From: Tyzzerella sp.
GTDB taxonomy: Bacteria > Bacillota > Clostridia > Lachnospirales > Lachnospiraceae
Direction: 5' to 3'
Assembly (NCBI GenBank): GCA_017465565.1
Contig: JAFTWA010000018.1
Location: 41,662-105,661, forward strand
Length of the DNA: 64,000 nucleotides
Each line of letters starts with the position of its first letter. Positions within the stretch are counted from its first letter, which is position 1. Made by a program: the position numbers and the translations under genes. Under the pieces are notes generated by a model, which saw nothing but the letters and a program-made list of their open reading frames with translations, searched no databases and was not told the origin of the DNA. Of the stretch, positions 1 to 64,000 are shown piece by piece.

Positions 1-3000
1 TTACAATGACAGGCGGAACCAATGAAGGTGCGGCAAAGGATGGTGTCAGTGTACAAAAGGGTGCTGCAGCAGAAATCAAAGATGGTGAAATTAAAAACTG
101 TGTTCACGGATTATGTAATAACGGTGAACTCACAGCGGACGATGTAACATTAAGCGAATGCGGTATCATGAACTATAAGACAGGTGTCTTAACATTAAAT
201 GGTACTACAGTAGATACGGCAGCTGTATATTGTCTTGCAAATAACGGCGGACAAGTGAAAGCAAAAAATTTCACAGCAAAGAAATGTGATACTTGTGCAG
301 TATACAACTTTGCAGGTGATATGGAACTTACAGATTTAACGGTCTCTGGAAGCCGTGATGGAAACATTGCAAATGGCGGTGGTAACCTCACAGTTAACGG
401 GGCAATGTTAGAAAAATGTCGTGATAAATCCATTGTAGTTGCCAATGGTAAGGCAGTATTTAATGATGTAACACTTGCTGGTACATCAAGAGAAAAATAC
501 GGCGTATATGTATACGGCGGCGAATGTTACATGACAGACGGAACTCTTTACGATATCAGTTCTACCGCATTTAAGGTTGATACTGGCGGATATGTGGAAG
601 CGAAAAACATTTCTATGAAGGATATCGCTCAAATCGCTTTCCGTGCTGATGGCGGCAAGATTCTTGCTGAGGGAGTTACGGTAGAAACACTTGGAAGCCA
701 TGCTATTTACAACATGGAAGGTGAAATCACTTTGATTAATGCAAAAATCAAAGGCGTAGACAAGAACGTTATTCAGCAAAAAGGCGGAACGACTACATTT
801 AAGCAGGTGGAAGCAGAGGAAATCGGCAACCACGGTGCATATATCGAACTTGGTAGTGTAACACTGGAAGAAAGTACTTTCAAAAATATGGAAGGAAACG
901 GTATCTATCTGGTAGAAGGTGAAAACGAGGCTGCTTTAATCGATTTCACACTGGATGGTACAGGAAAACAAGGTATTAACAACTCATCAAAGGTTACAAT
1001 TGATGGTTTAACCGTAAAGAATGCAGCGCAAAATGGTATCTTTAACAAAGAAAATGCCACGATTACTGCAAAAGATGTTGTTATTACAGGCGTTGGAGAA
1101 CACGGTATTAACAACTACAACACAATGACGGTAGAAAAAGCTGAAATCAGTAATACTGGAAAAGGTTCAAACGGTCTCCAAAACAAAGGAACTCTTACTA
1201 TCAAAGATGTTTCTGTAGAAAGCAGTAAAAACCATGGGGTATACAACACAGGAACAATCAAAGGTTCTTCATTAGATATCAAAGATGTAAAACAAAATGG
1301 TGTTTACAATAACAAAGGCACATTTAACGTTTCCAAGGTGAGCGTAGATGGTGCTGGCGAACATGGTCTTAACAATGCAGACAGCATGACAGTTTCAAAT
1401 GTTACTGTTAATGACACAGGCAAAGGAAAGAACAGTATTCAGAACTCAGGTACTTTAAGCATCACTACAGCAACTTTGAAAAACTCAAAGAACCACGGTA
1501 TCTACAATACTGGAAAGATTTCAGGAAAAGATGTAACTGTTACAAACGCAGGTGAAAACGGTGTTTACAATGCTGAAAAGGGAACAATTGATGCCATCAA
1601 AGGACTTGTAGTTAGTGGAACAGGAAGTCATGGTATTAACAACGATGCAAAATTGGTAGTTTCAGATGTAACAATTTCGAATACTGGAAAAGACAAAAAC
1701 GGTATTCAAAATGCAGGCACAGCTGATATTACAACAGCAACTGTAACTGGCTCAAAGAACCATGGTATCTACAACAGTGGCAAGCTTTCGGGAACAGATA
1801 TTACAGTTACAAAACCAGCCGGCAATGGTATTTACAACAATGGTGGTACAGTAGATAAAATTGTTGGTCTGACAGTAAAAAATGCGGGAGACCAAGGCGT
1901 AAATAACAACAGCAAATTTGCAGCTGCTAATGTTAACATTAGTGGAACTACCAAAAATGGTGTTTACAATAACGGTGGAACTGCAACAATCAACAAGTTA
2001 GAGGTTGCAAATACTGGTGAACACGGTGTGAGCAATTCAGGAACTATGACACTTAAGAATGCTGACATCAGCACTCCTGGTGCAGGCAAGAATGGTATCC
2101 AGAATACTGGAACTATTACAACGAGTGCAGTAGTTGTAGACAAATCACCAAACCATGGTGTTTACAACAATGGTACATTCAATGCTGCTGGCAAACTCAC
2201 AGTTACAAATGCTGATGTAAACGGTATTTACAACTATGAAGGTAAAATGACTGCAGCAACTGTAGAAATCAGTGCTACAGGAAGCCATGGTGTAAATAAC
2301 TCTGGTAAAATTGAAATCGCGGCAATTCAAGTAACAAAGGCTGGAGATAACAGTATTCAGAATAGTGGAGATATGACTGTAAAAGCAGCGACTCTCACAG
2401 ATTCTGGAAAACACGGTCTGTACAATGGTAAAACACTCTATGGAGAAAACATTGCTATCACAAACGCTGGCGACTTAGCTCTCAGTAACAGTGGAGATAT
2501 GGAAATCCATGGACTAGAAACTATAGGTACAGCAAATAAAGCAATTTATAACAGTGGCTATGCAGAAATTTACAAAGCTACTATTGATGGTACAAGTGTT
2601 GATAACGTATCAAATTCAACTGCCCAATACTTAGTCGATAATAATGGTGGTGTATTAGACTTTACTGATACAACACTTAAGAATGCAAAAGGAACTGCAC
2701 TTCACAACCGTGGAAATGCAGCGACAAGCGTAACGAACGTAATCATTAATACAGCTGGAAACTACGGAACATTCGTAGAAGGTGGTTCAAGCCTTTCAGG
2801 TGATGGTTTGGAAATCAACAACATTACAAAAGGTATTGACGGAGCCGAAGGAATGCCAATTAAGAATGCTGGTAAGATAACAATGTTAGACCATGTAACT
2901 ATTGGTGCGGATGACCCGGCAGTGACAGGTAGTGAAACAGAAGTTTCTACAACATTAAAAAACATTGAAAACAATGCAATTGTAAATGATGCTGCAACAG

Positions 3001-4625
3001 CAAGCTACTCAGGTTATGACCTAGTAATTAACAATGCAACAGCAGGATGCGCAATTTACAACAAAGGTATTGTATGGGTAACAGACTTTGCGGCGACAAA
3101 TCCAAAGGACGGTATTGTTTCTCGTTACGATGGTTGGGCTACAATGTCAGGAAACGTGTCTATTACAAATGCAAGCAGAAACCCAATCACTACATACGGT
3201 AATGAAAGCAAGGGTTACGACAATGGTGTTGAATTAACATCAGGTTCAACTATGACAATTGATGGTGCGGCCAGCCATGCTATCAACAATAAGGGTTCGT
3301 TCCTTGCGGCAGCAGATACAAACATTAGTATTAAGAATGTTGTTGGTCAAAATATCAATGCTATTAATAACAATAAAGGAACTATGACGTTGGGTAATGT
3401 TTCTGTAGATAATGTACAGGTAACAATCTCTATGTACGATAGCTCAACGATTAATAGTAACTCAGGTAATGCTATCCAGACAAGCGGTTCATTGGAGTTA
3501 AATGGTAATGCAGTTATCTCGAATATTTACACATTGCCGGCAAACAACAAGACAGACAATTCAAACAGCTCTGGTGTAGTTGTTAAAAATGGTGGAAGCA
3601 TTACAGGTTCAGGAAGCATTACTGTAAATGGTAATGGAACAAAAGAAATTGATGGCACAACATACCAAGGTGTATTCAATGGTATTTTTACAACAAAATG
3701 CACAATTGACATCGATGGAGATATCACTGTAGATACAGCTAAAAATCAAGGTATTTATGTTGCAGATGCAAATGCGAGGGTAGATGCAAGAAATATCTCA
3801 ATAAGTAATATTAGTGCAGGACACGGTATTAATATAAATAATACATCTGGTCAATTAAATGCAAGTGGAGATATTACTATAAATACAGTTAAACAACGTG
3901 GTATTAGCAATACTCAAGGTGGAGAAATTACAGCAGTAAACATCAGTGTAACAGGGGCTGAAACTATTGGTATTAACCAAGGCGGTGGTGGAAAAATCAC
4001 CGTAAGTGGAAAAGTTCAAGTTACAAATTCTACAGAAGAAGGAATTAGTATGGGCGGTTCTACGCTTACAGCAGCGAACATCATCGTAACCAATGCTGGA
4101 AAAGATGGTATTCTTAACAAGGGAACTATTGGTGGTGATGGTATAGGAAATATAATCGTTGATATGCAAAATACAGGAACATATGGTATTCACAACAATG
4201 GTGGAACGATTAAAGTTGCAAGTGTGTCAGTAAGTAATACAAAAGATATTGCTATTTTAATGGAAGGCAGTGCAACATTACAAGCAGACGAGGTGAGCGT
4301 TGATACGGTTGCTAGTGGTAAGCAGGGAGTTCAACTCAATCATGCCAACACACTTACTGTAACACGTATGACAATTAACAATAACAATAATAAAAATGGT
4401 CTGAGATTGTATAATAAAAATAGCAATCCAACAGTTACGATTGGTACTTTAATTGTAAAGAATTGTGATGAATATGCTCTTGCAGCAGATCAACAGGACA
4501 TTACAAATACAAATTTAAATATCACATTGCTTCAGCATTATAATTGTGGCTCTAGCAAAGACGGTGTCGTTGTACACAGCAAAGTTAAGAGTGGTATTGG
4601 AAGTATAGAAGAATTAACACAATAG
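1..4625 (+). CDS. Giant beta-helix repeat surface protein, 5' end outside window
   Basis: The frame is open from the window edge to a TAG at 4623-4625, so at least 1540 residues are present and the true start lies upstream; the ATG at base 6 is not a credible start. The chain is built from short coils of about 20-23 residues carrying signatures such as HGIYN, NGVYN, HGINN and NGIQN with T/S/V-rich strands, typical of right-handed parallel beta-helix (pectate-lyase-like) proteins. Between about 1155 and 1690 a four-coil unit of 87-89 residues recurs. I see no sortase motif or membrane segment at the C-terminus. It is followed 12 bp later by a secreted hydrolase gene in the same direction, so it probably belongs to that operon. 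Family knowledge suggests a surface-exposed or secreted glycan-interacting or adhesive role; enzymatic activity cannot be claimed. The N-terminal anchor is unseen, but the two other giant proteins in the window are anchored at their N-terminus. Confidence 0.85.
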   Translation, partial: TMTGGTNEGAAKDGVSVQKGAAAEIKDGEIKNCVHGLCNNGELTADDVTLSECGIMNYKTGVLTLNGTTVDTAAVYCLANNGGQVKAKNFTAKKCDTCAVYNFAGDMELTDLTVSGSRDGNIANGGGNLTVNGAMLEKCRDKSIVVANGKAVFNDVTLAGTSREKYGVYVYGGECYMTDGTLYDISSTAFKVDTGGYVEAKNISMKDIAQIAFRADGGKILAEGVTVETLGSHAIYNMEGEITLINAKIKGVDKNVIQQKGGTTTFKQVEAEEIGNHGAYIELGSVTLEESTFKNMEGNGIYLVEGENEAALIDFTLDGTGKQGINNSSKVTIDGLTVKNAAQNGIFNKENATITAKDVVITGVGEHGINNYNTMTVEKAEISNTGKGSNGLQNKGTLTIKDVSVESSKNHGVYNTGTIKGSSLDIKDVKQNGVYNNKGTFNVSKVSVDGAGEHGLNNADSMTVSNVTVNDTGKGKNSIQNSGTLSITTATLKNSKNHGIYNTGKISGKDVTVTNAGENGVYNAEKGTIDAIKGLVVSGTGSHGINNDAKLVVSDVTISNTGKDKNGIQNAGTADITTATVTGSKNHGIYNSGKLSGTDITVTKPAGNGIYNNGGTVDKIVGLTVKNAGDQGVNNNSKFAAANVNISGTTKNGVYNNGGTATINKLEVANTGEHGVSNSGTMTLKNADISTPGAGKNGIQNTGTITTSAVVVDKSPNHGVYNNGTFNAAGKLTVTNADVNGIYNYEGKMTAATVEISATGSHGVNNSGKIEIAAIQVTKAGDNSIQNSGDMTVKAATLTDSGKHGLYNGKTLYGENIAITNAGDLALSNSGDMEIHGLETIGTANKAIYNSGYAEIYKATIDGTSVDNVSNSTAQYLVDNNGGVLDFTDTTLKNAKGTALHNRGNAATSVTNVIINTAGNYGTFVEGGSSLSGDGLEINNITKGIDGAEGMPIKNAGKITMLDHVTIGADDPAVTGSETEVSTTLKNIENNAIVNDAATASYSGYDLVINNATAGCAIYNKGIVWVTDFAATNPKDGIVSRYDGWATMSGNVSITNASRNPITTYGNESKGYDNGVELTSGSTMTIDGAASHAINNKGSFLAAADTNISIKNVVGQNINAINNNKGTMTLGNVSVDNVQVTISMYDSSTINSNSGNAIQTSGSLELNGNAVISNIYTLPANNKTDNSNSSGVVVKNGGSITGSGSITVNGNGTKEIDGTTYQGVFNGIFTTKCTIDIDGDITVDTAKNQGIYVADANARVDARNISISNISAGHGININNTSGQLNASGDITINTVKQRGISNTQGGEITAVNISVTGAETIGINQGGGGKITVSGKVQVTNSTEEGISMGGSTLTAANIIVTNAGKDGILNKGTIGGDGIGNIIVDMQNTGTYGIHNNGGTIKVASVSVSNTKDIAILMEGSATLQADEVSVDTVASGKQGVQLNHANTLTVTRMTINNNNNKNGLRLYNKNSNPTVTIGTLIVKNCDEYALAADQQDITNTNLNITLLQHYNCGSSKDGVVVHSKVKSGIGSIEELTQ

Positions 4626-4637
4626 GAGGGGAAATAA

Positions 4638-6953
4638 ATGAAAAAATCAGTAAAAGTAATTTTAATTTCAGCGTTGCTTCTGATAGGAATTATTTCCTTT
4701 CAGTTAATAGCAGGTGCAAATGATGACCTTATTGACAATAAATACGGTCAAGGGTTTAACGGGTATACTTCTGACGAAGGTCAGATTCGTACCTCAGATT
4801 ATATTTCCTCAACAGAAATTGCTGTGGCAGCAGGCGAAACCGTATGGTTTGGTCCATGTGAAGAAACTCAATATTTCCATTTGGTAGGTTTTGATGCAGA
4901 TGGAAACGCCGTGACAGATAAAGTTAGAGGAAAAGAGTTAGAAGTAGTAGATACCTTCAGCAACGGACTCGTTATTTACAAGTACAAAGTGCCAAGCGGT
5001 GTGGCTAAGCTTATATTCTCAGCACCAGCTTCACTTGCTGAGGTATACACAGTGTCAAAAGCAGAGTTCAGCTGTCTCAGTTGGGATGCCCACTGGACAA
5101 AGAAAGGTTTCCAGACATCAGACTATGTAGGACAAAGCAGTTTCTACAAAGTAGCTGATGGTAAAGTAATCTATTTTGGAGCTATTACGAAAGAGGATGC
5201 ATTAGCTTCTGTAACATACGATGAAAATGCCAACAAGATTGGAACAATCAATGCAAGTGATTTGAAATTAGTAGAATCATTCGGCGGAGATTATGGAATT
5301 TATTGCTACACAGCAAACGATTCAAGTGTGAAGTATGTTCAGGTTCCATATGATACTGATTATGAACAATACTATACATATCTTCAGAAAGCGGAAGCTC
5401 TTTCAGACGAAGCAGTTATCGAATACTTTATTTCAACATTTGGTATTCAAAGACCATTGTCTTCTACAGTGCAGGCACTGGCAGGAAAGAGTGCATTATT
5501 CGTAGGTGACTCTATCACATTTGGGGCAAGAGACCGCGCAAAGATTTATAAGTACGGTGGATGGGCAGGACGTATTGGATACTTCTGTGACATGGATGTT
5601 CTTAATAATGGTGTATCAGGTGCATGTATCACTAAGGCGCGTATAGAATCACACAGTGAAAAACACTATATTTACAATAACTTAGTTGCTGCAAAAGGTA
5701 ATAAGTATGATTATGTCATTATGCATGGTTTGTTTAATGACGCCAGCATCTCTGTAGATGTCAATGAATTTGCTACAGAGTTAACATTGTTGTTTGACAC
5801 AGCAAAAGCACAGCATCCAGAAGCAACATTGGGATATATTGTAAACTTTGAAACAGAACGTGCTGTAGACCAAGCACCATATGTGGATAAGGCTATCGAA
5901 ATTTGTAAAGCTAAGGGTATCGAATACCTTGATTTATACCACAATTCAACATTTGATGTAGAGTTTGATGATGGCTTACATCCGAGCTCAGCAGGATATG
6001 ACAGCATGTACACAATCGTGGCAAACTGGATGGCTAAGCTTGGCAAAGGAAGCAGCACAGACACAACGACGTCATCAGCTAAGGTGATGAGCTATAACGT
6101 ATACTATGACACAGGTGATACGAGAGTAACAAACAGACTTCAGAAGGTTGCTGCTGTTATCACAGCGCAGAATCCAGATATTCTTATGTTACAAGAAGCT
6201 TGTACAGGCAGCCAGGGATGGGTACCACAGATTATAGCTTATGCAGAACAAAATGGATATGGATACTATGGATTTGCACACAAAGCAGATAAAGGTATTG
6301 ACAGCAGTGCTGCAGATAAGGACACAACAACGGCAGGTGGCAGCGAAGGAGAGATGACTCCAATTCTTTGGAAAACAAGTAAATATAACCTTGTGAAGAA
6401 AGGTCATTTCTGGGCATCGGCTACTCCAAATGTGGCTGGTTCTGAGAACTGGACAGTAGGCGGCAATACAATTAATAGTGGATATCCACGTTGTATCAGT
6501 TGGGTAATCTTAGAGGATAAAGCAACGGGAGAAGAACTCTTAGTAGTAAACTACCATGCGGCTCCAGATAAAGATGGAAAAGATAATACACTTATCCGTA
6601 ATTTGACAGCTCAGCTTGTAGTTGAAAAGATTTCAGAAATTCAAACAGCTAATAGTTATCCAGCAACAATCCTTGGTGGAGACCTCAATATGGCAGATGG
6701 TTCAACAGCATATACAACAATTACTGGTAATGGTTACCAGGATATTTGTAAGGCGGCAGATGAATCTGATAACTGTGGTTCATACAATGCCTGGGAGCGT
6801 ACAGACCGCTCAAAATATGCAAAAGGTGATTACTTATTTATGGACGAAGGAACAACTTCTTCTTCATACAAGGTAATTGATGATATTGATCCAGATAATG
6901 CAAATATGCATGTATCAGACCATAGCCCAATTATGGCGATAGTTAATTATTAG
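4638..6953 (+). CDS. Secreted SGNH/GDSL hydrolase fused to EEP phosphodiesterase domain
   Basis: A 771-residue two-enzyme protein with an N-terminal signal peptide or signal anchor (MKKSVK then a hydrophobic stretch to about residue 26). Residues about 280-470 form an SGNH/GDSL esterase fold: block I GDSI with Ser292, and the catalytic pair in DGLHP at Asp445 and His448. Residues about 480-771 form an endonuclease/exonuclease/phosphatase (EEP) domain: SYNVYY at 485-490, LQE with Glu520, GGDLN with Asp682 and Asn684, and SDHSP with Asp761 and His762. The region before the SGNH domain has no family I recognise. The family suggests removal of ester groups and cleavage of phosphodiesters outside the cell; the substrate is unknown. 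The ribosome site TAGGAGGGG lies 12 bp after the preceding giant gene. A weak hairpin follows. The EEP half is clearly paralogous to the next gene. Confidence 0.88.
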   Translation: MKKSVKVILISALLLIGIISFQLIAGANDDLIDNKYGQGFNGYTSDEGQIRTSDYISSTEIAVAAGETVWFGPCEETQYFHLVGFDADGNAVTDKVRGKELEVVDTFSNGLVIYKYKVPSGVAKLIFSAPASLAEVYTVSKAEFSCLSWDAHWTKKGFQTSDYVGQSSFYKVADGKVIYFGAITKEDALASVTYDENANKIGTINASDLKLVESFGGDYGIYCYTANDSSVKYVQVPYDTDYEQYYTYLQKAEALSDEAVIEYFISTFGIQRPLSSTVQALAGKSALFVGDSITFGARDRAKIYKYGGWAGRIGYFCDMDVLNNGVSGACITKARIESHSEKHYIYNNLVAAKGNKYDYVIMHGLFNDASISVDVNEFATELTLLFDTAKAQHPEATLGYIVNFETERAVDQAPYVDKAIEICKAKGIEYLDLYHNSTFDVEFDDGLHPSSAGYDSMYTIVANWMAKLGKGSSTDTTTSSAKVMSYNVYYDTGDTRVTNRLQKVAAVITAQNPDILMLQEACTGSQGWVPQIIAYAEQNGYGYYGFAHKADKGIDSSAADKDTTTAGGSEGEMTPILWKTSKYNLVKKGHFWASATPNVAGSENWTVGGNTINSGYPRCISWVILEDKATGEELLVVNYHAAPDKDGKDNTLIRNLTAQLVVEKISEIQTANSYPATILGGDLNMADGSTAYTTITGNGYQDICKAADESDNCGSYNAWERTDRSKYAKGDYLFMDEGTTSSSYKVIDDIDPDNANMHVSDHSPIMAIVNY

Positions 6954-6962
6954 AAATTATTT

Positions 6963-6990
6963 CCACCATGGCAAGTTTTTGCCGTGGTGG
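6963..6990 (+). terminator. Hairpin between the two EEP genes
   Basis: CCACCATGGCAA (6963-6974) pairs with TTGCCGTGGTGG (6979-6990) around a 4-base loop, with one G-U pair. There is no clean T-run, so it may slow transcription or protect the upstream mRNA rather than terminate fully. Confidence 0.4.
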
Positions 6991-7057
6991 AGTGATTCCG
7001 CTTTATTTAATCTGAATAGCCCGGAATCTTTGAAGGGACAAGGAGGAATTGAAAAAG

Positions 7058-7864
7058 ATGTTAGGCAAGTATAAAAATAAAGTCAACCTAATGTGTTACA
7101 ACATCTTCTATAAAGACGTAGCGGAAAGAAGCCCAAATATACAAGATTTAATCTTAAAAAATGATCCAGATGTGTTGCTGCTTCAAGAGGTCAGTGTTGA
7201 CTGGATTCCATATTTGCATGCTTTTATGTCAGAAAATGGTTATAGCTACTACGGCTATGGACGTCATGGCAATGAAATGAGTGGGTCTGGTTTTGATGAC
7301 AGAGAACAATTTACACCAATTTTGTGGAAAACAGACAAATTTGATTTGAAAGATAGTGGACATTTTTGGCTGTCTTCAACCCCAGAGGTTTATTCGTCGG
7401 ATTGGGCAGATGGAACTACCAGTAAATTTCCAAGATGTGTCAACTGGGTAATTCTTCATGATAAGAACACAGGTGGGGAATTCATGGCATTGTGCATTCA
7501 CACAGACCCAGAAAGTGGCGATGTGAGAACAAAGTCAAGCAATCTGACGGTGGAAATGGTAGATAGAATTCGTGGAAAACTGCCTATGGCTATGGGTGGA
7601 GACTGGAACATGCTACTGGAAGACGAGGCTTATCGTGCAGTAGTAGAAGGTGGTTATCCAGATGTGCGTTTCACAGCAGAAAAAGCTATGAAAGGCGGCT
7701 CGTTCAATGCATGGGGTAAACGTACAGAAGAAAATTTTGCATATGGAGACCACATTTTTGTTTCAAAAAACGTGGCAGCAGAGAGCTTTGAAGTGGTGGA
7801 TGATTGTTATGAGGGTGTACATATCTCTGACCATTGTCCGCTCAAAACAGTTTTATACTATTAA
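7058..7864 (+). CDS. EEP-family phosphodiesterase/phosphatase, no signal peptide
   Basis: A 268-residue single-domain endonuclease/exonuclease/phosphatase protein. Visible motifs: CYNIFY at 13-18, LLQE with Glu44 (metal ligand), GGDWN with Asp182 and Asn184, and SDHCP with Asp258 and His259. It aligns end to end with the C-terminal half of the preceding secreted fusion: both share TPILWKT, GHFW, PRC.(N/S)WVIL and (S/F)NAW, so they are paralogs. It lacks a signal peptide and is predicted cytoplasmic. Start choice: an in-frame TTG at 7049 lies only 2 bases after AGGAGG (7041-7046), whereas ATG 7058 lies 11 bases after it, so 7058 is preferred. The gene precedes a GH65 phosphorylase by 29 bp. 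I infer that it handles a phosphodiester product made and imported by the locus; the substrate cannot be read from sequence. Confidence 0.85.
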   Translation: MLGKYKNKVNLMCYNIFYKDVAERSPNIQDLILKNDPDVLLLQEVSVDWIPYLHAFMSENGYSYYGYGRHGNEMSGSGFDDREQFTPILWKTDKFDLKDSGHFWLSSTPEVYSSDWADGTTSKFPRCVNWVILHDKNTGGEFMALCIHTDPESGDVRTKSSNLTVEMVDRIRGKLPMAMGGDWNMLLEDEAYRAVVEGGYPDVRFTAEKAMKGGSFNAWGKRTEENFAYGDHIFVSKNVAAESFEVVDDCYEGVHISDHCPLKTVLYY

Positions 7865-7893
7865 ATTACTTTAAGGAAAGGAATTGTTATGCT

Positions 7894-10137
7894 ATGAGAG
7901 ACTGGATGTTAATAGAATCTGGTTTTCAAAAAGAATATGTTCGCAAATATGAATCCATTATGAGCATGGGAAATGGATACATGGGAGTACGTGCGACCAC
8001 GGAAGAAAGTTACGAACGAGCAATTCGTTATACTTTAGTAGCTGGAACATTTGATGCAAAGGAAGATGAAAATACGACTGAGCTTCCGAATGCAGCAGAC
8101 ACGACGGCCCTTTTTGTGACAGTGAATGGGATTCCATTGCATTTAACACAGGAAAATACAGAAAACTATCAGCGCAGCTTATCGTTATCCGATGGATTGT
8201 TAAAGAGAAGCTTTGTATGGAGTCCGAGTTCAGGGCTGCGTTTGGAGTTCTGCTCAGAACGTTTTGTTTCGTTAAAAGAGCTTCATGTATTGGGACATAG
8301 GATGTCCATTAAGGTGCTGGAAGGCTGTGGAACACTGGAACTTCAAAGCGGCATTCTCGGAGGAGACCGTTATGGTTCCCCACATTTTACTGCAATGCAG
8401 GGACAAGAGCAGGATGGGATTATGCAATATGCAGAGACCACTCATGAAAGCAATATTACGTTTGTGACTAGTGCAACAGTAGATGCATGGATGAGAGATA
8501 AAGACGGCATTGAAACTCCGATAGATATGACAATTGACGCAGAAAAAGAACGTGTCATGTCATCCTGCAGAGTCGTTTTTGAAGAGGGACAGGAGTTTCA
8601 TTTGGAGAAACTTTGCAGAATTGCAACCACTAGAGACAAAGATTTCGAACTGGCAAGCGAAAATGTAAGTAAGTGGGGAAGAGATTTGCTTCTGCATCGC
8701 GAAAAAGAGGAGATGGAAAAGCTCCGCATAAGAGGCTATGAAAAGACTTGGAAGCTTTCACAGGATTGCTGGAAAGAACTGTGGAGTGAAAAGGATGTTA
8801 TCATTTCTGGCGAAAAAGAAAATGCGGAGTATGACCAGCTCGCAGTACGATTTGCTATTTATCATCTGACAATCATGGCGCCACTCCACGATAACCGTAT
8901 GAATATCGGGGCAAAAGGATTGTCTGGCAAAGGATATTACGGGCATACCTTCTGGGATACAGAAATTTATATGCTTCCATACTATGCTTGGGAGAATCCG
9001 AAGGGTGCCCGTTCCTTATTAGAATATCGCTATCTTTGTCTGGACAGTGCGAGAGAAAATGCACGGGAAAGTGGATTTGAAGGCGCAAAATATCCTTGGG
9101 AAGCAGCCTGGATTACAGATGGTGACACCTGTCCGAAGAAGCATTTTACACAGTATGAACTTCATGTTACGGCTGACGTGGCTTATGGTATTTACTACTA
9201 TTATGAAATTACACATGATATAGATTTTATGAGGAAATATGGCTGTGAGATTCTGTTTGAGACGGCTCAGTTCTGGAGATCCCGACTAGAATATAATGCA
9301 GAAAAGGATGTCTATGAAATCCGTAATGTAATAGGTCCAGACGAATTTACCCACGAGGCAAATAATAATGCGTATACTAATTATTTAGCTCATCTGAATT
9401 TGAAATTTGCAATCGAGTGGAAGGAGCGTCTCCAGAGAGATTATCCAGAGGACTATGAGCGTTTGAATGAGAAGTTGAATCTGGGAGGAAGAATGAAAGG
9501 CTGGCTGGAAGGACGCGATAAGTTGGTGCTTCCTGTGCCAAATGAAGACAATATTCTTCCACAGGATGACGACTATATGACACTTCCTGAAATAGACCTA
9601 AGTATCTACAGGAGAAAAGAGAAGAAGCTTCGAGTGGATTATCCATATCCTGTATACACAAGATTAAAGGTGTCAAAACAGGCAGATGTAATGAATCTCT
9701 TCTTATTATTAGAGGAACTCTTCACAGACGAGGTAAAGCGTGCTAGCCTGGCTTACTATGAGCCATTCTGTGTACATGAATCTTCTCTCAGCCTGTGTGC
9801 TTATTCTATGCTGGCAGCTGACTGTGGTGAAAATAAGAAGGCATATGAACTATTTGTAGGAGCAAGAGATATTGATTTAAAACTGAAAAATGACTCCGAC
9901 CATGGAATTCATGCAGCATCCCTTGGCGGTATCTGGCAGTGCTGTGTACTGGGATTCGCAGGGGTTCGTATGTGTGGCGGTAAACTCCGTATCAGACCAA
10001 ATCTTCCAAAGCATTGGGAGAGCGTGAAGTTCCGAATGTGGTGGAGAGGAAGTCAGCTTGAAGTGACAGTCACAAAGGACAATGTGGCATATGAAGTGCT
10101 TCAGGGATCACACATAGTGGAAATAGAAACAAAATAA
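7894..10137 (+). CDS. Glycoside hydrolase family 65 phosphorylase
   Basis: A 747-residue cytoplasmic GH65 enzyme. Members reversibly phosphorolyse alpha-glucosides (maltose, trehalose, kojibiose, nigerose and others) to beta-glucose-1-phosphate plus a sugar. Hallmarks: an N-terminal beta-sandwich with MGNGYMGVR near residue 27, FWDTE at 353-357 in the barrel, VIGPDEF with the catalytic acid Glu484, KQADV at 595-599 and the later HAASLGGIWQ segment. Length fits the family (about 750-770). ATG 7894 is chosen because AAGGAAAGG (7873-7881) precedes it; an in-frame extension back to 7834 would overlap the previous gene. A strong terminator follows at 10142, ending this transcription unit. Substrate specificity is not decidable here, but the secreted neighbours imply an oligosaccharide or glucoside released at the surface. 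Confidence 0.9.
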   Translation: MRDWMLIESGFQKEYVRKYESIMSMGNGYMGVRATTEESYERAIRYTLVAGTFDAKEDENTTELPNAADTTALFVTVNGIPLHLTQENTENYQRSLSLSDGLLKRSFVWSPSSGLRLEFCSERFVSLKELHVLGHRMSIKVLEGCGTLELQSGILGGDRYGSPHFTAMQGQEQDGIMQYAETTHESNITFVTSATVDAWMRDKDGIETPIDMTIDAEKERVMSSCRVVFEEGQEFHLEKLCRIATTRDKDFELASENVSKWGRDLLLHREKEEMEKLRIRGYEKTWKLSQDCWKELWSEKDVIISGEKENAEYDQLAVRFAIYHLTIMAPLHDNRMNIGAKGLSGKGYYGHTFWDTEIYMLPYYAWENPKGARSLLEYRYLCLDSARENARESGFEGAKYPWEAAWITDGDTCPKKHFTQYELHVTADVAYGIYYYYEITHDIDFMRKYGCEILFETAQFWRSRLEYNAEKDVYEIRNVIGPDEFTHEANNNAYTNYLAHLNLKFAIEWKERLQRDYPEDYERLNEKLNLGGRMKGWLEGRDKLVLPVPNEDNILPQDDDYMTLPEIDLSIYRRKEKKLRVDYPYPVYTRLKVSKQADVMNLFLLLEELFTDEVKRASLAYYEPFCVHESSLSLCAYSMLAADCGENKKAYELFVGARDIDLKLKNDSDHGIHAASLGGIWQCCVLGFAGVRMCGGKLRIRPNLPKHWESVKFRMWWRGSQLEVTVTKDNVAYEVLQGSHIVEIETK

Positions 10138-10141
10138 CAAA

Positions 10142-10183
10142 AAAAGTAACAGACTCGTCAAAAGATGAGTCTGTTACTTTTAT
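10142..10183 (+). terminator. Rho-independent terminator after GH65 gene
   Basis: An 18-bp stem, AAAAGTAACAGACTCGTC (10142-10159) with GATGAGTCTGTTACTTTT (10164-10181), a 4-base A loop and a short T tail. One G-U pair. It could work in both directions because it begins with A's. Confidence 0.85.
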
Positions 10184-10228
10184 GGCATGAGCAAAGAGCG
10201 TGGTTCAGGGTGAATGTGAAAGTGAGTG

Positions 10229-10261
10229 ATTCACGGACAAAATACGTGCAATTCACGGACA
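10229..10261 (+). promoter_or_regulatory. 22-bp-spaced direct repeat before agrB (candidate LytTR operator)
   Basis: ATTCACGGACA occurs twice, at 10229-10239 and 10251-10261, exactly 22 bp apart, i.e. two helical turns. Direct repeats of 9-11 bp with this phasing are the known site architecture of LytTR-domain regulators, and such a regulator is encoded at 11713. A weak -10-like TATGTA (10285-10290) or TACACT (10289-10294) follows. A related pair lies before the gene at 15340. Confidence 0.6.
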
Positions 10262-10315
10262 TGTAAAAATTGTAAACAAAGACTTATGTACACTCATGAC
10301 AAGGAGGAAAAAGAT

Positions 10316-10900
10316 ATGCTGAATAAAATATCACGTAAAATGACTTCGGGATTGATCAAATATGTGAAAGATGTTAGGTATGACGAGGAAGTTTATGTAT
10401 ATGGATTTGAATTAGTAATTTCTACAGTTTTATGTTGGATAGCAATTATTATTAATGCGTTTTTATTATCAGATGTGATGTCGGGAATTGTGTTTATAAT
10501 TGTTTTTTCATCATTGAGAATATTTGCAGGTGGGTATCATGCCGATTCCTATATAAAGTGTTTTCTGATGAGCAACGCCTTTTTTGTTTTTTTAATGATG
10601 TTAAAAGGATTGTTATCAGGTATACATATTTTAGTGTGGTGGGGAGTGTTTTTGATGTGCGTAGGATATATTGGTCAAAATGCACCAATTATTAATCCCA
10701 AGCAGCCAATAGGAGAAAATAAAAAGAAGTTGTGTAAAAAGAATATAAGATACGTGTTGGGAATTGATGTTTTGGTTATTTTTGTGTATACAATTTTAAA
10801 TCAAAAAATGGCAAATATGGCAATATTAAGTATTGCACTAGTGGCAGTGCTTATGCTGATTTCAAATAATCATAAAAATACGAGTAGAAAGGAGGTCTAA
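10316..10900 (+). CDS. agrB: AgrB-like autoinducer-processing membrane peptidase
   Basis: A 194-residue integral membrane protein of the AgrB family, the cysteine protease that removes the AgrD C-terminal tail and closes the thiolactone or lactone ring. The conserved core RIFAGGYHADSYIKC gives Arg68, catalytic His75 and catalytic Cys82, close to the positions in Staphylococcus aureus AgrB (His77, Cys84). Hydrophobic segments lie at about 32-52, 55-70, 84-105, 108-122, 145-160 and 165-185. The start at ATG 10316 has AAGGAGG (10301-10307) 8 bases before it; the longer in-frame reading from 10226 would include the direct repeats and promoter and is rejected. It is followed 4 bp after its stop by agrD. 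Probably autoregulated through the upstream repeats. Confidence 0.92.
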   Translation: MLNKISRKMTSGLIKYVKDVRYDEEVYVYGFELVISTVLCWIAIIINAFLLSDVMSGIVFIIVFSSLRIFAGGYHADSYIKCFLMSNAFFVFLMMLKGLLSGIHILVWWGVFLMCVGYIGQNAPIINPKQPIGENKKKLCKKNIRYVLGIDVLVIFVYTILNQKMANMAILSIALVAVLMLISNNHKNTSRKEV

Positions 10901-10904
10901 GTTT

Positions 10905-11009
10905 ATGAATTTGCTAGCAAGATGTATTGAGATGTTTGCGGTATATGGAGCAAATTGTGCTTCGATTTGTATGTCATACCAACCAAAACTTCCAAAGTCT
11001 TTAATGTAA
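10905..11009 (+). CDS. agrD: AgrD-like cyclic autoinducer propeptide, 34 aa
   Basis: A very short gene directly after agrB with ribosome site AAAGGAGG (10889-10896). The product starts MNLLARCIEMFAVYG, an amphipathic leader as in AgrD, and ends YQPKLPKSLM, the acidic-or-proline tail type removed by AgrB; the clostridial QP..PKSL pattern is plain. Between them lie Cys18, Ser20 and Cys22. Aligning the QP motif with Clostridium perfringens AgrD (known ring of five residues, then one residue, then QP) puts Ser20 at the ring-forming position, giving ring SICMS and a lactone; a thiolactone through Cys18 or Cys22 is the alternative. A terminator begins one base after the stop. Position, size, tail and partner make the assignment strong; the mature peptide is inference. 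Confidence 0.88.
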   Translation: MNLLARCIEMFAVYGANCASICMSYQPKLPKSLM

Positions 11010-11010
11010 G

Positions 11011-11042
11011 AAATCGCATCTATTTAGTTAGATGCGATTTTT
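11011..11042 (+). terminator. Rho-independent terminator after agrD
   Basis: AAATCGCATCTA (11011-11022) pairs perfectly with TAGATGCGATTT (11029-11040), 6-base loop, followed by T's to 11042. It separates agrBD from the regulatory genes, so peptide genes can be expressed at a higher level than the sensor genes. Confidence 0.85.
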
Positions 11043-11063
11043 ACGTGGACATAATAAAGGAAA

Positions 11064-11675
11064 ATGAGGACAGATAAAAAAGAAAAGCTTTTATTAGCGT
11101 ACAATATAGCTAGATATTACGATATGAGGTCTATGTGTATGTATGATGAGAAAGATAATCAATATGTTGAAGCTATCAAATTGGCGGCAGGAGGAGTGCA
11201 GTACAGAAACTTATCTGTAAAAAAAACATTAATAGAAGCCGTGGAGCAATTACACTTGTTTTATAAAAATTCGTTAGAGAAAAAATATTTAGAAGTTGCA
11301 AAATTATTTATTCAAGCTTATTTAGAGTTGGGGTTTTCATATCAAGAGGGAGAGCACGTATTTAGTGTGATTCTGGATGAGTTGGGAGAATGCCGCGAGG
11401 TAGAATATTCTAAAAAAATCTATGTGGAAAGAAGGATTAAACTCAATAAATCTCAGGTTAGGAGTATGATTAAGAGATGGCCAGCGTCTCCGCATCAAAC
11501 AATAAAAATAGAAGAGGTGGTTGAGGATATTATCAATAAAGTAAAGAGCAAAGCAATAGGAATTTATTATTATGAATGCGCAGTAACAAAAGATGTATAC
11601 GAATTAGTAATAAATGAAAATGAAGTTTTCTTTCATGATTTGAAAAGAGGTGTCTTTTTCACTTTATTACAGTAA
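11064..11675 (+). CDS. Unknown 203-aa protein inside the agr locus
   Basis: I do not recognise this protein. It is 203 residues, charged, Lys/Glu-rich and predicted soluble: no signal peptide or membrane segment. The first 110 residues look mostly helical (for example LLLAYNIARYYDM and YLEVAKLFIQAYLELGFSYQEG). The last 60 have a mixed pattern with KAIGIYYYECAVTKDVYELVINENEVFFHDL, resembling a small beta-rich C-terminal domain. It sits between the agrD terminator and the response regulator gene, all in one direction, so it probably joins the sensing system or is co-regulated. The ATG at 11064 has AAAGGA (11056-11061) close before it. An accessory or immunity-like role is conceivable but unsupported. 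Confidence 0.7.
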   Translation: MRTDKKEKLLLAYNIARYYDMRSMCMYDEKDNQYVEAIKLAAGGVQYRNLSVKKTLIEAVEQLHLFYKNSLEKKYLEVAKLFIQAYLELGFSYQEGEHVFSVILDELGECREVEYSKKIYVERRIKLNKSQVRSMIKRWPASPHQTIKIEEVVEDIINKVKSKAIGIYYYECAVTKDVYELVINENEVFFHDLKRGVFFTLLQ

Positions 11676-11682
11676 AGAAATT

Positions 11683-11691
11683 TGATATAAT
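11683..11691 (+). promoter_or_regulatory. Extended -10 promoter for the response regulator
   Basis: TGATATAAT (11683-11691) is a perfect extended -10 (TGnTATAAT) just after the stop of the unknown gene and 22 bp before the regulator ATG. No good -35 is seen. It would give the sensor pair a basal promoter independent of agrBD. Confidence 0.5.
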
Positions 11692-11712
11692 CGTAGCAAG
11701 GAGGAATGGTAT

Positions 11713-12432
11713 ATGATACACATTGCAATCTGTGAAGATGAAAAAAAGGTGCTCGAGGAGTTACGTAATAAGGTTAACGATTTTCTTGAGAAAGATAAAA
11801 TTATAGCTAAAGTAGAGGTATATTCACAGAGCAGAATGTTACTCTATGATATTCAAGAGGGGAAACATTTTGATTTGATTTTGAGCGATATTGAAATGCC
11901 AGGTATTGATGGAATGAGATTGGCTGAAAATATAAAAAAATATCTATCAGAAGTCCTTATCATTTTTATCACGTCGCACTTAAAATATGCAATAGATGCA
12001 TTCGAGTTATCTATTTTCAGATATGTTCCGAAAGATTCTATCGCAGCTAGGTTGCAAGTTGCATTGGGTGATGCTGTGAAAATAATTAACTTGCAAAAAG
12101 ATGAATTTTATGTAATTGAAACATTAAGTAGGTTGGAAAAAATTCCATATAAGAACATCGTGTACATACAACGTCAAGGTAAAAATAGCATTTTTTATTT
12201 GACGGATAATACTTCAACAAAAATTCGAAAAAGTTTATCTCAGTTATACGGTGAATTTAATCAAGAAGATTTTGCATATATTGACCGAGGAACTATAGTA
12301 AATTTGGCGCATATTCTAACTATTGTAGAGGGGAATGTTAGAATGACAAACGGAGAATGCTTGTATTCGAGCCAAACGAGGATAGAAGAGATAAAAAACA
12401 AAATGAACACATTTTGGAGAAAGAATCTATGA
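11713..12432 (+). CDS. agrA: LytTR-family response regulator (AgrA-like)
   Basis: A 239-residue regulator. Residues 1-120 form a receiver domain: acidic pair Glu8/Asp9, phospho-acceptor Asp59 in SDIEMPGIDG, the Thr/Ser in FITSH near 90 and Lys in RYVPKDS near 108. Residues about 135-235 form a LytTR DNA-binding domain (IPYKNIVYIQRQGKNSIFYL, then FAYIDRGTIVNLAHI). This class binds paired direct repeats about 22 bp apart, matching the repeats before agrB and before the gene at 15340. Ribosome site AAGGAGG (11699-11705). Its stop overlaps the kinase start (ATGA), so the two are translationally coupled. The order regulator-then-kinase differs from the staphylococcal B-D-C-A order. Confidence 0.9.
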   Translation: MIHIAICEDEKKVLEELRNKVNDFLEKDKIIAKVEVYSQSRMLLYDIQEGKHFDLILSDIEMPGIDGMRLAENIKKYLSEVLIIFITSHLKYAIDAFELSIFRYVPKDSIAARLQVALGDAVKIINLQKDEFYVIETLSRLEKIPYKNIVYIQRQGKNSIFYLTDNTSTKIRKSLSQLYGEFNQEDFAYIDRGTIVNLAHILTIVEGNVRMTNGECLYSSQTRIEEIKNKMNTFWRKNL

Positions 12433-13742
12433 ATATAGTATATAAGTTGGTAGATTTTATAGCCTCTTATATAGAACTTTTTGTTCTATATGAGATATAC
12501 GCCGAATTATTCGCAAAAAATATTCGTAAGAAAAATATTCTGAGCATAAAAATTTTAGCTACAGTTGTAGGAGCTATAATGGTTGCTATATGTAATCATG
12601 TGTCGATTTTTTCATATTTCACAATGATTATGGGTGCAGTTTATATGAGTATTTCAGCATTACTTTTATTCAAGATAAATTGGATTCCTTTATTTTCTGT
12701 GGCGAGCTTTTATATTTTGTGCTTAAGTTATTTCGATTTTTTCATAATTTCACTATTTTCATATATATGGAGAGATGAGAATATTATGGCAACGCTTTCT
12801 GTTCAGGGGTTGCCAAGGTTATTTTTTATCTTGACTGTAAAGACATTATGGATCATATTTTTCTGGCTGTGTAAAGATTATATTAAAGTTTTTCAAAAAA
12901 AAGTCAAACGTATGTATTTTGTTCTCATACTTTCGATAGTAGGATTTTGTGGATTTACTTTTTTGGTAGAACAAACATGCAATATGCTTAATTATTCTTT
13001 AACTGGAGTATGGCTTGCAATGGTACTCGGATTAGCTTTTTTCATTTTTATTACATATTTCTTGATTGTAAGGCAGGAAGAAAAAAATAAACTACATATT
13101 GAGACTATGAGAAGCGAATTGCTAGAAGAGAAATATGAATCTATTCAGAAAATATATTCAAGTAATGCAAAACTATATCATGATATGAACAATCATTTGA
13201 ATGTATTGTATCAACTGCTTGATGATGAGAATACAGAAAAGGCTAAAGAATATATAAAAGAAATTGGACAACCTATTAAAAGGTTATCAAAAACTGTATG
13301 GACAGGAGAAGAGGTTGTAGATGCAGTAATAAAAAGTAAGGTTGAGATAATGAAGGAAAAAGATATTGAATATGAGATCAATGCTGAATTTCCTGATAAT
13401 TCAAACATAGCACAACATGATATGTGTACAATACTTGCTAATTTGTTGGATAACGCAATAGAAGCAACGAGTAAATTAGAAGATAACAGAAGAATCTCAT
13501 TGACAATCCGTAACATAAACCAGTTTCTTGTCCTAAAGGTGTCAAACACGTGTATTTATATTAATCAACAATTTGATTCCCTGCCGAAGACAACAAAGGA
13601 TAACAAACAGTTACATGGTTGGGGGCTTCCGAGTGTGTTGGCTGCGGTAAAAAAATACAATGGAACGATGGAATGTTTCAGTGTGGAAAATGAATTTACA
13701 GTATCTATTATGATGTTTTGGGAAACTGTGAAAACTAAATAG
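12429..13742 (+). CDS. agrC: AgrC-like GHKL sensor histidine kinase
   Basis: A 437-residue membrane sensor. Roughly the first 220 residues hold six hydrophobic segments, the peptide-sensing domain typical of AgrC-type kinases. The cytoplasmic part has a dimerisation helix with YHDMNNHLNVLYQLL, phospho-acceptor His251, then a GHKL ATPase domain: N box ANLLDNAIEA (Asn338, Asp341, Asn342) and a HGWGLPSVL glycine box. The class senses cyclic peptides and phosphorylates a LytTR regulator. The start at ATG 12429 overlaps the regulator stop by 4 bases; a longer in-frame reading would lie inside the regulator gene. A terminator follows at 13757. I infer its ligand is the product of agrD at 10905. Confidence 0.9.
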   Translation: MNIVYKLVDFIASYIELFVLYEIYAELFAKNIRKKNILSIKILATVVGAIMVAICNHVSIFSYFTMIMGAVYMSISALLLFKINWIPLFSVASFYILCLSYFDFFIISLFSYIWRDENIMATLSVQGLPRLFFILTVKTLWIIFFWLCKDYIKVFQKKVKRMYFVLILSIVGFCGFTFLVEQTCNMLNYSLTGVWLAMVLGLAFFIFITYFLIVRQEEKNKLHIETMRSELLEEKYESIQKIYSSNAKLYHDMNNHLNVLYQLLDDENTEKAKEYIKEIGQPIKRLSKTVWTGEEVVDAVIKSKVEIMKEKDIEYEINAEFPDNSNIAQHDMCTILANLLDNAIEATSKLEDNRRISLTIRNINQFLVLKVSNTCIYINQQFDSLPKTTKDNKQLHGWGLPSVLAAVKKYNGTMECFSVENEFTVSIMMFWETVKTK

Positions 13743-13756
13743 AGTATTAAAAAGAT

Positions 13757-13791
13757 AAACTGGAATTAGATTAGAGCTAATTCCAGTTTTT
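13757..13791 (+). terminator. Rho-independent terminator after the kinase gene
   Basis: AAACTGGAATTAG (13757-13769) pairs with CTAATTCCAGTTT (13777-13789), followed by T's. It ends the agr locus. Confidence 0.8.
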
Positions 13792-13894
13792 GTGAGTAAT
13801 GCATATTTATACCAACAATATGATTGGTTGTATATTCCAGTAGAACAGCACGCCATTCCGCTTCAAACTGCATGTATGCAGTTAATGTTTAAAT

Positions 13895-14119
13895 TTAAGA
13901 TTTTCTCATGTCGCGACCATTACATTCAAGGCGGTATGCCTTGGATGTCATCCTGCTAAGGCAGGCATCAGCATAGGTGTTGTCTTTGAATAAGTCCCAC
14001 CATTTGATGACTGGAAGCTGAGATACTATCATCGTAGACTTTTTACAGTCCCTTGTTTCAATGATTTCAAAACTTATAGAAGCCCTTTCCTCGTATGTTT
14101 TCGTGCGCTGGAAGCCCAT
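13895..14119 (-). pseudogene. istB C-terminal fragment (IS21 helper ATPase)
   Basis: Only the last third of the IS21 ATP-binding helper protein remains. From about 14060 down to the stop at 13895 the minus strand reads IIETRDCKKSTMIVSQLP, then a segment with NTYADACLSRM and RLECNGRDMRKS, which matches the IstB family C-terminal end (sensor region and C-terminal helix). Walker A and B, which lie upstream in intact IstB, are absent. The fragment's first residues overlap the istA remnant in another frame, and the homology switches near 14060-14105, marking the deletion junction. Confidence 0.7.
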
Positions 14120-14761
14120 CGTCTATAATAAGCACCGTCTTTTTCATTGACTTCTTTATAGTAAAGGTGTTTGGGTCTCATATGACTGTCCTCAGTAATA
14201 TATTTTGGAAAGTCTTTGTAGGACCTCTTATGCTTACAGATCAATCGATTATATTGATCACAAATGCGAATCTCTGACACTGTTGCCTTAACGATTGCAG
14301 ATTTTCCGCAATGAGTATAAACTACAGAATAGTAGTGGTTATCATACTCGATGTGGTAGTTATCAGGGATTCTTGTGACAGTTTTGTAATCGCATACCAT
14401 GAAATTTCCGCCTGGCAGTGGTTTTAAACATGGGTTATCTTCTTTGTATTCGAGCCAACAGAATGCAACATTTACTTTGCTACCTTTGGCATGAATACGG
14501 TCATAATAAGTTTGGAAGTCTGGCAAAGGAATTGTTTTTCTCTGAAGATTTTCAGGAGGATAAAACATCATTTCTACCTGAGCAGGCTCCATAGTTTTTA
14601 ATTGCTCCAGTGAAAAACCTTGAAGCCTTGAAGCGTTTGAGAATGAGCTGAACGGTACCATAACCGATATGATAACGGTTCTGAATTACCTTTAGGGCAC
14701 ATTTATTCTGGCGCATTTGAATTACGCCAATAATAGTGTTGTAGTCTTGCATGATACACAT
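14074..14761 (-). pseudogene. istA fragment, frameshifted and without DDE core (IS21 transposase)
   Basis: The minus strand first encodes an N-terminal HTH region (YHIGYGTVQLILKRFK, up to about 14615), then a frame change leads into GFSLEQLKTMEP and FYPPENLQRK, DFQTYYDRIHAKGSKV and FCWLEYKE. It then jumps straight to the C-terminal beta-barrel part (IPDNYHIEYDNHYYSVVYTHCGK, shown in pieces) and HLYYKEVNEKDGAYYRRWA. In an intact IS21 transposase the integrase catalytic core of about 200 residues lies between these blocks and it is missing here. Frameshift plus deletion make this inactive. The ATG near 14749-14761 has CTCC/GGAGG-type sequence just upstream on the minus strand. Confidence 0.75.
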
Positions 14762-14900
14762 GCCTCCTTTCGTAGTTCATATTTTTTGACTACGAAAAAA
14801 CTATAACACAATTAAATATATAAGCAGTTTAAAACGGAATTACGTGCAGTTTTACTGGAATATGCAAAATAGTAGAATTGTCTGAAAAAAAGATGAGCAG

Positions 14901-15053
14901 ATGATCTTTTCATCAGAAAATATGAAGTTTTCAATGGTTCACGTATACATATTTGATGATTATGGCGATTGGATAGAAATGCATCGAGGCAAAACAGAAG
15001 AGAACCCAATTTCAAAAAATGCCATTTTTTATGCAGATGTACAGGTAGAATAG
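14901..15053 (+). CDS. Small 50-aa ORF or gene remnant
   Basis: An open frame MIFSSENMKFSMVHVYIF followed by DDYGDWIEMHRGKTEENP and a short tail ending YADVQVE. Composition is protein-like, and a terminator follows 18 bp after its stop at 15072. No family is recognised. An in-frame TGA at 14883 and no clear ribosome site suggest this may be the 3' remnant of a larger gene interrupted near the IS21 relic rather than an intact gene. Confidence 0.3.
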   Translation: MIFSSENMKFSMVHVYIFDDYGDWIEMHRGKTEENPISKNAIFYADVQVE

Positions 15054-15071
15054 CGTGTGATAAAAGAGAGG

Positions 15072-15110
15072 AAGATGTTTGGTTTATTTGGGATAGCAAG
15101 CATCTTTTTT
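15072..15110 (+). terminator. Rho-independent terminator
   Basis: AAGATGTTTG (15072-15081) pairs with CAAGCATCTT (15097-15106), with one G-U pair and a 15-base loop, followed by a T run to 15110. It lies after the small ORF at 14901 and insulates the agr-type operator at 15153. Confidence 0.65.
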
Positions 15111-15152
15111 AGTGCATTTGATTCTCTATTTTACTTGTGGAAAGAAATAATT

Positions 15153-15217
15153 TGAAGGACAAATTTGTAATCAATCAAGGACATTATAAATTAATGAGAG
15201 TGTTACTAGTTATAATG
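15153..15217 (+). promoter_or_regulatory. Candidate LytTR operator and promoter for secreted-protein gene
   Basis: TTGAAGGACA (15153-15162) and ATCAAGGACA (15175-15184) repeat with 22-bp spacing, sharing the GGACA core and phasing of the pair before agrB. A perfect TATAAT at 15212-15217 starts 28 bp after the second repeat and lacks a good -35, as expected for an activator-dependent promoter. I infer control by the LytTR regulator at 11713. Confidence 0.55.
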
Positions 15218-15339
15218 AAATTAAGAAAAACAAGCTGTGATGAGGTGAAAAGCAGTTCAAAGAAAAACGGAGAGGGGTGAGTCCGATGGCTAAGGAAGAT
15301 GAAGTGAAAAATTTAGTACAGAAGGTAGGAGGTATAATT

Positions 15340-15891
15340 ATGAAAAAATTATTTAAAGCGAAAATTACTGCAAGTGTTTTGATGGCAACTTTATTCTTTC
15401 AAATATTTTCAATTAACTCTTTCGCTATGACATCGCAAGAATCACCAAAAAACTTGACGGATATTACTTTGGAAGCTAATGAAGAAACACAAGTTCAAGA
15501 AGTGCAAATTGATTCATCCAACACGAGAGTCGTGGATGAGAATAGGATTTATTATACAGAAGAGTTTACGACAGTAGCTACAAACGACGGAAATGGAGTT
15601 ATGTTCAATTTTGAAGTGAGATATATTTGGTCTGTTGACGGGAGAAGTCCTAGTAATTCATTGGCAATTGAAAGCGTGAAGGTAATAGATGATACTTCAT
15701 ATGTGACGGTTGTTAGATCTGATGGTCCAAGTATTACTAAAACACTTAATGCAGCAAAGAGCCAAGGAATTTGTTCAGTGACTAAGGGATATCTAACTTT
15801 GGGCGGATATTACAACATATATCAATATGCGACATTAACTTACCAAGGAAACGCATATTTTGACGATGATTTTCGACAAACTGCTGGCTAA
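15340..15891 (+). CDS. Small secreted protein, candidate agr target
   Basis: A 183-residue protein with a clear signal peptide (MKKLFKAKITASVLMATLFF, ending near SFAMT at about residue 30). The mature part begins with an acidic, low-complexity linker, then a beta-rich domain of about 110 residues (for example FNFEVRYIWSVDG and YLTLGGYYNIYQYATLTYQG). No family is recognised. ATG 15340 follows AGGAGG (15327-15332) by 7 bases; an in-frame ATG at 15286 would put extra residues before the signal peptide. The upstream repeats and -10 suggest quorum control. The next lipoprotein gene starts 47 bp later and may be cotranscribed. Confidence 0.8.
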   Translation: MKKLFKAKITASVLMATLFFQIFSINSFAMTSQESPKNLTDITLEANEETQVQEVQIDSSNTRVVDENRIYYTEEFTTVATNDGNGVMFNFEVRYIWSVDGRSPSNSLAIESVKVIDDTSYVTVVRSDGPSITKTLNAAKSQGICSVTKGYLTLGGYYNIYQYATLTYQGNAYFDDDFRQTAG

Positions 15892-15938
15892 TTTTCATGA
15901 GAAGGATGTTTGGGAAATAGAATATGGGGTGGTTCAAG

Positions 15939-16952
15939 ATGAAAAAGATAGCAATGTTAACGTTAGTTGCAGTAATTGTTTGCAGTGTATTAGTTGGATG
16001 TAATAATAGTGAGAAAAATGAGTTTTTAGATAAAACGAGCTCTATTGTTTCTAATAATAATATGAATCATTTGACATCAGAGGATGAGGAATTTGTTTAT
16101 TTTATAGATACTATGACTGTGAAAAAAATAGATAAAAGCAATCATTCAGTAGAAGATATTTATGAATTTGAAGATATTTATAACTTGGTTAGTGTTTTTG
16201 AATGTTTTGAAGACAGATTGTATTTTATCACACATGAGGGTGATTTTATTTCTATGGATACAGATGGAGAAAATCTTATTAAATCGTCGTTCTCATTGGA
16301 TAGCTCGGAATTATTGGAGTATAATTCACCTGTTCCACAACCTTATGTTCATGGAAAAAATCTGTATTTTCTAGTTGAAGGTGGAGTTTCTGTCTATCGC
16401 GTGGAACCAGATACACTGGCTCTCGAACTTGTAGATTCACAAATCGAAAATCAGTATGTCTCATCAGATAATACTGTTTTTACAAAGAAGATAGAGAATG
16501 AATTGGGGAGACTTTATGTAACCCCACAAAATGGTGACACAACGTTGTTTTCTTCTGAAGATGAAAGTGTAATATTAACCCATGTGAATTTTACAAACTC
16601 CTATGTATTTTATACGGCGTTTAAATTTGACGATCCAAATGATATTGATTTGGATGATTTGGATTCTCTTAATCTATATCGAGTTGACTTGGATGGAAAG
16701 AATAAAGTACTGATTCGAGAATTCGAGTTGTATAATGACAATGCAAATATTAAATTTGATAATGAATACATATATTTGAGTATTAGTGATGTTGAATACT
16801 TGAAAATAAATAAGGAAACTTTGGAAGAAACTAATATATTATCTGTAATGAAAAAAGTTGGAAATGGTTATGAAATTTCGGATGGAAAAATTTTTGAGTT
16901 CGGGAAAGATTACTGTGTCGACATTAATAGTGGTGAAAAGATAGCATTTTAA
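15939..16952 (+). CDS. Lipoprotein, beta-propeller-like (DUF5050-type)
   Basis: A 337-residue lipoprotein. The N-terminal MKKIAMLTLVAVIVCSVLVGC has a lipobox (LVGC) with lipidated Cys21. The rest is made of repeated strand pairs with motifs like EFVYFIDTMTVKKIDK, DRLYFITHEGDFISMD and KNLYFLVEGGVSVYRVE, the pattern of DUF5050/TolB-like six-bladed propellers on Firmicute surfaces. An alternative in-frame ATG at 15924 adds only MGWFK; ATG 15939 is preferred because it begins a standard signal. The gene follows the secreted-protein gene and may be in its operon. Function unknown; probably protein or peptide binding at the cell surface. Confidence 0.78.
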   Translation: MKKIAMLTLVAVIVCSVLVGCNNSEKNEFLDKTSSIVSNNNMNHLTSEDEEFVYFIDTMTVKKIDKSNHSVEDIYEFEDIYNLVSVFECFEDRLYFITHEGDFISMDTDGENLIKSSFSLDSSELLEYNSPVPQPYVHGKNLYFLVEGGVSVYRVEPDTLALELVDSQIENQYVSSDNTVFTKKIENELGRLYVTPQNGDTTLFSSEDESVILTHVNFTNSYVFYTAFKFDDPNDIDLDDLDSLNLYRVDLDGKNKVLIREFELYNDNANIKFDNEYIYLSISDVEYLKINKETLEETNILSVMKKVGNGYEISDGKIFEFGKDYCVDINSGEKIAF

Positions 16953-17468
16953 TGTATCAACTTTGAGTTGTTCTCCGATGTAATTAAAAAGGGACTTAAG
17001 TTACAATAAAGGAGTTATCTCGGTTGCAAAAGTATTTCCTTTAGGACATGAGAGCATGTGGTTCTTATATGGTTCTAAAATCTTCAATAACCTCAAATAA
17101 TATGCCTAAAATGAATGAAATTAGCCAAAAAACACAATATAGATAAGAAGAAAAACCTTAAATTTATCTCTTTCGAAACGTGAAGGTGGACATACAGCAC
17201 TTTCGAGTCGGCGCGGCGTAATGCTAATCAAACGGCGAATCCCGCAATCCTTGAGAAATTGAGGGTTGCGGTTTCTTTTTGTGAGGAAAGGAATAGCGAA
17301 CATAAAGAAAGAAGGGGCTGTCGAGAAATAGGGTTTTAGTGAAAACTCGGATATGATCAGATGCAACAAATTGTAACAAGGTTGCTCACTTTAGTTGCTT
17401 TTAGATCAAAGCAAAATAGAATATTCTAAGAATATAAATAAACACAAATAAGAAAGAGGTACATAGGA
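16953..17468. other. Gene-poor interval with a hairpin
   Basis: No convincing gene. The short open frames here are not protein-like. A GC-richer patch around 17190-17240 differs from its AT-rich surroundings and ends in the hairpin at 17242. It may be a relic of an inserted element, but no recognisable ends or recombinase were found. Confidence 0.4.
17242..17280 (+). terminator. Probable rho-independent terminator
   Basis: CCGCAATCC (17242-17250) pairs with GGGTTGCGG (17263-17271) with one G-U pair and a 12-base loop, followed by TTTCTTTTT. No intact gene lies just upstream, so it may be left over from a lost gene or element. Confidence 0.5.
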
Positions 17469-17878
17469 ATGAGAAGTATTATTAAAAGATTATTACTATT
17501 AGTATGTGTAATGTGTTTGGTCTTTTGCGGATCATTGACTGCTATGGCAAAAGAAAATTCACAAAATGAAGTAGCTTATATAACTATTGAACCTGTGAAT
17601 TTAAATTCTCGTATAGCAGCTGGGACATATAAAATAACACATGAAGTTCCTAATGCATGGAAAGGTTCGTTCTATGCAACTATATCCGCAAACAAATTCA
17701 CTTCAGTTTATTCTCCAGAAGCCTCTGCGCTGAGGGGAGTGTATCGGATTACTATTTAGTGGAGGATTCTTCTACACAAGCTACTTTGCATATAAAGTGG
17801 AGAAGTACGATTATCACATACGATACAGGTTTTGAGGCTTGGATTGAGAATGGTTCTTTGTACACAAAGAAGAGATAA
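17469..17878 (+). pseudogene. Frameshifted small secreted protein gene
   Basis: The first frame encodes a signal peptide (MRSIIKRLLLLVCVMCLVFC, cleavage likely after TAMA near residue 26) and a beta-rich start, and stops at 17759. The +2 frame continues in a coherent way with SVSDYYLVEDSSTQATLHIK and ends EAWIENGSLYTKKR at 17878. The switch falls at the GGGG run near 17735-17738, so a single-base slip would restore a protein of about 135 residues. Either a true frameshift (possibly phase-variable slippage) or a sequencing error. No family is recognised. A run of A/G (AGAAAGAGG) before 17469 serves as a ribosome site. Confidence 0.6.
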
Positions 17879-18355
17879 TTATTCCACTTGCTCAATGGTT
17901 GTTGAACCAGGAGAGCTCCAGTAGTTGACTTCAATAAATGTATTGTGGATTCCAACTAGTAAAAAAATAACGGTAATAAAGATAAACAATTTGCAGAATT
18001 TGTTTTTTCTGTGAATGAATAAATAACTAATCGTAAATAGCGCTGCACCAATAGAAATAAAAGGAAGTACTGTGGAAGCAATCGTAGCAAAGATTAACAA
18101 AACAGCGTTGATGTATGTATGATTTGCCAATGATATTTCTGTAGCAGAAGTTGATTGGCTTGATTTAAAAGAGGTCAATTCATCAAGTGAAACATTATAT
18201 AAAACGGAGAGCTGCTTCAAGGTTTCAATATCTGGAACGGTTTTTCCAGTCTCCCAACGAGAAATAGCCTGGCGAGATACATGTAGTTTTTCGGCAAGAG
18301 CATTTTGGGATAGATTATTAGATTTTCTTAATTCGAGTAGTTTTTGACTTAGCAT
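17879..18355 (-). CDS. XRE-family HTH regulator with C-terminal membrane segments
   Basis: A 158-residue protein. The first 65 residues form a Cro/CI-type helix-turn-helix domain (LSQNALAEKLHVSRQAISRW, then ETGKTVPDIETLKQLS). After a serine-rich linker come two or three hydrophobic segments (about 85-105, 108-118 and 125-140), so it is a membrane-tethered regulator of a kind common in Firmicutes. The inner ATG (18355) is chosen because GAGGTG lies just before it on the minus strand; the outer ATG adds MRCV. It is convergent and abutting with the frameshifted gene. Targets unknown. Confidence 0.85.
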   Translation of the reverse strand: MLSQKLLELRKSNNLSQNALAEKLHVSRQAISRWETGKTVPDIETLKQLSVLYNVSLDELTSFKSSQSTSATEISLANHTYINAVLLIFATIASTVLPFISIGAALFTISYLFIHRKNKFCKLFIFITVIFLLVGIHNTFIEVNYWSSPGSTTIEQVE

Positions 18356-18497
18356 GACACACCTCATAGGATTTTTAATTTATTTTATCGTAAATGATGG
18401 TTTTGTTCAAGAATCATATTAATTGAAATAGTATAAAAGTTTGTTTATAATAATTATAGTAAATCAGATATCTACAAGGGAAGAAGGTGAAGGTGGA

Positions 18498-19838
18498 ATG
18501 AAGAAGACATGTATATTACTCAGTGTTGTATTACTTGCGGCTAGTTTGTTCGGTTGTACAAAGCCTCAAATTACTATTAATGAAGATTATCAAGGACCTA
18601 ATTTTCCACTGAGTTTTGTTGCAGAAACAGAAGGAATAATAGCTGAACGTGAAATAACAGTAGATTATTCGGATTACAAGTATCCAACTACAGAGGGTCA
18701 GGATGGCAATAGAAAGGTTAAGATTAATGACAAATATGTTCTTACAAATATAACGAACGAAGATATTGCCGCAGAGCTTGCGTATGGTTTTGTTGGTGAT
18801 TACAGTACTGATTTGTCTATGATTTCACAGATTAAAATTGATGGAACCTTGGTGGATAGTGAGCTGGTTTTTGGTAGAAGTCCACTTCGTTATGGTGTCG
18901 ACTTAAAGAATCGAGAAGGATATGAACAACTTTTAGAAGGAGGCACCTATAGGGATGAGGCTTTTGATTCAGTAGCAAATGTTCCGGTATTCTCTGAAAA
19001 CGCACATGTATATAGGATTAAAAGTGTAGCATACGGAGAAAAAAATAAGAATAGTCAATTACCATATGGTAGGATTTCTTTTACGTTTGATTCTGCTAAA
19101 ACAGAGGTCTATTCGTGGGGATTTAATGAATGTAAGGAGGAAAATGGTTCAGTTATCATGGGATTTAGTGTCCCTACGATAGGAACAGATGGCTTTGGGA
19201 ATGATAAATATTTAATTGCTGTTGGTGACGAACTACAGATAAATAATATTAAATATTATAAGAATAGTAATTCGATGCAAGAAATCGACAACTTTACGTT
19301 GGAAGTAGAAGAATATGACTGTAGTTTTGACGAAATACTAGAAGAAGTTGTAGTTGATAAGAAGGATGATGCTAAGGTATTGACCTGGGGTACGAATTAC
19401 ATATACAGCAAACTAAAAACAGAGCAAATTCTGACAGTAGGCAAGCAGTATATTGCAGATATGAGAGAGTTAAATATTGAGACGGAATACCCAGTTCTAG
19501 ATTTAGAGAGTTATATGTTTAATATGTACGGAGATTCTCGCGTAAGTTATCAAACATTACAAACAATTATTCCTGCAAACAGAAGCATAGAGTTATCATT
19601 TGAATATGAGAAATATACCGGAATTAAAATCATCGACGGAATTGGTTATGATGGTTTGGAAATTATGACTACATTAGGAACTAATATCGAATTCAGAAAT
19701 CAGATGTTAAAGGTTGTAGGGTTGGATCATTCCATCATCAGTGAACATACTTCTGATGAAAAAATAAAAAAAGGGCAGTATGAAGTAGCAATGACAGAGG
19801 ATTATTATTCTATTTATTTAGAAACAGCAGGAAAGTAG
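18498..19838 (+). CDS. Lipoprotein of unknown function
   Basis: A 446-residue lipoprotein with signal MKKTCILLSVVLLAASLFGC, lipobox SLFGC and Cys20. The mature part is acidic, beta-rich and contains no repeat or catalytic motif that I recognise. The pattern of alternating short strands (ITVDYSDYKYP, RISFTFDSAKTEVYSWGF) suggests Ig-like surface domains. The ATG at 18498 follows GAAGGTGAAGGTGG; an in-frame TTG at 18441 precedes this and is rejected. It stands alone between the XRE gene and the large palindrome, so context gives no function. Confidence 0.75.
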   Translation: MKKTCILLSVVLLAASLFGCTKPQITINEDYQGPNFPLSFVAETEGIIAEREITVDYSDYKYPTTEGQDGNRKVKINDKYVLTNITNEDIAAELAYGFVGDYSTDLSMISQIKIDGTLVDSELVFGRSPLRYGVDLKNREGYEQLLEGGTYRDEAFDSVANVPVFSENAHVYRIKSVAYGEKNKNSQLPYGRISFTFDSAKTEVYSWGFNECKEENGSVIMGFSVPTIGTDGFGNDKYLIAVGDELQINNIKYYKNSNSMQEIDNFTLEVEEYDCSFDEILEEVVVDKKDDAKVLTWGTNYIYSKLKTEQILTVGKQYIADMRELNIETEYPVLDLESYMFNMYGDSRVSYQTLQTIIPANRSIELSFEYEKYTGIKIIDGIGYDGLEIMTTLGTNIEFRNQMLKVVGLDHSIISEHTSDEKIKKGQYEVAMTEDYYSIYLETAGK

Positions 19839-20592
19839 TACTTTAAAATAATAAAATCATATGCTACAATATGCGTAGCTAAAAAGGATATAAGTGTCAA
19901 GATTGACACCAAAATGAAACCCCATGAGCGGCCACTCAATGTCATTAAGTTAAGGAAACGTTCTAGCTACAATGACTAAAAACAATCAAATTATAATCAG
20001 AGATATTAATCCACTGCATCGTTTGATGTGGTGGATTTTTACTTGGATAAAAAATTGAGATTTTCCATATACGATATTTTTGCAGCTCCATGGAGAAAAA
20101 TCTCCTAATCTTCATGAAATTCCTTTGATTTTTCGCTCCATTTTTCCTTATGCGAAAAAAATATTCCTGGATACCAACAGATTTGCCCAAAGTATATGCA
20201 TAGAGCGACATTTTTAGTCCATATGGAAAATCTCAATTTTTTATCCAAGTAAAAACCCACCACATCAAAAACGATGCATTGGATTAGTATCTCTGATTAT
20301 AATTTGATTGTTTTTTAGTCATTGTAGCCAGAATGTTTCCTTAACTTAATGACATTGAGTGGCCAACTCATGGGGTTTCTGCTCTCTTTACGGTAGAGCA
20401 TCCGTTTGGGCTAATTGCCGCGGTCCTCTCTGTTGCCAGAGTAGGTGCGACAACATAGCTATTGTATTGTGAATGATTCGATAATTTAAGAATTGCAATT
20501 ACTACTTTTTTGTGGTAAAATATTTTGTGGAAATTTTGACAAAAAATTAACACAATTACGTTAAAGACAAATTCAGAAAGGACATTAGAGTC
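19839..20592. other. Intergenic region with palindromic element
   Basis: Apart from the large inverted repeat (19916-20379) it holds a small hairpin-rich stretch, 20380-20460, containing TGCTCT...AGAGCA (20380-20400), and a TTGACA at 20536-20541 that may be the -35 of the following transporter. No gene is supported. Confidence 0.5.
19916..20379. repeat. 464-bp near-palindrome (MITE-like)
   Basis: The left arm 19916-20070 and right arm 20221-20379 are inverted copies of about 155-159 bp with scattered mismatches; both outer ends read GAAACCCCATGAG inwards. The arms share the segments CACTCAATGTCATTAAGTTA, CAATCAAATTATAATCAGAG and TACTTGGATAAAAAATTGAG. A 150-bp unique spacer separates them. 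Size and symmetry fit a miniature inverted-repeat transposable element, or a relic of an IS whose ends these are. The transcript would fold into a very long hairpin. Confidence 0.75.
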
Positions 20593-21909
20593 ATGGGGGA
20601 AAACAAAAAAACTGGTGGATGGCGCACCAACAAATGGATTAGAGCAGCAATTCCAGCATTATTACTTCACTGCAGTATCGGTACCGTTTACTGCTGGTCA
20701 ATTTTCAGTCAAGAAATCGCAGATTACATAGGATTTTCAAAGGGTGCTACAGAGTGGGCATTCAGCTTCGCAATTTTCTTTTTAGGGATGTCGGCTGCAT
20801 TCTTAGGAAACGTTGTTGAAAAAGATATTCATAAATCTTCACTAATTGCAACTGTTTGTTTTGCAGTAGGTATGGCTGGTACAGGTGCATTCATCTGGTA
20901 CGGCGGTATGAATAAAGGAAGCATCGTAGCATTACTTGGTATTTATTTATGTTATGGTTTGATTATGGGTATTGGTCTTGGTACAGGATATCTTTCACCT
21001 GTTAAGACATTAATGCTTTGGTTTGCAGATAGAAAAGGTCTCGCAACAGGTCTTGCAGTAGCAGGATTTGGTGCAGCAAAAGCAATCGCTAGTCCAATTA
21101 TGCAGGCTATGCTTAGCGGACTTGGAGAAGGCGGAATTTATAAAATGTTCTTCATTCTTGCAGTTGTTTACTTTGTAATGATGTTCGTTGGACATTTATT
21201 ATTAAAGAAACCAGAAGGATGGCATGAACCACAGAAAAAAGAAAAAGGTCAAGGAATCTTAGATGTTATTAAGACAAAACCAATTATGAACTACGTTGGT
21301 ATTTGGTTAATGTTCTATATTAATATTACATGTGGTCTTGCTCTTATTTCACAGGAAAAAATGATTGTGAAATGTCTTGGACTTGCAAGCTTTGTAGGTA
21401 TCATTTCAACTGTTTCAGCAATTTTCAATGCAGCAGGACGCCTTGGTCTTTCTGCAATGGCTGATAAAATGAAAGATAGAAATACAATTTACAAGATTAT
21501 TTTTGCTGTATCAATTGTATTTACAGCTCTTGTAATTGTGACAGGTGGTATTAAGAATGGCGCTGGCAATATGGGACTTATCGTTCTCGTTCTTGCACTT
21601 ATCATGCTTGTAAATGCTGGATACGGCGGAGGTTTCTCTAACGTGCCAACATTACTTTCTGACCAATACGGAATGGGAAGCATCAGTGCACTCCACGGTA
21701 TTACATTATCAGCTTGGGGATTTGCTGGTCTTACAGGAAATCAATTAGCTAACTGGATTGTACAGAATTTTGGTCAAGAAGTTGAAGTTGCAGGAAATAT
21801 GGTAAACCCAGTAGGTTACCAGACAGTGCTTTATGTAACACTTGCACTTTACATTGTTGCACTTGTTTTAAGCATGGTATTCGTAAAACCAGTAAATAAA
21901 GAAAAATAG
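20593..21909 (+). CDS. OFA-family MFS transporter
   Basis: A 438-residue major-facilitator protein with about 12 membrane helices. The start NKWIRAAIPALLLHCSIGTV followed by YCWSIF, and PVKTLMLWFADRKGLATGLA in the loop 4 region, are typical of the oxalate:formate antiporter (OFA) subfamily. Such transporters exchange or import small carboxylates; the substrate here cannot be assigned. ATG 20593 follows AGAAAGGA (20574-20581). A TTGACA at 20536 may be its -35. It is flanked by a palindrome upstream and a terminator downstream, so it is probably monocistronic. Confidence 0.88.
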   Translation: MGENKKTGGWRTNKWIRAAIPALLLHCSIGTVYCWSIFSQEIADYIGFSKGATEWAFSFAIFFLGMSAAFLGNVVEKDIHKSSLIATVCFAVGMAGTGAFIWYGGMNKGSIVALLGIYLCYGLIMGIGLGTGYLSPVKTLMLWFADRKGLATGLAVAGFGAAKAIASPIMQAMLSGLGEGGIYKMFFILAVVYFVMMFVGHLLLKKPEGWHEPQKKEKGQGILDVIKTKPIMNYVGIWLMFYINITCGLALISQEKMIVKCLGLASFVGIISTVSAIFNAAGRLGLSAMADKMKDRNTIYKIIFAVSIVFTALVIVTGGIKNGAGNMGLIVLVLALIMLVNAGYGGGFSNVPTLLSDQYGMGSISALHGITLSAWGFAGLTGNQLANWIVQNFGQEVEVAGNMVNPVGYQTVLYVTLALYIVALVLSMVFVKPVNKEK

Positions 21910-21914
21910 AAATC

Positions 21915-21960
21915 AAAACCAAGTTTGGAAATAAAAATTTTCAGGCTTGGTTTTATTTTT
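21915..21960 (+). terminator. Rho-independent terminator after OFA transporter
   Basis: AAAACCAAG (21915-21923) pairs with CTTGGTTTT (21946-21954), followed by ATTTTT. Loop of 22 bases, part of which may extend the stem. Confidence 0.75.
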
Positions 21961-21961
21961 G

Positions 21962-21990
21962 TTGTACGATAACATATTTTAATGTATAAT
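21962..21990 (+). promoter_or_regulatory. carB promoter
   Basis: TTGTAC (21962-21967), 17-bp spacer, TATAAT (21985-21990). This is the best-formed vegetative promoter near the gene. The leader of about 40 bases is too short for a pyrimidine attenuator. Confidence 0.7.
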
Positions 21991-22036
21991 GTATAAGATA
22001 AGTCTATCAAGATTTAAAAATAGGAGGAAAAAAGAT

Positions 22037-25000
22037 ATGTCACAAAGAAAAGACATTCACAAAGTACTGATTATTGGTTCAGGTCCTATTATTATTGGAC
22101 AGGCATGTGAATTTGACTACTCAGGTACTCAAGCATGTAAAGCCCTTAGAAATTTAGGTTATGAAATTGTGTTAGTAAACTCAAACCCTGCCACAATTAT
22201 GACAGACCCTGAGATTGCTGACGTTACTTATATTGAGCCACTTAATGTGGAGCGCCTTGAGCAAATCATTGCAAAGGAAAGACCAGATGCATTACTTCCA
22301 AACTTAGGAGGACAATCAGGTCTTAATTTATGTTCAGAATTGGCAGAAGCAGGAGTTCTTGAAAAATATAACGTAGAAGTTATCGGTGTTCAGGTAGATG
22401 CTATCGAACGCGGTGAAGACAGAATTGAATTCAAGAACACAATGGACAGCCTCGGAATCGAGATGGCAAGAAGTGAGGTTGCTTACACAGTAGATGAAGC
22501 CCTTGCAATCGCAGACAAATTAGGATATCCAGTTGTACTTCGTCCAGCTTACACCATGGGCGGCGCAGGCGGTGGACTTGTTTATAATGTAGAAGAATTA
22601 AAGACAGTATGTGCCCGCGGTCTCCAGGCCAGCTTAGTAGGACAAGTATTAGTTGAAGAATCTATCTTAGGATGGGAAGAATTAGAACTCGAAGTTGTAC
22701 GTGACCAGGAAGGAAACATGATTACTGTATGTTTCATTGAAAACATTGACCCGCTTGGTGTTCATACAGGTGACTCATTCTGTTCTGCACCAATGCTTAC
22801 AATTTCAGAAGAAGTTCAGATGCGTTTACAGGAAAAATCTCACCGTGTAGTTGATTCCGTTCAAGTAATCGGTGGCTGTAACGTGCAATGGGCTCACGAC
22901 CCTAAGACAGACAGAGATATCATTATTGAAATCAATCCAAGAACATCTCGTTCTTCAGCACTTGCTTCTAAAGCAACAGGTTTCCCTATCGCTTTAGTAT
23001 CAGCAATGCTCGCTTCGGGATTGACATTAAAAGATATCCCATGTGGAAAATATGGAACATTAGACAAATACGTTCCAAGTGGAGATTACGTTGTAATCAA
23101 ATTTGCCCGCTGGGCATTTGAAAAATTCAAAGGTGTTGAAGATAAGTTAGGTACTCAGATGAGAGCCGTTGGTGAAGTTATGAGTATCGGTAAGACATAC
23201 AAAGAAGCATTCCAAAAAGCTATCCGAAGCCTTGAAACAGGACGCTATGGTCTTGGACATGCAAAAGACTTTGATACAAGAACAAAAGAAGACTTACTCA
23301 AAGCACTTATCACACCATCTAGCGAACGTCACTTCCTTATGTATGAAGCACTTCGCAAGGGTGCAACTGTAGAAGAAATCCATGAAATTACAAAGGTAAA
23401 AGCTTGGTTCATCGAGCAGATGAAAGAGTTAGTGGAAGAAGAGGAAGCTCTATTAGCATGTAAAGGTTCACTTCCTGCTGACGAAGCTTTAATCTCAGCT
23501 AAGAAGAATGGTTTCTCTGACAAATATTTGAGCCAGCTCTTAGAAGTGTCAGAAGCAGACGTAAGAGAGAAGAGAATCGCACTTGGTGTAGAAGAAGCTT
23601 GGGAACCAGTACACGTAAGTGGTACACAGGACAAGGCTTACTACTACTCAACATACAATGCAGCAGACAAGAATCCTGTTAATGAAGACAAACCAAAGGT
23701 TATGATCCTTGGCGGTGGTCCTAACAGAATCGGCCAAGGTATCGAGTTCGACTACTGTTGTGTACATGCAGCTCTTGCATTAAAACAATTAGGTTTCGAA
23801 ACAATCATTGTAAACTGTAACCCAGAAACAGTTTCAACTGACTACGATACATCTGACAAACTTTACTTCGAACCACTTACGTTGGAAGATGTACTCAGCA
23901 TCTACAAGAAAGAAAAACCAGTTGGTGTTATCGCTCAATTTGGTGGACAAACTCCACTTAACTTAGCAGCTGACCTTGAAAAGAACGGTGTTAAGATTCT
24001 TGGTACACCACCAGCAGTAATCGACCTTGCAGAAGACAGAGATTTATTCCGTGCAATGATGGACAAATTGGAAATTCCAATGCCAGAATCAGGAATGGCT
24101 GTTAACGTAGACGAAGCAGTTGCTATCGCTAACAAGATTGGTTATCCAGTAATGGTACGTCCTTCATACGTACTTGGCGGACGTGGTATGGAAGTTGTTT
24201 ACGACGAAGAAAACCTTGTGAAATATATGAACGCAGCTGTTGGGGTAACACCTGACAGACCAATTCTTATCGACAGATTCCTCAACCACGCTTTAGAATG
24301 TGAAGCAGATGCTATCTGCGATGGAACGCATGCATTCGTTCCAGCTGTTATGGAACACATTGAGCTTGCCGGAGTTCACTCAGGAGACTCAGCTTGTGTA
24401 ATCCCATCAAGACACATTTCAGAAGAAAACGTGAAAACAATTAAAGAATACACAAGAAAGATTGCAGAAGAAATGCACGTTCAAGGTCTTATGAACATGC
24501 AGTATGCAATTGAAAATGATAGAGTATACGTATTAGAAGCAAACCCAAGAGCATCCCGTACAGTGCCACTTGTTTCTAAGGTATGTAACATCAGAATGGT
24601 ACCACTTGCTATCGAAATCGTAACATCTGAGTTAACTGGAAAACCATCTCCAGTGCCAGCGTTAAAAGAAAAGAATATTCCATACTATGGAGTAAAAGAA
24701 GCGGTATTCCCATTCAATATGTTCCAGGAAGTTGACCCTGTACTTGGACCAGAAATGCGTTCAACAGGTGAAGTACTTGGTTTATCAAAATTCTATGGCG
24801 AAGCATTCTTCAAGGCTCAGGAAGCAACACAGACAAAACTTCCACTCGGTGGAACAGTTCTCTTCTCTGTTTGCGATAAAGATAAAGAAGAAGCAGTGGA
24901 AGTTGCAAAAGACTTCGAAGCAGTAGGATTCAAGATTCTTGCTACAAAAGGCACATGCAAAGCATTAAATGATGCTGGTGTGAAAGCAGAATTTATTAAC

Positions 25001-25261
25001 AAGTTAAATGAAGGCAGACCAGACATCAACGACTTAATCACGAATGGTAAGATTGATTTAATTATCAACACACCAATTGGTGCTGACAAGCAGGAAGATG
25101 ACAGCTACCTTCGTAAAGCGGCTATTAAGAAGAAGATTCCATACATGACAACAATTGCGGCAGCGGCTGCAACAGCAAGCGGTATGAAATCAATGAATAA
25201 GCCAGGATGTGGTGAAGTGAAATCATTACAAGAGCTTCATAGCGAGATTACAGATAAATAA
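22037..25261 (+). CDS. carB: Carbamoyl-phosphate synthase large subunit
   Basis: A 1074-residue protein, the usual length of CarB. It makes carbamoyl phosphate from bicarbonate, ammonia from the small subunit and two ATP, for pyrimidine and arginine synthesis. It has two homologous ATP-grasp halves: the first starts LIIGSGPIIIGQACEFDYSG, the second ILGGGPNRIGQGIEFDY near residue 560. The second half contains EANPRASRTVPLVSK. An MGS-like allosteric domain follows (GFKILATKGTCKALNDAGV and INTPIGADKQEDDSYLRKAA). ATG 22037 with AGGAGG 22022-22027. It stands alone with its own promoter and terminator; no carA is adjacent, so the small subunit must be elsewhere. Confidence 0.97.
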   Translation: MSQRKDIHKVLIIGSGPIIIGQACEFDYSGTQACKALRNLGYEIVLVNSNPATIMTDPEIADVTYIEPLNVERLEQIIAKERPDALLPNLGGQSGLNLCSELAEAGVLEKYNVEVIGVQVDAIERGEDRIEFKNTMDSLGIEMARSEVAYTVDEALAIADKLGYPVVLRPAYTMGGAGGGLVYNVEELKTVCARGLQASLVGQVLVEESILGWEELELEVVRDQEGNMITVCFIENIDPLGVHTGDSFCSAPMLTISEEVQMRLQEKSHRVVDSVQVIGGCNVQWAHDPKTDRDIIIEINPRTSRSSALASKATGFPIALVSAMLASGLTLKDIPCGKYGTLDKYVPSGDYVVIKFARWAFEKFKGVEDKLGTQMRAVGEVMSIGKTYKEAFQKAIRSLETGRYGLGHAKDFDTRTKEDLLKALITPSSERHFLMYEALRKGATVEEIHEITKVKAWFIEQMKELVEEEEALLACKGSLPADEALISAKKNGFSDKYLSQLLEVSEADVREKRIALGVEEAWEPVHVSGTQDKAYYYSTYNAADKNPVNEDKPKVMILGGGPNRIGQGIEFDYCCVHAALALKQLGFETIIVNCNPETVSTDYDTSDKLYFEPLTLEDVLSIYKKEKPVGVIAQFGGQTPLNLAADLEKNGVKILGTPPAVIDLAEDRDLFRAMMDKLEIPMPESGMAVNVDEAVAIANKIGYPVMVRPSYVLGGRGMEVVYDEENLVKYMNAAVGVTPDRPILIDRFLNHALECEADAICDGTHAFVPAVMEHIELAGVHSGDSACVIPSRHISEENVKTIKEYTRKIAEEMHVQGLMNMQYAIENDRVYVLEANPRASRTVPLVSKVCNIRMVPLAIEIVTSELTGKPSPVPALKEKNIPYYGVKEAVFPFNMFQEVDPVLGPEMRSTGEVLGLSKFYGEAFFKAQEATQTKLPLGGTVLFSVCDKDKEEAVEVAKDFEAVGFKILATKGTCKALNDAGVKAEFINKLNEGRPDINDLITNGKIDLIINTPIGADKQEDDSYLRKAAIKKKIPYMTTIAAAAATASGMKSMNKPGCGEVKSLQELHSEITDK

Positions 25262-25271
25262 GAATGACTTA

Positions 25272-25319
25272 AAAACTGTCACATTGACAATGAAAAATTG
25301 TTGGTGTGGCAGTTTTTTT
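25272..25319 (+). terminator. Rho-independent terminator after carB
   Basis: AAAACTGTCACA (25272-25283) pairs with TGTGGCAGTTTT (25305-25316) with one G-U pair, followed by TTT. Confidence 0.8.
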
Positions 25320-25345
25320 GTCTTAATTACCATTTTTATCCTAAA

Positions 25346-25397
25346 AATCGTAATTTTTGATATAAAAACAATAGATTTATAGGTGTTTTTTAAACAC
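25346..25397 (+). promoter_or_regulatory. Candidate AraC-regulator site and promoter region of the large operon
   Basis: AATCGTAATTTTTGATATAA (25346-25365) recurs exactly, reverse-complemented, at 48532-48551 next to the AraC gene. A palindrome GTGTTT-TTT-AAACAC follows at 25383-25397 and a TATAAT-like stretch (TTTATAATTA) lies around 25406-25413. Together these look like a regulated promoter for the gene at 25447. Confidence 0.55.
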
Positions 25398-25446
25398 GTA
25401 TATTTTTATAATTAAATTATGACGTTTTGTGAGAAGGGGGAAGATT

Positions 25447-26781
25447 ATGGATTTTCAAACTTATTTAAAAAAAGATATCTTATGTGCCTGCGGGCACGTT
25501 CATCGCTGTGACATTGATACGATATTGATAGAACCTGATGCGCTAAATAAATTGCCAGCATTATTAGCGCTTGAAGCTTATCATCATATCTGTATTCTTG
25601 AAGACGAAAATACAAAAGAAGTCATGGGTGAACAGGTAGAAAAGTTAGTAACAGACACAGGTTATAAAGTAAGCAGAATTGTATTACCAAAAGACCACTT
25701 ACTGCCAGATGAAGCAGGAATTGGCAGTGTGGTTACAGAACTTCCAGTAAACTGTGACTTAATTCTGGCAGTTGGAAGCGGAACTATTAATGATTTAGGA
25801 AAATTTGTAAGCTATAAGACAGGGATACCTTACATGATTATTGCAACTGCACCTTCCATGGATGGTTTTGCATCAAATGTAGCAGCTATGGTTACAAAAA
25901 AAGCGAAGGAGACCTATGCGGCGCAAATGCCGAAAGCGATTATTGCCGACACAAAACTTATGATGGATGCACCGATGGATTTGATTGCGGCAGGCGTTGG
26001 TGATGTGTTGGGCAAATATGTATGCTTAACAGATTGGAAACTTTCTAATCTTCTGACAGGAGAATACTATTGTGAATACGTAGCAAATATTGTAAAAGAA
26101 TCTGTGGAAAAAGTGAAACATGCAGCCGAGGTTTTGGCAGAGAAAAGAGATTTGCAAAGTATCGAAGAACTGATGGAAGGGCTTGTCCTGTCAGGAATTG
26201 CAATGAGTTACATAGGAAACTCAAGACCGGCTTCGGGGAGTGAACATCATCTGGGACATTTCTGGGAGATGAATTTTCTACAATTCGGAGAACATGGCGC
26301 ATACCACGGAACAAAGGTTGGTATAGGAACGATATTGTGTCTTAAGATGTATAAATGGCTGGCGGATGAGGATATTGAGTTGTTAGCACAGGGAGATTAT
26401 AGTTTTGACCGTGAAGCCTGGGGAAAAGACATTGAACACATTTACAAACTGGCTGCCACAAAAGTGATTGCGCTAGAGGATAGCGGAAAGAAAAATTCTG
26501 TTGAAAAGCGTAACGTACGTATGAAAAATCTCATTACACAACAAGAAGAGGTTATGGCATTGATTCATGCATTGCCAGAGGCAGAAGATGTAAAAAGACT
26601 TATGGAAAATCTGGGAGCTCCAGTTTATCCAAGTCAGATTGATGTAACGGATGAAAATGTTATAAATGCATGTGTATATGCAAAAGAGTTAAGAGAGAGA
26701 GTCGGCTTACTGCAGGTGCTGCATGATTTGGGATTGGCAAAATCTTACGGGGAACGTGTGATTCGTGAGTTTTGTAAATAG
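25447..26781 (+). CDS. sn-Glycerol-1-phosphate dehydrogenase-like (AraM/EgsA family)
   Basis: A 444-residue member of the iron-containing/dehydroquinate-synthase-like superfamily, closest to AraM-type glycerol-1-phosphate dehydrogenases, which interconvert dihydroxyacetone phosphate and sn-glycerol-1-phosphate. Cofactor loop GSGTIND at 110-116, TAPSMDGFAS after it, and metal ligands in AGVGDVLGKY (Asp186), HHLGHFW (His267, His271) and EHGAYHG (His283, His287). ATG 25447 is preceded by AAGGGGG; the in-frame GTG 25429 is upstream of that site. It is the first gene of the long same-strand run, so its product may be a main intracellular step. Related enzymes acting on other polyol phosphates cannot be excluded. 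Confidence 0.82.
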   Translation: MDFQTYLKKDILCACGHVHRCDIDTILIEPDALNKLPALLALEAYHHICILEDENTKEVMGEQVEKLVTDTGYKVSRIVLPKDHLLPDEAGIGSVVTELPVNCDLILAVGSGTINDLGKFVSYKTGIPYMIIATAPSMDGFASNVAAMVTKKAKETYAAQMPKAIIADTKLMMDAPMDLIAAGVGDVLGKYVCLTDWKLSNLLTGEYYCEYVANIVKESVEKVKHAAEVLAEKRDLQSIEELMEGLVLSGIAMSYIGNSRPASGSEHHLGHFWEMNFLQFGEHGAYHGTKVGIGTILCLKMYKWLADEDIELLAQGDYSFDREAWGKDIEHIYKLAATKVIALEDSGKKNSVEKRNVRMKNLITQQEEVMALIHALPEAEDVKRLMENLGAPVYPSQIDVTDENVINACVYAKELRERVGLLQVLHDLGLAKSYGERVIREFCK

Positions 26782-26806
26782 ATTTTTCTTAGTTAAGGAG
26801 GAACGT

Positions 26807-28474
26807 ATGAAAAAGAAACTAATTAGTTTGATTATGGTAGCATTATGCTGTCTGGCAATGGGTGTTGGATGTGCCAGTAATTCAAAAGAAGAGCTCACCT
26901 TTGTTTCTGGTGATAAATGCAAAGTTGTAGTCGTGGGCGACGCGGAAGCAAATTATGTAAGTGCTATTGTACAAAAGTTCAATGATGTGACTGGAGTTAC
27001 GCCGAAAGTATATTCGGGGGAGGAAGCTCCTGAAGATTTGACACAGATTGTAGTAGGAAATCCAGACGAACTCGACGTTAGTGAATTGGCTTCAGAGATT
27101 CCATATTTTGGATATCTTATTCGTGTATTGGAGGGGAATGTTTACATTCTTGCCTATGATGATGAAGTTTTGATTGAAGCGGTAACTGATTTCTTAGGCG
27201 AGTTTGAAAACTGGTATTCTGATGACAAGATGAAGATTGAAGGGAATTATGAAGTGTTAAAAAGTGTTTCAGAGGAATTCCCAGTGGCAGAAGTTCCATA
27301 TTTGGAAGGTGGAGAGAACGCAGGAGTGTTTGATTGCGATAATGACCATCAGATGGTACTTGTGGAAGGTGTAGAGAAGGACGAATTTGAAGCATATTGC
27401 AATGAGCTTGCTTCTAACGGATATAGTTTATATTCGGAGAATGAGATTAATGGCAATTTGTTCAAAACCTACTATACCGAAGAAGGCGTTATGCTTCATA
27501 CATATTGGACAGAGTTTTTTGAAGAAGTTAGAACTATTGTAGCAAAAACATCACTTCTTCCAATTCAAAGTAACACAGATGCTGTATGCACTCCTCTATT
27601 ACATCAGTTTAAAGCGTTGGATGAAGAACAGGCTGATGGTGGAATGGGATATGCAATCCGCCTTGCAGATGGAAGGTTCATCATCGTAGATGGTGGAGAT
27701 CCTACGGAAGAAAACAGGGATGCTATATATACATTCCTTAAAGAGAATGCATTAGATCCTAACAATATCGTGATTGCTTCCTGGTATATTACACACGCAC
27801 ATGAGGACCACGGAGGAGCTTTCTTAGAATTTGCGGAGAAATATAGCAGTGATAACAGTATTAAGCTTGAGAGTATCATGTTCAATCCATGTGATACAAG
27901 TGAACAGATGATGTATTGTACTTCAATCACAATGAATTTAGAAAGTACATTTGCGACTAACTATCCGAATGTTCCTATATATAAACCTCTGACAGGTCAG
28001 GTTTATACATTTGGAAAGACAACCATCGAGATTCTCTATACAATGTCAGACTTCCTTCCTAACACAATTCAGTATGAAAGTGATGGAAAAGGTGGCGATT
28101 ACAATATCCAATCAATGGTAAGTATTATTGACATTGACAGTACAGCTGATTTAAAAGATAGATGGTTTGTAATGGGGGATACAACGACAACAGCTTGTAA
28201 CGAAATGTGTTACCGCTATGGAGATTATATGAAATGTGATTATGTTCAGGTTTCACATCATGGTCTGGCTCCGCTTCCAACAGGAGCAAATTGCAGACGC
28301 CATGGAGCAACGGTAGAGATTTATGGACTTATTGATGCAGATATTGCTTTATGGCCAACCTCCGAGGCGAAGGTTAAAGAACGTAGTGAGCTTGAGGTGA
28401 ATGACTATCTTGTTTCTATTGTGGACGAAATTGTAACGGCTGGAAAAGGCGGACGTACATTCGAAATTAAATAA
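26807..28474 (+). CDS. Metallo-beta-lactamase-fold lipoprotein
   Basis: A 555-residue surface protein. The N-terminal signal ends GVGC with Cys22 as the likely lipidated residue. Residues about 30-260 are an acidic region without a recognised family; residues about 280-540 form an MBL fold with THAHEDHGG (His330, His332, Asp334, His335), GDTTTT as the later metal Asp, and VSHHGL as the final His motif, similar to ComEC/Rec2-type extracellular MBL domains. The fold commonly cleaves phosphodiesters or esters. ATG 26807 follows AAGGAGG (26795-26801); a longer frame overlapping the previous gene is rejected. Lipidation puts it outside the membrane, where it could trim the polymer before import. 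Confidence 0.8.
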   Translation: MKKKLISLIMVALCCLAMGVGCASNSKEELTFVSGDKCKVVVVGDAEANYVSAIVQKFNDVTGVTPKVYSGEEAPEDLTQIVVGNPDELDVSELASEIPYFGYLIRVLEGNVYILAYDDEVLIEAVTDFLGEFENWYSDDKMKIEGNYEVLKSVSEEFPVAEVPYLEGGENAGVFDCDNDHQMVLVEGVEKDEFEAYCNELASNGYSLYSENEINGNLFKTYYTEEGVMLHTYWTEFFEEVRTIVAKTSLLPIQSNTDAVCTPLLHQFKALDEEQADGGMGYAIRLADGRFIIVDGGDPTEENRDAIYTFLKENALDPNNIVIASWYITHAHEDHGGAFLEFAEKYSSDNSIKLESIMFNPCDTSEQMMYCTSITMNLESTFATNYPNVPIYKPLTGQVYTFGKTTIEILYTMSDFLPNTIQYESDGKGGDYNIQSMVSIIDIDSTADLKDRWFVMGDTTTTACNEMCYRYGDYMKCDYVQVSHHGLAPLPTGANCRRHGATVEIYGLIDADIALWPTSEAKVKERSELEVNDYLVSIVDEIVTAGKGGRTFEIK

Positions 28475-28503
28475 TTCATTTAAGAATAGAGGAGACAAGA
28501 GGA

Positions 28504-29841
28504 ATGTTTAAGAGAAAAATAAAACAAGTGTTGTATGTTTTGTCGGCTATGCTTCTTTTTTTGTCAACTGTGACATTAGAGGTGTCTGCAGAAAGTGAGG
28601 AGCCTATCTATGTGATTTCAGGTTCGGATTTTCAACATCCAAACAAAGGAAGCTTCAATGCAGATATTGTAGAGAACATCTTAACTGCCATGAAAAATGA
28701 CGGAATCACAAATCCATACGGTTTCCTGTTTGCTGGAGATTATGGATTCACAGAAAGTGATGCTACTCCTTTGCAGAAGAGAATTTCGCAGGTGCTTCCA
28801 GATTTGAAACAGAAAGTATACATTCAGGGGAATCATGATGATTTAGCAGCGACGATTACAAATAAAGATGAACCTCTTGCAGAAACGGGAAATAATGACC
28901 CGGAAGCTGGAAAGGGTCCATATGGAGTATTTGTTATTAATGAGACAGATTATCCAACACAGTACTATACGGGTGGTTTTTACGACCATCTTGCAAAGAC
29001 AGAAGAAGAAGTAAAGGAACGGACTGAAGCAACGGCCGCATTGTTGGAAGAGTACTTAAATGAAAAAATAAAAAGCAATTTTACAAAACCCATTTTTGTT
29101 GTTTCGCATCTTCCACTTCACGCAACCCAGAGAACTTTCCAGGGTATGAATGGTGGAGGAAGTGAGTCTTACAGTAAAGCAGAAAATCCAGAGACCTGTG
29201 GACTTTACGCCAAGGCATTGGTAGATGTTCTGAATACTGCTGGAGAAAAAGGCCTGAATATCATCTTCCTTTTTGGACATGACCATGGCTGGGGATTAGA
29301 TTCCGTTGTTGGTGGAGACTGTGTTTGTCTGGAAAAGGGAGAGACTCTGCGCTATGCCAACGGTGGAACGCCAGATGCCCCTAACGTGGAAAGTGCAACC
29401 CTTAACTTTACATATATGAACGCGGGTTATGTTGGATACTACCAATATGACACCTTGAGCAAATCGGTGTCTGCGAATGATGGAGCCCTTACCATGACCG
29501 TTTTTAAGATAACAGAAGACAACGTAGAAGTGCTTCGTTACGATGAAAACGGGAAATGTGATTTGGCAAGAGTGGCATACACTACGTGTTCACCGGTGGA
29601 TGATGAAGCGCTAGGGTATACAGAACTTCTGACTTTGGAGGAAGCAGGCGGAAGTCTTGAGGATGTTACCACTGTAAAAGCTAAAATTGGTGAAGGAGGT
29701 ACAACAATTATCCTTAATAAAACGATTGAAGGGGCAGTATCGGCAGCAGGATATATAGTCGGAACAGCAGCAGGAGTTTTGCTAGTAATAGTTGTAGTTA
29801 TAGTATCAAAGAAGTTTAAAAAAGCAAAAGGAGAAAACTAG
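28504..29841 (+). CDS. Secreted, C-terminally membrane-anchored metallophosphoesterase
   Basis: A 445-residue protein with signal peptide (cleavage likely after VSA at residue 29) and a calcineurin-like phosphoesterase domain: SDFQH (Asp42, His45), GDYGF (Asp79), GNHDD (Asn110, His111), SHLPLH (His202) and GHDHGWG (His259, His261). A hydrophobic helix at about 415-437 followed by KKFKKAKGEN anchors it, with the catalytic domain outside. The family hydrolyses phosphomonoesters, diesters or nucleotides; the substrate is unknown. It lies between the MBL lipoprotein and a cytoplasmic aldolase. Ribosome site GAGGAGACAAGAGG before ATG 28504. Confidence 0.85.
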   Translation: MFKRKIKQVLYVLSAMLLFLSTVTLEVSAESEEPIYVISGSDFQHPNKGSFNADIVENILTAMKNDGITNPYGFLFAGDYGFTESDATPLQKRISQVLPDLKQKVYIQGNHDDLAATITNKDEPLAETGNNDPEAGKGPYGVFVINETDYPTQYYTGGFYDHLAKTEEEVKERTEATAALLEEYLNEKIKSNFTKPIFVVSHLPLHATQRTFQGMNGGGSESYSKAENPETCGLYAKALVDVLNTAGEKGLNIIFLFGHDHGWGLDSVVGGDCVCLEKGETLRYANGGTPDAPNVESATLNFTYMNAGYVGYYQYDTLSKSVSANDGALTMTVFKITEDNVEVLRYDENGKCDLARVAYTTCSPVDDEALGYTELLTLEEAGGSLEDVTTVKAKIGEGGTTIILNKTIEGAVSAAGYIVGTAAGVLLVIVVVIVSKKFKKAKGEN

Positions 29842-29842
29842 A

Positions 29843-30745
29843 ATGAAGAAATTATTTGGTATTGTTTGTGCAAACATAACACCTATGGACACAAATGGCG
29901 AATTAGACCTTGTTTCGCTAGAAAAGTTAGTAAATCATATGGCAGAAACAGGTATTCATGGCGTTTATCCAACTGGAACTAATGGTGAAGGACATTTGTT
30001 GAGTCAGGAAGAGCAGCATGCAGTTGCTAAGAAAGTAATTGACACGAATGCTGGAAGAATGTCCAGTTTTATCCAGTGTGCCACTATGAAGTGGAATGAT
30101 ACAATGGAAAATATTAGATTTGCCTGTGAAAACGGTGCAGATGGCGTTGGCGTTATGACACCTACTTTCTACAAGGCAGATGACATGGGTATGCTTGACT
30201 ACTATCGTGAAGCAGCGCAGGCAGCAGGCGATAAGCCAGTTTATATTTATAATATTGCAAAATATACGAACAATGATGTAAGTGTAAAGGCTTTTGGAGA
30301 GATTATCGATAATAATCCAAATGTGGTTGGTATCAAATACTCAAACAGCGATATTGCAAGAATTCAGGATTATTTACGTGCACCGAAAACGCGAAAGGCA
30401 GAAGCACTTATCGGAGCCGACAGTCTGATTATCGCTGCACTCGCTTCTGGCTGTGTGGGTGAAGTTTCTGGTCCAGCCTGTGTGTTCCCAAAACGCTATG
30501 TAGGCTTGTACGAAGCGTTTGTGAAAGGGGACATGGAGAAGGCATTAGAATTACAGAATCGTATCGTAGCATGCTCTCGCTCGATTAAGTCAGTGCCACA
30601 GATTCCAGCAATTAAAGCAATGCTTAAGATGCAGGGCGTGATTGAAAATGATACATGCAGACGTCCATTCCGTAAGCTTACACTTGAAGAATATAAGCTA
30701 CTCGATAATGCACTGAATGCATACGCAAAAGAAACAGATTTATAG
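29843..30745 (+). CDS. DapA/NanA-family aldolase (dihydrodipicolinate synthase-like)
   Basis: A 300-residue class I aldolase barrel. Schiff-base Lys165 in VGIKYSNSD, catalytic Tyr136 in VYIYNI and the phosphate/carboxylate loop GTNGEG near residue 48. Length is usual for the family, which includes N-acetylneuraminate lyase and keto-deoxy sugar-acid aldolases as well as DapA. The YIYNIA motif lacks the proline of NanA/DapA (YN.P), so specificity is uncertain. The gene starts one base after the previous stop, in a catabolic setting, so a sugar-acid aldolase is more likely than lysine synthesis. Confidence 0.85.
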   Translation: MKKLFGIVCANITPMDTNGELDLVSLEKLVNHMAETGIHGVYPTGTNGEGHLLSQEEQHAVAKKVIDTNAGRMSSFIQCATMKWNDTMENIRFACENGADGVGVMTPTFYKADDMGMLDYYREAAQAAGDKPVYIYNIAKYTNNDVSVKAFGEIIDNNPNVVGIKYSNSDIARIQDYLRAPKTRKAEALIGADSLIIAALASGCVGEVSGPACVFPKRYVGLYEAFVKGDMEKALELQNRIVACSRSIKSVPQIPAIKAMLKMQGVIENDTCRRPFRKLTLEEYKLLDNALNAYAKETDL

Positions 30746-30755
30746 GAGAATGTAA

Positions 30756-31352
30756 ATGAACATTATTATTATTGCGGGTATGCCTGCATCGGGCAAAAGC
30801 ACGGTTGCGGCACAGATTAGCAACGCATTTGGTTATCCAATCTTAGAAAAGGATGCCATTAAAGAAGAATTGTTTGACACGATTGGATTTACCAATTATG
30901 CAGAAAAGCGACGCCATGATGTTGCGGCGACAGCAGTGTTACTTCGCTGCACGGATGCGCTCTTGCAAGGGGGAAGCTCGTTCATCTGTGTAAATAATTT
31001 TCGACCTGAGGTGCAGTCACAGTTACAGGAAATTTTGGACCGTAATAAGTGCCATTGTGTAACTGTATTCTTTGGAGGCGATGCAGATGAATTCTATAAA
31101 CGTTATGTTGAACGCGACCAAAAACATTTACGACATTTGGGCCACGTTTTACAGGATCATTATCCGCCAAGAGCAGGCGATAGTTTGGATTATACAATGA
31201 CTCGTCAAGAATTTGCAGAAAAATTTGAGCAACTAGGTATGGCAGATTTTAAGATATCGGGACCGCGTATCGAAGTGGATGCAACGTATCCTGAACGAAT
31301 TGATGTAGATAAACTGATTGCGGATATTCGCAGAGCTTTAGGAAAGGAGTAG
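30756..31352 (+). CDS. P-loop kinase-like ATPase (AAA_33 type)
   Basis: A 198-residue soluble protein with Walker A GMPASGKST at 8-16 and the start pattern of small-molecule kinases and zeta-toxin-like kinases (FGYPILEKDAIKEELFD). The later RRHDVAATAVLLRC and YVERDQKHLRHLGH helices fit a lid domain. I infer phosphorylation of a sugar or polyol in the operon, which otherwise lacks a sugar kinase; a zeta-toxin role is unlikely, since no antitoxin partner is adjacent. Ribosome site TAGGAGAA 10 bp after the aldolase gene. Confidence 0.72.
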   Translation: MNIIIIAGMPASGKSTVAAQISNAFGYPILEKDAIKEELFDTIGFTNYAEKRRHDVAATAVLLRCTDALLQGGSSFICVNNFRPEVQSQLQEILDRNKCHCVTVFFGGDADEFYKRYVERDQKHLRHLGHVLQDHYPPRAGDSLDYTMTRQEFAEKFEQLGMADFKISGPRIEVDATYPERIDVDKLIADIRRALGKE

Positions 31353-31356
31353 AGTT

Positions 31357-32757
31357 ATGAGAAGATTTGAACTGAATTATGAAATCGCGGTAGTTGGCGG
31401 CGGCCCAGCTGGATTAAGTGCAGCGATTACGGCCGCACGAGCTGGACGAAAAGTAATTCTTCTTGAGAAAGCAGGTTATTTGGGTGGGAATGCGACACTT
31501 GGATTACCGTTACTTGGCTTTTTGGATTTAGACGGAAGAAGAATCGTGGGCGGCATTGCTCAGGAATATGTAAACCGTTTAACAGAACGTGGACAGTGTC
31601 TTGGACATCGGACATGTCCGAAACACAATTCTGTAACAAATGTAGATCCTGAAGGATTTAAACTTTTGGCAATTGAAATGTGCCGTGAAGCAGGTGTGGA
31701 CATTATTCTTCATGTGGAGGCTTGTCGCACAGAAGTAGAAAACGGGCGTTTAAACAGAGTAATTTTATTTGGAAAAGGAAATGAAATTTCTGTAGAAGCA
31801 GATATTTTCATTGATTGTACTGGCGACGGTGACGTTGCTTATCTCGCTGGCTGTAGCTATGAAGCTGGACAGCCAGGTACAGGTGTGCTCCAGCCGCCAA
31901 CCGTTATGTTTACATTGGAAAATGTAGACACAATGAGACTATATGATTACATAGAAGAACATCCAGAAGAGATGACATTCAGTGCAACCATTGACCACCG
32001 TCCGGGTTATGATGCGGATTATTTCAGAGCCAGCAAAAATCATGTGTTTGTGGGACTTCGCAAGATATTCGACCGCATGCACGCAGAAGGAAAATGTCCT
32101 GTAGACCGCGAAACACTAATTTACATTAAGAGTATGAACGACGGAGAGGTATACGTGAACTCTACAAGACTTCTTAATACAGATGCGACGGATATTTTTA
32201 GTCTTACAAATGCGGAATTAGAAGGGCAGCTTCAGGTTGCAAAACTGACAAAAATGCTGCAAGAAAATGTAGTTGGATTTGAAGATTGTTTCATTTCTTC
32301 CATTGCACCGACACTAGGAGTGCGCGAAACAAGAAGATTTAAAGGTGTGAAGGAATTGATTGCCGATGAAATTTGTGCCGGTCTTATTCCGGAGGACACC
32401 ATCGGGCTTGGAGCTTATAAAATAGACATCCATTCGGGGACTGATAGAAGCACACTCTTTAGAACGGTGGAACAGCCATTTGGTATTCCTTATGGGTGTA
32501 TGGTGAGTGCAGAGATTGAAAATCTGATGTTTGCAGGTCGTTGTGTTTCAGTAGATGCAGCTACCTTAGCATCAGTTCGTGTAATGCCACAGTGCATGAC
32601 TATGGGTCAGGCGGCAGGACAGGCAGCAGCTATGGCGGTGGCAGACAGGACTGCACCGAAGGATGTAGATGTGGCGAAACTCCGTAAAGAGCTTTATGCA
32701 CAAAAGGCAGTGCTGGATATGGAGCAGGTTCAGACACTTCCAATGAATGAATTTTAG
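31357..32757 (+). CDS. FAD-dependent oxidoreductase
   Basis: A 466-residue flavoprotein of the FAD_oxidored type. N-terminal dinucleotide motif VVGGGPAGLSAA with glycines 14-16 and 19, acidic end LLEKAGYLGG, an internal IDCTGDGDVAYLAG motif and a C-terminal RCVSVDAATLASVRVMPQ, then MGQAAGQAA typical of this family. No signal peptide, so cytoplasmic, unlike some secreted relatives. It starts 4 bp after the kinase gene, so is tightly coupled. Substrate unknown; oxidation of a sugar, polyol or inositol-like compound would fit the operon. Confidence 0.85.
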   Translation: MRRFELNYEIAVVGGGPAGLSAAITAARAGRKVILLEKAGYLGGNATLGLPLLGFLDLDGRRIVGGIAQEYVNRLTERGQCLGHRTCPKHNSVTNVDPEGFKLLAIEMCREAGVDIILHVEACRTEVENGRLNRVILFGKGNEISVEADIFIDCTGDGDVAYLAGCSYEAGQPGTGVLQPPTVMFTLENVDTMRLYDYIEEHPEEMTFSATIDHRPGYDADYFRASKNHVFVGLRKIFDRMHAEGKCPVDRETLIYIKSMNDGEVYVNSTRLLNTDATDIFSLTNAELEGQLQVAKLTKMLQENVVGFEDCFISSIAPTLGVRETRRFKGVKELIADEICAGLIPEDTIGLGAYKIDIHSGTDRSTLFRTVEQPFGIPYGCMVSAEIENLMFAGRCVSVDAATLASVRVMPQCMTMGQAAGQAAAMAVADRTAPKDVDVAKLRKELYAQKAVLDMEQVQTLPMNEF

Positions 32758-32776
32758 AGAGAGGAGAGGATGTTCT

Positions 32777-33748
32777 ATGAAAAATCGAAAATCAAAAAAA
32801 ATACAGCGTAAACCGATTTCGAAAAAAATAAAAGACACTATCAAATACATTAGACTTCATCCGACTCTGTATCTAATGTTAATCCCAGGCTTAGTTCTTT
32901 TAGCAATATTTGAATTTTTGCCATATTACGGTATTACTATTGCATTTAAAGATTATAACATCTTTGCAGCAGATAATCCGCTTGCAGCAATTGGAGCCAG
33001 TGAATGGGTCGGCTTTGCTAACTTTCAGAAGCTGTTTGGAAGCTCTGATTTCATGAGAGTGTTAAAGAACACAATTGTTATCAATGGACTCAGAATTATT
33101 ATTCTGTTTCCAATTCCGATTATCGTAGCTATCTTCCTTCGTGAAGTTCGAAGTAAAAAGTTTATGTCAGTAACGCAAACAGCAATCTATATTCCATACT
33201 TCTTCTCGTGGGCAGTTATCTCTGGTATTTTTAACTCACTTCTCGGTTCGTACGGAGTTGTGAATACAGTGATAACGAAATTAGGTTTCGAGCGTGTTGG
33301 ATTCTTTCAGGATCCAGAAATCTTCCGAGGCGTGTTGCTTTTCACAGACGGATGGAAATCAGTTGGTTACAATGTAGTACTCTTTATGGCAACCCTGGTT
33401 GCTATTTCGCCAGAACTTTATGAGGCTGCGAAGATTGATGGAGCAAACAAATGGCAGGAGATTTGCTATATTACATTGCCTAGCATTCTTCCTACCATAG
33501 TTATGGTACTCATATTGAGGGTAGGGAATTTATTGACCAAAGGCTTCGAGCAAATCTTAGTTTTATATAATCCTGCGGTATACGATTCGGCTGATATTAT
33601 TGGAACCTATGTTTATAGAATGGGTATTGGTCAGATGGATTTTTCTAGGTCGGCTGCACTTGGATTATTTAATTCGGTGGTAAGTGCGACCTTGGTAATA
33701 GGTACGAACTATATCAGCAAGAAACTCGTGAAACGTAGTCTCTGGTAG
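32777..33748 (+). CDS. LplB-type sugar ABC transporter permease
   Basis: A 323-residue membrane protein. N-terminal Lys/Arg-rich cytosolic tail, six hydrophobic segments and the EAA loop YEAAKIDGANKWQEICYITL near residue 215, which contacts the ATPase. Close to LplB-type permeases that import complex oligosaccharides. ATG 32777 follows GAGGAGAGG (32761-32769); an in-frame ATG at 32747 within the previous gene is less likely. Works with the next permease and the binding protein at 34712. No ATPase gene is present. Confidence 0.92.
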   Translation: MKNRKSKKIQRKPISKKIKDTIKYIRLHPTLYLMLIPGLVLLAIFEFLPYYGITIAFKDYNIFAADNPLAAIGASEWVGFANFQKLFGSSDFMRVLKNTIVINGLRIIILFPIPIIVAIFLREVRSKKFMSVTQTAIYIPYFFSWAVISGIFNSLLGSYGVVNTVITKLGFERVGFFQDPEIFRGVLLFTDGWKSVGYNVVLFMATLVAISPELYEAAKIDGANKWQEICYITLPSILPTIVMVLILRVGNLLTKGFEQILVLYNPAVYDSADIIGTYVYRMGIGQMDFSRSAALGLFNSVVSATLVIGTNYISKKLVKRSLW

Positions 33749-33768
33749 AAAGGTGGTAATAGATACTT

Positions 33769-34671
33769 ATGAAAGACAAAAAGATGAAAAACAAAAAAAT
33801 AAGGAGTCGCTCTGCAAAGCAAGTGTCTTTTATTGCCAATCTTATGTGCATAATTCTACTGATTCTCGTGTTGGTTCCAGTACTGCATGTGGCGGCACTG
33901 GCATTCAGTAGAGGTACGGCTCAGCTTGCAGGAAAAGTATATTTGTGGCCAGTAGATTTTCAGATAGAAGGTTTGAAGATGGTTATGACGCAGACTGGTT
34001 TTCTACGTTCACTGCTGAATTCTATCTATATTACAGTGGTTGGAGTCGTAATTAGCTTGGTAGTGCAGATTTTATTTGCTTATCCGCTTTCACGTCCGAA
34101 ATTAAAAGGAAGAAACTTTTTAACTGCTGTTTTAGCAATCGCCATGCTATTCAGTGGCGGTTTAGTTCCTACCTATATGGTAATTAACGGTCTCGGCCTG
34201 GTTAATACATTTTGGGCAGTCATTCTTCCAGGCGCAATGTCGACCTTTAATATGCTTTTGATTCGCAATTATTTTGAAGGTTTGCCAGAGGGAGTTATAG
34301 AATCTGCATACATAGATGGTGCGGGAGATTTGCAGGCCCTCTTTAAAGTTGTGCTGCCAATGTCAACACCGATTATTTCAACCGTGTCCTTGTTGACAGC
34401 TATTTCTTATTGGAATAGTTATTTTGGCCCAAGTATTTATTTGACAGAGGGAGATAAAATGACACTTCAGGTATTTATACGTAACCTGATGGCAGATACA
34501 CAGACAATCACGGAACAACTAGAACGTACCGAAGAGACAATCGGTCTTCTGTCAGTTACAACTATTCAGTCTGTAGTAACTGTACTGGCTGCAGTTCCGA
34601 TGATAGCAATTTATCCACTGTGCCAGAGATTTTTGAAACAGGGTATTACTATTGGTTCAGAGAAGGGCTAA
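33769..34671 (+). CDS. LplC/YtcP-type sugar ABC transporter permease
   Basis: A 300-residue permease with six membrane segments and the EAA-type loop ESAYIDGAGDLQALFKVVLP. Pairs with the upstream LplB-type subunit; both match the oligosaccharide importer class that is typically accompanied by YesL (found here at 45569). It starts 20 bp after the upstream stop, with AAAGGTGG as ribosome site. Confidence 0.92.
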   Translation: MKDKKMKNKKIRSRSAKQVSFIANLMCIILLILVLVPVLHVAALAFSRGTAQLAGKVYLWPVDFQIEGLKMVMTQTGFLRSLLNSIYITVVGVVISLVVQILFAYPLSRPKLKGRNFLTAVLAIAMLFSGGLVPTYMVINGLGLVNTFWAVILPGAMSTFNMLLIRNYFEGLPEGVIESAYIDGAGDLQALFKVVLPMSTPIISTVSLLTAISYWNSYFGPSIYLTEGDKMTLQVFIRNLMADTQTITEQLERTEETIGLLSVTTIQSVVTVLAAVPMIAIYPLCQRFLKQGITIGSEKG

Positions 34672-34711
34672 TAGTGCCAAAATAAACAATTTTTAAGGAG
34701 GAAAGAAAAAT

Positions 34712-36265
34712 ATGAAAAAAAGAGTATTATCACTAATTTTAGTTGTTGCTATGGCTGTTTCTATGCTTATGGCATGTGGAAAGGACAACAAAGAAGATGA
34801 CAAGGCAGCAAGTGGCACAAACACACAAATCAAAGTGGCAGATGTTAAACCAACACTTAAGCTGCTTGGAAGTTCAAGTACAGCAGATCTTAATGACACA
34901 ATTGAAGCGAAAGTGATCGAAGAAGCGACAGGTTACACTGTGGAATATCATGGTCTTCCAGCAGAAAATGCTAACCAGGCACTTATGCTTACTTTAGCAA
35001 ATGACAATGATTACGACCTCGTTACTATGAACCAGAATCAATTTACAACATTAAGGGCAAATGGCGCATTATTGGCATTAAATGACTATATTGATGCAAT
35101 TGCTCCAGAACTTTGGGATTGTATTTCAGAGGATGCATGGAAGGGTGTATCTGATGAGGAAGGAAATGTTTATGCATTACCTAAATTATATTCAGCTGAA
35201 ACAGAAGTTGCTTCTTTCATGGTAGTTCGTATGGACCTTTGCAGAAAAGCAGGCATCACAGAGCTTCCAACTACAATCAGTGAATTTAAGAATATGTTGG
35301 TGACTTTAAAAAATTATTATGGGGACCAATACATTATTTTATCTGGACCATATAACCCAGCAAAGACAGGTAACCGTATGAATATTCCTATGAATATTTC
35401 TTCAGCATTTGGCATTTACAATGACTGGATGGTTGACAAAGACGGAAAAGTTATTTATATGACAGAACATGAAAATTTTGATGAAATGATGACATTTATG
35501 AATGATTTATATAAAGAAGGAATCATTGACATTGACTATGCGTCAAACTCATCAACAGGTGTAGATGAAAAGCTTGCTTCGGGAAAAGCGATTATTGCAA
35601 TGAACAGCCGCGAGACACTCAACACAACATTTGCAACACTTGAAGAAAGTGGACTTACTGAAAATGATATTGAATACATTGGCGCACTTCACGGTGATGA
35701 TGGTACATGTACATACATGCAGACAGCTCAGTATGGTGCATTCACTGGTATTCCAGTAAAAAATGCGAAGAATGCAGCTGATTCTATTGCATGGATTGCA
35801 GAAAAAGTTAAAAATCAAGAATTAATTGCAATTGGAGAAGAAGGTGTTCACTTTAACTGGGTAGATGGTTATCCAGTGCCAATTCAGCCTAAATTTACAG
35901 ATGAACGTAACAAGTCAAGCAGTTTAACACACTTTGCTGACATGGAAACATATCAGATTCAATTCTCAGCACGTCTTCAAAAGACAGAAATTATGTGGAA
36001 GGCATACACAAATTGTACAATTGCAGCAAATGAGAATGAACCAGAAATCTTTGTCCCAGCATATTTTGCTTACTGTAACAGTGAAACATATGCCACAGGC
36101 AATACTGCATTGTTAAAGAGTTTAAATGACTATATTGCACTTTTAGTAACAGGACAGAGAAATCTTGACAGCGATATGAAGACATTCAATGCGGATTTCG
36201 AAAACTTCGGCGGCGAAGACATGAGAAAAGAATTACAGGCTTGGTACGATGCAGCATTCAAATAG
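34712..36265 (+). CDS. Sugar ABC transporter substrate-binding lipoprotein
   Basis: A 517-residue lipoprotein, signal ending SMLMAC with Cys22. It has the two-lobed binding-protein pattern of large LplA-type solute-binding proteins (VYALPKLYSAETEVASFMVV, ending DMRKELQAWYDAAF). It captures oligosaccharides and feeds the two permeases just upstream. AAGGAGG before ATG 34712. The large size fits bulky ligands. Ligand identity is not readable. Confidence 0.92.
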   Translation: MKKRVLSLILVVAMAVSMLMACGKDNKEDDKAASGTNTQIKVADVKPTLKLLGSSSTADLNDTIEAKVIEEATGYTVEYHGLPAENANQALMLTLANDNDYDLVTMNQNQFTTLRANGALLALNDYIDAIAPELWDCISEDAWKGVSDEEGNVYALPKLYSAETEVASFMVVRMDLCRKAGITELPTTISEFKNMLVTLKNYYGDQYIILSGPYNPAKTGNRMNIPMNISSAFGIYNDWMVDKDGKVIYMTEHENFDEMMTFMNDLYKEGIIDIDYASNSSTGVDEKLASGKAIIAMNSRETLNTTFATLEESGLTENDIEYIGALHGDDGTCTYMQTAQYGAFTGIPVKNAKNAADSIAWIAEKVKNQELIAIGEEGVHFNWVDGYPVPIQPKFTDERNKSSSLTHFADMETYQIQFSARLQKTEIMWKAYTNCTIAANENEPEIFVPAYFAYCNSETYATGNTALLKSLNDYIALLVTGQRNLDSDMKTFNADFENFGGEDMRKELQAWYDAAFK

Positions 36266-36274
36266 GAGGCTAAC

Positions 36275-37168
36275 ATGAAGATAGCTAGTATGACAAGTTC
36301 TTTCTATTCCTGCCGAGACAGAGAAGGAAAGATTACGCAGAATGAGTCTATCAGACGTCTAAAGGACGCGGGATTTGAGCATGTAGATTTACATCTCTGT
36401 GGTTTGAATAATGGCATCGATATGTTTTGCGCAGATGATTGGGAGCGCAAAGCACATGCCCTCCGTGAGGATGCTGAGAAATTGGGAGTGACATTTGTTC
36501 AGTCTCATGCTCCATACAATCCAAAGAGGGCGTTTGCCCCAAATGATCCAGATTTCAAGGAACATATTTGGAATATGCAGCTTCGTGCTTTGGAGATATC
36601 TAAAATTTGTGGCGTGCCAAATACGGTAATACATCCATTAGCAGCATTTGATGCACCTTTGGAGAATACAAACGCCCATGTGCGTTACAATTATGAATTC
36701 TATGAAGAATTTTTAAACAGGTGTGACAAGGCAGGCATCTGTGCCTGCTTTGAAAACCTGCCGCTTGGATTTGGAACCTTTGCATCCCAGCTTGTGGAAC
36801 TTCTTGATGCAGGCAAAGATCATAACGTGGCAGCATGTTGGGATTTTGGCCATGGGGCATTGATTTATCCAAAGCGTACTTGGTCGGATGTGGACCAGAC
36901 AGCAGGTATAAGATTACTTGATGGTCGCATTCGTGCTGTGCATGTGCACGATAACTTTGGGAAAGATGACAATCATCTGCTTCCTTTTCTTGGTAATATT
37001 CAGTGGGAAAAGGTACTACCTGCACTTCGTGAAACGGGATTTGAAGGAGACTTGGTTCTGGAAATTAAACAAAATGCGAATATGCCATATGAATTGATGG
37101 ATGATTCCATAAAATTGTGTGCATCGGTTTCAAAGAAATTGATTGAAATGTTTGAAGGTGAAAGATAG
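36275..37168 (+). CDS. Sugar-phosphate isomerase/epimerase-like TIM barrel
   Basis: A 297-residue protein of the xylose-isomerase-like (AP_endonuc_2) superfamily. Metal-site motifs are visible: VQSHAPYNP, TVIHPLAAF, CACFENLP (Glu), WDFGHG (Asp, His), VHVHDNFGKDDNHLLPFLG, with DLVLEIK near the end. These proteins isomerise, epimerise or dehydrate sugars and inositol derivatives. It starts 9 bp after the binding-protein gene with TAGGAGG overlapping the stop, so it is cotranscribed with the importer. Confidence 0.85.
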   Translation: MKIASMTSSFYSCRDREGKITQNESIRRLKDAGFEHVDLHLCGLNNGIDMFCADDWERKAHALREDAEKLGVTFVQSHAPYNPKRAFAPNDPDFKEHIWNMQLRALEISKICGVPNTVIHPLAAFDAPLENTNAHVRYNYEFYEEFLNRCDKAGICACFENLPLGFGTFASQLVELLDAGKDHNVAACWDFGHGALIYPKRTWSDVDQTAGIRLLDGRIRAVHVHDNFGKDDNHLLPFLGNIQWEKVLPALRETGFEGDLVLEIKQNANMPYELMDDSIKLCASVSKKLIEMFEGER

Positions 37169-37170
37169 AT

Positions 37171-37752
37171 ATGAAGTTATACTTTGTACGTCATGGTCAG
37201 AGTGAAGCAAATTATAAAAAGATTCATGCAGGGTGTATGGATGTTCCATTAACAGGGCAGGGAAAGGCAGATGCGGAGTCTGCCGGCAACCTGCTTTGCG
37301 GTGTGAAGTTTGAGAAAGTATATACAAGTGACCTTATAAGGGCAATTCAGACCGCAGACATCGCATTGCCGAATTATGAAAAGCAGCGGGTGCCGTTGCT
37401 TCGGGAAATCAGCTTAGGAGAGTTGGAGGGAAGAACTCCAGCAGATTGTCTGGAACAATATGGCGAAAACTATCTGCTTCAGAAGAGTAGACGAAATTTT
37501 GGTGATTTTGGTGGCGAAGATTATGATATGCATGTAAAAAGAGTCAGAGAATTTTTGGAAATGGTTGCGGGTGAAGAAGATACAAACGTTGCCGTGTTTT
37601 GCCATGAGGGTACAATAAAGTGTGTTTTGGATATTGTGCTTCAGGTAGGACACTGGATAAGTATAAAAAACATAGCATGCAACAATGGCTCTATCTCTAT
37701 TTTTGAATATAAGGATAAGCATTGGCGATTATGCCAGTGGAATTTGACATAA
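37171..37752 (+). CDS. Histidine-phosphatase family protein
   Basis: A 193-residue phosphoglycerate-mutase-like phosphatase. VRHGQSEAN with catalytic His8, Arg7, and the second histidine in FCHEGT at His145. The family removes phosphate from sugars, nucleotides or cofactors. It starts 2 bp after the isomerase stop. In this operon it may dephosphorylate a sugar phosphate to balance the P-loop kinase, or do housekeeping; the sequence does not decide. Confidence 0.88.
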   Translation: MKLYFVRHGQSEANYKKIHAGCMDVPLTGQGKADAESAGNLLCGVKFEKVYTSDLIRAIQTADIALPNYEKQRVPLLREISLGELEGRTPADCLEQYGENYLLQKSRRNFGDFGGEDYDMHVKRVREFLEMVAGEEDTNVAVFCHEGTIKCVLDIVLQVGHWISIKNIACNNGSISIFEYKDKHWRLCQWNLT

Positions 37753-37777
37753 GTAACATCACTTTGAGGTGAATGAC

Positions 37778-39865
37778 ATGATGAAACGTTATATATTTGG
37801 CACTCCAATTCTTGATACAGAGAGTGTCATACACAAACCAGAGCCTCAACAGGGAGATATCCCATATTTTGGCTGTGAGAAAGGGGAAACGGGCGTTAAA
37901 TTCCAATATACAATGGAAAAAGACAAACCAGTGTATGGTCTTGGAGAGAATGTCCGTGGAATTAATAAGAGAGGTTTCCGCTATGTGTCATTTTGTGGAA
38001 ACAGCTCGATGCACACAGAATCTCTGGAGAGAATGTACTGTGCACACAATTTCTTAATTGTAGATGGAGAAACAAGATTTGGTGTGTTCGTAGATTCGCC
38101 AGGGCGTGTTGTGTTTGATATTGGATTTGTAAATCCAGATGAATTTATCATCACTTCAGAATTAACAGATTTTGAATTTTATATCATTGAAGGCAATTCT
38201 CTGAGAGAGATTGTCCGTTCTTTCCGTGAAATTATCGGACAGAGTTACATTCCTCCTCGTTGGGCATTTGGTTATCAGCAATGCCGTTGGGGATATGAGA
38301 GTTCAAATGAAATCAGGGAAGTAGTTGCTAAGATGAAGGAGTCAGGTATTCCGCTGGATTCAGTGGGACTTGACCTTGAATATTTGGATAATTATAAGGA
38401 TTTTACCATTAATCCAAAAGACTATGCAGATTTTGCAGATTTAAGTAAAGAATTAAAGGAACAGGGTGTTCGCCTTGTGCCAATTATTGATGCGGGTGTC
38501 AAAATTGAAGAAGGCTACAACGTTTACGAAGAGGGCGTTGAAAAAGGATATTTCTTCAAGGATAAAGATGGAAACGATTTTGTGGGTGCAGTGTGGCCTG
38601 GCCGCTGTCATTTTCCAGATTTTCTTCGTCCAGAGGTACGTGAGTGGTTTGGAAATCACTACAAATACTTGACAGATATGGGGATTGAAGGTTTCTGGAA
38701 CGATATGAATGAACCGACTCTTTTCTTTACAGAAAGAGGGTTAAAGGAAGCGATGAGTGTAGTTGATGAGCTTCGTGATTCACAGCTAGACATTCCAAGA
38801 CGCCGAAGACTTCTTCAGGCGGTAAATGGAATGGCAAATAATCTGAAGGATTATCAATCAATTTATCATCAGATAGATGGAAAGATGGTAAGCCACGACA
38901 AGGTACATAACCTCTACGGTTATAATATGACACGTTCTGCAGTAGAAGCTGTGGATAAAATACTTCCAAACCATAGAATTCTTATGACATCCCGTTCGTC
39001 TTGCGTGGGTATGCATCGTTATGCGGGAACATGGCAAGGTGACAATTATGCTTGGTGGTCACACATTTTATTCAACCTGAAACTGATGCCTTCTTTAAAT
39101 ATGTGTGGTTTTTTGTATACAGGAGCAGACCTTGGTGGTTTCCATACAGATACAAGCGAGGATTTGTTAATTCGTTGGTTACAATTGGCAGTATTTACGC
39201 CGCTTATGCGTAACCATTCTGCATTTAATACACGCAGACAGGAACCTTATTTGTTCCAAAAGAAAGACATTATGAGGGATGTAATTCGCATCCGTTATAT
39301 GATGATTCCATATTTATATGGAGAATTTGTAAGGTGTGCATTGGAAAGCGATATGCTCTTCAGACCACTTGCATTTGACTATGAAGGAGACGAAGTGGCA
39401 GCGCAGATAGAAGACCAAATGATGGTAGGAGATGCACTGATGATTGCACCAGTATACACACAAAATGCTCGTGGCAGATATGTGTATTTGCCAGAGGATA
39501 TGATGATGGTGAGACTTTCTTCACCAGAGCACAGAGAATATGTGCAGATGGAAAAGGGACATCATTATATTTCCGCAGAGCTTCATGAGATGATATTTTT
39601 CCTGCGTACGGAGAAGATGATTCCATTAGCCGAACCAGGACTTAATACAGACAGCATGGATTTTGACAGAATAGAGCTTTTATGTAATGTAAAGGAACAA
39701 GGCAGTTGTACTGTTTATGTTGATGATGGTTTTGCAAGGGATTATGAGAATCCTGCATATTACACGACCATTCAGACAGTGCGTAAAGATGGCAGATTAT
39801 CTGTAGAACAAAATGGCAAAAAGCTTAGTCTTGTGATTACAGATTGCCAAAACCAGAAACTGTAA
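37778..39865 (+). CDS. Glycoside hydrolase family 31 alpha-glycosidase
   Basis: A 695-residue cytoplasmic GH31 enzyme. Nucleophile Asp309 in FWNDMNEP, acid/base Asp422 in TWQGDNYAWW and the GADLGGF and PLMRNHS motifs. The family includes alpha-glucosidases and alpha-xylosidases. ATG 37778 or 37781 follow TGAGGTG (37765-37771); an in-frame GTG at 37769 lies within that site. No signal peptide, so it acts on imported oligosaccharides. It sits 25 bp after the phosphatase gene. Slightly shorter than many bacterial GH31 proteins (about 750-800). Confidence 0.92.
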   Translation: MMKRYIFGTPILDTESVIHKPEPQQGDIPYFGCEKGETGVKFQYTMEKDKPVYGLGENVRGINKRGFRYVSFCGNSSMHTESLERMYCAHNFLIVDGETRFGVFVDSPGRVVFDIGFVNPDEFIITSELTDFEFYIIEGNSLREIVRSFREIIGQSYIPPRWAFGYQQCRWGYESSNEIREVVAKMKESGIPLDSVGLDLEYLDNYKDFTINPKDYADFADLSKELKEQGVRLVPIIDAGVKIEEGYNVYEEGVEKGYFFKDKDGNDFVGAVWPGRCHFPDFLRPEVREWFGNHYKYLTDMGIEGFWNDMNEPTLFFTERGLKEAMSVVDELRDSQLDIPRRRRLLQAVNGMANNLKDYQSIYHQIDGKMVSHDKVHNLYGYNMTRSAVEAVDKILPNHRILMTSRSSCVGMHRYAGTWQGDNYAWWSHILFNLKLMPSLNMCGFLYTGADLGGFHTDTSEDLLIRWLQLAVFTPLMRNHSAFNTRRQEPYLFQKKDIMRDVIRIRYMMIPYLYGEFVRCALESDMLFRPLAFDYEGDEVAAQIEDQMMVGDALMIAPVYTQNARGRYVYLPEDMMMVRLSSPEHREYVQMEKGHHYISAELHEMIFFLRTEKMIPLAEPGLNTDSMDFDRIELLCNVKEQGSCTVYVDDGFARDYENPAYYTTIQTVRKDGRLSVEQNGKKLSLVITDCQNQKL

Positions 39866-39881
39866 AAGGAGGAAGAAGGCA

Positions 39882-42800
39882 GTGGATGAGAAAGTAAAGA
39901 AAATAGAGAAAAAACCTCTATATATCATACTTGCAATTCTAGCAGTGATGGTCGTAAGTATTGTTGCCGCTGTCATTGTGAAAATGAACAAGCCAGAGCC
40001 GGTGATGGCAGAGACCGGTGTGGAGCTTTACTGGAATATTGACCGAGATGAATTTGTTGGTGATTCTTCAGCGGGTGTAAGCAGCCGTGAGAGAGCAGAA
40101 GATGGATTTTACAAGGTACGTTTTGCAGTAGGCGGAGAGCAGGTTGAGTATAATGTAGAGAAAGCAAGACTAATGCATGAAATCGATAAAATGGATATCA
40201 TGGGTCTTGCAATTGATGAGGAGGGTACTATTACTGATGTGTTTGACCCAGAGGAAATCACAGGCGGCGAAGTAGCTTCTATGTATTATGTTGTGATTGG
40301 AAATGAGAATAATATTACCTTGTGTCCAGAAGAAACGCTGGAAGAGGATTATATAAATCTTCCAATAACAGAAGATACAGGTATCTACAATGTGACAGGA
40401 ATGGATCCAGTAGGATTTAAGGACACTCCAATCACGAGTGACTGCATCCGTGCATTCAAAAATGAAGAAGGTGAGACCACACACATATTCATAGTATCAC
40501 GCCATGGTTATTGGCCTGGTGAAGTGCAGCAAGGACATTGTGAACACTGCGACCAGGTAGTGGACTGGTATGTATGGGAAGAAAAGTATGCACTTCCTAC
40601 AGAGTCAGGACACTGGTTATTATCTAACGATGTAAAAGCGAGTGCGCAATATAAGATTTTAGATAATCAAAAAGTAATCGTTGACTTAAACGGAAAGACG
40701 GTAACAGGAGCAACGGATAAGAGAGTCTATGCAATGACAGGAAAAGATGCCTTTCTTGCAATTTTAGATTCTAGTGCTGAAGGAACAGGAACTGTTATCG
40801 GACGCGGGGCACCTGACAATGGTGGTATTGTATTAGTTCGTTATGGAACGCTGGAATTATATAGTGGAACATTAGATGCATCTAATATTGCAACTCCACA
40901 ATATGCTTCAGCTGTTCGTGTAAATACAGATGCAGTCTTTAATATGTATAACGGAACAGTTATTGGTGGTACAGCAGTTGGAACCATGGATGAAGCAGAA
41001 AAGAGTACAAAAGGTGGATACGGTGGAACCATTCAAGTAGGCGGTACATTTAATTTGTATGATGGTGTGATTCGAGATGGAAAAGCACTTCGCTATGAAA
41101 AGAAGAATGGTGATTTTACCTGTGGTAACGGTGGAAATATTCACATTGGTACGGATGGCGTATTCAATATGTATGGTGGTTCAATCCTGAACGGAACAGC
41201 TGACCGTGCAGGTGGAAATATTTACATGAGTAAGAATGCTGTTGTAAATATGAGTGGCGGTGTCATTTCGGGTGGTGCTGTTGCAGATGATGACAGATAC
41301 GGTGGAAATATTTACGTTCATGAGAACTCACAGGCTTTAAATCTGACTGGAGGAACCATTGAAAAAGGAAAAGCACTCGGTGCAGGCGGTAACATTGCGC
41401 TTTACGGAACACTTAATATGAGTGGTGGTACCGTGAAAGACGGAAGCTGTATGACAGGAAAGACTTTGGCAGAGGGTGTACACAATGAAGAATACCCTCA
41501 CCATAATATCTACTGTGCAGGTGGTACACTGAATATGTCAGGCGGTCTGGTAGAAGGATATCTTCGAATTCGTGATACTTCTAAAAAAGAATGTACCGTA
41601 AATATTTCAGGAACAGCTCAGATTAAGGGTGGTTCTATCAACCTTTCACTGGACCCAGGAGATGAGGTAAATATAAGCGACCTGTCAAAGGGTGCAGACA
41701 TTCGTGTAAATGGTGGCGGTTTTGTTTCTACAGTAACGGCAAAAGCAAATGCAGCTTATGTGCACTCAAGCTACGCTGGAGTGGAAACACAATATATTGA
41801 CAACAAGATTTTTATCGGAAAACAGGCATGTATTTGTGGAGAAACAGAGAAACACATTGGTGACTGTAATGGAACTCTTTTAGACTGGATTCCATGGGGA
41901 ACACCAACAACTATGCCAAATGTAGCAGCAAACTGGTATCTGGTTTGCGATGTTACAATGGACGACCAAGTGAAGATTGAAGAAAAAGCAAACTTTAATT
42001 TAGATTTAAATGGACATAAGGTAACCGGAGCAGAAAATACAAGAGTATACGCGCTCAGAAACGGCGAAATCAATTTAGCAATCACAGACCATAGTGCAGA
42101 TAACCGAGGCATTATTGTTGCTAAAGGTAAAGACATGGGACGTGGTGCAGTCATCTGGGTATCTGATAACGGTAATATGAAGATGTATGGTGGTACATTG
42201 GATGGTTCGGCTGCAACAGGTATCTACAGTGGGACAACCGTGACGGTAGACAAGGATTGTAGTTTTACATTGTATGATGGAACTGTAAAAGGTGGAACTT
42301 CAGCATACAATGTAACAGAAAAAGATGGCAAAGTGAAAAAAGAAAATGGATATGGTGGAGCAATCTATGTATCCGGAACATTTGATATGTATGATGGTGC
42401 GGTGACAGGCGGTGTTGCTGCAAACAGTGGCGGTAACTTATTTGTAGGAAAAACGGGAACATTTAACCTGTATGGCGGTGAAGTTCTTGGAGGAAACGCT
42501 GATATCAAAGGTGGAAATATTGCAGGGACAGGTAAGGTCAACATCTACGATGGTATTGTAAGTGATGGAAAGGCCGGTACATACGGCGGTAATATTTTCT
42601 CCGGCAATGGTGGAAATGTTACATTACATAAAGAAACTGCAAAGGTAACAGGCGGTAGTGCAAAGCAAGGCGGAAACATCTATATTGAGCCAGAAGCAGT
42701 GGTTACGATGAATGCTGGAACCTTTGGAGCTGGAGAAAGCAGTGCACACGGCGGTTCGGTTGCTGTATATGGAAAATTCTATATGAACGGCGGTCAGATT

Positions 42801-45503
42801 GCAAACAGCGAAGCAAAAGAACAGGGTGGTAACATCTTTGTTGGTAAAGCAGGAACTTTGAACTTTAACGGGGGAAAAGTAGTTGACGGTGTTGCAGGAA
42901 CCAAAGGTGGAAATATTGCAGGAACAGGTACAATCAATATTGCCAAGGGTGCTGTGGTTGAAAACGGTACTGCAGGAAGTGAATCAGGTCAAGGTGGAAA
43001 CCTTTTCGTAAGTGGTATAGTAACTACAGCGGGTGAATTTGTAGGTGGTACTGCGAAGAACGGTGGAAACGTTTATGTAAATGGTGCAACCTTTAAGATG
43101 ACAGACGGAAGTATTACAGGAGGAACTGCTGGTGAAAACGGTGGCGCTGTAAATATTGCCCGTAACGTTGTTAAGAATGACAAAGGTGATATTACGGAAG
43201 AAACAATTGCAACTTTTGAAATGACAGGTGGAACGATTTCTGGCGGTATAAGTGAAAAACAAGGTGGTAATGTATTTGTAGGCAAAAAATGTACTTTTGA
43301 TTTAAATGGCGGAAATGTACTTGCAGGAACTGCTGGAGAGAAAGGTGGAAACTTTGCAGGAACAGGTATCGTAAATATTAAATTAGGACTTGTTAGCAAA
43401 GGTACTGCAGGAATTTATGGTGGAAATATCTTTACAAGCACAGAGATAACCATGGATGGAGGAGTAATCTCTGATGGTACAGTGAAGGATGATTCTACAA
43501 CAAAAGGAAAAGGTGGAAATGTCTACTTAGAAGCTGGTCAGTTTACTATGAACAATGGTGAAATTACTGGTGGTAAAGCTTATCAGGGTGGAAGCGTGTT
43601 TATTGATATAAGTGCAGCAGTTACCGTGAATAATGGTCAGATTACAGGTGGTGTATCTAAGAATACAGGTGGAAACGTCTATGTAGCAGCCGACACAACA
43701 GATGGTAAAAATGCTGGCGTTCTTACACTCGTAAACGGAACTATTAGTAATGGGGATGCTACACAAGGTGGAAATGTGTATTTGCAGGCAGATTCAAAAT
43801 TTAATAAAGCTGCGGCCGAATTGCAGATGACAGGCGGAACCATTAGTGGTGGAACTGTTGATAGTGCTGGTGGTAATGTTGCCGCATTAGGTGTGTTTAA
43901 TATGTCAGGTGGTACAATCACAGGCGGAAAAACAGATGCAACATCCGACCATAAGTATGGTGCAAATATCTATACTGTACCAGAAAAACAAGGCTGTTCA
44001 TTCACAATGACAGGTGGAACTATTGAAGGTTTAGTTCGAGCAAATAATGAAGGTCAGTTAATCATTGGAGGAATTGCTCGTATTACAAATGAAAGTGGTA
44101 ATATGAACTTAACTCTACATAATAATGCTACCATCTCTATTGGTGATTTGAGGGAAGGTGCTTTAATTGGAATTAATGCAGATTCTTCAAAATATTTTGC
44201 CACAGGTGCAGTAGCAGAAGATGTAAACTGTTTTACAGTTGATGATGGAATAAGTATTGTAGAACTGACAGAGGGAGATAAGCTTATCATTGCAGAGCCA
44301 TGGATTGAATGGACGACAGACAATGCACTTCCAACCAGCGGAAAATATAGATTAAAAACAAATGTAGATTTGAGTGGTGCACTAAAGGTTGAAGGAAATA
44401 AAACACTTACACTTGATTTGAATGGTTTTGATGTCAAGGCGACAACATCAAGAGTATTCCAATTAACGAATGAAGGAAGTACTTTAAACATTATGGATAT
44501 GAGTGCTGATGCTGATGGAGCAATCTCTGTTGCCAGAACATCAGATACAACTGGAGCCGTATTACTTCTTAGAAATTCTACAGTAAATTTCTACTCTGGG
44601 ATTATAGATGCTAGTGGAATGATACTACAAGACAAGGATGGAAAGTATGTAGAAGGAAAGAATGGTGCAGCAGTTAGTATTGAACAGAGTTCTGTATTTA
44701 ATATGTATGGCGGAACTATAAAGGGTGGAAAAGCCTATAACGGTGGAAGTATTAATGTTGCAAACACTGGTACACTTAATATGGAAGGTGGAACAATCAC
44801 AGGAGGCTATGCTAGCAGCACAGGTGGAAACGTATATGTAGAGGCTGGAACTACGCCAGGTACATTTAATATGATAGGAGGTACGGTTACTCTAGGAACA
44901 GCTGTACAAGGTGGTAATATATATGCGTCAGCGGGAAGCACTACAAAAGAGGCGGCTATTTTCACGATTTCAGGTGGAGCAATTACCAAGGGAAAAGCAA
45001 CAACAACAGCAGGAAATATCGCATCGCTTGGTGCATTTACAATGACAGGTGGCGAAATTAAAGGTGGAATATGTACAAATACATCTGACCATAAATATGC
45101 AGCCAATGTATACACATTACCGGGGAAAAATAAATGTACATTCACAATGACAGGTGGAATCATTTCTGGCTGGATTCGTGTAAATAATGCAGGTTCACTT
45201 GTTCTTGGAGGAGTAGCTAAGATTACGAATGGTTCTGATAATGTAATTGTGGATGCAGCAACAAATACTTTCTATGGCAATAGTGGGACATGTGGATTAC
45301 ACATCTCTAAACAAGAGGCAGAAATTGTTATGGATTCAGAAAATGCGTTGGCAGAGGGGGCAGAAATCTATCTATCAGCAAACACGATGACGAGTGGAAC
45401 ATCACTAATAACGGGAACGATTGCAGAGACATATCAAAAGTATTTCAAATTATGTGGAAGCGGTGAATTGAGTTTTGCGGATGGAGAAATCACTGTAAAA
45501 TAG
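39882..45503 (+). CDS. Giant N-terminally anchored beta-helix protein, GTG start
   Basis: 1873 residues. A Lys-rich cytosolic tail is followed by a membrane helix at about 12-33 without a convincing signal-peptidase site, so it is probably anchored by its N-terminus with the rest outside. Three modules each begin with a similar header: about residue 227 (WYVWEEKYALP, VIVDLNGKTVTG), 667 (DWIPWGTPTTMP, NLDLNGHKVTG) and 1471 (WIEWTTDNALP, TLDLNGFDVKA). Each runs into coils such as FNMYGGTIKGG, GGNIYV and MTGGTISGG, a right-handed beta-helix pattern. The GTG start at 39882 is fixed by AAAGGAGG (39865-39872); the nearby ATG 39886 is out of frame. No catalytic motif is seen. Inferred role: holding or sensing the glycan at the surface. 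Confidence 0.88.
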   Translation: MDEKVKKIEKKPLYIILAILAVMVVSIVAAVIVKMNKPEPVMAETGVELYWNIDRDEFVGDSSAGVSSRERAEDGFYKVRFAVGGEQVEYNVEKARLMHEIDKMDIMGLAIDEEGTITDVFDPEEITGGEVASMYYVVIGNENNITLCPEETLEEDYINLPITEDTGIYNVTGMDPVGFKDTPITSDCIRAFKNEEGETTHIFIVSRHGYWPGEVQQGHCEHCDQVVDWYVWEEKYALPTESGHWLLSNDVKASAQYKILDNQKVIVDLNGKTVTGATDKRVYAMTGKDAFLAILDSSAEGTGTVIGRGAPDNGGIVLVRYGTLELYSGTLDASNIATPQYASAVRVNTDAVFNMYNGTVIGGTAVGTMDEAEKSTKGGYGGTIQVGGTFNLYDGVIRDGKALRYEKKNGDFTCGNGGNIHIGTDGVFNMYGGSILNGTADRAGGNIYMSKNAVVNMSGGVISGGAVADDDRYGGNIYVHENSQALNLTGGTIEKGKALGAGGNIALYGTLNMSGGTVKDGSCMTGKTLAEGVHNEEYPHHNIYCAGGTLNMSGGLVEGYLRIRDTSKKECTVNISGTAQIKGGSINLSLDPGDEVNISDLSKGADIRVNGGGFVSTVTAKANAAYVHSSYAGVETQYIDNKIFIGKQACICGETEKHIGDCNGTLLDWIPWGTPTTMPNVAANWYLVCDVTMDDQVKIEEKANFNLDLNGHKVTGAENTRVYALRNGEINLAITDHSADNRGIIVAKGKDMGRGAVIWVSDNGNMKMYGGTLDGSAATGIYSGTTVTVDKDCSFTLYDGTVKGGTSAYNVTEKDGKVKKENGYGGAIYVSGTFDMYDGAVTGGVAANSGGNLFVGKTGTFNLYGGEVLGGNADIKGGNIAGTGKVNIYDGIVSDGKAGTYGGNIFSGNGGNVTLHKETAKVTGGSAKQGGNIYIEPEAVVTMNAGTFGAGESSAHGGSVAVYGKFYMNGGQIANSEAKEQGGNIFVGKAGTLNFNGGKVVDGVAGTKGGNIAGTGTINIAKGAVVENGTAGSESGQGGNLFVSGIVTTAGEFVGGTAKNGGNVYVNGATFKMTDGSITGGTAGENGGAVNIARNVVKNDKGDITEETIATFEMTGGTISGGISEKQGGNVFVGKKCTFDLNGGNVLAGTAGEKGGNFAGTGIVNIKLGLVSKGTAGIYGGNIFTSTEITMDGGVISDGTVKDDSTTKGKGGNVYLEAGQFTMNNGEITGGKAYQGGSVFIDISAAVTVNNGQITGGVSKNTGGNVYVAADTTDGKNAGVLTLVNGTISNGDATQGGNVYLQADSKFNKAAAELQMTGGTISGGTVDSAGGNVAALGVFNMSGGTITGGKTDATSDHKYGANIYTVPEKQGCSFTMTGGTIEGLVRANNEGQLIIGGIARITNESGNMNLTLHNNATISIGDLREGALIGINADSSKYFATGAVAEDVNCFTVDDGISIVELTEGDKLIIAEPWIEWTTDNALPTSGKYRLKTNVDLSGALKVEGNKTLTLDLNGFDVKATTSRVFQLTNEGSTLNIMDMSADADGAISVARTSDTTGAVLLLRNSTVNFYSGIIDASGMILQDKDGKYVEGKNGAAVSIEQSSVFNMYGGTIKGGKAYNGGSINVANTGTLNMEGGTITGGYASSTGGNVYVEAGTTPGTFNMIGGTVTLGTAVQGGNIYASAGSTTKEAAIFTISGGAITKGKATTTAGNIASLGAFTMTGGEIKGGICTNTSDHKYAANVYTLPGKNKCTFTMTGGIISGWIRVNNAGSLVLGGVAKITNGSDNVIVDAATNTFYGNSGTCGLHISKQEAEIVMDSENALAEGAEIYLSANTMTSGTSLITGTIAETYQKYFKLCGSGELSFADGEITVK

Positions 45504-45511
45504 AATTCTTA

Positions 45512-45532
45512 TGGCTCCCCTTGTGGGAGCCA
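45512..45532. other. Intergenic hairpin between giant gene and YesL gene
   Basis: TGGCTCCC (45512-45519) pairs perfectly with GGGAGCCA (45525-45532), 5-base loop, and no T-run. More likely an mRNA-stability or processing hairpin than a terminator, because transcription is expected to continue into the YesL-type gene. Confidence 0.5.
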
Positions 45533-45568
45533 GATTGCTTAAACACACAGTATATAGGAGAGATTGGT

Positions 45569-46237
45569 ATGGGAATTTTTAGTTTAGACAACGCCTTTGG
45601 GCGATTTATGGATAAAGTCTGGAAATGGACTGTTTTAAACTTTCTATGTTTAATCTGCAGTATCCCGATTGTAACAATCGGTCCAGCTGCCACTGCATTG
45701 TATTATGTGACACTCAAGATGGTGCGTGGAGAAGACACGGGAATTATTAAAAGGTATTTTCATGCGTTTAAACAGAATTTCAAGAAGGCCTTCGTGATTC
45801 ATCTCATGATGCTTCTTGCAGCAACTATCATTCTCTTGAACCTATATTATTGTAACCAACTCCAGAGCGAGTATGAACTTTATAAATATTGGAGATATGT
45901 GCTGTATGTTGCAGGTGCAATTTATATCATGGTAATCACTTATGTGTATCCATTGCTATCAGCATATGAGAATACAGTATGGGGAACATTGAAAAATGCA
46001 TTGTTACTGCCAATTGCACATATAGGATGGACTGTTTTGATGATGGTGATTAGTATACTTCCACTCTATTTATGCTATATCAACATAACTATCATGAAAT
46101 GGGGGATTTTCTTCTATTTTTTATGTGGTTTTGCAGTAGTAGCATTTATCCATTCGAAAATATTTGTAAGAATATTTGTTCAATATTCGAAAATAGAGCA
46201 GGAGAGTTCAAATATGGAGGTGCAAAATGAAGATTAG
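45569..46237 (+). CDS. YesL-like membrane protein (DUF624)
   Basis: A 222-residue membrane protein with about five hydrophobic segments. The start MGIFSLDNAFGRFMDKVWKW, then the conserved LICSIPIVTIGPAATALYYV, is characteristic of DUF624/YesL. These proteins regularly accompany Lpl-type oligosaccharide importers, as here. The start at ATG 45569 has AGGAGA ahead; a longer frame to 45521 would run through the hairpin. Exact function is not established in the family. Overlaps the next gene by 11 bp. Confidence 0.88.
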   Translation: MGIFSLDNAFGRFMDKVWKWTVLNFLCLICSIPIVTIGPAATALYYVTLKMVRGEDTGIIKRYFHAFKQNFKKAFVIHLMMLLAATIILLNLYYCNQLQSEYELYKYWRYVLYVAGAIYIMVITYVYPLLSAYENTVWGTLKNALLLPIAHIGWTVLMMVISILPLYLCYINITIMKWGIFFYFLCGFAVVAFIHSKIFVRIFVQYSKIEQESSNMEVQNED

Positions 46238-46979
46238 ATTTTTGGGGACTAGTCATGGACTCCCGGAAGCAAATCGGTTTTGTTCATCGACAATGATTGA
46301 AGTGAATGGAGCCGTATATGTGATTGATGCGGGAGGACCGCTCCTTGATATGCTTTTGAAAGCAGGAAAAACACCGCTTGATGTAAAGGGAATTTTTATT
46401 ACACATGCTCATGCGGACCATATGGCTGGACTTTATGGTTTCCTGGATACTGTTAACTGGTATTATAAACAAGCTTCCGTGAAAATCTTTATGCCAGAGC
46501 AAAAGGTGTGTGATTTGTTGTCTGAGTTGTTAGAATTTGTGGGAAACCGCCCAGTAGACATAAGTCGCATTTGCTGGGAAATCGTACGAGAAGGCATGTT
46601 CTACGAAGATGAAAACATTAAAATTACAGCATTTCCTACCGCCCATTTGAAAAAGTTGGGACGTCCATCATACGGTTACTGTGTGGAGGCTGAAGGAAAG
46701 AAAGTTGTTTTCACAGGAGACCTTTCGCAATGGTTAGAGGAAGACGATTATCCGAAAGCAGCCACTTCACAGGAAACAGATATGGTGATTTGTGAATTTG
46801 CGCATTTTACTCCAGAGCAAATTGAGGTTTATATGGCAAAGACCAAGACAAAGCAGTTCTGGTTTAATCATGTGGGATTGTCAAAAAAGTTTGACCGTTT
46901 TGAAGCGATAAGAGAAATGGAAAAGAAATTTTCATATCCAGTCCATATAGCATGTGACGGAGATGAAATTGAAATATAG
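46227..46979 (+). CDS. Metallo-beta-lactamase-fold hydrolase (RNase Z-like)
   Basis: A 250-residue cytoplasmic MBL protein. Metal motif THAHADHMAG (His60, His62, Asp64, His65), FTGDLSQW and a late FNHVGLS histidine. The start MKIRFLGTSHGLP is like RNase Z and phosphodiesterase MBL proteins. It overlaps the YesL-type gene by 11 bp and lies 11 bp before araD, so it is in the catabolic operon and is unlikely to be the housekeeping tRNA enzyme. I infer hydrolysis of a cyclic phosphate, phosphodiester or lactone intermediate. Confidence 0.85.
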   Translation: MKIRFLGTSHGLPEANRFCSSTMIEVNGAVYVIDAGGPLLDMLLKAGKTPLDVKGIFITHAHADHMAGLYGFLDTVNWYYKQASVKIFMPEQKVCDLLSELLEFVGNRPVDISRICWEIVREGMFYEDENIKITAFPTAHLKKLGRPSYGYCVEAEGKKVVFTGDLSQWLEEDDYPKAATSQETDMVICEFAHFTPEQIEVYMAKTKTKQFWFNHVGLSKKFDRFEAIREMEKKFSYPVHIACDGDEIEI

Positions 46980-46990
46980 GGAGAATTCTT

Positions 46991-47683
46991 ATGCTTGAAG
47001 AATTAAAGAAAAAAGTGTACGAGGCGAATATCGCCTTAAAGAAAAATAATCTGATAACGCTTACCTGGGGCAATGTTTCAGAAATAGATCGAGAAAGCGG
47101 ATTAATAGTAATTAAACCGTCAGGAGTCAGTTATGACACAATGGATCCTGAGGATATGGTTGTAGTTGATATGGAAGGAAACCGAGTGGAAGGAAAATGG
47201 AATCCTTCTTCTGATTTAAAGACTCATCTCGAACTATATAAAACTTTTCCTGAAATAGGCGGAGTGACACATACACATTCCAGATGGGCAACGATATTTG
47301 CTCAGTCTGAAATGTCTATACCTATATCAGGTACAACGCATGCCGATACATTTTACGGCGATATTCCTTGCACAAGAAAGCTCAGTGCAGAAGAAATCGC
47401 CAGTGATTATGAAATGGAAACAGGAAAAATCATCTGTGAGACATTCGCTGAGATAAATCCAATGGATATTCCAGCGGTACTAGTGTGCTCACACGGTCCA
47501 TTTACGTGGGGTAAGGATGCTGCAAAATCTGTTGAAAATGCAATTATTTTAGAAGAAGTTGCAATGATGGCATGGCACACATTGAAATTAAACTCAGATG
47601 CTGATTTCCAACAAGAGCTTGCAGATAAGCACTATTTCAGAAAACATGGGCCAAATGCTTATTACGGACAGAAATCATGTTAA
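46991..47683 (+). CDS. araD: L-ribulose-5-phosphate 4-epimerase
   Basis: A 230-residue class II aldolase/epimerase. Zinc histidines His94 and His96 in HTHSRWA and His168 in CSHGPF, with Asp119 in THADTFYGD as the catalytic acid, match the E. coli AraD layout (His95, His97, His171, Asp120). It converts L-ribulose-5-phosphate to D-xylulose-5-phosphate. It is the last gene of the run and overlaps the convergent AraC gene by 4 bp. No araA or araB is present, so the epimerase may act on a pentulose phosphate made by other enzymes here; related UlaF/SgbE epimerases share these motifs. Confidence 0.88.
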   Translation: MLEELKKKVYEANIALKKNNLITLTWGNVSEIDRESGLIVIKPSGVSYDTMDPEDMVVVDMEGNRVEGKWNPSSDLKTHLELYKTFPEIGGVTHTHSRWATIFAQSEMSIPISGTTHADTFYGDIPCTRKLSAEEIASDYEMETGKIICETFAEINPMDIPAVLVCSHGPFTWGKDAAKSVENAIILEEVAMMAWHTLKLNSDADFQQELADKHYFRKHGPNAYYGQKSC

Positions 47684-48495
47684 GTCTGTTTGCGGTATTG
47701 AGAAGGTGTCATTCCATAGTATGTTTTAAAGTCCTTTAAAAAATGTGCAAGGGAATTGATACCACTCTCTTCGCATATGGTGGAGATACTTCTGTCGGAA
47801 ACTCGCAGGAGTGTAGCAGCATGATTGAGTTGAAGTCCTCTAAGATATTGCTTGAAGGACTGACCAATCTCTTTATGAAATTTGCTACAAAAGTAATTAG
47901 GTGTTAAACCTACATAATCAGCTACTTCCTGCATAGTAATGTTGTTGGTGTAGTTGTGGTGGATATATTCCAGCGCCATGACCATAGTGTCGGAATTAGA
48001 GGTATGGTAGGTTTGTTTTTTGCTAAGGCGAATCAATTCAATTGCCAGACAATTCATAAGATGTCCGATTGTTTTAAGGCGTCCATACTTGTTGGAATTA
48101 CGTTCTTCTACAATTTTACTTAAGAATGGTATAAGAGACGCTTGCTCTTTGTCCGACAGTTTCATAATCAAACGATACTTGTCTGAAATAAGTGTTTTTT
48201 GGATATCGGAATCTAAGATATCTATCATGAATTGTATTTTGTACATAGCAACGGGTCCATCGCTGCTGTATTCATGTACATCGTATGGCTTTAGAAAATA
48301 AATCCAGCCAGGTCCCATTTCTATTTTGTGACCATTTATACACTCGCAAATAGTGCCGCTGGTAATTAAATGGATTTCATAAAAGTCATGCCAATGTGTT
48401 TTATAATTGTGTACTTTGCATTTATAAGATGCGTAGAAGGAATCGTTCTTGGATTCCTCATTGAAAGTTACAAGGTTAATATTTGAAATTTTCAT
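47680..48495 (-). CDS. AraC-family transcriptional regulator of the large operon
   Basis: A 271-residue regulator. The N-terminal half is a cupin ligand-binding domain (HDFYEIHLITSGTICECIN, GWIYFLKPYDVHEYS); the last 100 residues hold two HTH motifs (ITMQEVADYVGLTPNYFCSK and ISTICEESGINSLAHFLKDF, ending TPSQYRKQ). ATG 48495 has GGAG before it on the minus strand. It is convergent with araD and divergent from the dehydrogenase gene. An exact 20-bp sequence shared with the region before 25447 lies 37 bp upstream of its start, suggesting it controls the operon and itself. Confidence 0.9.
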   Translation of the reverse strand: MKISNINLVTFNEESKNDSFYASYKCKVHNYKTHWHDFYEIHLITSGTICECINGHKIEMGPGWIYFLKPYDVHEYSSDGPVAMYKIQFMIDILDSDIQKTLISDKYRLIMKLSDKEQASLIPFLSKIVEERNSNKYGRLKTIGHLMNCLAIELIRLSKKQTYHTSNSDTMVMALEYIHHNYTNNITMQEVADYVGLTPNYFCSKFHKEIGQSFKQYLRGLQLNHAATLLRVSDRSISTICEESGINSLAHFLKDFKTYYGMTPSQYRKQT

Positions 48496-48531
48496 ATTAA
48501 CTCCTTAAAATTTAGTGGAATTTTAAAAAAA

Positions 48532-48551
48532 TTATATCAAAAATTACGATT
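48532..48551. promoter_or_regulatory. 20-bp element shared with the operon promoter
   Basis: TTATATCAAAAATTACGATT is the exact reverse complement of 25346-25365. It sits in the 87-bp divergent interval between the AraC gene and the dehydrogenase gene. Relative to the AraC gene it faces the same way as it does relative to the gene at 25447. Confidence 0.55.
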
Positions 48552-48582
48552 ATTGTCTATAAAAACTAGGGGGAAAAGTAAA

Positions 48583-49524
48583 GTGATATCGAAAAAAATT
48601 GTTGTAACACCAAGAGGTTTTGCAAAATGTGGTCTCGATAATGCAAAAATTATGGAAGCGGCCGGCTTTGAAGTTGTCTATAACGACACTGGCGTAGCTT
48701 ACACAAAGGAAGAGTTTTATAAGATTACGAAAGATGCAGTTGGAGTGATTGTTGGTGTTGAGTCAGTAGACCGAGCATATATTGATGCGCATCCGAAGTT
48801 AAAAGCAGTTGTGAAGTTTGGTGTAGGTACAGATAATATAGATTTGGAGTATTGCAAAGAAAAAGGAATTTTTGTAGGAAGAACCGTTGGCTCCAACTCA
48901 AGAAGTGTAGCAGAACTGGCTATCAGCTTTGTGATTGCGGATTCTAAGAATTTGTATGACAGCATCGGAAACGCGAGGGAACATGGCTGGGCTAAAATGA
49001 CAGGATATGAAGTTCTGGATAAAACAATTGGTATTATCGGTTTTGGAGCGATTGGCAGAGAAGTTGCCAGAATGGCTTTTGGCCTTGGTATGCATGTTGT
49101 GGCTTATGATGTTTGTGGAATTGACAAAGAATTTGCGGAGAAGTTTGAGGTTGAAGAGGTATCAGTGGAAGAAATTGTTAAAGTGGCTGATTTTATTTCT
49201 TTACATATGCCGCTCACAGAGGAGACCAAAGATTTCATTTCTGCAAAGGAATTGAATCAGATGAAATCAAATGCTGTTTTAATTAATACTGCACGTGGCG
49301 GTATTGTAAATGAAGAAGATTTGTATGAAGCATTAAAGAATCATGTGATTCGTGCGGCCTATTTTGACGTATTTACAAGTGAACCGCCAAAAGAGGACGA
49401 ACCGTTGCTGCTATTGCCAAACTTTTATCTAACTCCACATATTGCTTCTAGAAGTAAAGAGGCAGAGAGAAAGACAGCGGATATTGCAACAAAGGTGATA
49501 CTTGAGGCACTTACTGTTGATTAG
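48583..49524 (+). CDS. D-2-hydroxyacid dehydrogenase (phosphoglycerate dehydrogenase-like)
   Basis: A 313-residue NAD-dependent enzyme. NAD loop GIIGFGAIGREVARM with glycines 153, 155 and 158, LINTARGGIVNEEDLYEAL, and catalytic His286 in LTPHIASRS. Without the ACT domain of long SerA types. GTG 48583 is chosen because AGGGGG (48568-48573) precedes it by 9 bases; an in-frame TTG at 48553 lies before that site. Divergent from the AraC gene and sharing its candidate operator, it probably belongs to the same regulon, acting on a hydroxy-acid product of the pathway. Confidence 0.87.
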   Translation: MISKKIVVTPRGFAKCGLDNAKIMEAAGFEVVYNDTGVAYTKEEFYKITKDAVGVIVGVESVDRAYIDAHPKLKAVVKFGVGTDNIDLEYCKEKGIFVGRTVGSNSRSVAELAISFVIADSKNLYDSIGNAREHGWAKMTGYEVLDKTIGIIGFGAIGREVARMAFGLGMHVVAYDVCGIDKEFAEKFEVEEVSVEEIVKVADFISLHMPLTEETKDFISAKELNQMKSNAVLINTARGGIVNEEDLYEALKNHVIRAAYFDVFTSEPPKEDEPLLLLPNFYLTPHIASRSKEAERKTADIATKVILEALTVD

Positions 49525-49561
49525 AAGTAATATATCTCCAGTACATTTGCAACAAAACACT

Positions 49562-49650
49562 TGCGTATTATATGGAAAATGGCATATAATATATATGCGT
49601 ACTATATATAAAATGCAGCTGTATTGATGTGCGTATTATTTTGAAAAGTG
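49562..49650 (+). repeat. Three 34-bp tandem repeats before the ATPase gene
   Basis: TGCGTATTAT at 49562, TGCGTACTAT at 49596 and TGCGTATTAT at 49630 recur at exactly 34-bp intervals. AAAATG follows at the same offset in the first two copies and GAAAA in the third. The array ends just before the start at 49663 and overlaps AT-rich promoter-like DNA (TATATATAAAAT). Confidence 0.7.
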
Positions 49651-49662
49651 TAGGTGAGAAAT

Positions 49663-51027
49663 ATGGTGTTCTGGAGAAAAATATATAAACAGTTGTTAGA
49701 GTGGAAGAATGAAACTAATGGAGAAAAAGCATTATTAGTAGAAGGTGCAAGGCGAATAGGAAAATCAACCATCATAGAAGAATTTGGAAAAAAAGAGTAC
49801 AAATCTTATATTTTAATCGATTTTAATGATGTAAGTGACAGTGTGATTGATGCATTTCATAACTATTTAAATGACTTAGATACTTTTTTTCTAATACTAT
49901 CTACGGAATATAAAAAGACTTTATATCCAAGAGAAACTCTGATTATATTCGATGAAGTACAACGATTTCCTAAGGCAAGACAATCCATTAAAAAACTGGT
50001 AAAGGATGGAAGATTCGACTATATAGAAACTGGTTCGCTTATTTCCATTAAGGAGAACGTCAAAGATATTACGTTACCATCAGAGGAGCGGAAACTTAGG
50101 ATGTATCCTTTAGATTTTGAAGAATTTTGTGCAGCTCTTGATGAGAAACCAATGGTGGAATATATTAAGGCATGCTTCGAGAAGAAAATACCGTTGGAAG
50201 ATAAATTGCACCATAAGGCCATGCTGCTTTTTAGGCAATTCTTAATCGTTGGCGGGATGCCAAAGAGTGTACTGGCTTATAAGGAACATGCAAAAAGTTT
50301 TCAAAAGTCTGATGCAGAAAAACGCGATATCTTAGCATTGTATCGAAATGATATTATGAAGATAGATAGTAAATATAGGTCAAAGGTACTGGCGTTGTTT
50401 GACCAAATTCCAAGCTTTCTTTCTAAACATGAAAAAAGAGTGGTTCTATCAGACATTGAAAAGCAATCCACTTTTGAACAGTTTCATGATACTTTTTTCT
50501 GGTTAAGTGACTCTATGATTGCAAACGAGTGTTTCAATTGTGGCGATCCGAATATCGGATTATCTTTAAACGAAGACCGCACATATGTGAAGTGCTATAT
50601 GGGAGATACGGGGCTTTTGATTAGCCATACATTCGATGAAAATGAGATTGAAAAAGAGGAACTATATCGGATGTTGCTTTTGGGACGTTTATCTGTAAAT
50701 GAAGGAATGTTCTTTGAGAATGCGGTTGCGCAGGAATTGGTTTCTAAAGGACATAAACTTTATTTTTACACGCATTATAATGAAGAAAAACATCGAAATG
50801 ATATTGAAATCGATTTTTTGCTCTCTAACAAAAGTAAAACAAGGTATAAAATTTCACCAGTGGAAGTAAAGTCGAACGAAAGATATAGTATCACGTCGCT
50901 GGAAAGATTTATGGATAAGTATGCAGATAGAATTGACATGGCATACGTGATTCATCCAAAGAATTTCAAGATGACGGAGAAAATCATGTATTTGCCGGCG
51001 TATATGATTATGTGCATAGGGCACTAA
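49663..51027 (+). CDS. AAA ATPase with DUF4143 domain
   Basis: A 454-residue protein of the AAA_14/DUF4143 type. Walker A GARRIGKST at 28-36, Walker B LIIFDEVQ with Asp97 and Glu98, YIETGSLIS as sensor, and a C-terminal nuclease-like DUF4143 part (FFENAVAQELVSKGHKLYFY, then EIDFLL and PVEVKS). ATG 49663 follows AGGTGAG (49652-49658); the in-frame GTG 49654 lies inside that site. Such genes are scattered, often variable, in gut bacterial genomes; function is not established, and the restriction-nuclease-like E..IDFLL..PVEVKS residues suggest DNA-directed action. It is isolated between two carbohydrate loci. Confidence 0.88.
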   Translation: MVFWRKIYKQLLEWKNETNGEKALLVEGARRIGKSTIIEEFGKKEYKSYILIDFNDVSDSVIDAFHNYLNDLDTFFLILSTEYKKTLYPRETLIIFDEVQRFPKARQSIKKLVKDGRFDYIETGSLISIKENVKDITLPSEERKLRMYPLDFEEFCAALDEKPMVEYIKACFEKKIPLEDKLHHKAMLLFRQFLIVGGMPKSVLAYKEHAKSFQKSDAEKRDILALYRNDIMKIDSKYRSKVLALFDQIPSFLSKHEKRVVLSDIEKQSTFEQFHDTFFWLSDSMIANECFNCGDPNIGLSLNEDRTYVKCYMGDTGLLISHTFDENEIEKEELYRMLLLGRLSVNEGMFFENAVAQELVSKGHKLYFYTHYNEEKHRNDIEIDFLLSNKSKTRYKISPVEVKSNERYSITSLERFMDKYADRIDMAYVIHPKNFKMTEKIMYLPAYMIMCIGH

Positions 51028-51053
51028 CGGTATGGATAGTTCTTTTGCTATGA

Positions 51054-51085
51054 TGGGCGATTTTTAAAAGAACTTAGGAGACTTT
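51054..51085 (+). promoter_or_regulatory. Element shared by AraC gene and ABC operon (copy 1)
   Basis: TGGGCGATTTTTAAAAG (51054-51070), followed by TTAGGAGACTT, resembles 52103-52132 (TGGGCGATTTTTAGAAG, then TTGGATGACTT). One copy precedes each transcription unit, so this is a candidate binding site for the AraC protein at 51237. Confidence 0.5.
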
Positions 51086-51166
51086 TCGTGTTGTTTTAAA
51101 CTACAAAACATATTAGAATACAAGTAAGAGTTGGAAGTACTTACCAAAACGGCCAACACTTATTCT

Positions 51167-51196
51167 TTGACACGTAAATGGTAGTAATAGTATAAT
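51167..51196 (+). promoter_or_regulatory. Promoter of the AraC gene at 51237
   Basis: TTGACA (51167-51172), 18-bp spacer, TATAAT (51191-51196): a near-consensus promoter 41 bp before the start codon. The shared element at 51054 lies about 100 bp upstream of it. Confidence 0.75.
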
Positions 51197-51236
51197 TTTA
51201 ACGGATTATACGTCGTGAAAAGGTTACAGGTGAAAC

Positions 51237-52046
51237 ATGCGAAGAGTTAAGAACGAAGAAAGAAAAAATGAAATTGAAAGAGACGAGGCTTCTCGTTTTG
51301 TTGCCGAGCAGTACGTAAGCAATGGCTATTATCTTCACTTTCACAGAAACGTTGAAATCTATGGTGTTGTGAAAGGAAAGGTTGCAGTTACCATCGCAGG
51401 AGAATGCGTGTCACTTACGGATGGGCAGATTGCAATTATTGATGGATTGGAAAATCACAGTTATGAGATTGACGGTGAAGCAGAAGTGTTCTTCTTTCAT
51501 GTTGGGACGCGTTATCTCAGGAATTTCCTTTCGTTATATCCGAATAAGAGGCTGCCGCATTGGCTATTAGATGTGAACTACAATAAAGTTCTTCATGAAC
51601 GCATTAAGAAGATTATTGGTGTTCCGCAGGAGGATATTCCGGAACTGAAACGAATTGGACTTACTTGTCAGTTGTTTTCCGATATCATAGAGCACTATGG
51701 TCTGGTGGAAAAGAGTGGAAGCGCGGCGAATGATAATGATTTAATCACACAGGTTGTACAGTACATATATGAGCACTATAATGAAAACATTACATTGGAG
51801 ACGCTGTCGAAGGTGTTTTATATTTCGCCTAAAGCACTCAGTAAGAAAATTGGGAAGAGGCTGAATGTAGACTTGCGAGTGTTTATTAATGATATCAGGG
51901 TACAGAAAGCAGTTGAGATGATGGACGACCCTAAGAATAAAGACAAGACCATGAATGATATTATTGCCATGTGTGGTTTTAATAATATGGGTACATTCTA
52001 CCGAAGCTATGAACGTAATTTCAAGTTCCGAAAATTGGATAAATAA
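51237..52046 (+). CDS. AraC-family transcriptional regulator of the GH43 locus
   Basis: A 269-residue regulator. Cupin-like sensing domain at the N-terminus (YYLHFHRNVEIYGVVKGKVA and DGQIAIIDGLENHSYEI) and a C-terminal AraC HTH pair (ITLETLSKVFYISPKALSKK and MNDIIAMCGFNNMGTFYRSY). ACAGGTG precedes ATG 51237. A terminator at 52069 separates it from the ABC operon, which begins at 52252 with a related upstream element, so it probably controls both itself and that operon in response to an imported sugar. Confidence 0.9.
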   Translation: MRRVKNEERKNEIERDEASRFVAEQYVSNGYYLHFHRNVEIYGVVKGKVAVTIAGECVSLTDGQIAIIDGLENHSYEIDGEAEVFFFHVGTRYLRNFLSLYPNKRLPHWLLDVNYNKVLHERIKKIIGVPQEDIPELKRIGLTCQLFSDIIEHYGLVEKSGSAANDNDLITQVVQYIYEHYNENITLETLSKVFYISPKALSKKIGKRLNVDLRVFINDIRVQKAVEMMDDPKNKDKTMNDIIAMCGFNNMGTFYRSYERNFKFRKLDK

Positions 52047-52068
52047 TAGCAAAATATTAAATCGCAGG

Positions 52069-52103
52069 AATAACAGAGCAAATCGCTCTGTTATTTTTAT
52101 TTT
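52069..52103 (+). terminator. Rho-independent terminator after AraC gene
   Basis: AATAACAGAGC (52069-52079) pairs perfectly with GCTCTGTTATT (52085-52095), 5-base loop, followed by a T-rich tail. Confidence 0.82.
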
Positions 52104-52132
52104 GGGCGATTTTTAGAAGTTATTGGATGACT
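52103..52132 (+). promoter_or_regulatory. Element shared by AraC gene and ABC operon (copy 2)
   Basis: TGGGCGATTTTTAGAAG followed by TTGGATGACTT, matching the element at 51054 in sequence, order and direction. It lies about 120 bp before the binding-protein gene. Confidence 0.5.
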
Positions 52133-52251
52133 TATCTAATTGTTTCGTATGGTTAAAAAGACTAAAATGGTAATAAGATAATTGGAAAATTGGGCACATT
52201 ACACAAAAATGTCAAAATAATCCAAAAAAATTAATAAGAGGAGGATTTACT

Positions 52252-54078
52252 ATGAAAACACAACTTAAGAAAATAACAGCGCTTTTACTTGCAGCTGTTA
52301 TGGCACTCAGCGTTACTGCATGTGGCGGTGGCGGCGACGACAAAAATGCAGATGCAGGTGACAGAACCGTTATCTACTACGCTGCATCTTACGTTACAGC
52401 GCAGGTGCGTGACGCTTACCTTGAACTTGTAAAGACTTACAATGACGGACAAGGTAAAGAAGATGGCGTTTATGTACAGATGACAGAGAACTCTGGTGGA
52501 ATCGCAGGTCTGGATTCAGCACTCAGAAGCAATTACATGTACGATGTACTTCAGCTCAATGATGATGAATACAAAGCACTTGCTATGCAGGGCGGAAATT
52601 ACTTCAAGGCATTAGATGAATATCTTACAGAAGACGCAAAGGCTGCTATGAACTGGAGTGACATTCCAGCCAGCCTTGTAAATCGTTTCCGTTTCAACAC
52701 AAAAGCAGATGAAAACAACATCTTCCAGGCGGGAGCAGGCGCAGAACTTTTAGCACTTCCTAATGGAAGCAACCCGCAGGTTCTTTTCTATAATAAAGCA
52801 ATCTTAGAACAATGTGGAATCAACATTATTTCTGTTCCGGAATCAGAATTAGAAGCTTACAATTCAGCTAACAGCGCCAGCATAAAGGCACACGGTTATG
52901 CAGAATACAAAGAAGCTCCATACGCAGATGCAAAGAGCAGCAAGAACGAAGCTGGCGAATTCGTATACAAAGTATTCAACGAATGTATCGCAATGAACTG
53001 GGATGAACTCCGATGTGTGGCACGCGCTATGCAAAAACAATACGGATATGAATACGGCTACATGAGTGAGTGGTGGTTCAGCCACGGTTGGTCAGTAGGC
53101 GGCGACTGTATCGGATGGAATGACGAAACAAGTGAATACGAGCTTGCTCTTACCGATAAACAGGCAAACTACTTAGCGCTTACAGATATTACAGTAAACG
53201 GAACAAACTATGCAAAGGGTGACGTACTCTTTTACGAAGATAAGACATTTTTAAATGAAAATGCTTCGGAACTTCAGGCATTAAGTGGAAAAGTATATGC
53301 ACTTCCTTCTACATACGATGCAATTTTAGAATTCAACCGCTTAGGTGTACCAGCTGACAAAGATGCAGACACAGGAATTAAGGGATATGGAGTTGCTCCA
53401 AGCACAACCACAAACCGTGCAGCACGTTTTACATCTGGAAAAGACTGTCCATTCCTTATTGAATACTTCTCAAATGCAGAGTCTTACAAGGGAATCCTTG
53501 GGGATGATTTGGGAATGACACTTCCTGCACAATACAGAGAATATGTTGGTGGAAGCACTTATACAAATGGCGGGAATGAATACCTTAAGGTGATTGGTGA
53601 GTCTTACGATGGAGCAGTTTTCACAGGTGATTTACATATGGAAGGCGATGCAGCTATCGTAGGCGAATCTACAACAGCAAGTGAAGCATCAGGATTATTT
53701 GTTCCAGCAAACACAAAGAACCAGAACTATGAAGAAGCATTCAAGTTCATCAGTTGGGCTGCAGGTCCAGAAGGACAGGCAATCCTTGCAAAAGGAAATG
53801 CAGCAGTTCCTAACCAGACAACATACGGACTTGGCGATTACGCAAAAGCAGAAGAAAGAACAATTCCAAACATGTGGGCAGGTGCATACGTTGCACAAAA
53901 AGCTGACATTGGTGACTACACATACTTTACTTCTTTAACATGGATTACAGAATGGTCACAGACCTTCAATAGTGATGTGCGTGCAGGAAAAATGACACTT
54001 ACGGCTTTCATGGATGCTAAGAAAGAAGTAGCTGATACTACACTTAAAGGTATGAATATCCGAATTAACGGGAGGTAG
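52252..54078 (+). CDS. ABC transporter substrate-binding lipoprotein
   Basis: A 608-residue solute-binding lipoprotein; signal ends LSVTAC with Cys24, followed by a glycine/aspartate linker. The pattern (VYYAL-type lobes, NPQVLFYNKAILEQCGI, GLFVPANTKNQNYEEAFKFI, then SWAAGPEGQAILAKGNAAVP) is that of large family 1 sugar-binding proteins; its size suits oligosaccharides. Ribosome site AAGAGGAGG before ATG 52252. Cotranscribed with two permeases, a GH43 lipoprotein and a giant surface protein. Confidence 0.92.
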   Translation: MKTQLKKITALLLAAVMALSVTACGGGGDDKNADAGDRTVIYYAASYVTAQVRDAYLELVKTYNDGQGKEDGVYVQMTENSGGIAGLDSALRSNYMYDVLQLNDDEYKALAMQGGNYFKALDEYLTEDAKAAMNWSDIPASLVNRFRFNTKADENNIFQAGAGAELLALPNGSNPQVLFYNKAILEQCGINIISVPESELEAYNSANSASIKAHGYAEYKEAPYADAKSSKNEAGEFVYKVFNECIAMNWDELRCVARAMQKQYGYEYGYMSEWWFSHGWSVGGDCIGWNDETSEYELALTDKQANYLALTDITVNGTNYAKGDVLFYEDKTFLNENASELQALSGKVYALPSTYDAILEFNRLGVPADKDADTGIKGYGVAPSTTTNRAARFTSGKDCPFLIEYFSNAESYKGILGDDLGMTLPAQYREYVGGSTYTNGGNEYLKVIGESYDGAVFTGDLHMEGDAAIVGESTTASEASGLFVPANTKNQNYEEAFKFISWAAGPEGQAILAKGNAAVPNQTTYGLGDYAKAEERTIPNMWAGAYVAQKADIGDYTYFTSLTWITEWSQTFNSDVRAGKMTLTAFMDAKKEVADTTLKGMNIRINGR

Positions 54079-54083
54079 TTCCT

Positions 54084-55046
54084 ATGCAGACGGCGAATAA
54101 AAAGAAAAAACCTTGGAAGAAGGAGCAGATAATCGCTCTCGTTGTAGCGATTATCCCTCTTCTTGGATTTATTATTTTCAATGGTTTTCCGCTGCTGATT
54201 TCCTTTATTGGTATGTTTTGTAATGTTGATTTATACGACCTTGGAAACATACAGTGGAACAATTTTGAAGGCTTCAAGTCCGTATTTATACCAAGACATG
54301 CCTTTGACCTGTTTTACTTTGACTTATCGAAGTACTTTTATAAATCAGTAGTGATTACAATCTGGATTGCTTCAGTCCAGCTTGTAACACTCCTCATTTC
54401 GTTGTTTATTGCAACTCTTCTTCGTGAAAAATTTGCGGGAAGTAAGCTTTTCCAGATTCTATTCTTTATTCCTTACATCTGTTCTACGGTAGCAGTAGCC
54501 CTGATGTGGAGATGGATTTTCGATTGGGAAGGCGGTATTTTAAACAGCATTCTTGGAACTGACACCAAGTGGCTGGAGGACCCGAAGACCATGACATGGT
54601 GTATCATTATCGCCATTATCTGGCAGGCACCTGGGTACGGTATTGTCATGTACAAGGCTGCATTCTCTAACATTAACAATGCGTTATATGAAGCAGCGGC
54701 TATCGACGGGGCAAATGCATGGCAGAAGTTCCGAAACGTTACACTTCCTGGAATCAGCCCAACTACATTCTTCCTCTTACAGGCAGGTGTAGGAGCCGGA
54801 TTCCTAACATACGACTTGGCGCAATTAATCATTCCAAACGCGTGGGGCGTACCTGGTGGAAACGAATCCATGGGTCTGACGCTCATGCGACTGGTATACT
54901 TCCTGATTACAAACTCAACAACGACGGATGCCAACGGCGTAAGCTACATGGTATCCTGCGCATGTGTAATCAGCTGGCTGCTCTTCCTTGTAACAGGTAC
55001 CCTTTCTATGATCCTGTTTAAGCAGAGAGAAAAAAGTGCATCATAG
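54084..55046 (+). CDS. Sugar ABC transporter permease (MalF-like)
   Basis: A 320-residue permease with a Lys-rich cytosolic N-terminus, six membrane segments and EAA loop YEAAAIDGANAWQKFRNVTL. GGGAGG (54070-54075) overlaps the end of the binding-protein gene. Works with the permease at 55064. No ATPase gene is in the window. Confidence 0.93.
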   Translation: MQTANKKKKPWKKEQIIALVVAIIPLLGFIIFNGFPLLISFIGMFCNVDLYDLGNIQWNNFEGFKSVFIPRHAFDLFYFDLSKYFYKSVVITIWIASVQLVTLLISLFIATLLREKFAGSKLFQILFFIPYICSTVAVALMWRWIFDWEGGILNSILGTDTKWLEDPKTMTWCIIIAIIWQAPGYGIVMYKAAFSNINNALYEAAAIDGANAWQKFRNVTLPGISPTTFFLLQAGVGAGFLTYDLAQLIIPNAWGVPGGNESMGLTLMRLVYFLITNSTTTDANGVSYMVSCACVISWLLFLVTGTLSMILFKQREKSAS

Positions 55047-55063
55047 GGAAGGACGGTGAAATT

Positions 55064-55939
55064 GTGAAAAAGAAATTATCAGTAGGACAAATATTTATTT
55101 ACATAGTACTGCTTGTTTACACGGTATTCCTGTTTTTTCCGATTGCAACTGTTTTGGTTACATCCTTTGTACCAACAGAAGAGCTGGCTACAAGCACTGG
55201 ATTCGTGTGGGGATCAGCCAACTCCAATCTGGAAGCGTATAAGGCAATTTTCTTAAACGACAGTTACAGGGACATCGTGGGAATGCCTGGTCTGGTGCTC
55301 GGATTTATCAACACCATGTGGCTCACCTTGATTCCACTTTGTATTGGATTAATGACAGCAGGACTTGCGGCATTTGCATTTTCAAAAATGGATTTTCCGG
55401 GCAAGGAGAAACTGTTTAAATTTTCGGTAATTATTAGAATGATTCCGCTGGGTGCATTCGGGGTTATCTCCTATGTATTCTACTCAAACATCGGATGGAC
55501 AGGAGACTCAGGCTTCTTACCACTCCTCATTCCTGGAATGTTTGGTGGTATCGGAACCATGTTTTTCTTAAGATTATTCTTTGACGGAATCCCAGATTCC
55601 CTTGTGGAAGCTGCAAGACTTGACGGAGCTGGATTCTTTGAAACCTTCTTCAAGGTAATGATGCCGCTTGCAAAGCCTGCGTTTATTTCGCAGTTCATCT
55701 TTGGCTTTGTAGGCGGGTATAACAGCTATTTGGGCCCAATGCTGTACTTACAGAATCAGCCAAAATACGTAACACTTCAGTTGTATTTGAGCCAGATTCG
55801 AAGTCTCTTCCCAAATGCAGGAAGTGAAAACATCTACAGTGCAGCGGCTATTCTGGGAATGCTTCCACTTATTGTAATCTACTGCTTCATGCAGAAATAC
55901 TTCATCGAAGGTATTACTGTTGGTGGCGTAAAAGAATAA
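55064..55939 (+). CDS. Sugar ABC transporter permease (MalG-like), GTG start
   Basis: A 291-residue permease, six membrane segments, EAA loop VEAARLDGAGFFETFFKVMM. The GTG start at 55064 is supported by AGGGAAGGACGG before it and by the Lys-rich start VKKKLSVGQ. Forms the channel with the upstream permease. Confidence 0.93.
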   Translation: MKKKLSVGQIFIYIVLLVYTVFLFFPIATVLVTSFVPTEELATSTGFVWGSANSNLEAYKAIFLNDSYRDIVGMPGLVLGFINTMWLTLIPLCIGLMTAGLAAFAFSKMDFPGKEKLFKFSVIIRMIPLGAFGVISYVFYSNIGWTGDSGFLPLLIPGMFGGIGTMFFLRLFFDGIPDSLVEAARLDGAGFFETFFKVMMPLAKPAFISQFIFGFVGGYNSYLGPMLYLQNQPKYVTLQLYLSQIRSLFPNAGSENIYSAAAILGMLPLIVIYCFMQKYFIEGITVGGVKE

Positions 55940-55960
55940 TTTCGGAGGTGTTACTTTATA

Positions 55961-57784
55961 ATGAAAAAATTAGTGATTTTACTGGTGGCAGCAGGAATGC
56001 TGCTATCAGGATGTGCGCGTGAGACGCAGTATGAGGTGGCAAACTACCAGGGACAGCTTGCCGAAGGCGAGACTAAGTCTGACTTCAATACAGAACTGTT
56101 CTACCGCAACGACAAAAAGACGAGTGGTGCTGACCCATTTATATTGGACAACACGGAAGTAGACGGCTACTACTATCAATATGTTACAGAAGGCTCTCTT
56201 TTCTGTTATCGTTCTGCGAACCTAATGGATTGGGAGCCAGTTGGAAACACCTTAGACAATCTGGAATTTGCGGAGGACGGCTCACAGACAGAGTTCCGTA
56301 AGGTTACAAATGACCAGATGTGGGCACCTGAAGTTGTCTACGACCCAGATACAGCAACTTATTATATGTTCTTTAGTGCATCTCCATCGGAAGATAAAAC
56401 GGTAGAGGCAGGAAAGAACGGTGTAGAAGAGGGACATCCATATCAGATTATGTTTGTTGCAGCTTCAAAATATCCAGATAAAGAGTTCCAATTAGTAAAT
56501 TTCAAGGATGCGGAAAGCTGTGGAAAAGAAAACCTTCACACCTACAGCGAAACAAAATATCCACACTACTATGCGAAGTACCTTGCGTTTGACCCTGAAG
56601 AATACCGTACATTCTCGGATACAATCGGTGGTTCCAGAGCAGAAGGTTATGGCGGATATACGGGTGGTATCGACCCACATCCATACATCGACGAAAACGG
56701 CGAAAAATATCTTTTCTGGGTAGACTCAAGAGGATCTGACCGCCTGGTTGGTGTAAAAATGATTAACTGGTTAAAGCCTGACTGGAGTACAGCGACTGTA
56801 CTTACTTACCACACTTACTATACAGTAGATGACTGGAAAACAGAGCAGGCAGGCGGCAGTGTTCAGAAGGTTTCATATGAATTGGCAAACGTTTCTATCA
56901 ACGAAGGCCCACAGGTTGTGAAACACAATGGCAAATACTATATGACATTCTCGGTAAACTCATATGAGGACAGCTCATATCAGGTAGCACAGGCAGTTTC
57001 TGACAATGTACTTGGACCATACCGTAAACTGACAGAGGATGAAGGTGGGATTGTAATTTCTGGTGGTACATCTGGAAGCCAGGAAATCTCAGGAACAGGA
57101 CACCATACCATGCTTACGGTTGGGGATAAATTGTATATTATCTATCACCGCCATGACGATTTCGTAGCAGCTGGTTCAGCCAGAAATGCGGCAATCGACG
57201 AAGTGAAGTGGGTTACCATCAAGGATAAGGATGGAAAAGACCTTGATGTAATGTATACAAACGGACCAACCTGTACGGTTCAGCCAAAGATAGAAGCCTA
57301 CAGCGAATATAAGAATATCGCGGAAGAAGCTAAAGTTAGCGGCTCTGATGATGCGGCTTATTTGAACGACGGACTTCTTTCTATCTATAAATATGCTAGC
57401 CCAGTCTTTGCTGAATACATCAAAGAAACTAGCATTACAGAAAAAACTACATTTACTTTCGATTTTGAATCAGCAAGAAAAGTACGTGCGGTAATGATTT
57501 ACAATTCTAAGCTGGAGAACACATGCTTTAAAAACATCTCGAGAATAGAATTGGTTTGTGAAGAAAACGGCGAAGAAGTAACTCGCTTTATCAAAGATTT
57601 GGAATTCAGTTCAGAATACTACAAGGCAAACGACCTTGATGGCTCTATTTATTATATCACTCCTGGTGCCGCTACATACGCAGAGTTTGATGAACTGAAT
57701 GTGAAGTCAATCAGAATCACGGTGGAAGTGCCAGAAGGTCAAGAATCTGTTGGTATTTCTGAAGTGAGAATTCTTGGACAATAA
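55961..57784 (+). CDS. GH43-family glycoside hydrolase lipoprotein
   Basis: A 607-residue surface enzyme with lipobox LLSGC (Cys18). The five-bladed propeller of GH43 is marked by GADPF with catalytic base Asp58, MWAPEVVYDP, and NEGPQVVKHNGKYYM with catalytic acid Glu315. Residues about 440-607 form a beta-sandwich (YLNDGLLSIYKYASPVF to VGISEVRILG) like a CBM32/discoidin-type module. GH43 enzymes cleave arabinosides, xylosides and galactosides. It acts outside the membrane on polymer before import by the adjacent ABC system. Ribosome site GGAGGTG 8-14 bp upstream of the start. Confidence 0.9.
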   Translation: MKKLVILLVAAGMLLSGCARETQYEVANYQGQLAEGETKSDFNTELFYRNDKKTSGADPFILDNTEVDGYYYQYVTEGSLFCYRSANLMDWEPVGNTLDNLEFAEDGSQTEFRKVTNDQMWAPEVVYDPDTATYYMFFSASPSEDKTVEAGKNGVEEGHPYQIMFVAASKYPDKEFQLVNFKDAESCGKENLHTYSETKYPHYYAKYLAFDPEEYRTFSDTIGGSRAEGYGGYTGGIDPHPYIDENGEKYLFWVDSRGSDRLVGVKMINWLKPDWSTATVLTYHTYYTVDDWKTEQAGGSVQKVSYELANVSINEGPQVVKHNGKYYMTFSVNSYEDSSYQVAQAVSDNVLGPYRKLTEDEGGIVISGGTSGSQEISGTGHHTMLTVGDKLYIIYHRHDDFVAAGSARNAAIDEVKWVTIKDKDGKDLDVMYTNGPTCTVQPKIEAYSEYKNIAEEAKVSGSDDAAYLNDGLLSIYKYASPVFAEYIKETSITEKTTFTFDFESARKVRAVMIYNSKLENTCFKNISRIELVCEENGEEVTRFIKDLEFSSEYYKANDLDGSIYYITPGAATYAEFDELNVKSIRITVEVPEGQESVGISEVRILGQ

Positions 57785-57798
57785 GGGAGGTGTTATAG

Positions 57799-60700
57799 AT
57801 GGAAAAACCTAGTAAATTAACCACAAAAAAGCTGATTATTATCATAGCAGCTGTAGTTGCAGTTTGTGGCTTAGTATTAGGAGCGCTGGTATTCTCCCGT
57901 AACAATATCAAGGAAGTAGCGTCGGAAGACGACTACGGCTATGTAAATCCTGACGAGACAAAGGCAGAGACAGATGCTGGTTTTGTCATCGACGGTGTTT
58001 TAGATGAAGAACAATATCAGAAAAACAACTGGCTATACTTATCGAATAAGGAAGGCGGAGCAGATGTTGAGATTGCCATGACAAGTTACTATGGCGAAAA
58101 GGGTATGTATTTTGTCTATGACGTTACAGAGGGGAATCCTATTTATGTAAATACAGCTCGTGCTTCTTATTTAAACAGCTGTATTGAAATGTATCTGGCA
58201 CCAAGCACAGTTACTTCTTTAAGTGGTAACAGCCTTTTTGAGATTGACTTATTGCCAACTGGTGATATGACTTTCAAGAAGAGCAACGGTAAAGGCGGAT
58301 ACGTAAATGTAGCGACAACAGACGATAAGATGGCTGTACTTGGAGCTACAACAAAAGGCGGAGAAGTAAATTCAGAAGAATGCTACGGCTACTGCCTCGA
58401 ACTATTTATCCCATGGGATTACATGGATAAATTCGATTTAGATTCAGATGCAATGAAAGACAGCTTTGTATATGTTGACCCTGCACATATTACTTCATTC
58501 AACTTTGCTGGAACAGACACAAACGTAGACAGATACTGGTACTATTTTGCGCAGCAACACGGCGCTGGCTTCTCTGATGTATATCAATACTTCAGATTTG
58601 ATGAAAAAGGTGTACAGGGAAGTGTTCCTGTAGAATTGCAGGCTGGAGAGCATTATACAATTGAAGGAACAAAGGCTGTAATTCCTGGTATGAAAACAAA
58701 CATCACAATCACACCAGAAGCAGGCTATACATTACATTCTATCCTTATTAACGGGGAAGAATATATTAAGAAAGCAAACTTTAACGAAGATGGTTCGGTT
58801 ACACTGAATGTCCGTGGTGTGAAAGAAGGTCTTAAGATTTCTGCAACAGCAGTGATTGCGACGGAAGGAAATAAGACTTTAAGCGGAACAGTGATTGCAA
58901 ACAAGCTTGGCGGCGGAAGCCTCAAGGACGTGTCTGCAAGCTACACGGGACCAACTGGTGAAAAACCACTTGAGCTTGACAGCAACGGTAAATTCACATT
59001 GACAGACCTGAAACAAGGCTACTACACAATCACGATTGAAAAGGAAGGCTACGAAAAGCTTGTTCGCAGCATCTACTTAAACCGTGATATGGAAGTAGAA
59101 TTATCTCTGGAATATCAGACATTTGCAGTGACAAAGGGTTCATGCTGGATTTTAGATGACCAGAACAACGGCGTACTGCATAAGTTTGGTGGCTCAGGAA
59201 ATCTTCTGTCAAATGACAAGTATGACAAGTTCACAGTAGAAGCAAACTTCAAATATGATACAGATTTGCCAAATGAAGCTGACACAGATGCCTTCACACA
59301 ACAGCGTCAAGGTCTCAGAATCGTGTTCAGTAATGAAAAGGCTTGGCACATCGATGTGATGAATGAAAATGGCAAGTACATCGTACAGTACGCAAAACAT
59401 TCAGGTGACAACTCTGTATTTGGATGGAAGGGCATCCACGAAATGACAGAAGCAGAGGTTGCTAAATTCACAAGTGAAGACGGCATTAAGCTTGAGGTTC
59501 AAAGAGACGGCAAATATGCTAACGTTTACTTAGACGGCAAACTCATTGCTGTGGAAGTGCTGGATGATGAATATGTAAAATTAAGTGCACAGATTGGATT
59601 TGAATTCTGGGTGGCTAACCGTGAAATCATGGATGTGCCATACAAGATTACAACTGCAAACAGTGTAAATCTTAAGAGTACATTATTCAAGACAGCAAAA
59701 GGCTGGGATGTTTCGGGACAGTATAATGGACTCCTTACAATGCCAGAAGGTGGAAGAGGCGACCTTAAGTTTGTAAATAAATATGCAAATATGGACTTGA
59801 CTCTCAGAGTGAAGGACTATGATGATGCTGAAAAGAAAGCAGCAAGAACAGATGTATTGTTTGTATTCGACAATGGCGCACACATTTCATTCGGTATTAC
59901 TTCTGATGATAAGGGTGCATGGATTCAGTCTTTGAATCAGTCGGCAGATAAGGTTGACGGTAAAGCAACTCAATTTATCTATAAGAGATATAAGAGCTGG
60001 GGAGCACTCAGTGAGGAAGAATTTGCACAGTACAAAGACGGCGGTGTAGACTTCCGTATCGTAAGATATGGCACAGAAGTGACACTTTACATCGGCGACA
60101 GAATGGTAGCGGTAGCTGACCTTACAAGCAACAATAGTGGTGTGACCGCTGATATGCCAGCAACTGTAACAATCAGACATTATGATGATGCAGGTGTGAA
60201 GGTGGAAATGCCATTCGAACTTACCCAAGAGTTTAATTTGGTAAAAATCACAACAATTGCAGGCAAGAATGGTTCCGTTACAACAGAGAAACAGCAATAC
60301 TTTGTAGGTGATACCGTAAAAGTTTTAGCTGGAAAAGACGATTACTACTGTACATGGATGAAGGTAAATGGTAAGGAGGTTGATATCAACTGGGACTATA
60401 CTTACTCATTTACAGCAACTGAAAAAGAATACACAGTAGAAGGCGACTTGGCAAAGAAAGTATTTGCAGCAAGTAAAGAATGGAATCTTTTACAACAGAA
60501 TGCAGGTAAATTAATCGTGCCAAACAGCGATGGAGATTCAGGCTGGGTTAATACGGTAGAAAAGACTTACAAGGATGTAGATTTGAAATTTACATTAAAG
60601 GATACAAAGAGTGAAGACAAGAACTTCAGAACCGGTGTAAGACTTACCTTCACAAACGACGAATATGTTACATTCTCAGTAACTAATGATACTAAGGATG

Positions 60701-63700
60701 GCTCATATATTCTTCAGAATATGGGCGGCAGCATTCTGAACTGGAAGAATCCAGGCTATACCCTGAATGCAGAACAAACTGCAGGCATCACAGGTGACGG
60801 TTTGGAAATGCGTATTGTTCGTATCGGTTCAGGTGTTGATATTTACCTCGGTGGTGAACATGCATATGGATTTGACCTTTCTACAAATGTAGATGGCGAA
60901 GACAGCGAAGTGGAAGATAAAGCAGCACAAATCGCTGTAAGACACTACGGTAATACAGGCGTTGATGCTGAAATCGGATTTGAATTTGCAGAAGCAGAAA
61001 AACCAGTGAAGATTACTATCGAAGATAGTAAGAATGGAACTGCTGTAACAAAACAAATGCACTACTTTGAAGGCCAGACAGTAATTGCAAGCGGCAAAGG
61101 CGAAGAAGGCTACTATTGCTCAGGCTTGGAAGTAGATGGCAAGGATGTTGAACTTAATTGGGACGGAACGTATAGTTTCACAGCGGAAAAAGAAGGGCAT
61201 ACGATTAAGGGAAGCTTCTCAGAAAGTGTATTTAAAGACAATAGCGGTTGGGATTTGGTAGAACAGAACGCTGGTCTTATTGGACTGCCAGAGAACCGTA
61301 CAGGAAATTCATCATGGCTTGAATTATATGACCAATATGGTGATATCGATTTGACATTGACAGCGAGAGACTACATTGGCGATGGAACGGATGCATGTAC
61401 GGTAGTTAGATTTGTTATTGATGGAAAAGAAGCTTCATTTAGAATTGGTCATATGGATGGCACATATAAGGTTCAAACTTATGGAAATTCTTCATTATAC
61501 AAATGGAGTTATTCTTTCAATTTAACAAATGAAGAAATTAAAGAATATCAAAGTGAAGCAGGACTTGATTTCCGAGTAGTTCGTAAGGGCACAGACATTT
61601 ATCTCTATGCAGGAGATAGGAGAGTATGTAATGTATTTGACCTTACATATGACAAAGATTCTGTAGAAACAGGTATAACTGCTGATATGCCAGCAAGTAT
61701 CTTTATCAAACAGGATGGCAACTTAGGACATGAAGTAGAAATCGAGTATGTAATTAAGACAGAAGTGCCAGATGAAGCAAAGATTACAATTGCAGATGGT
61801 ATCGCAAATGGAACGATTACTACCGAGTTTAGCAAGTACTTAGCTGGAGATAAAGTAGGTCTTGTTACAACAGGTGCTGATGGTTATTATTATGATTCAT
61901 TAAAGGCAAACGATAAGGACGTTAAGGTTGATGAAAACACATTACTTCCTACATTTACAGCAAAAACTGAGAATACAGTAACAGGAAGCTTTGCACCTGC
62001 TGTCTTTAAAAACGGTGGTGGTGGCAAGTGGAATCTTGTAAATCATAATGTAGGTATTTTGGCACTTGCAAATAGTAATGGAGATTCATCATGGCTTGAT
62101 TCTTGTGATAGTACATACAGAGGCGTAAGCGTAAATGTACAAGATAAGATTGGAAATACGAAACAATTCCGTATGCAAATCTATTTTGCATTCGATAATG
62201 GTGAAACATTTAGAATAAGATTGCACGATACAGATAAAGACGGAAAGTATAGAATCCAGACCATGGAAGATTCTATAACTCCAACGTGGAAACCATATTA
62301 TGAATTAAGCGATGACGAGGTTGATAAATTACAAGGCGAAGATGGAATAAACTTACGTGTTGAAATTGTTGGTGTTATTGCAAATATCTATTTGGATGAT
62401 GTCAACGTATGTCAAATAAGCTTGATGAAAGACAGAGACGGTAAAGATACCGGAGTTGGAAGTGAGGCTGCATCAGTAACACTTCGACTCTATGGAAACA
62501 CTGGATATAACACCTTAGTGCCTTATGCTTTAATGAAAGCAAAGGAAGCAAAGGTAAATCTTACAAGCGAATCAACAGATGGTGGAAGTATCGAGGTTGT
62601 TACACAGAATAACTATGTTAATGGTTATGTAACTGTAAAACCAGTGGCGAAAGACGGATATGGCTGCACAGGCCTAAAAGTAAATGGTAATAATGCTATT
62701 CTTGAGGCTGATGGAACATATACATTCCTGGCAACAGAAGAAAATACTGTAGAAGCTACTTTCAAACGTAAGGTAATTCTTAACATTAACGTTCCAACAG
62801 ATGCTGCATATGGAACAATTACACCAAAGGCAGATTACTATGTTGGAGATAACGTGGAACTTGCAGTTGATACAGCAGACGGTTATAACTGTAAAGACTT
62901 TGTTGTAAAACAGGGCGGTAAGGAAGTTCTGAGTGAAAAGGTTATCTTCAAGGATGGAACTTATAGCTTCAAGGCAGAGAAGTATAATTATACAGTTGAA
63001 GGAAGTTTTGTTGAGAAGATATTCAATGAAAAGACAAATAATGCTTATAATGATTGGGATTTGACAGGACAGTATGAAGGAGTCATGACACATAACGTCA
63101 GCAGTTCAAACTCGTCTTGGCTTGTGTTCAATAAGCAATATGTAAACTCGGATATAACCCTGACAGTAATTGAGCATGATGAAACTGGAAATGACAGTAA
63201 TTCAAATGCAAGTAGAACGTCAGTACAATATTCTATTGGTGACAAATACTGGACTAGTTTTTCTGTATTCCACTGGAATAATACATATCAAATAGCCGGT
63301 AGAACTAATGATTCACTTAATCAAGGTGATGCAAACAAGAGTGGAGTTGTATATTACAGCTTATCAAAAGATGAGATTGCATTGTTGAAGAGTAAGGAAG
63401 GAATTGAATTCCGAGTTATTCGAAATGGTACGTTAGTAGATATTTATCTTGATGGCAGATTAGTAGTAGAGGATATCGACCTTACAGGTGATGGCGCATA
63501 TTCAAATGTAATCACAGCTACGACACCAACTGATGTGAAGATAAAGAGAGATGATGATAAAAATATTCAGACTGTAATTCCATTTACAATATCTGAAGCA
63601 TTACCAGAGACAGTAACACTTAATATTCCTACTACTATTGATAATGGAACAATCACGAAAGGTAAAGATAGTTATATTGTAGGTGAAAAAGTTACTCTTA

Positions 63701-64000
63701 CAGTAGCTGGTAACAATAATACTTATTACTATGATTCGCTGACAGTAAATGACAAAGAAGTAATGGTTGAGAATGATGGAACATATACGTTTACAGCAAC
63801 TGAGAAAGTTTATGATATAAACGGAAGTTTTGCACAAACAATTTTCTCTATTGATGATACAGAACAACCATTAAAATATTGGAATCTCACTAATCAGCAC
63901 AAAGGAGTTATCGTTCAAAGGGATGATTATACTGGAGTGACAAATGTTTATGCTAATTTTGCTGGAACTCACACGAATTCAGATGTGACTTTGATTATTA
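57799..64000 (+). CDS. Giant anchored repeat surface protein, 3' end outside window
   Basis: The frame starts at ATG 57799 behind GGGAGGTG and stays open to the window edge: at least 2067 residues. A Lys-rich tail and membrane helix (about 11-33) anchor it by the N-terminus. Residues about 55-270 resemble a CBM9/DOMON-like module (FVIDGVLDEEQYQKNNW). A carboxypeptidase-regulatory-like fold follows (LSGTVIANKLGGGSLKDVSA). Then come seven modules whose opening Trp codons lie at 59146, 59704, 60481, 61249, 62029, 63055 and 63880, most 256-260 residues apart, reading like W(D/N)L..Q..G with a lectin-like beta-sandwich. Modules are joined by short units of the type YFVGDTVKVLAGKDDYYC followed by a Gly/Thr turn. 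Probably binds the glycan cut by the GH43 protein just upstream. Confidence 0.88.
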   Translation, partial: MEKPSKLTTKKLIIIIAAVVAVCGLVLGALVFSRNNIKEVASEDDYGYVNPDETKAETDAGFVIDGVLDEEQYQKNNWLYLSNKEGGADVEIAMTSYYGEKGMYFVYDVTEGNPIYVNTARASYLNSCIEMYLAPSTVTSLSGNSLFEIDLLPTGDMTFKKSNGKGGYVNVATTDDKMAVLGATTKGGEVNSEECYGYCLELFIPWDYMDKFDLDSDAMKDSFVYVDPAHITSFNFAGTDTNVDRYWYYFAQQHGAGFSDVYQYFRFDEKGVQGSVPVELQAGEHYTIEGTKAVIPGMKTNITITPEAGYTLHSILINGEEYIKKANFNEDGSVTLNVRGVKEGLKISATAVIATEGNKTLSGTVIANKLGGGSLKDVSASYTGPTGEKPLELDSNGKFTLTDLKQGYYTITIEKEGYEKLVRSIYLNRDMEVELSLEYQTFAVTKGSCWILDDQNNGVLHKFGGSGNLLSNDKYDKFTVEANFKYDTDLPNEADTDAFTQQRQGLRIVFSNEKAWHIDVMNENGKYIVQYAKHSGDNSVFGWKGIHEMTEAEVAKFTSEDGIKLEVQRDGKYANVYLDGKLIAVEVLDDEYVKLSAQIGFEFWVANREIMDVPYKITTANSVNLKSTLFKTAKGWDVSGQYNGLLTMPEGGRGDLKFVNKYANMDLTLRVKDYDDAEKKAARTDVLFVFDNGAHISFGITSDDKGAWIQSLNQSADKVDGKATQFIYKRYKSWGALSEEEFAQYKDGGVDFRIVRYGTEVTLYIGDRMVAVADLTSNNSGVTADMPATVTIRHYDDAGVKVEMPFELTQEFNLVKITTIAGKNGSVTTEKQQYFVGDTVKVLAGKDDYYCTWMKVNGKEVDINWDYTYSFTATEKEYTVEGDLAKKVFAASKEWNLLQQNAGKLIVPNSDGDSGWVNTVEKTYKDVDLKFTLKDTKSEDKNFRTGVRLTFTNDEYVTFSVTNDTKDGSYILQNMGGSILNWKNPGYTLNAEQTAGITGDGLEMRIVRIGSGVDIYLGGEHAYGFDLSTNVDGEDSEVEDKAAQIAVRHYGNTGVDAEIGFEFAEAEKPVKITIEDSKNGTAVTKQMHYFEGQTVIASGKGEEGYYCSGLEVDGKDVELNWDGTYSFTAEKEGHTIKGSFSESVFKDNSGWDLVEQNAGLIGLPENRTGNSSWLELYDQYGDIDLTLTARDYIGDGTDACTVVRFVIDGKEASFRIGHMDGTYKVQTYGNSSLYKWSYSFNLTNEEIKEYQSEAGLDFRVVRKGTDIYLYAGDRRVCNVFDLTYDKDSVETGITADMPASIFIKQDGNLGHEVEIEYVIKTEVPDEAKITIADGIANGTITTEFSKYLAGDKVGLVTTGADGYYYDSLKANDKDVKVDENTLLPTFTAKTENTVTGSFAPAVFKNGGGGKWNLVNHNVGILALANSNGDSSWLDSCDSTYRGVSVNVQDKIGNTKQFRMQIYFAFDNGETFRIRLHDTDKDGKYRIQTMEDSITPTWKPYYELSDDEVDKLQGEDGINLRVEIVGVIANIYLDDVNVCQISLMKDRDGKDTGVGSEAASVTLRLYGNTGYNTLVPYALMKAKEAKVNLTSESTDGGSIEVVTQNNYVNGYVTVKPVAKDGYGCTGLKVNGNNAILEADGTYTFLATEENTVEATFKRKVILNINVPTDAAYGTITPKADYYVGDNVELAVDTADGYNCKDFVVKQGGKEVLSEKVIFKDGTYSFKAEKYNYTVEGSFVEKIFNEKTNNAYNDWDLTGQYEGVMTHNVSSSNSSWLVFNKQYVNSDITLTVIEHDETGNDSNSNASRTSVQYSIGDKYWTSFSVFHWNNTYQIAGRTNDSLNQGDANKSGVVYYSLSKDEIALLKSKEGIEFRVIRNGTLVDIYLDGRLVVEDIDLTGDGAYSNVITATTPTDVKIKRDDDKNIQTVIPFTISEALPETVTLNIPTTIDNGTITKGKDSYIVGEKVTLTVAGNNNTYYYDSLTVNDKEVMVENDGTYTFTATEKVYDINGSFAQTIFSIDDTEQPLKYWNLTNQHKGVIVQRDDYTGVTNVYANFAGTHTNSDVTLII

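Follow-up and report, generated by a model that had tools for sequence, protein, structure and literature searches.

We analysed a stretch of 64,000 nucleotides of contig JAFTWA010000018.1, hereafter called the window, in which a short precursor gene, agrD, lies within the gene order agrB-agrD-X-agrA-agrC. The features of this locus are as follows (no strand is assigned to the repeats):

10230..10261, no strand: direct repeat TTCACGGACA-N12-TTCACGGACA with a period of 22 bp upstream of agrB, presumed AgrA (LytTR) site
10316..10900, + strand: agrB, AgrD-processing membrane peptidase (PF04647, 123.8 bits, cut-off 23)
10905..11009, + strand: agrD, 34-aa autoinducing-peptide precursor (TIGR04223, 26.2 bits, cut-off 19)
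10956..10958, + strand: codon of Cys18, a conserved Cys two residues before the predicted ring Ser
10962..10976, + strand: predicted five-residue lactone core Ser20-Ile-Cys-Met-Ser24, with Ser20 in the ring column
10977..11006, + strand: C-terminal tail YQPKLPKSLM, which AgrB presumably cleaves off
11011..11042, + strand: hairpin with U-run, likely intrinsic terminator of agrBD (-19 kcal/mol, z -6.2)
11047..11072, no strand: GGACA-N16-GGACA (period 21), weak, possible second site at the start of X
11064..11675, + strand: X, an ORF of 203 codons; the alignment with most relatives begins near codon 26 (11139)
11713..12432, + strand: agrA, LytTR response regulator (Response_reg and LytTR above cut-off)
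12429..13742, + strand: agrC, GHKL sensor kinase (HATPase_c_5, 81.7 bits, cut-off 22), with an ATGA overlap with agrA

Translation of the 34 codons of agrD gives MNLLARCIEMFAVYGANCASICMSYQPKLPKSLM, which contains Cys7, Ser24 and Ser32 besides Cys18, Ser20 and Cys22. The stop codon of agrB (TAA, 10898-10900) is followed 4 bp later by the start of agrD, ahead of which AGGAGG is present at 10890-10895. The original prediction for this DNA had placed the 34-residue frame and the residues Cys18, Ser20 and Cys22 correctly, and its assignment of the frame as an AgrD is upheld by the score above the curated TIGR04223 cut-off. When the whole assembly (3.22 Mb, 88.6% complete) was scanned with this model, agrD was the sole place above the cut-off. 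TIGR04223 is an imperfect model for this AgrD group: the cut-off was passed by 7 of the 10 related AgrDs that were scanned, while L210 (17.5 bits), L215 (16.3 bits) and L012 (15.3 bits) remained below it. Uncorrected pS was 0.65-0.90 versus a pN of 0.19-0.25 in all five agrD comparisons drawn from the window, L210, L216 and L221 (0.82 and 0.21 for the window and L210), and uncorrected pS was clearly higher than pN in 9 of the 10 pairs computed. For L217 and L218 the values were 0.27 and 0.00, and for the near-identical pair L219-L220 they were 0.04 and 0.03, again uncorrected. Judged against its relatives, agrD looks constrained. The hairpin downstream of agrD was not matched by any of 200 shuffles, and it is absent from the list produced by a mechanical terminator scan. 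By eye, L003 and L011 have hairpins of different sequence downstream of agrD.

AgrB carries His75 and Cys82, which are invariant in all 12 sequences aligned and have the same spacing as the catalytic pair in S. aureus AgrB. The gene agrD is neighboured by an agrB (PF04647) with both catalytic residues, the residue at the ring position ahead of its x-Q/E-P tail is a Ser, one of the two residues that AgrDs have there, and its linkage to an AgrC kinase and a LytTR-type AgrA places the locus among agr quorum-sensing systems. Further upstream in the window, the end of one ORF (4638-6953) and the whole of the next (7049-7864) resemble endonuclease/exonuclease/phosphatase-type domains by eye, and they are followed by a GH65 glycoside enzyme at 7834-10137, for which GH65 domains were matched. 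On the - strand at 14074-14761, two ORFs of 195 and 69 aa look like transposase fragments by eye.

To find relatives in named genomes, AgrB was used as a single-protein query and gave none, whereas a profile of X recovered 12 loci, 11 of which harbour an AgrD of the same type. An additional AgrD with both Cys18 and Ser20 was found adjoining a broken X at L196; this locus has an AgrA-like gene downstream, no agrB was found in the stretch examined, and it is a decaying copy. After identical sequences had been merged, the subclade comprised 12 distinct AgrDs including that of the window. X, AgrA and AgrC of the named relatives are 54-61% (12 relatives), 52-61% (the 11 relatives whose stretch includes agrA) and 40-53% (12 relatives) identical to those of the window, respectively, and the identity of the nine subclade AgrBs aligned is only 29-39%. 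We also searched 385 genomes with an AgrB alignment, which gave a match in 81 genomes, with 30 loci listed; among the loci examined we found no additional member with Cys18, and by eye the AgrDs of L233, L246, L247 and L254, which were new loci, are of the Ser type.

A 6-kb stretch of genome G009, which shares the genus code of the window, is identical to part of NZ_SLZV01000030.1 from Faecalimonas umbilicata DSM 103426 (L210), and this assigns the window to the F. umbilicata genus group within the Lachnospiraceae. This locus resembles the window in genus group, gene order and type of direct repeat. Its core NCA[SVCLS] differs from that of the window at two positions, and its AgrB is 36-38% identical to the AgrB of the window, so the two signals may not be shared. 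Among the other loci, L211 (MAG SUG269, 3291-4525) retains agrB in shortened form along with X, agrA, agrC and a repeat that is degenerate, with agrD missing between agrB and X; possibly it is a signal-blind or a listening-only locus, or an assembly fault. L212 and L217 are rearranged: X is encoded on the strand opposite to agrC, agrD and agrB, and agrA lies beyond.

The comparison with AgrD homologues that had been proposed together with the original prediction showed that both Ser20 and the YQP of the tail are present in all 12 distinct subclade AgrDs, and YQPKLP is identical across three aligned AgrDs. Ser20 lies seven residues ahead of the tail proline, at the canonical i-4 position. In the thiolactone class of autoinducing peptides (AIPs) this position is taken by a Cys; here the closest cysteines occupy positions i-2 and i-6. 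Originally three ring residues had been put forward, Cys18, Ser20 and Cys22, with a preference for Ser20. Cys22 was rejected, as it would leave a ring of three residues and is absent from 5 of the 12 distinct AgrDs (present in 7, while 10 have a Cys somewhere within the five ring residues). Cys18 is invariant (12/12), which had been overlooked. Since Cys22 is dispensable in the relatives and Cys18 is not, the real choice is between Cys18 and Ser20, so that two of the three proposed residues are left for ring closure.

To place these residues in a wider context, we compiled a non-redundant set of 151 AgrD candidates of the Lachnospiraceae, most of which came from a 397-genome sample of this family, with matches listed down to an E-value of about 5e-4. 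From 120 listed places without a locus, 115 were added; G200 and G000 were already included, and G139:C62, G072:C154 and G179:C66 are omitted. AgrDs from loci found through AgrB were additionally taken, rows below 13 bits and duplicates were removed, and the adjoining agrB was checked for part of the rows. Among the matches listed, the ring column of the 151 candidates contains 119 Cys, 29 Ser, one Ala and two gaps; the alignment puts L156 in the wrong place and shows a gap for L168, both of which are Cys rings by eye, and by eye a Ser occupies the ring column in 28 of the 151. A Cys within the five residues is found in 13 of these 28 Ser cores, 7 of which begin with Ser-Cys (L050, L085, L105, L115, L117, L138 and L152), again among the matches listed. 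L050 (core TASCVIM, Ser-type by pattern) has an AgrB that groups among the Cys types, so all seven may instead be Cys rings of four residues, in which case the Ser types would drop to 21 of the 151 matches listed. The combination of a Ser ring with a free Cys had been called uncommon among autoinducers, and these counts (about 28 Ser rings among the 151 matches listed, 13 of them with a ring Cys) indicate that its rarity was overstated. The core SICMS itself did not recur elsewhere in the comparison, which covered the 151-row survey and the 12 distinct subclade AgrDs.

The ring Ser is reflected in the AgrB lineage. In a tree of 51 AgrB-AgrD pairs (midpoint root, long branches; L039 was excluded because its AgrD spans two frames), 20 of the 21 Ser-type pairs fell into one AgrB group of 22 rows (99/91), together with two Cys-type pairs. 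The AgrB of the window lies inside an all-Ser group of 14 rows (99/93), which is over-sampled, as 9 of its rows were found through X. The Ser/Cys label changes three times on the tree versus a mean of 16.5 after shuffling, and none of 500 shuffles was as low, although this figure is not a probability since near copies and the sampling based on X ease clustering. L012 and L015, which keep the ring Ser with Phe or Val replacing Cys18, are also inside the all-Ser group; support is lower (90/76) for the node that unites L012 with the subclade. The precursor of L012 has no Cys at all, and Cys-free GAG-x-x-Ser cores are found in L184, L233 and L247, three loci outside the AgrB tree. The AgrB lineage supports a predicted serine-lactone class for the window. 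Together, the alignment of the tail motif, the AgrB tree and the Cys-free relatives with the same Ser speak for the Ser20 ring and the SICMS core as originally proposed.

On this basis we consider it probable that the locus encodes an agr circuit with a Ser20-closed pentalactone SICMS, Cys18 outside the ring and X as an accessory to the sensing half. The agrBD genes would form the signal-making half of this circuit in Faecalimonas-type Lachnospiraceae. AgrB is predicted to cleave AgrD between Ser24 and Tyr25, after which the hydroxyl of Ser20 would close the ring onto the carboxylate of Ser24, resulting in a five-residue lactone in which Cys22 stays free and which is preceded by a short N-terminal tail, probably including Cys18. 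The exported peptide would then be sensed by AgrC, which would phosphorylate AgrA, and AgrA in turn would activate agrBD via the direct repeat with its 22-bp period. X may assist the sensing half as an accessory protein.

Cys18 and Ser20 are both invariant, so conservation within the subclade cannot separate them, and Cys18 could instead close a seven-residue thiolactone, CASICMS, with Ser20 being kept for example for recognition by AgrB or AgrC. A thiol is the better nucleophile, most AgrDs of the family use a Cys (119 of 151 at the ring column among the matches listed), and the size of the ring varies, with nine residues in GBAP according to the partial text of PMC12312760. Furthermore, the Cys18 column of the survey holds Ser or Thr in 96 and Cys in 4 of the 151 matches listed, three of these four being the window, L003 and L011, and the order NCAS of the subclade resembles the usual NSAC with the residues swapped. 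On the other hand, the sister AgrDs of L012 and L015 retain the Ser without Cys18, and the five-residue column contains a Cys or Ser in 148 of the 151 rows among the matches listed. We regard a Cys18 thiolactone, although it is the strongest competing reading, as unlikely. Ser20 is most likely the better ring candidate, judged by its position, the AgrB group and the sister AgrDs without Cys18, and in the simplest reading Ser20 would be the old ring residue of the lineage and Cys18 a later addition.

Two further readings keep the Ser20 ring and differ in what becomes of the cysteines. If the mature N-terminus were Cys18, its thiol could attack the lactone, and a subsequent S-to-N shift would give a head-to-tail cyclic heptapeptide. 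A conserved Cys that precedes the ring by two residues, at i-6, would suit such a reaction, and enzyme-primed native chemical ligation in clostridia is reportedly the subject of a study. S-to-N rearrangements of thiolactone AIPs without an exotail, as well as the O-to-N migration in a lactone analogue, are described in the partial text of PMC11297923; the shifting residue there is, however, the N-terminal ring residue itself. We consider the heptapeptide quite improbable. The same holds for the idea of a Ser-type subclade that fixed a Cys two residues ahead of the lactone Ser, with X co-travelling, in which the thiol would remodel the signal once AgrB had closed the lactone, via a Cys18 thioester and an acyl shift to the head-to-tail cyclic heptapeptide; if true, this would represent a two-step autoinducer maturation encoded in the precursor sequence. 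Conversely, the system could be an ordinary Ser-type agr system in which Cys18 and Cys22 are inconsequential, as the survey contains Ser-type cores without these cysteines and Cys22 varies. Cys18 has nevertheless been retained despite the divergence of AgrB, the nine subclade AgrBs aligned sharing only 29-39% identity with that of the window, and we find this reading highly improbable.

For Cys18 outside the predicted Ser20 ring, a contact with the receptor or thiol chemistry on the lactone are possible roles, as is, in the alternative, ring closure by Cys18 itself. Its occurrence can be compared with that of X in the genome sample to which both queries were applied: a Cys18-type AgrD with an adjoining X is present in G000 and G200, G027 has a Cys18 AgrD and a broken X, and no X match was found for the sister systems without Cys18 (G134 and G291), which are few cases. 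In G009, outside that sample, a Cys18 AgrD and X are both present.

Rings closed by a Ser are known from other systems. A Ser pentalactone AIP of C. thermocellum was confirmed by LC-MS/MS in culture supernatant, according to the partial text of PMC5322536. Its precursor, Clo1313_2818, is similar to the AgrD of the window in its five-residue Ser lactone (S25 to F29), the Tyr30 next to it and a conserved Pro beyond, but its predicted mature form is without an exocyclic tail, and in that part of the paper no neighbouring agrB, agrC or agrA is reported. The peptides listed in the partial text of PMC12312760 include C. difficile AgrD2, NSA[SSWVA], which shares with the window the ring Ser, the N-x-Ala-Ser motif and an agrB2D2C2A2 set, but has a Ser at the place of Cys18 and no Cys in the listed peptide. 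The same listing contains RIPT[STGFF] of S. pseudintermedius and GBAP, QN[SPNIFGQWM], of E. faecalis, which are Ser-closed lactones as predicted for the window. These belong to a staphylococcal system and the fsr lineage, respectively; unlike the window, neither peptide has a Cys, and the ring of GBAP has nine residues versus the five predicted here. An exocyclic Cys is not new either, as C. botulinum AIP-1, ACYW[CVYQP], has one in that listing, but its ring is closed by a Cys and the tail Cys stands three residues before it. Published clostridial serine lactones (PMC5322536 and PMC12312760, both in part) also weaken the claim that the predicted combination would be rare.

What is new here is the fixed Cys-x-Ser motif together with the partner X and the predicted signal, serine lactones themselves having been published. 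Among the titles listed we found no publication on this AgrD subclade, nor any on agr quorum sensing in Faecalimonas, in a search outside which most subscription papers lie. SICMS is a defined and readily synthesised candidate signal for gut Lachnospiraceae. A sizeable minority of the family has a Ser at the ring position, mostly paired with a separate AgrB lineage, so that signals of this kind would be misnamed wherever a thiolactone is taken for granted.

The direct repeat upstream of agrB was the sole exact match in its own assembly. The related pattern GGACA-N17-GGACA is present in exact form upstream of agrB in 10 of 13 loci, the window counted, and a degenerate form of it can be recognised by eye in L211, L214 and L215. 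As background, 446 kb of other loci (some duplicated) gave two matches, which represent one duplicated locus. We take the 22-bp period to agree with that of LytTR direct repeats, which makes AgrA the likely ligand of the repeat. An AgrA regulon beyond agrBD was considered and rejected: only the agrB repeat was exact, and four further places with three mismatches were found in the assembly versus 20 for a reversed-pattern control. The window contains one further copy of the pattern GGACA-N17-GGACA, at 15157, and in L215 the pattern is found past agrC at about 4500, where it is possibly another AgrA target. The period-21 site at the start of X was found in none of the 12 named relatives.

No Pfam or NCBIfam family was matched by X, and a sequence search of the PDB gave no convincing relative (best E-value 0.055). 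X matches of 20-23 bits in three of 19 genomes (G091, G119 and G249) lie inside frames of more than 500 residues and were treated as chance. X is a conserved protein of no matched family, and its gene precedes those of LytTR-type regulators. A further 15 X loci have no agrB in the stretch examined; in 13 of them (L192-L195, L197-L204 and L209) X was found upstream of an AgrA-like regulator, identified as a BLAST match to the AgrA of the window, and usually directly, and the remaining two (L196 and L205) are broken copies.
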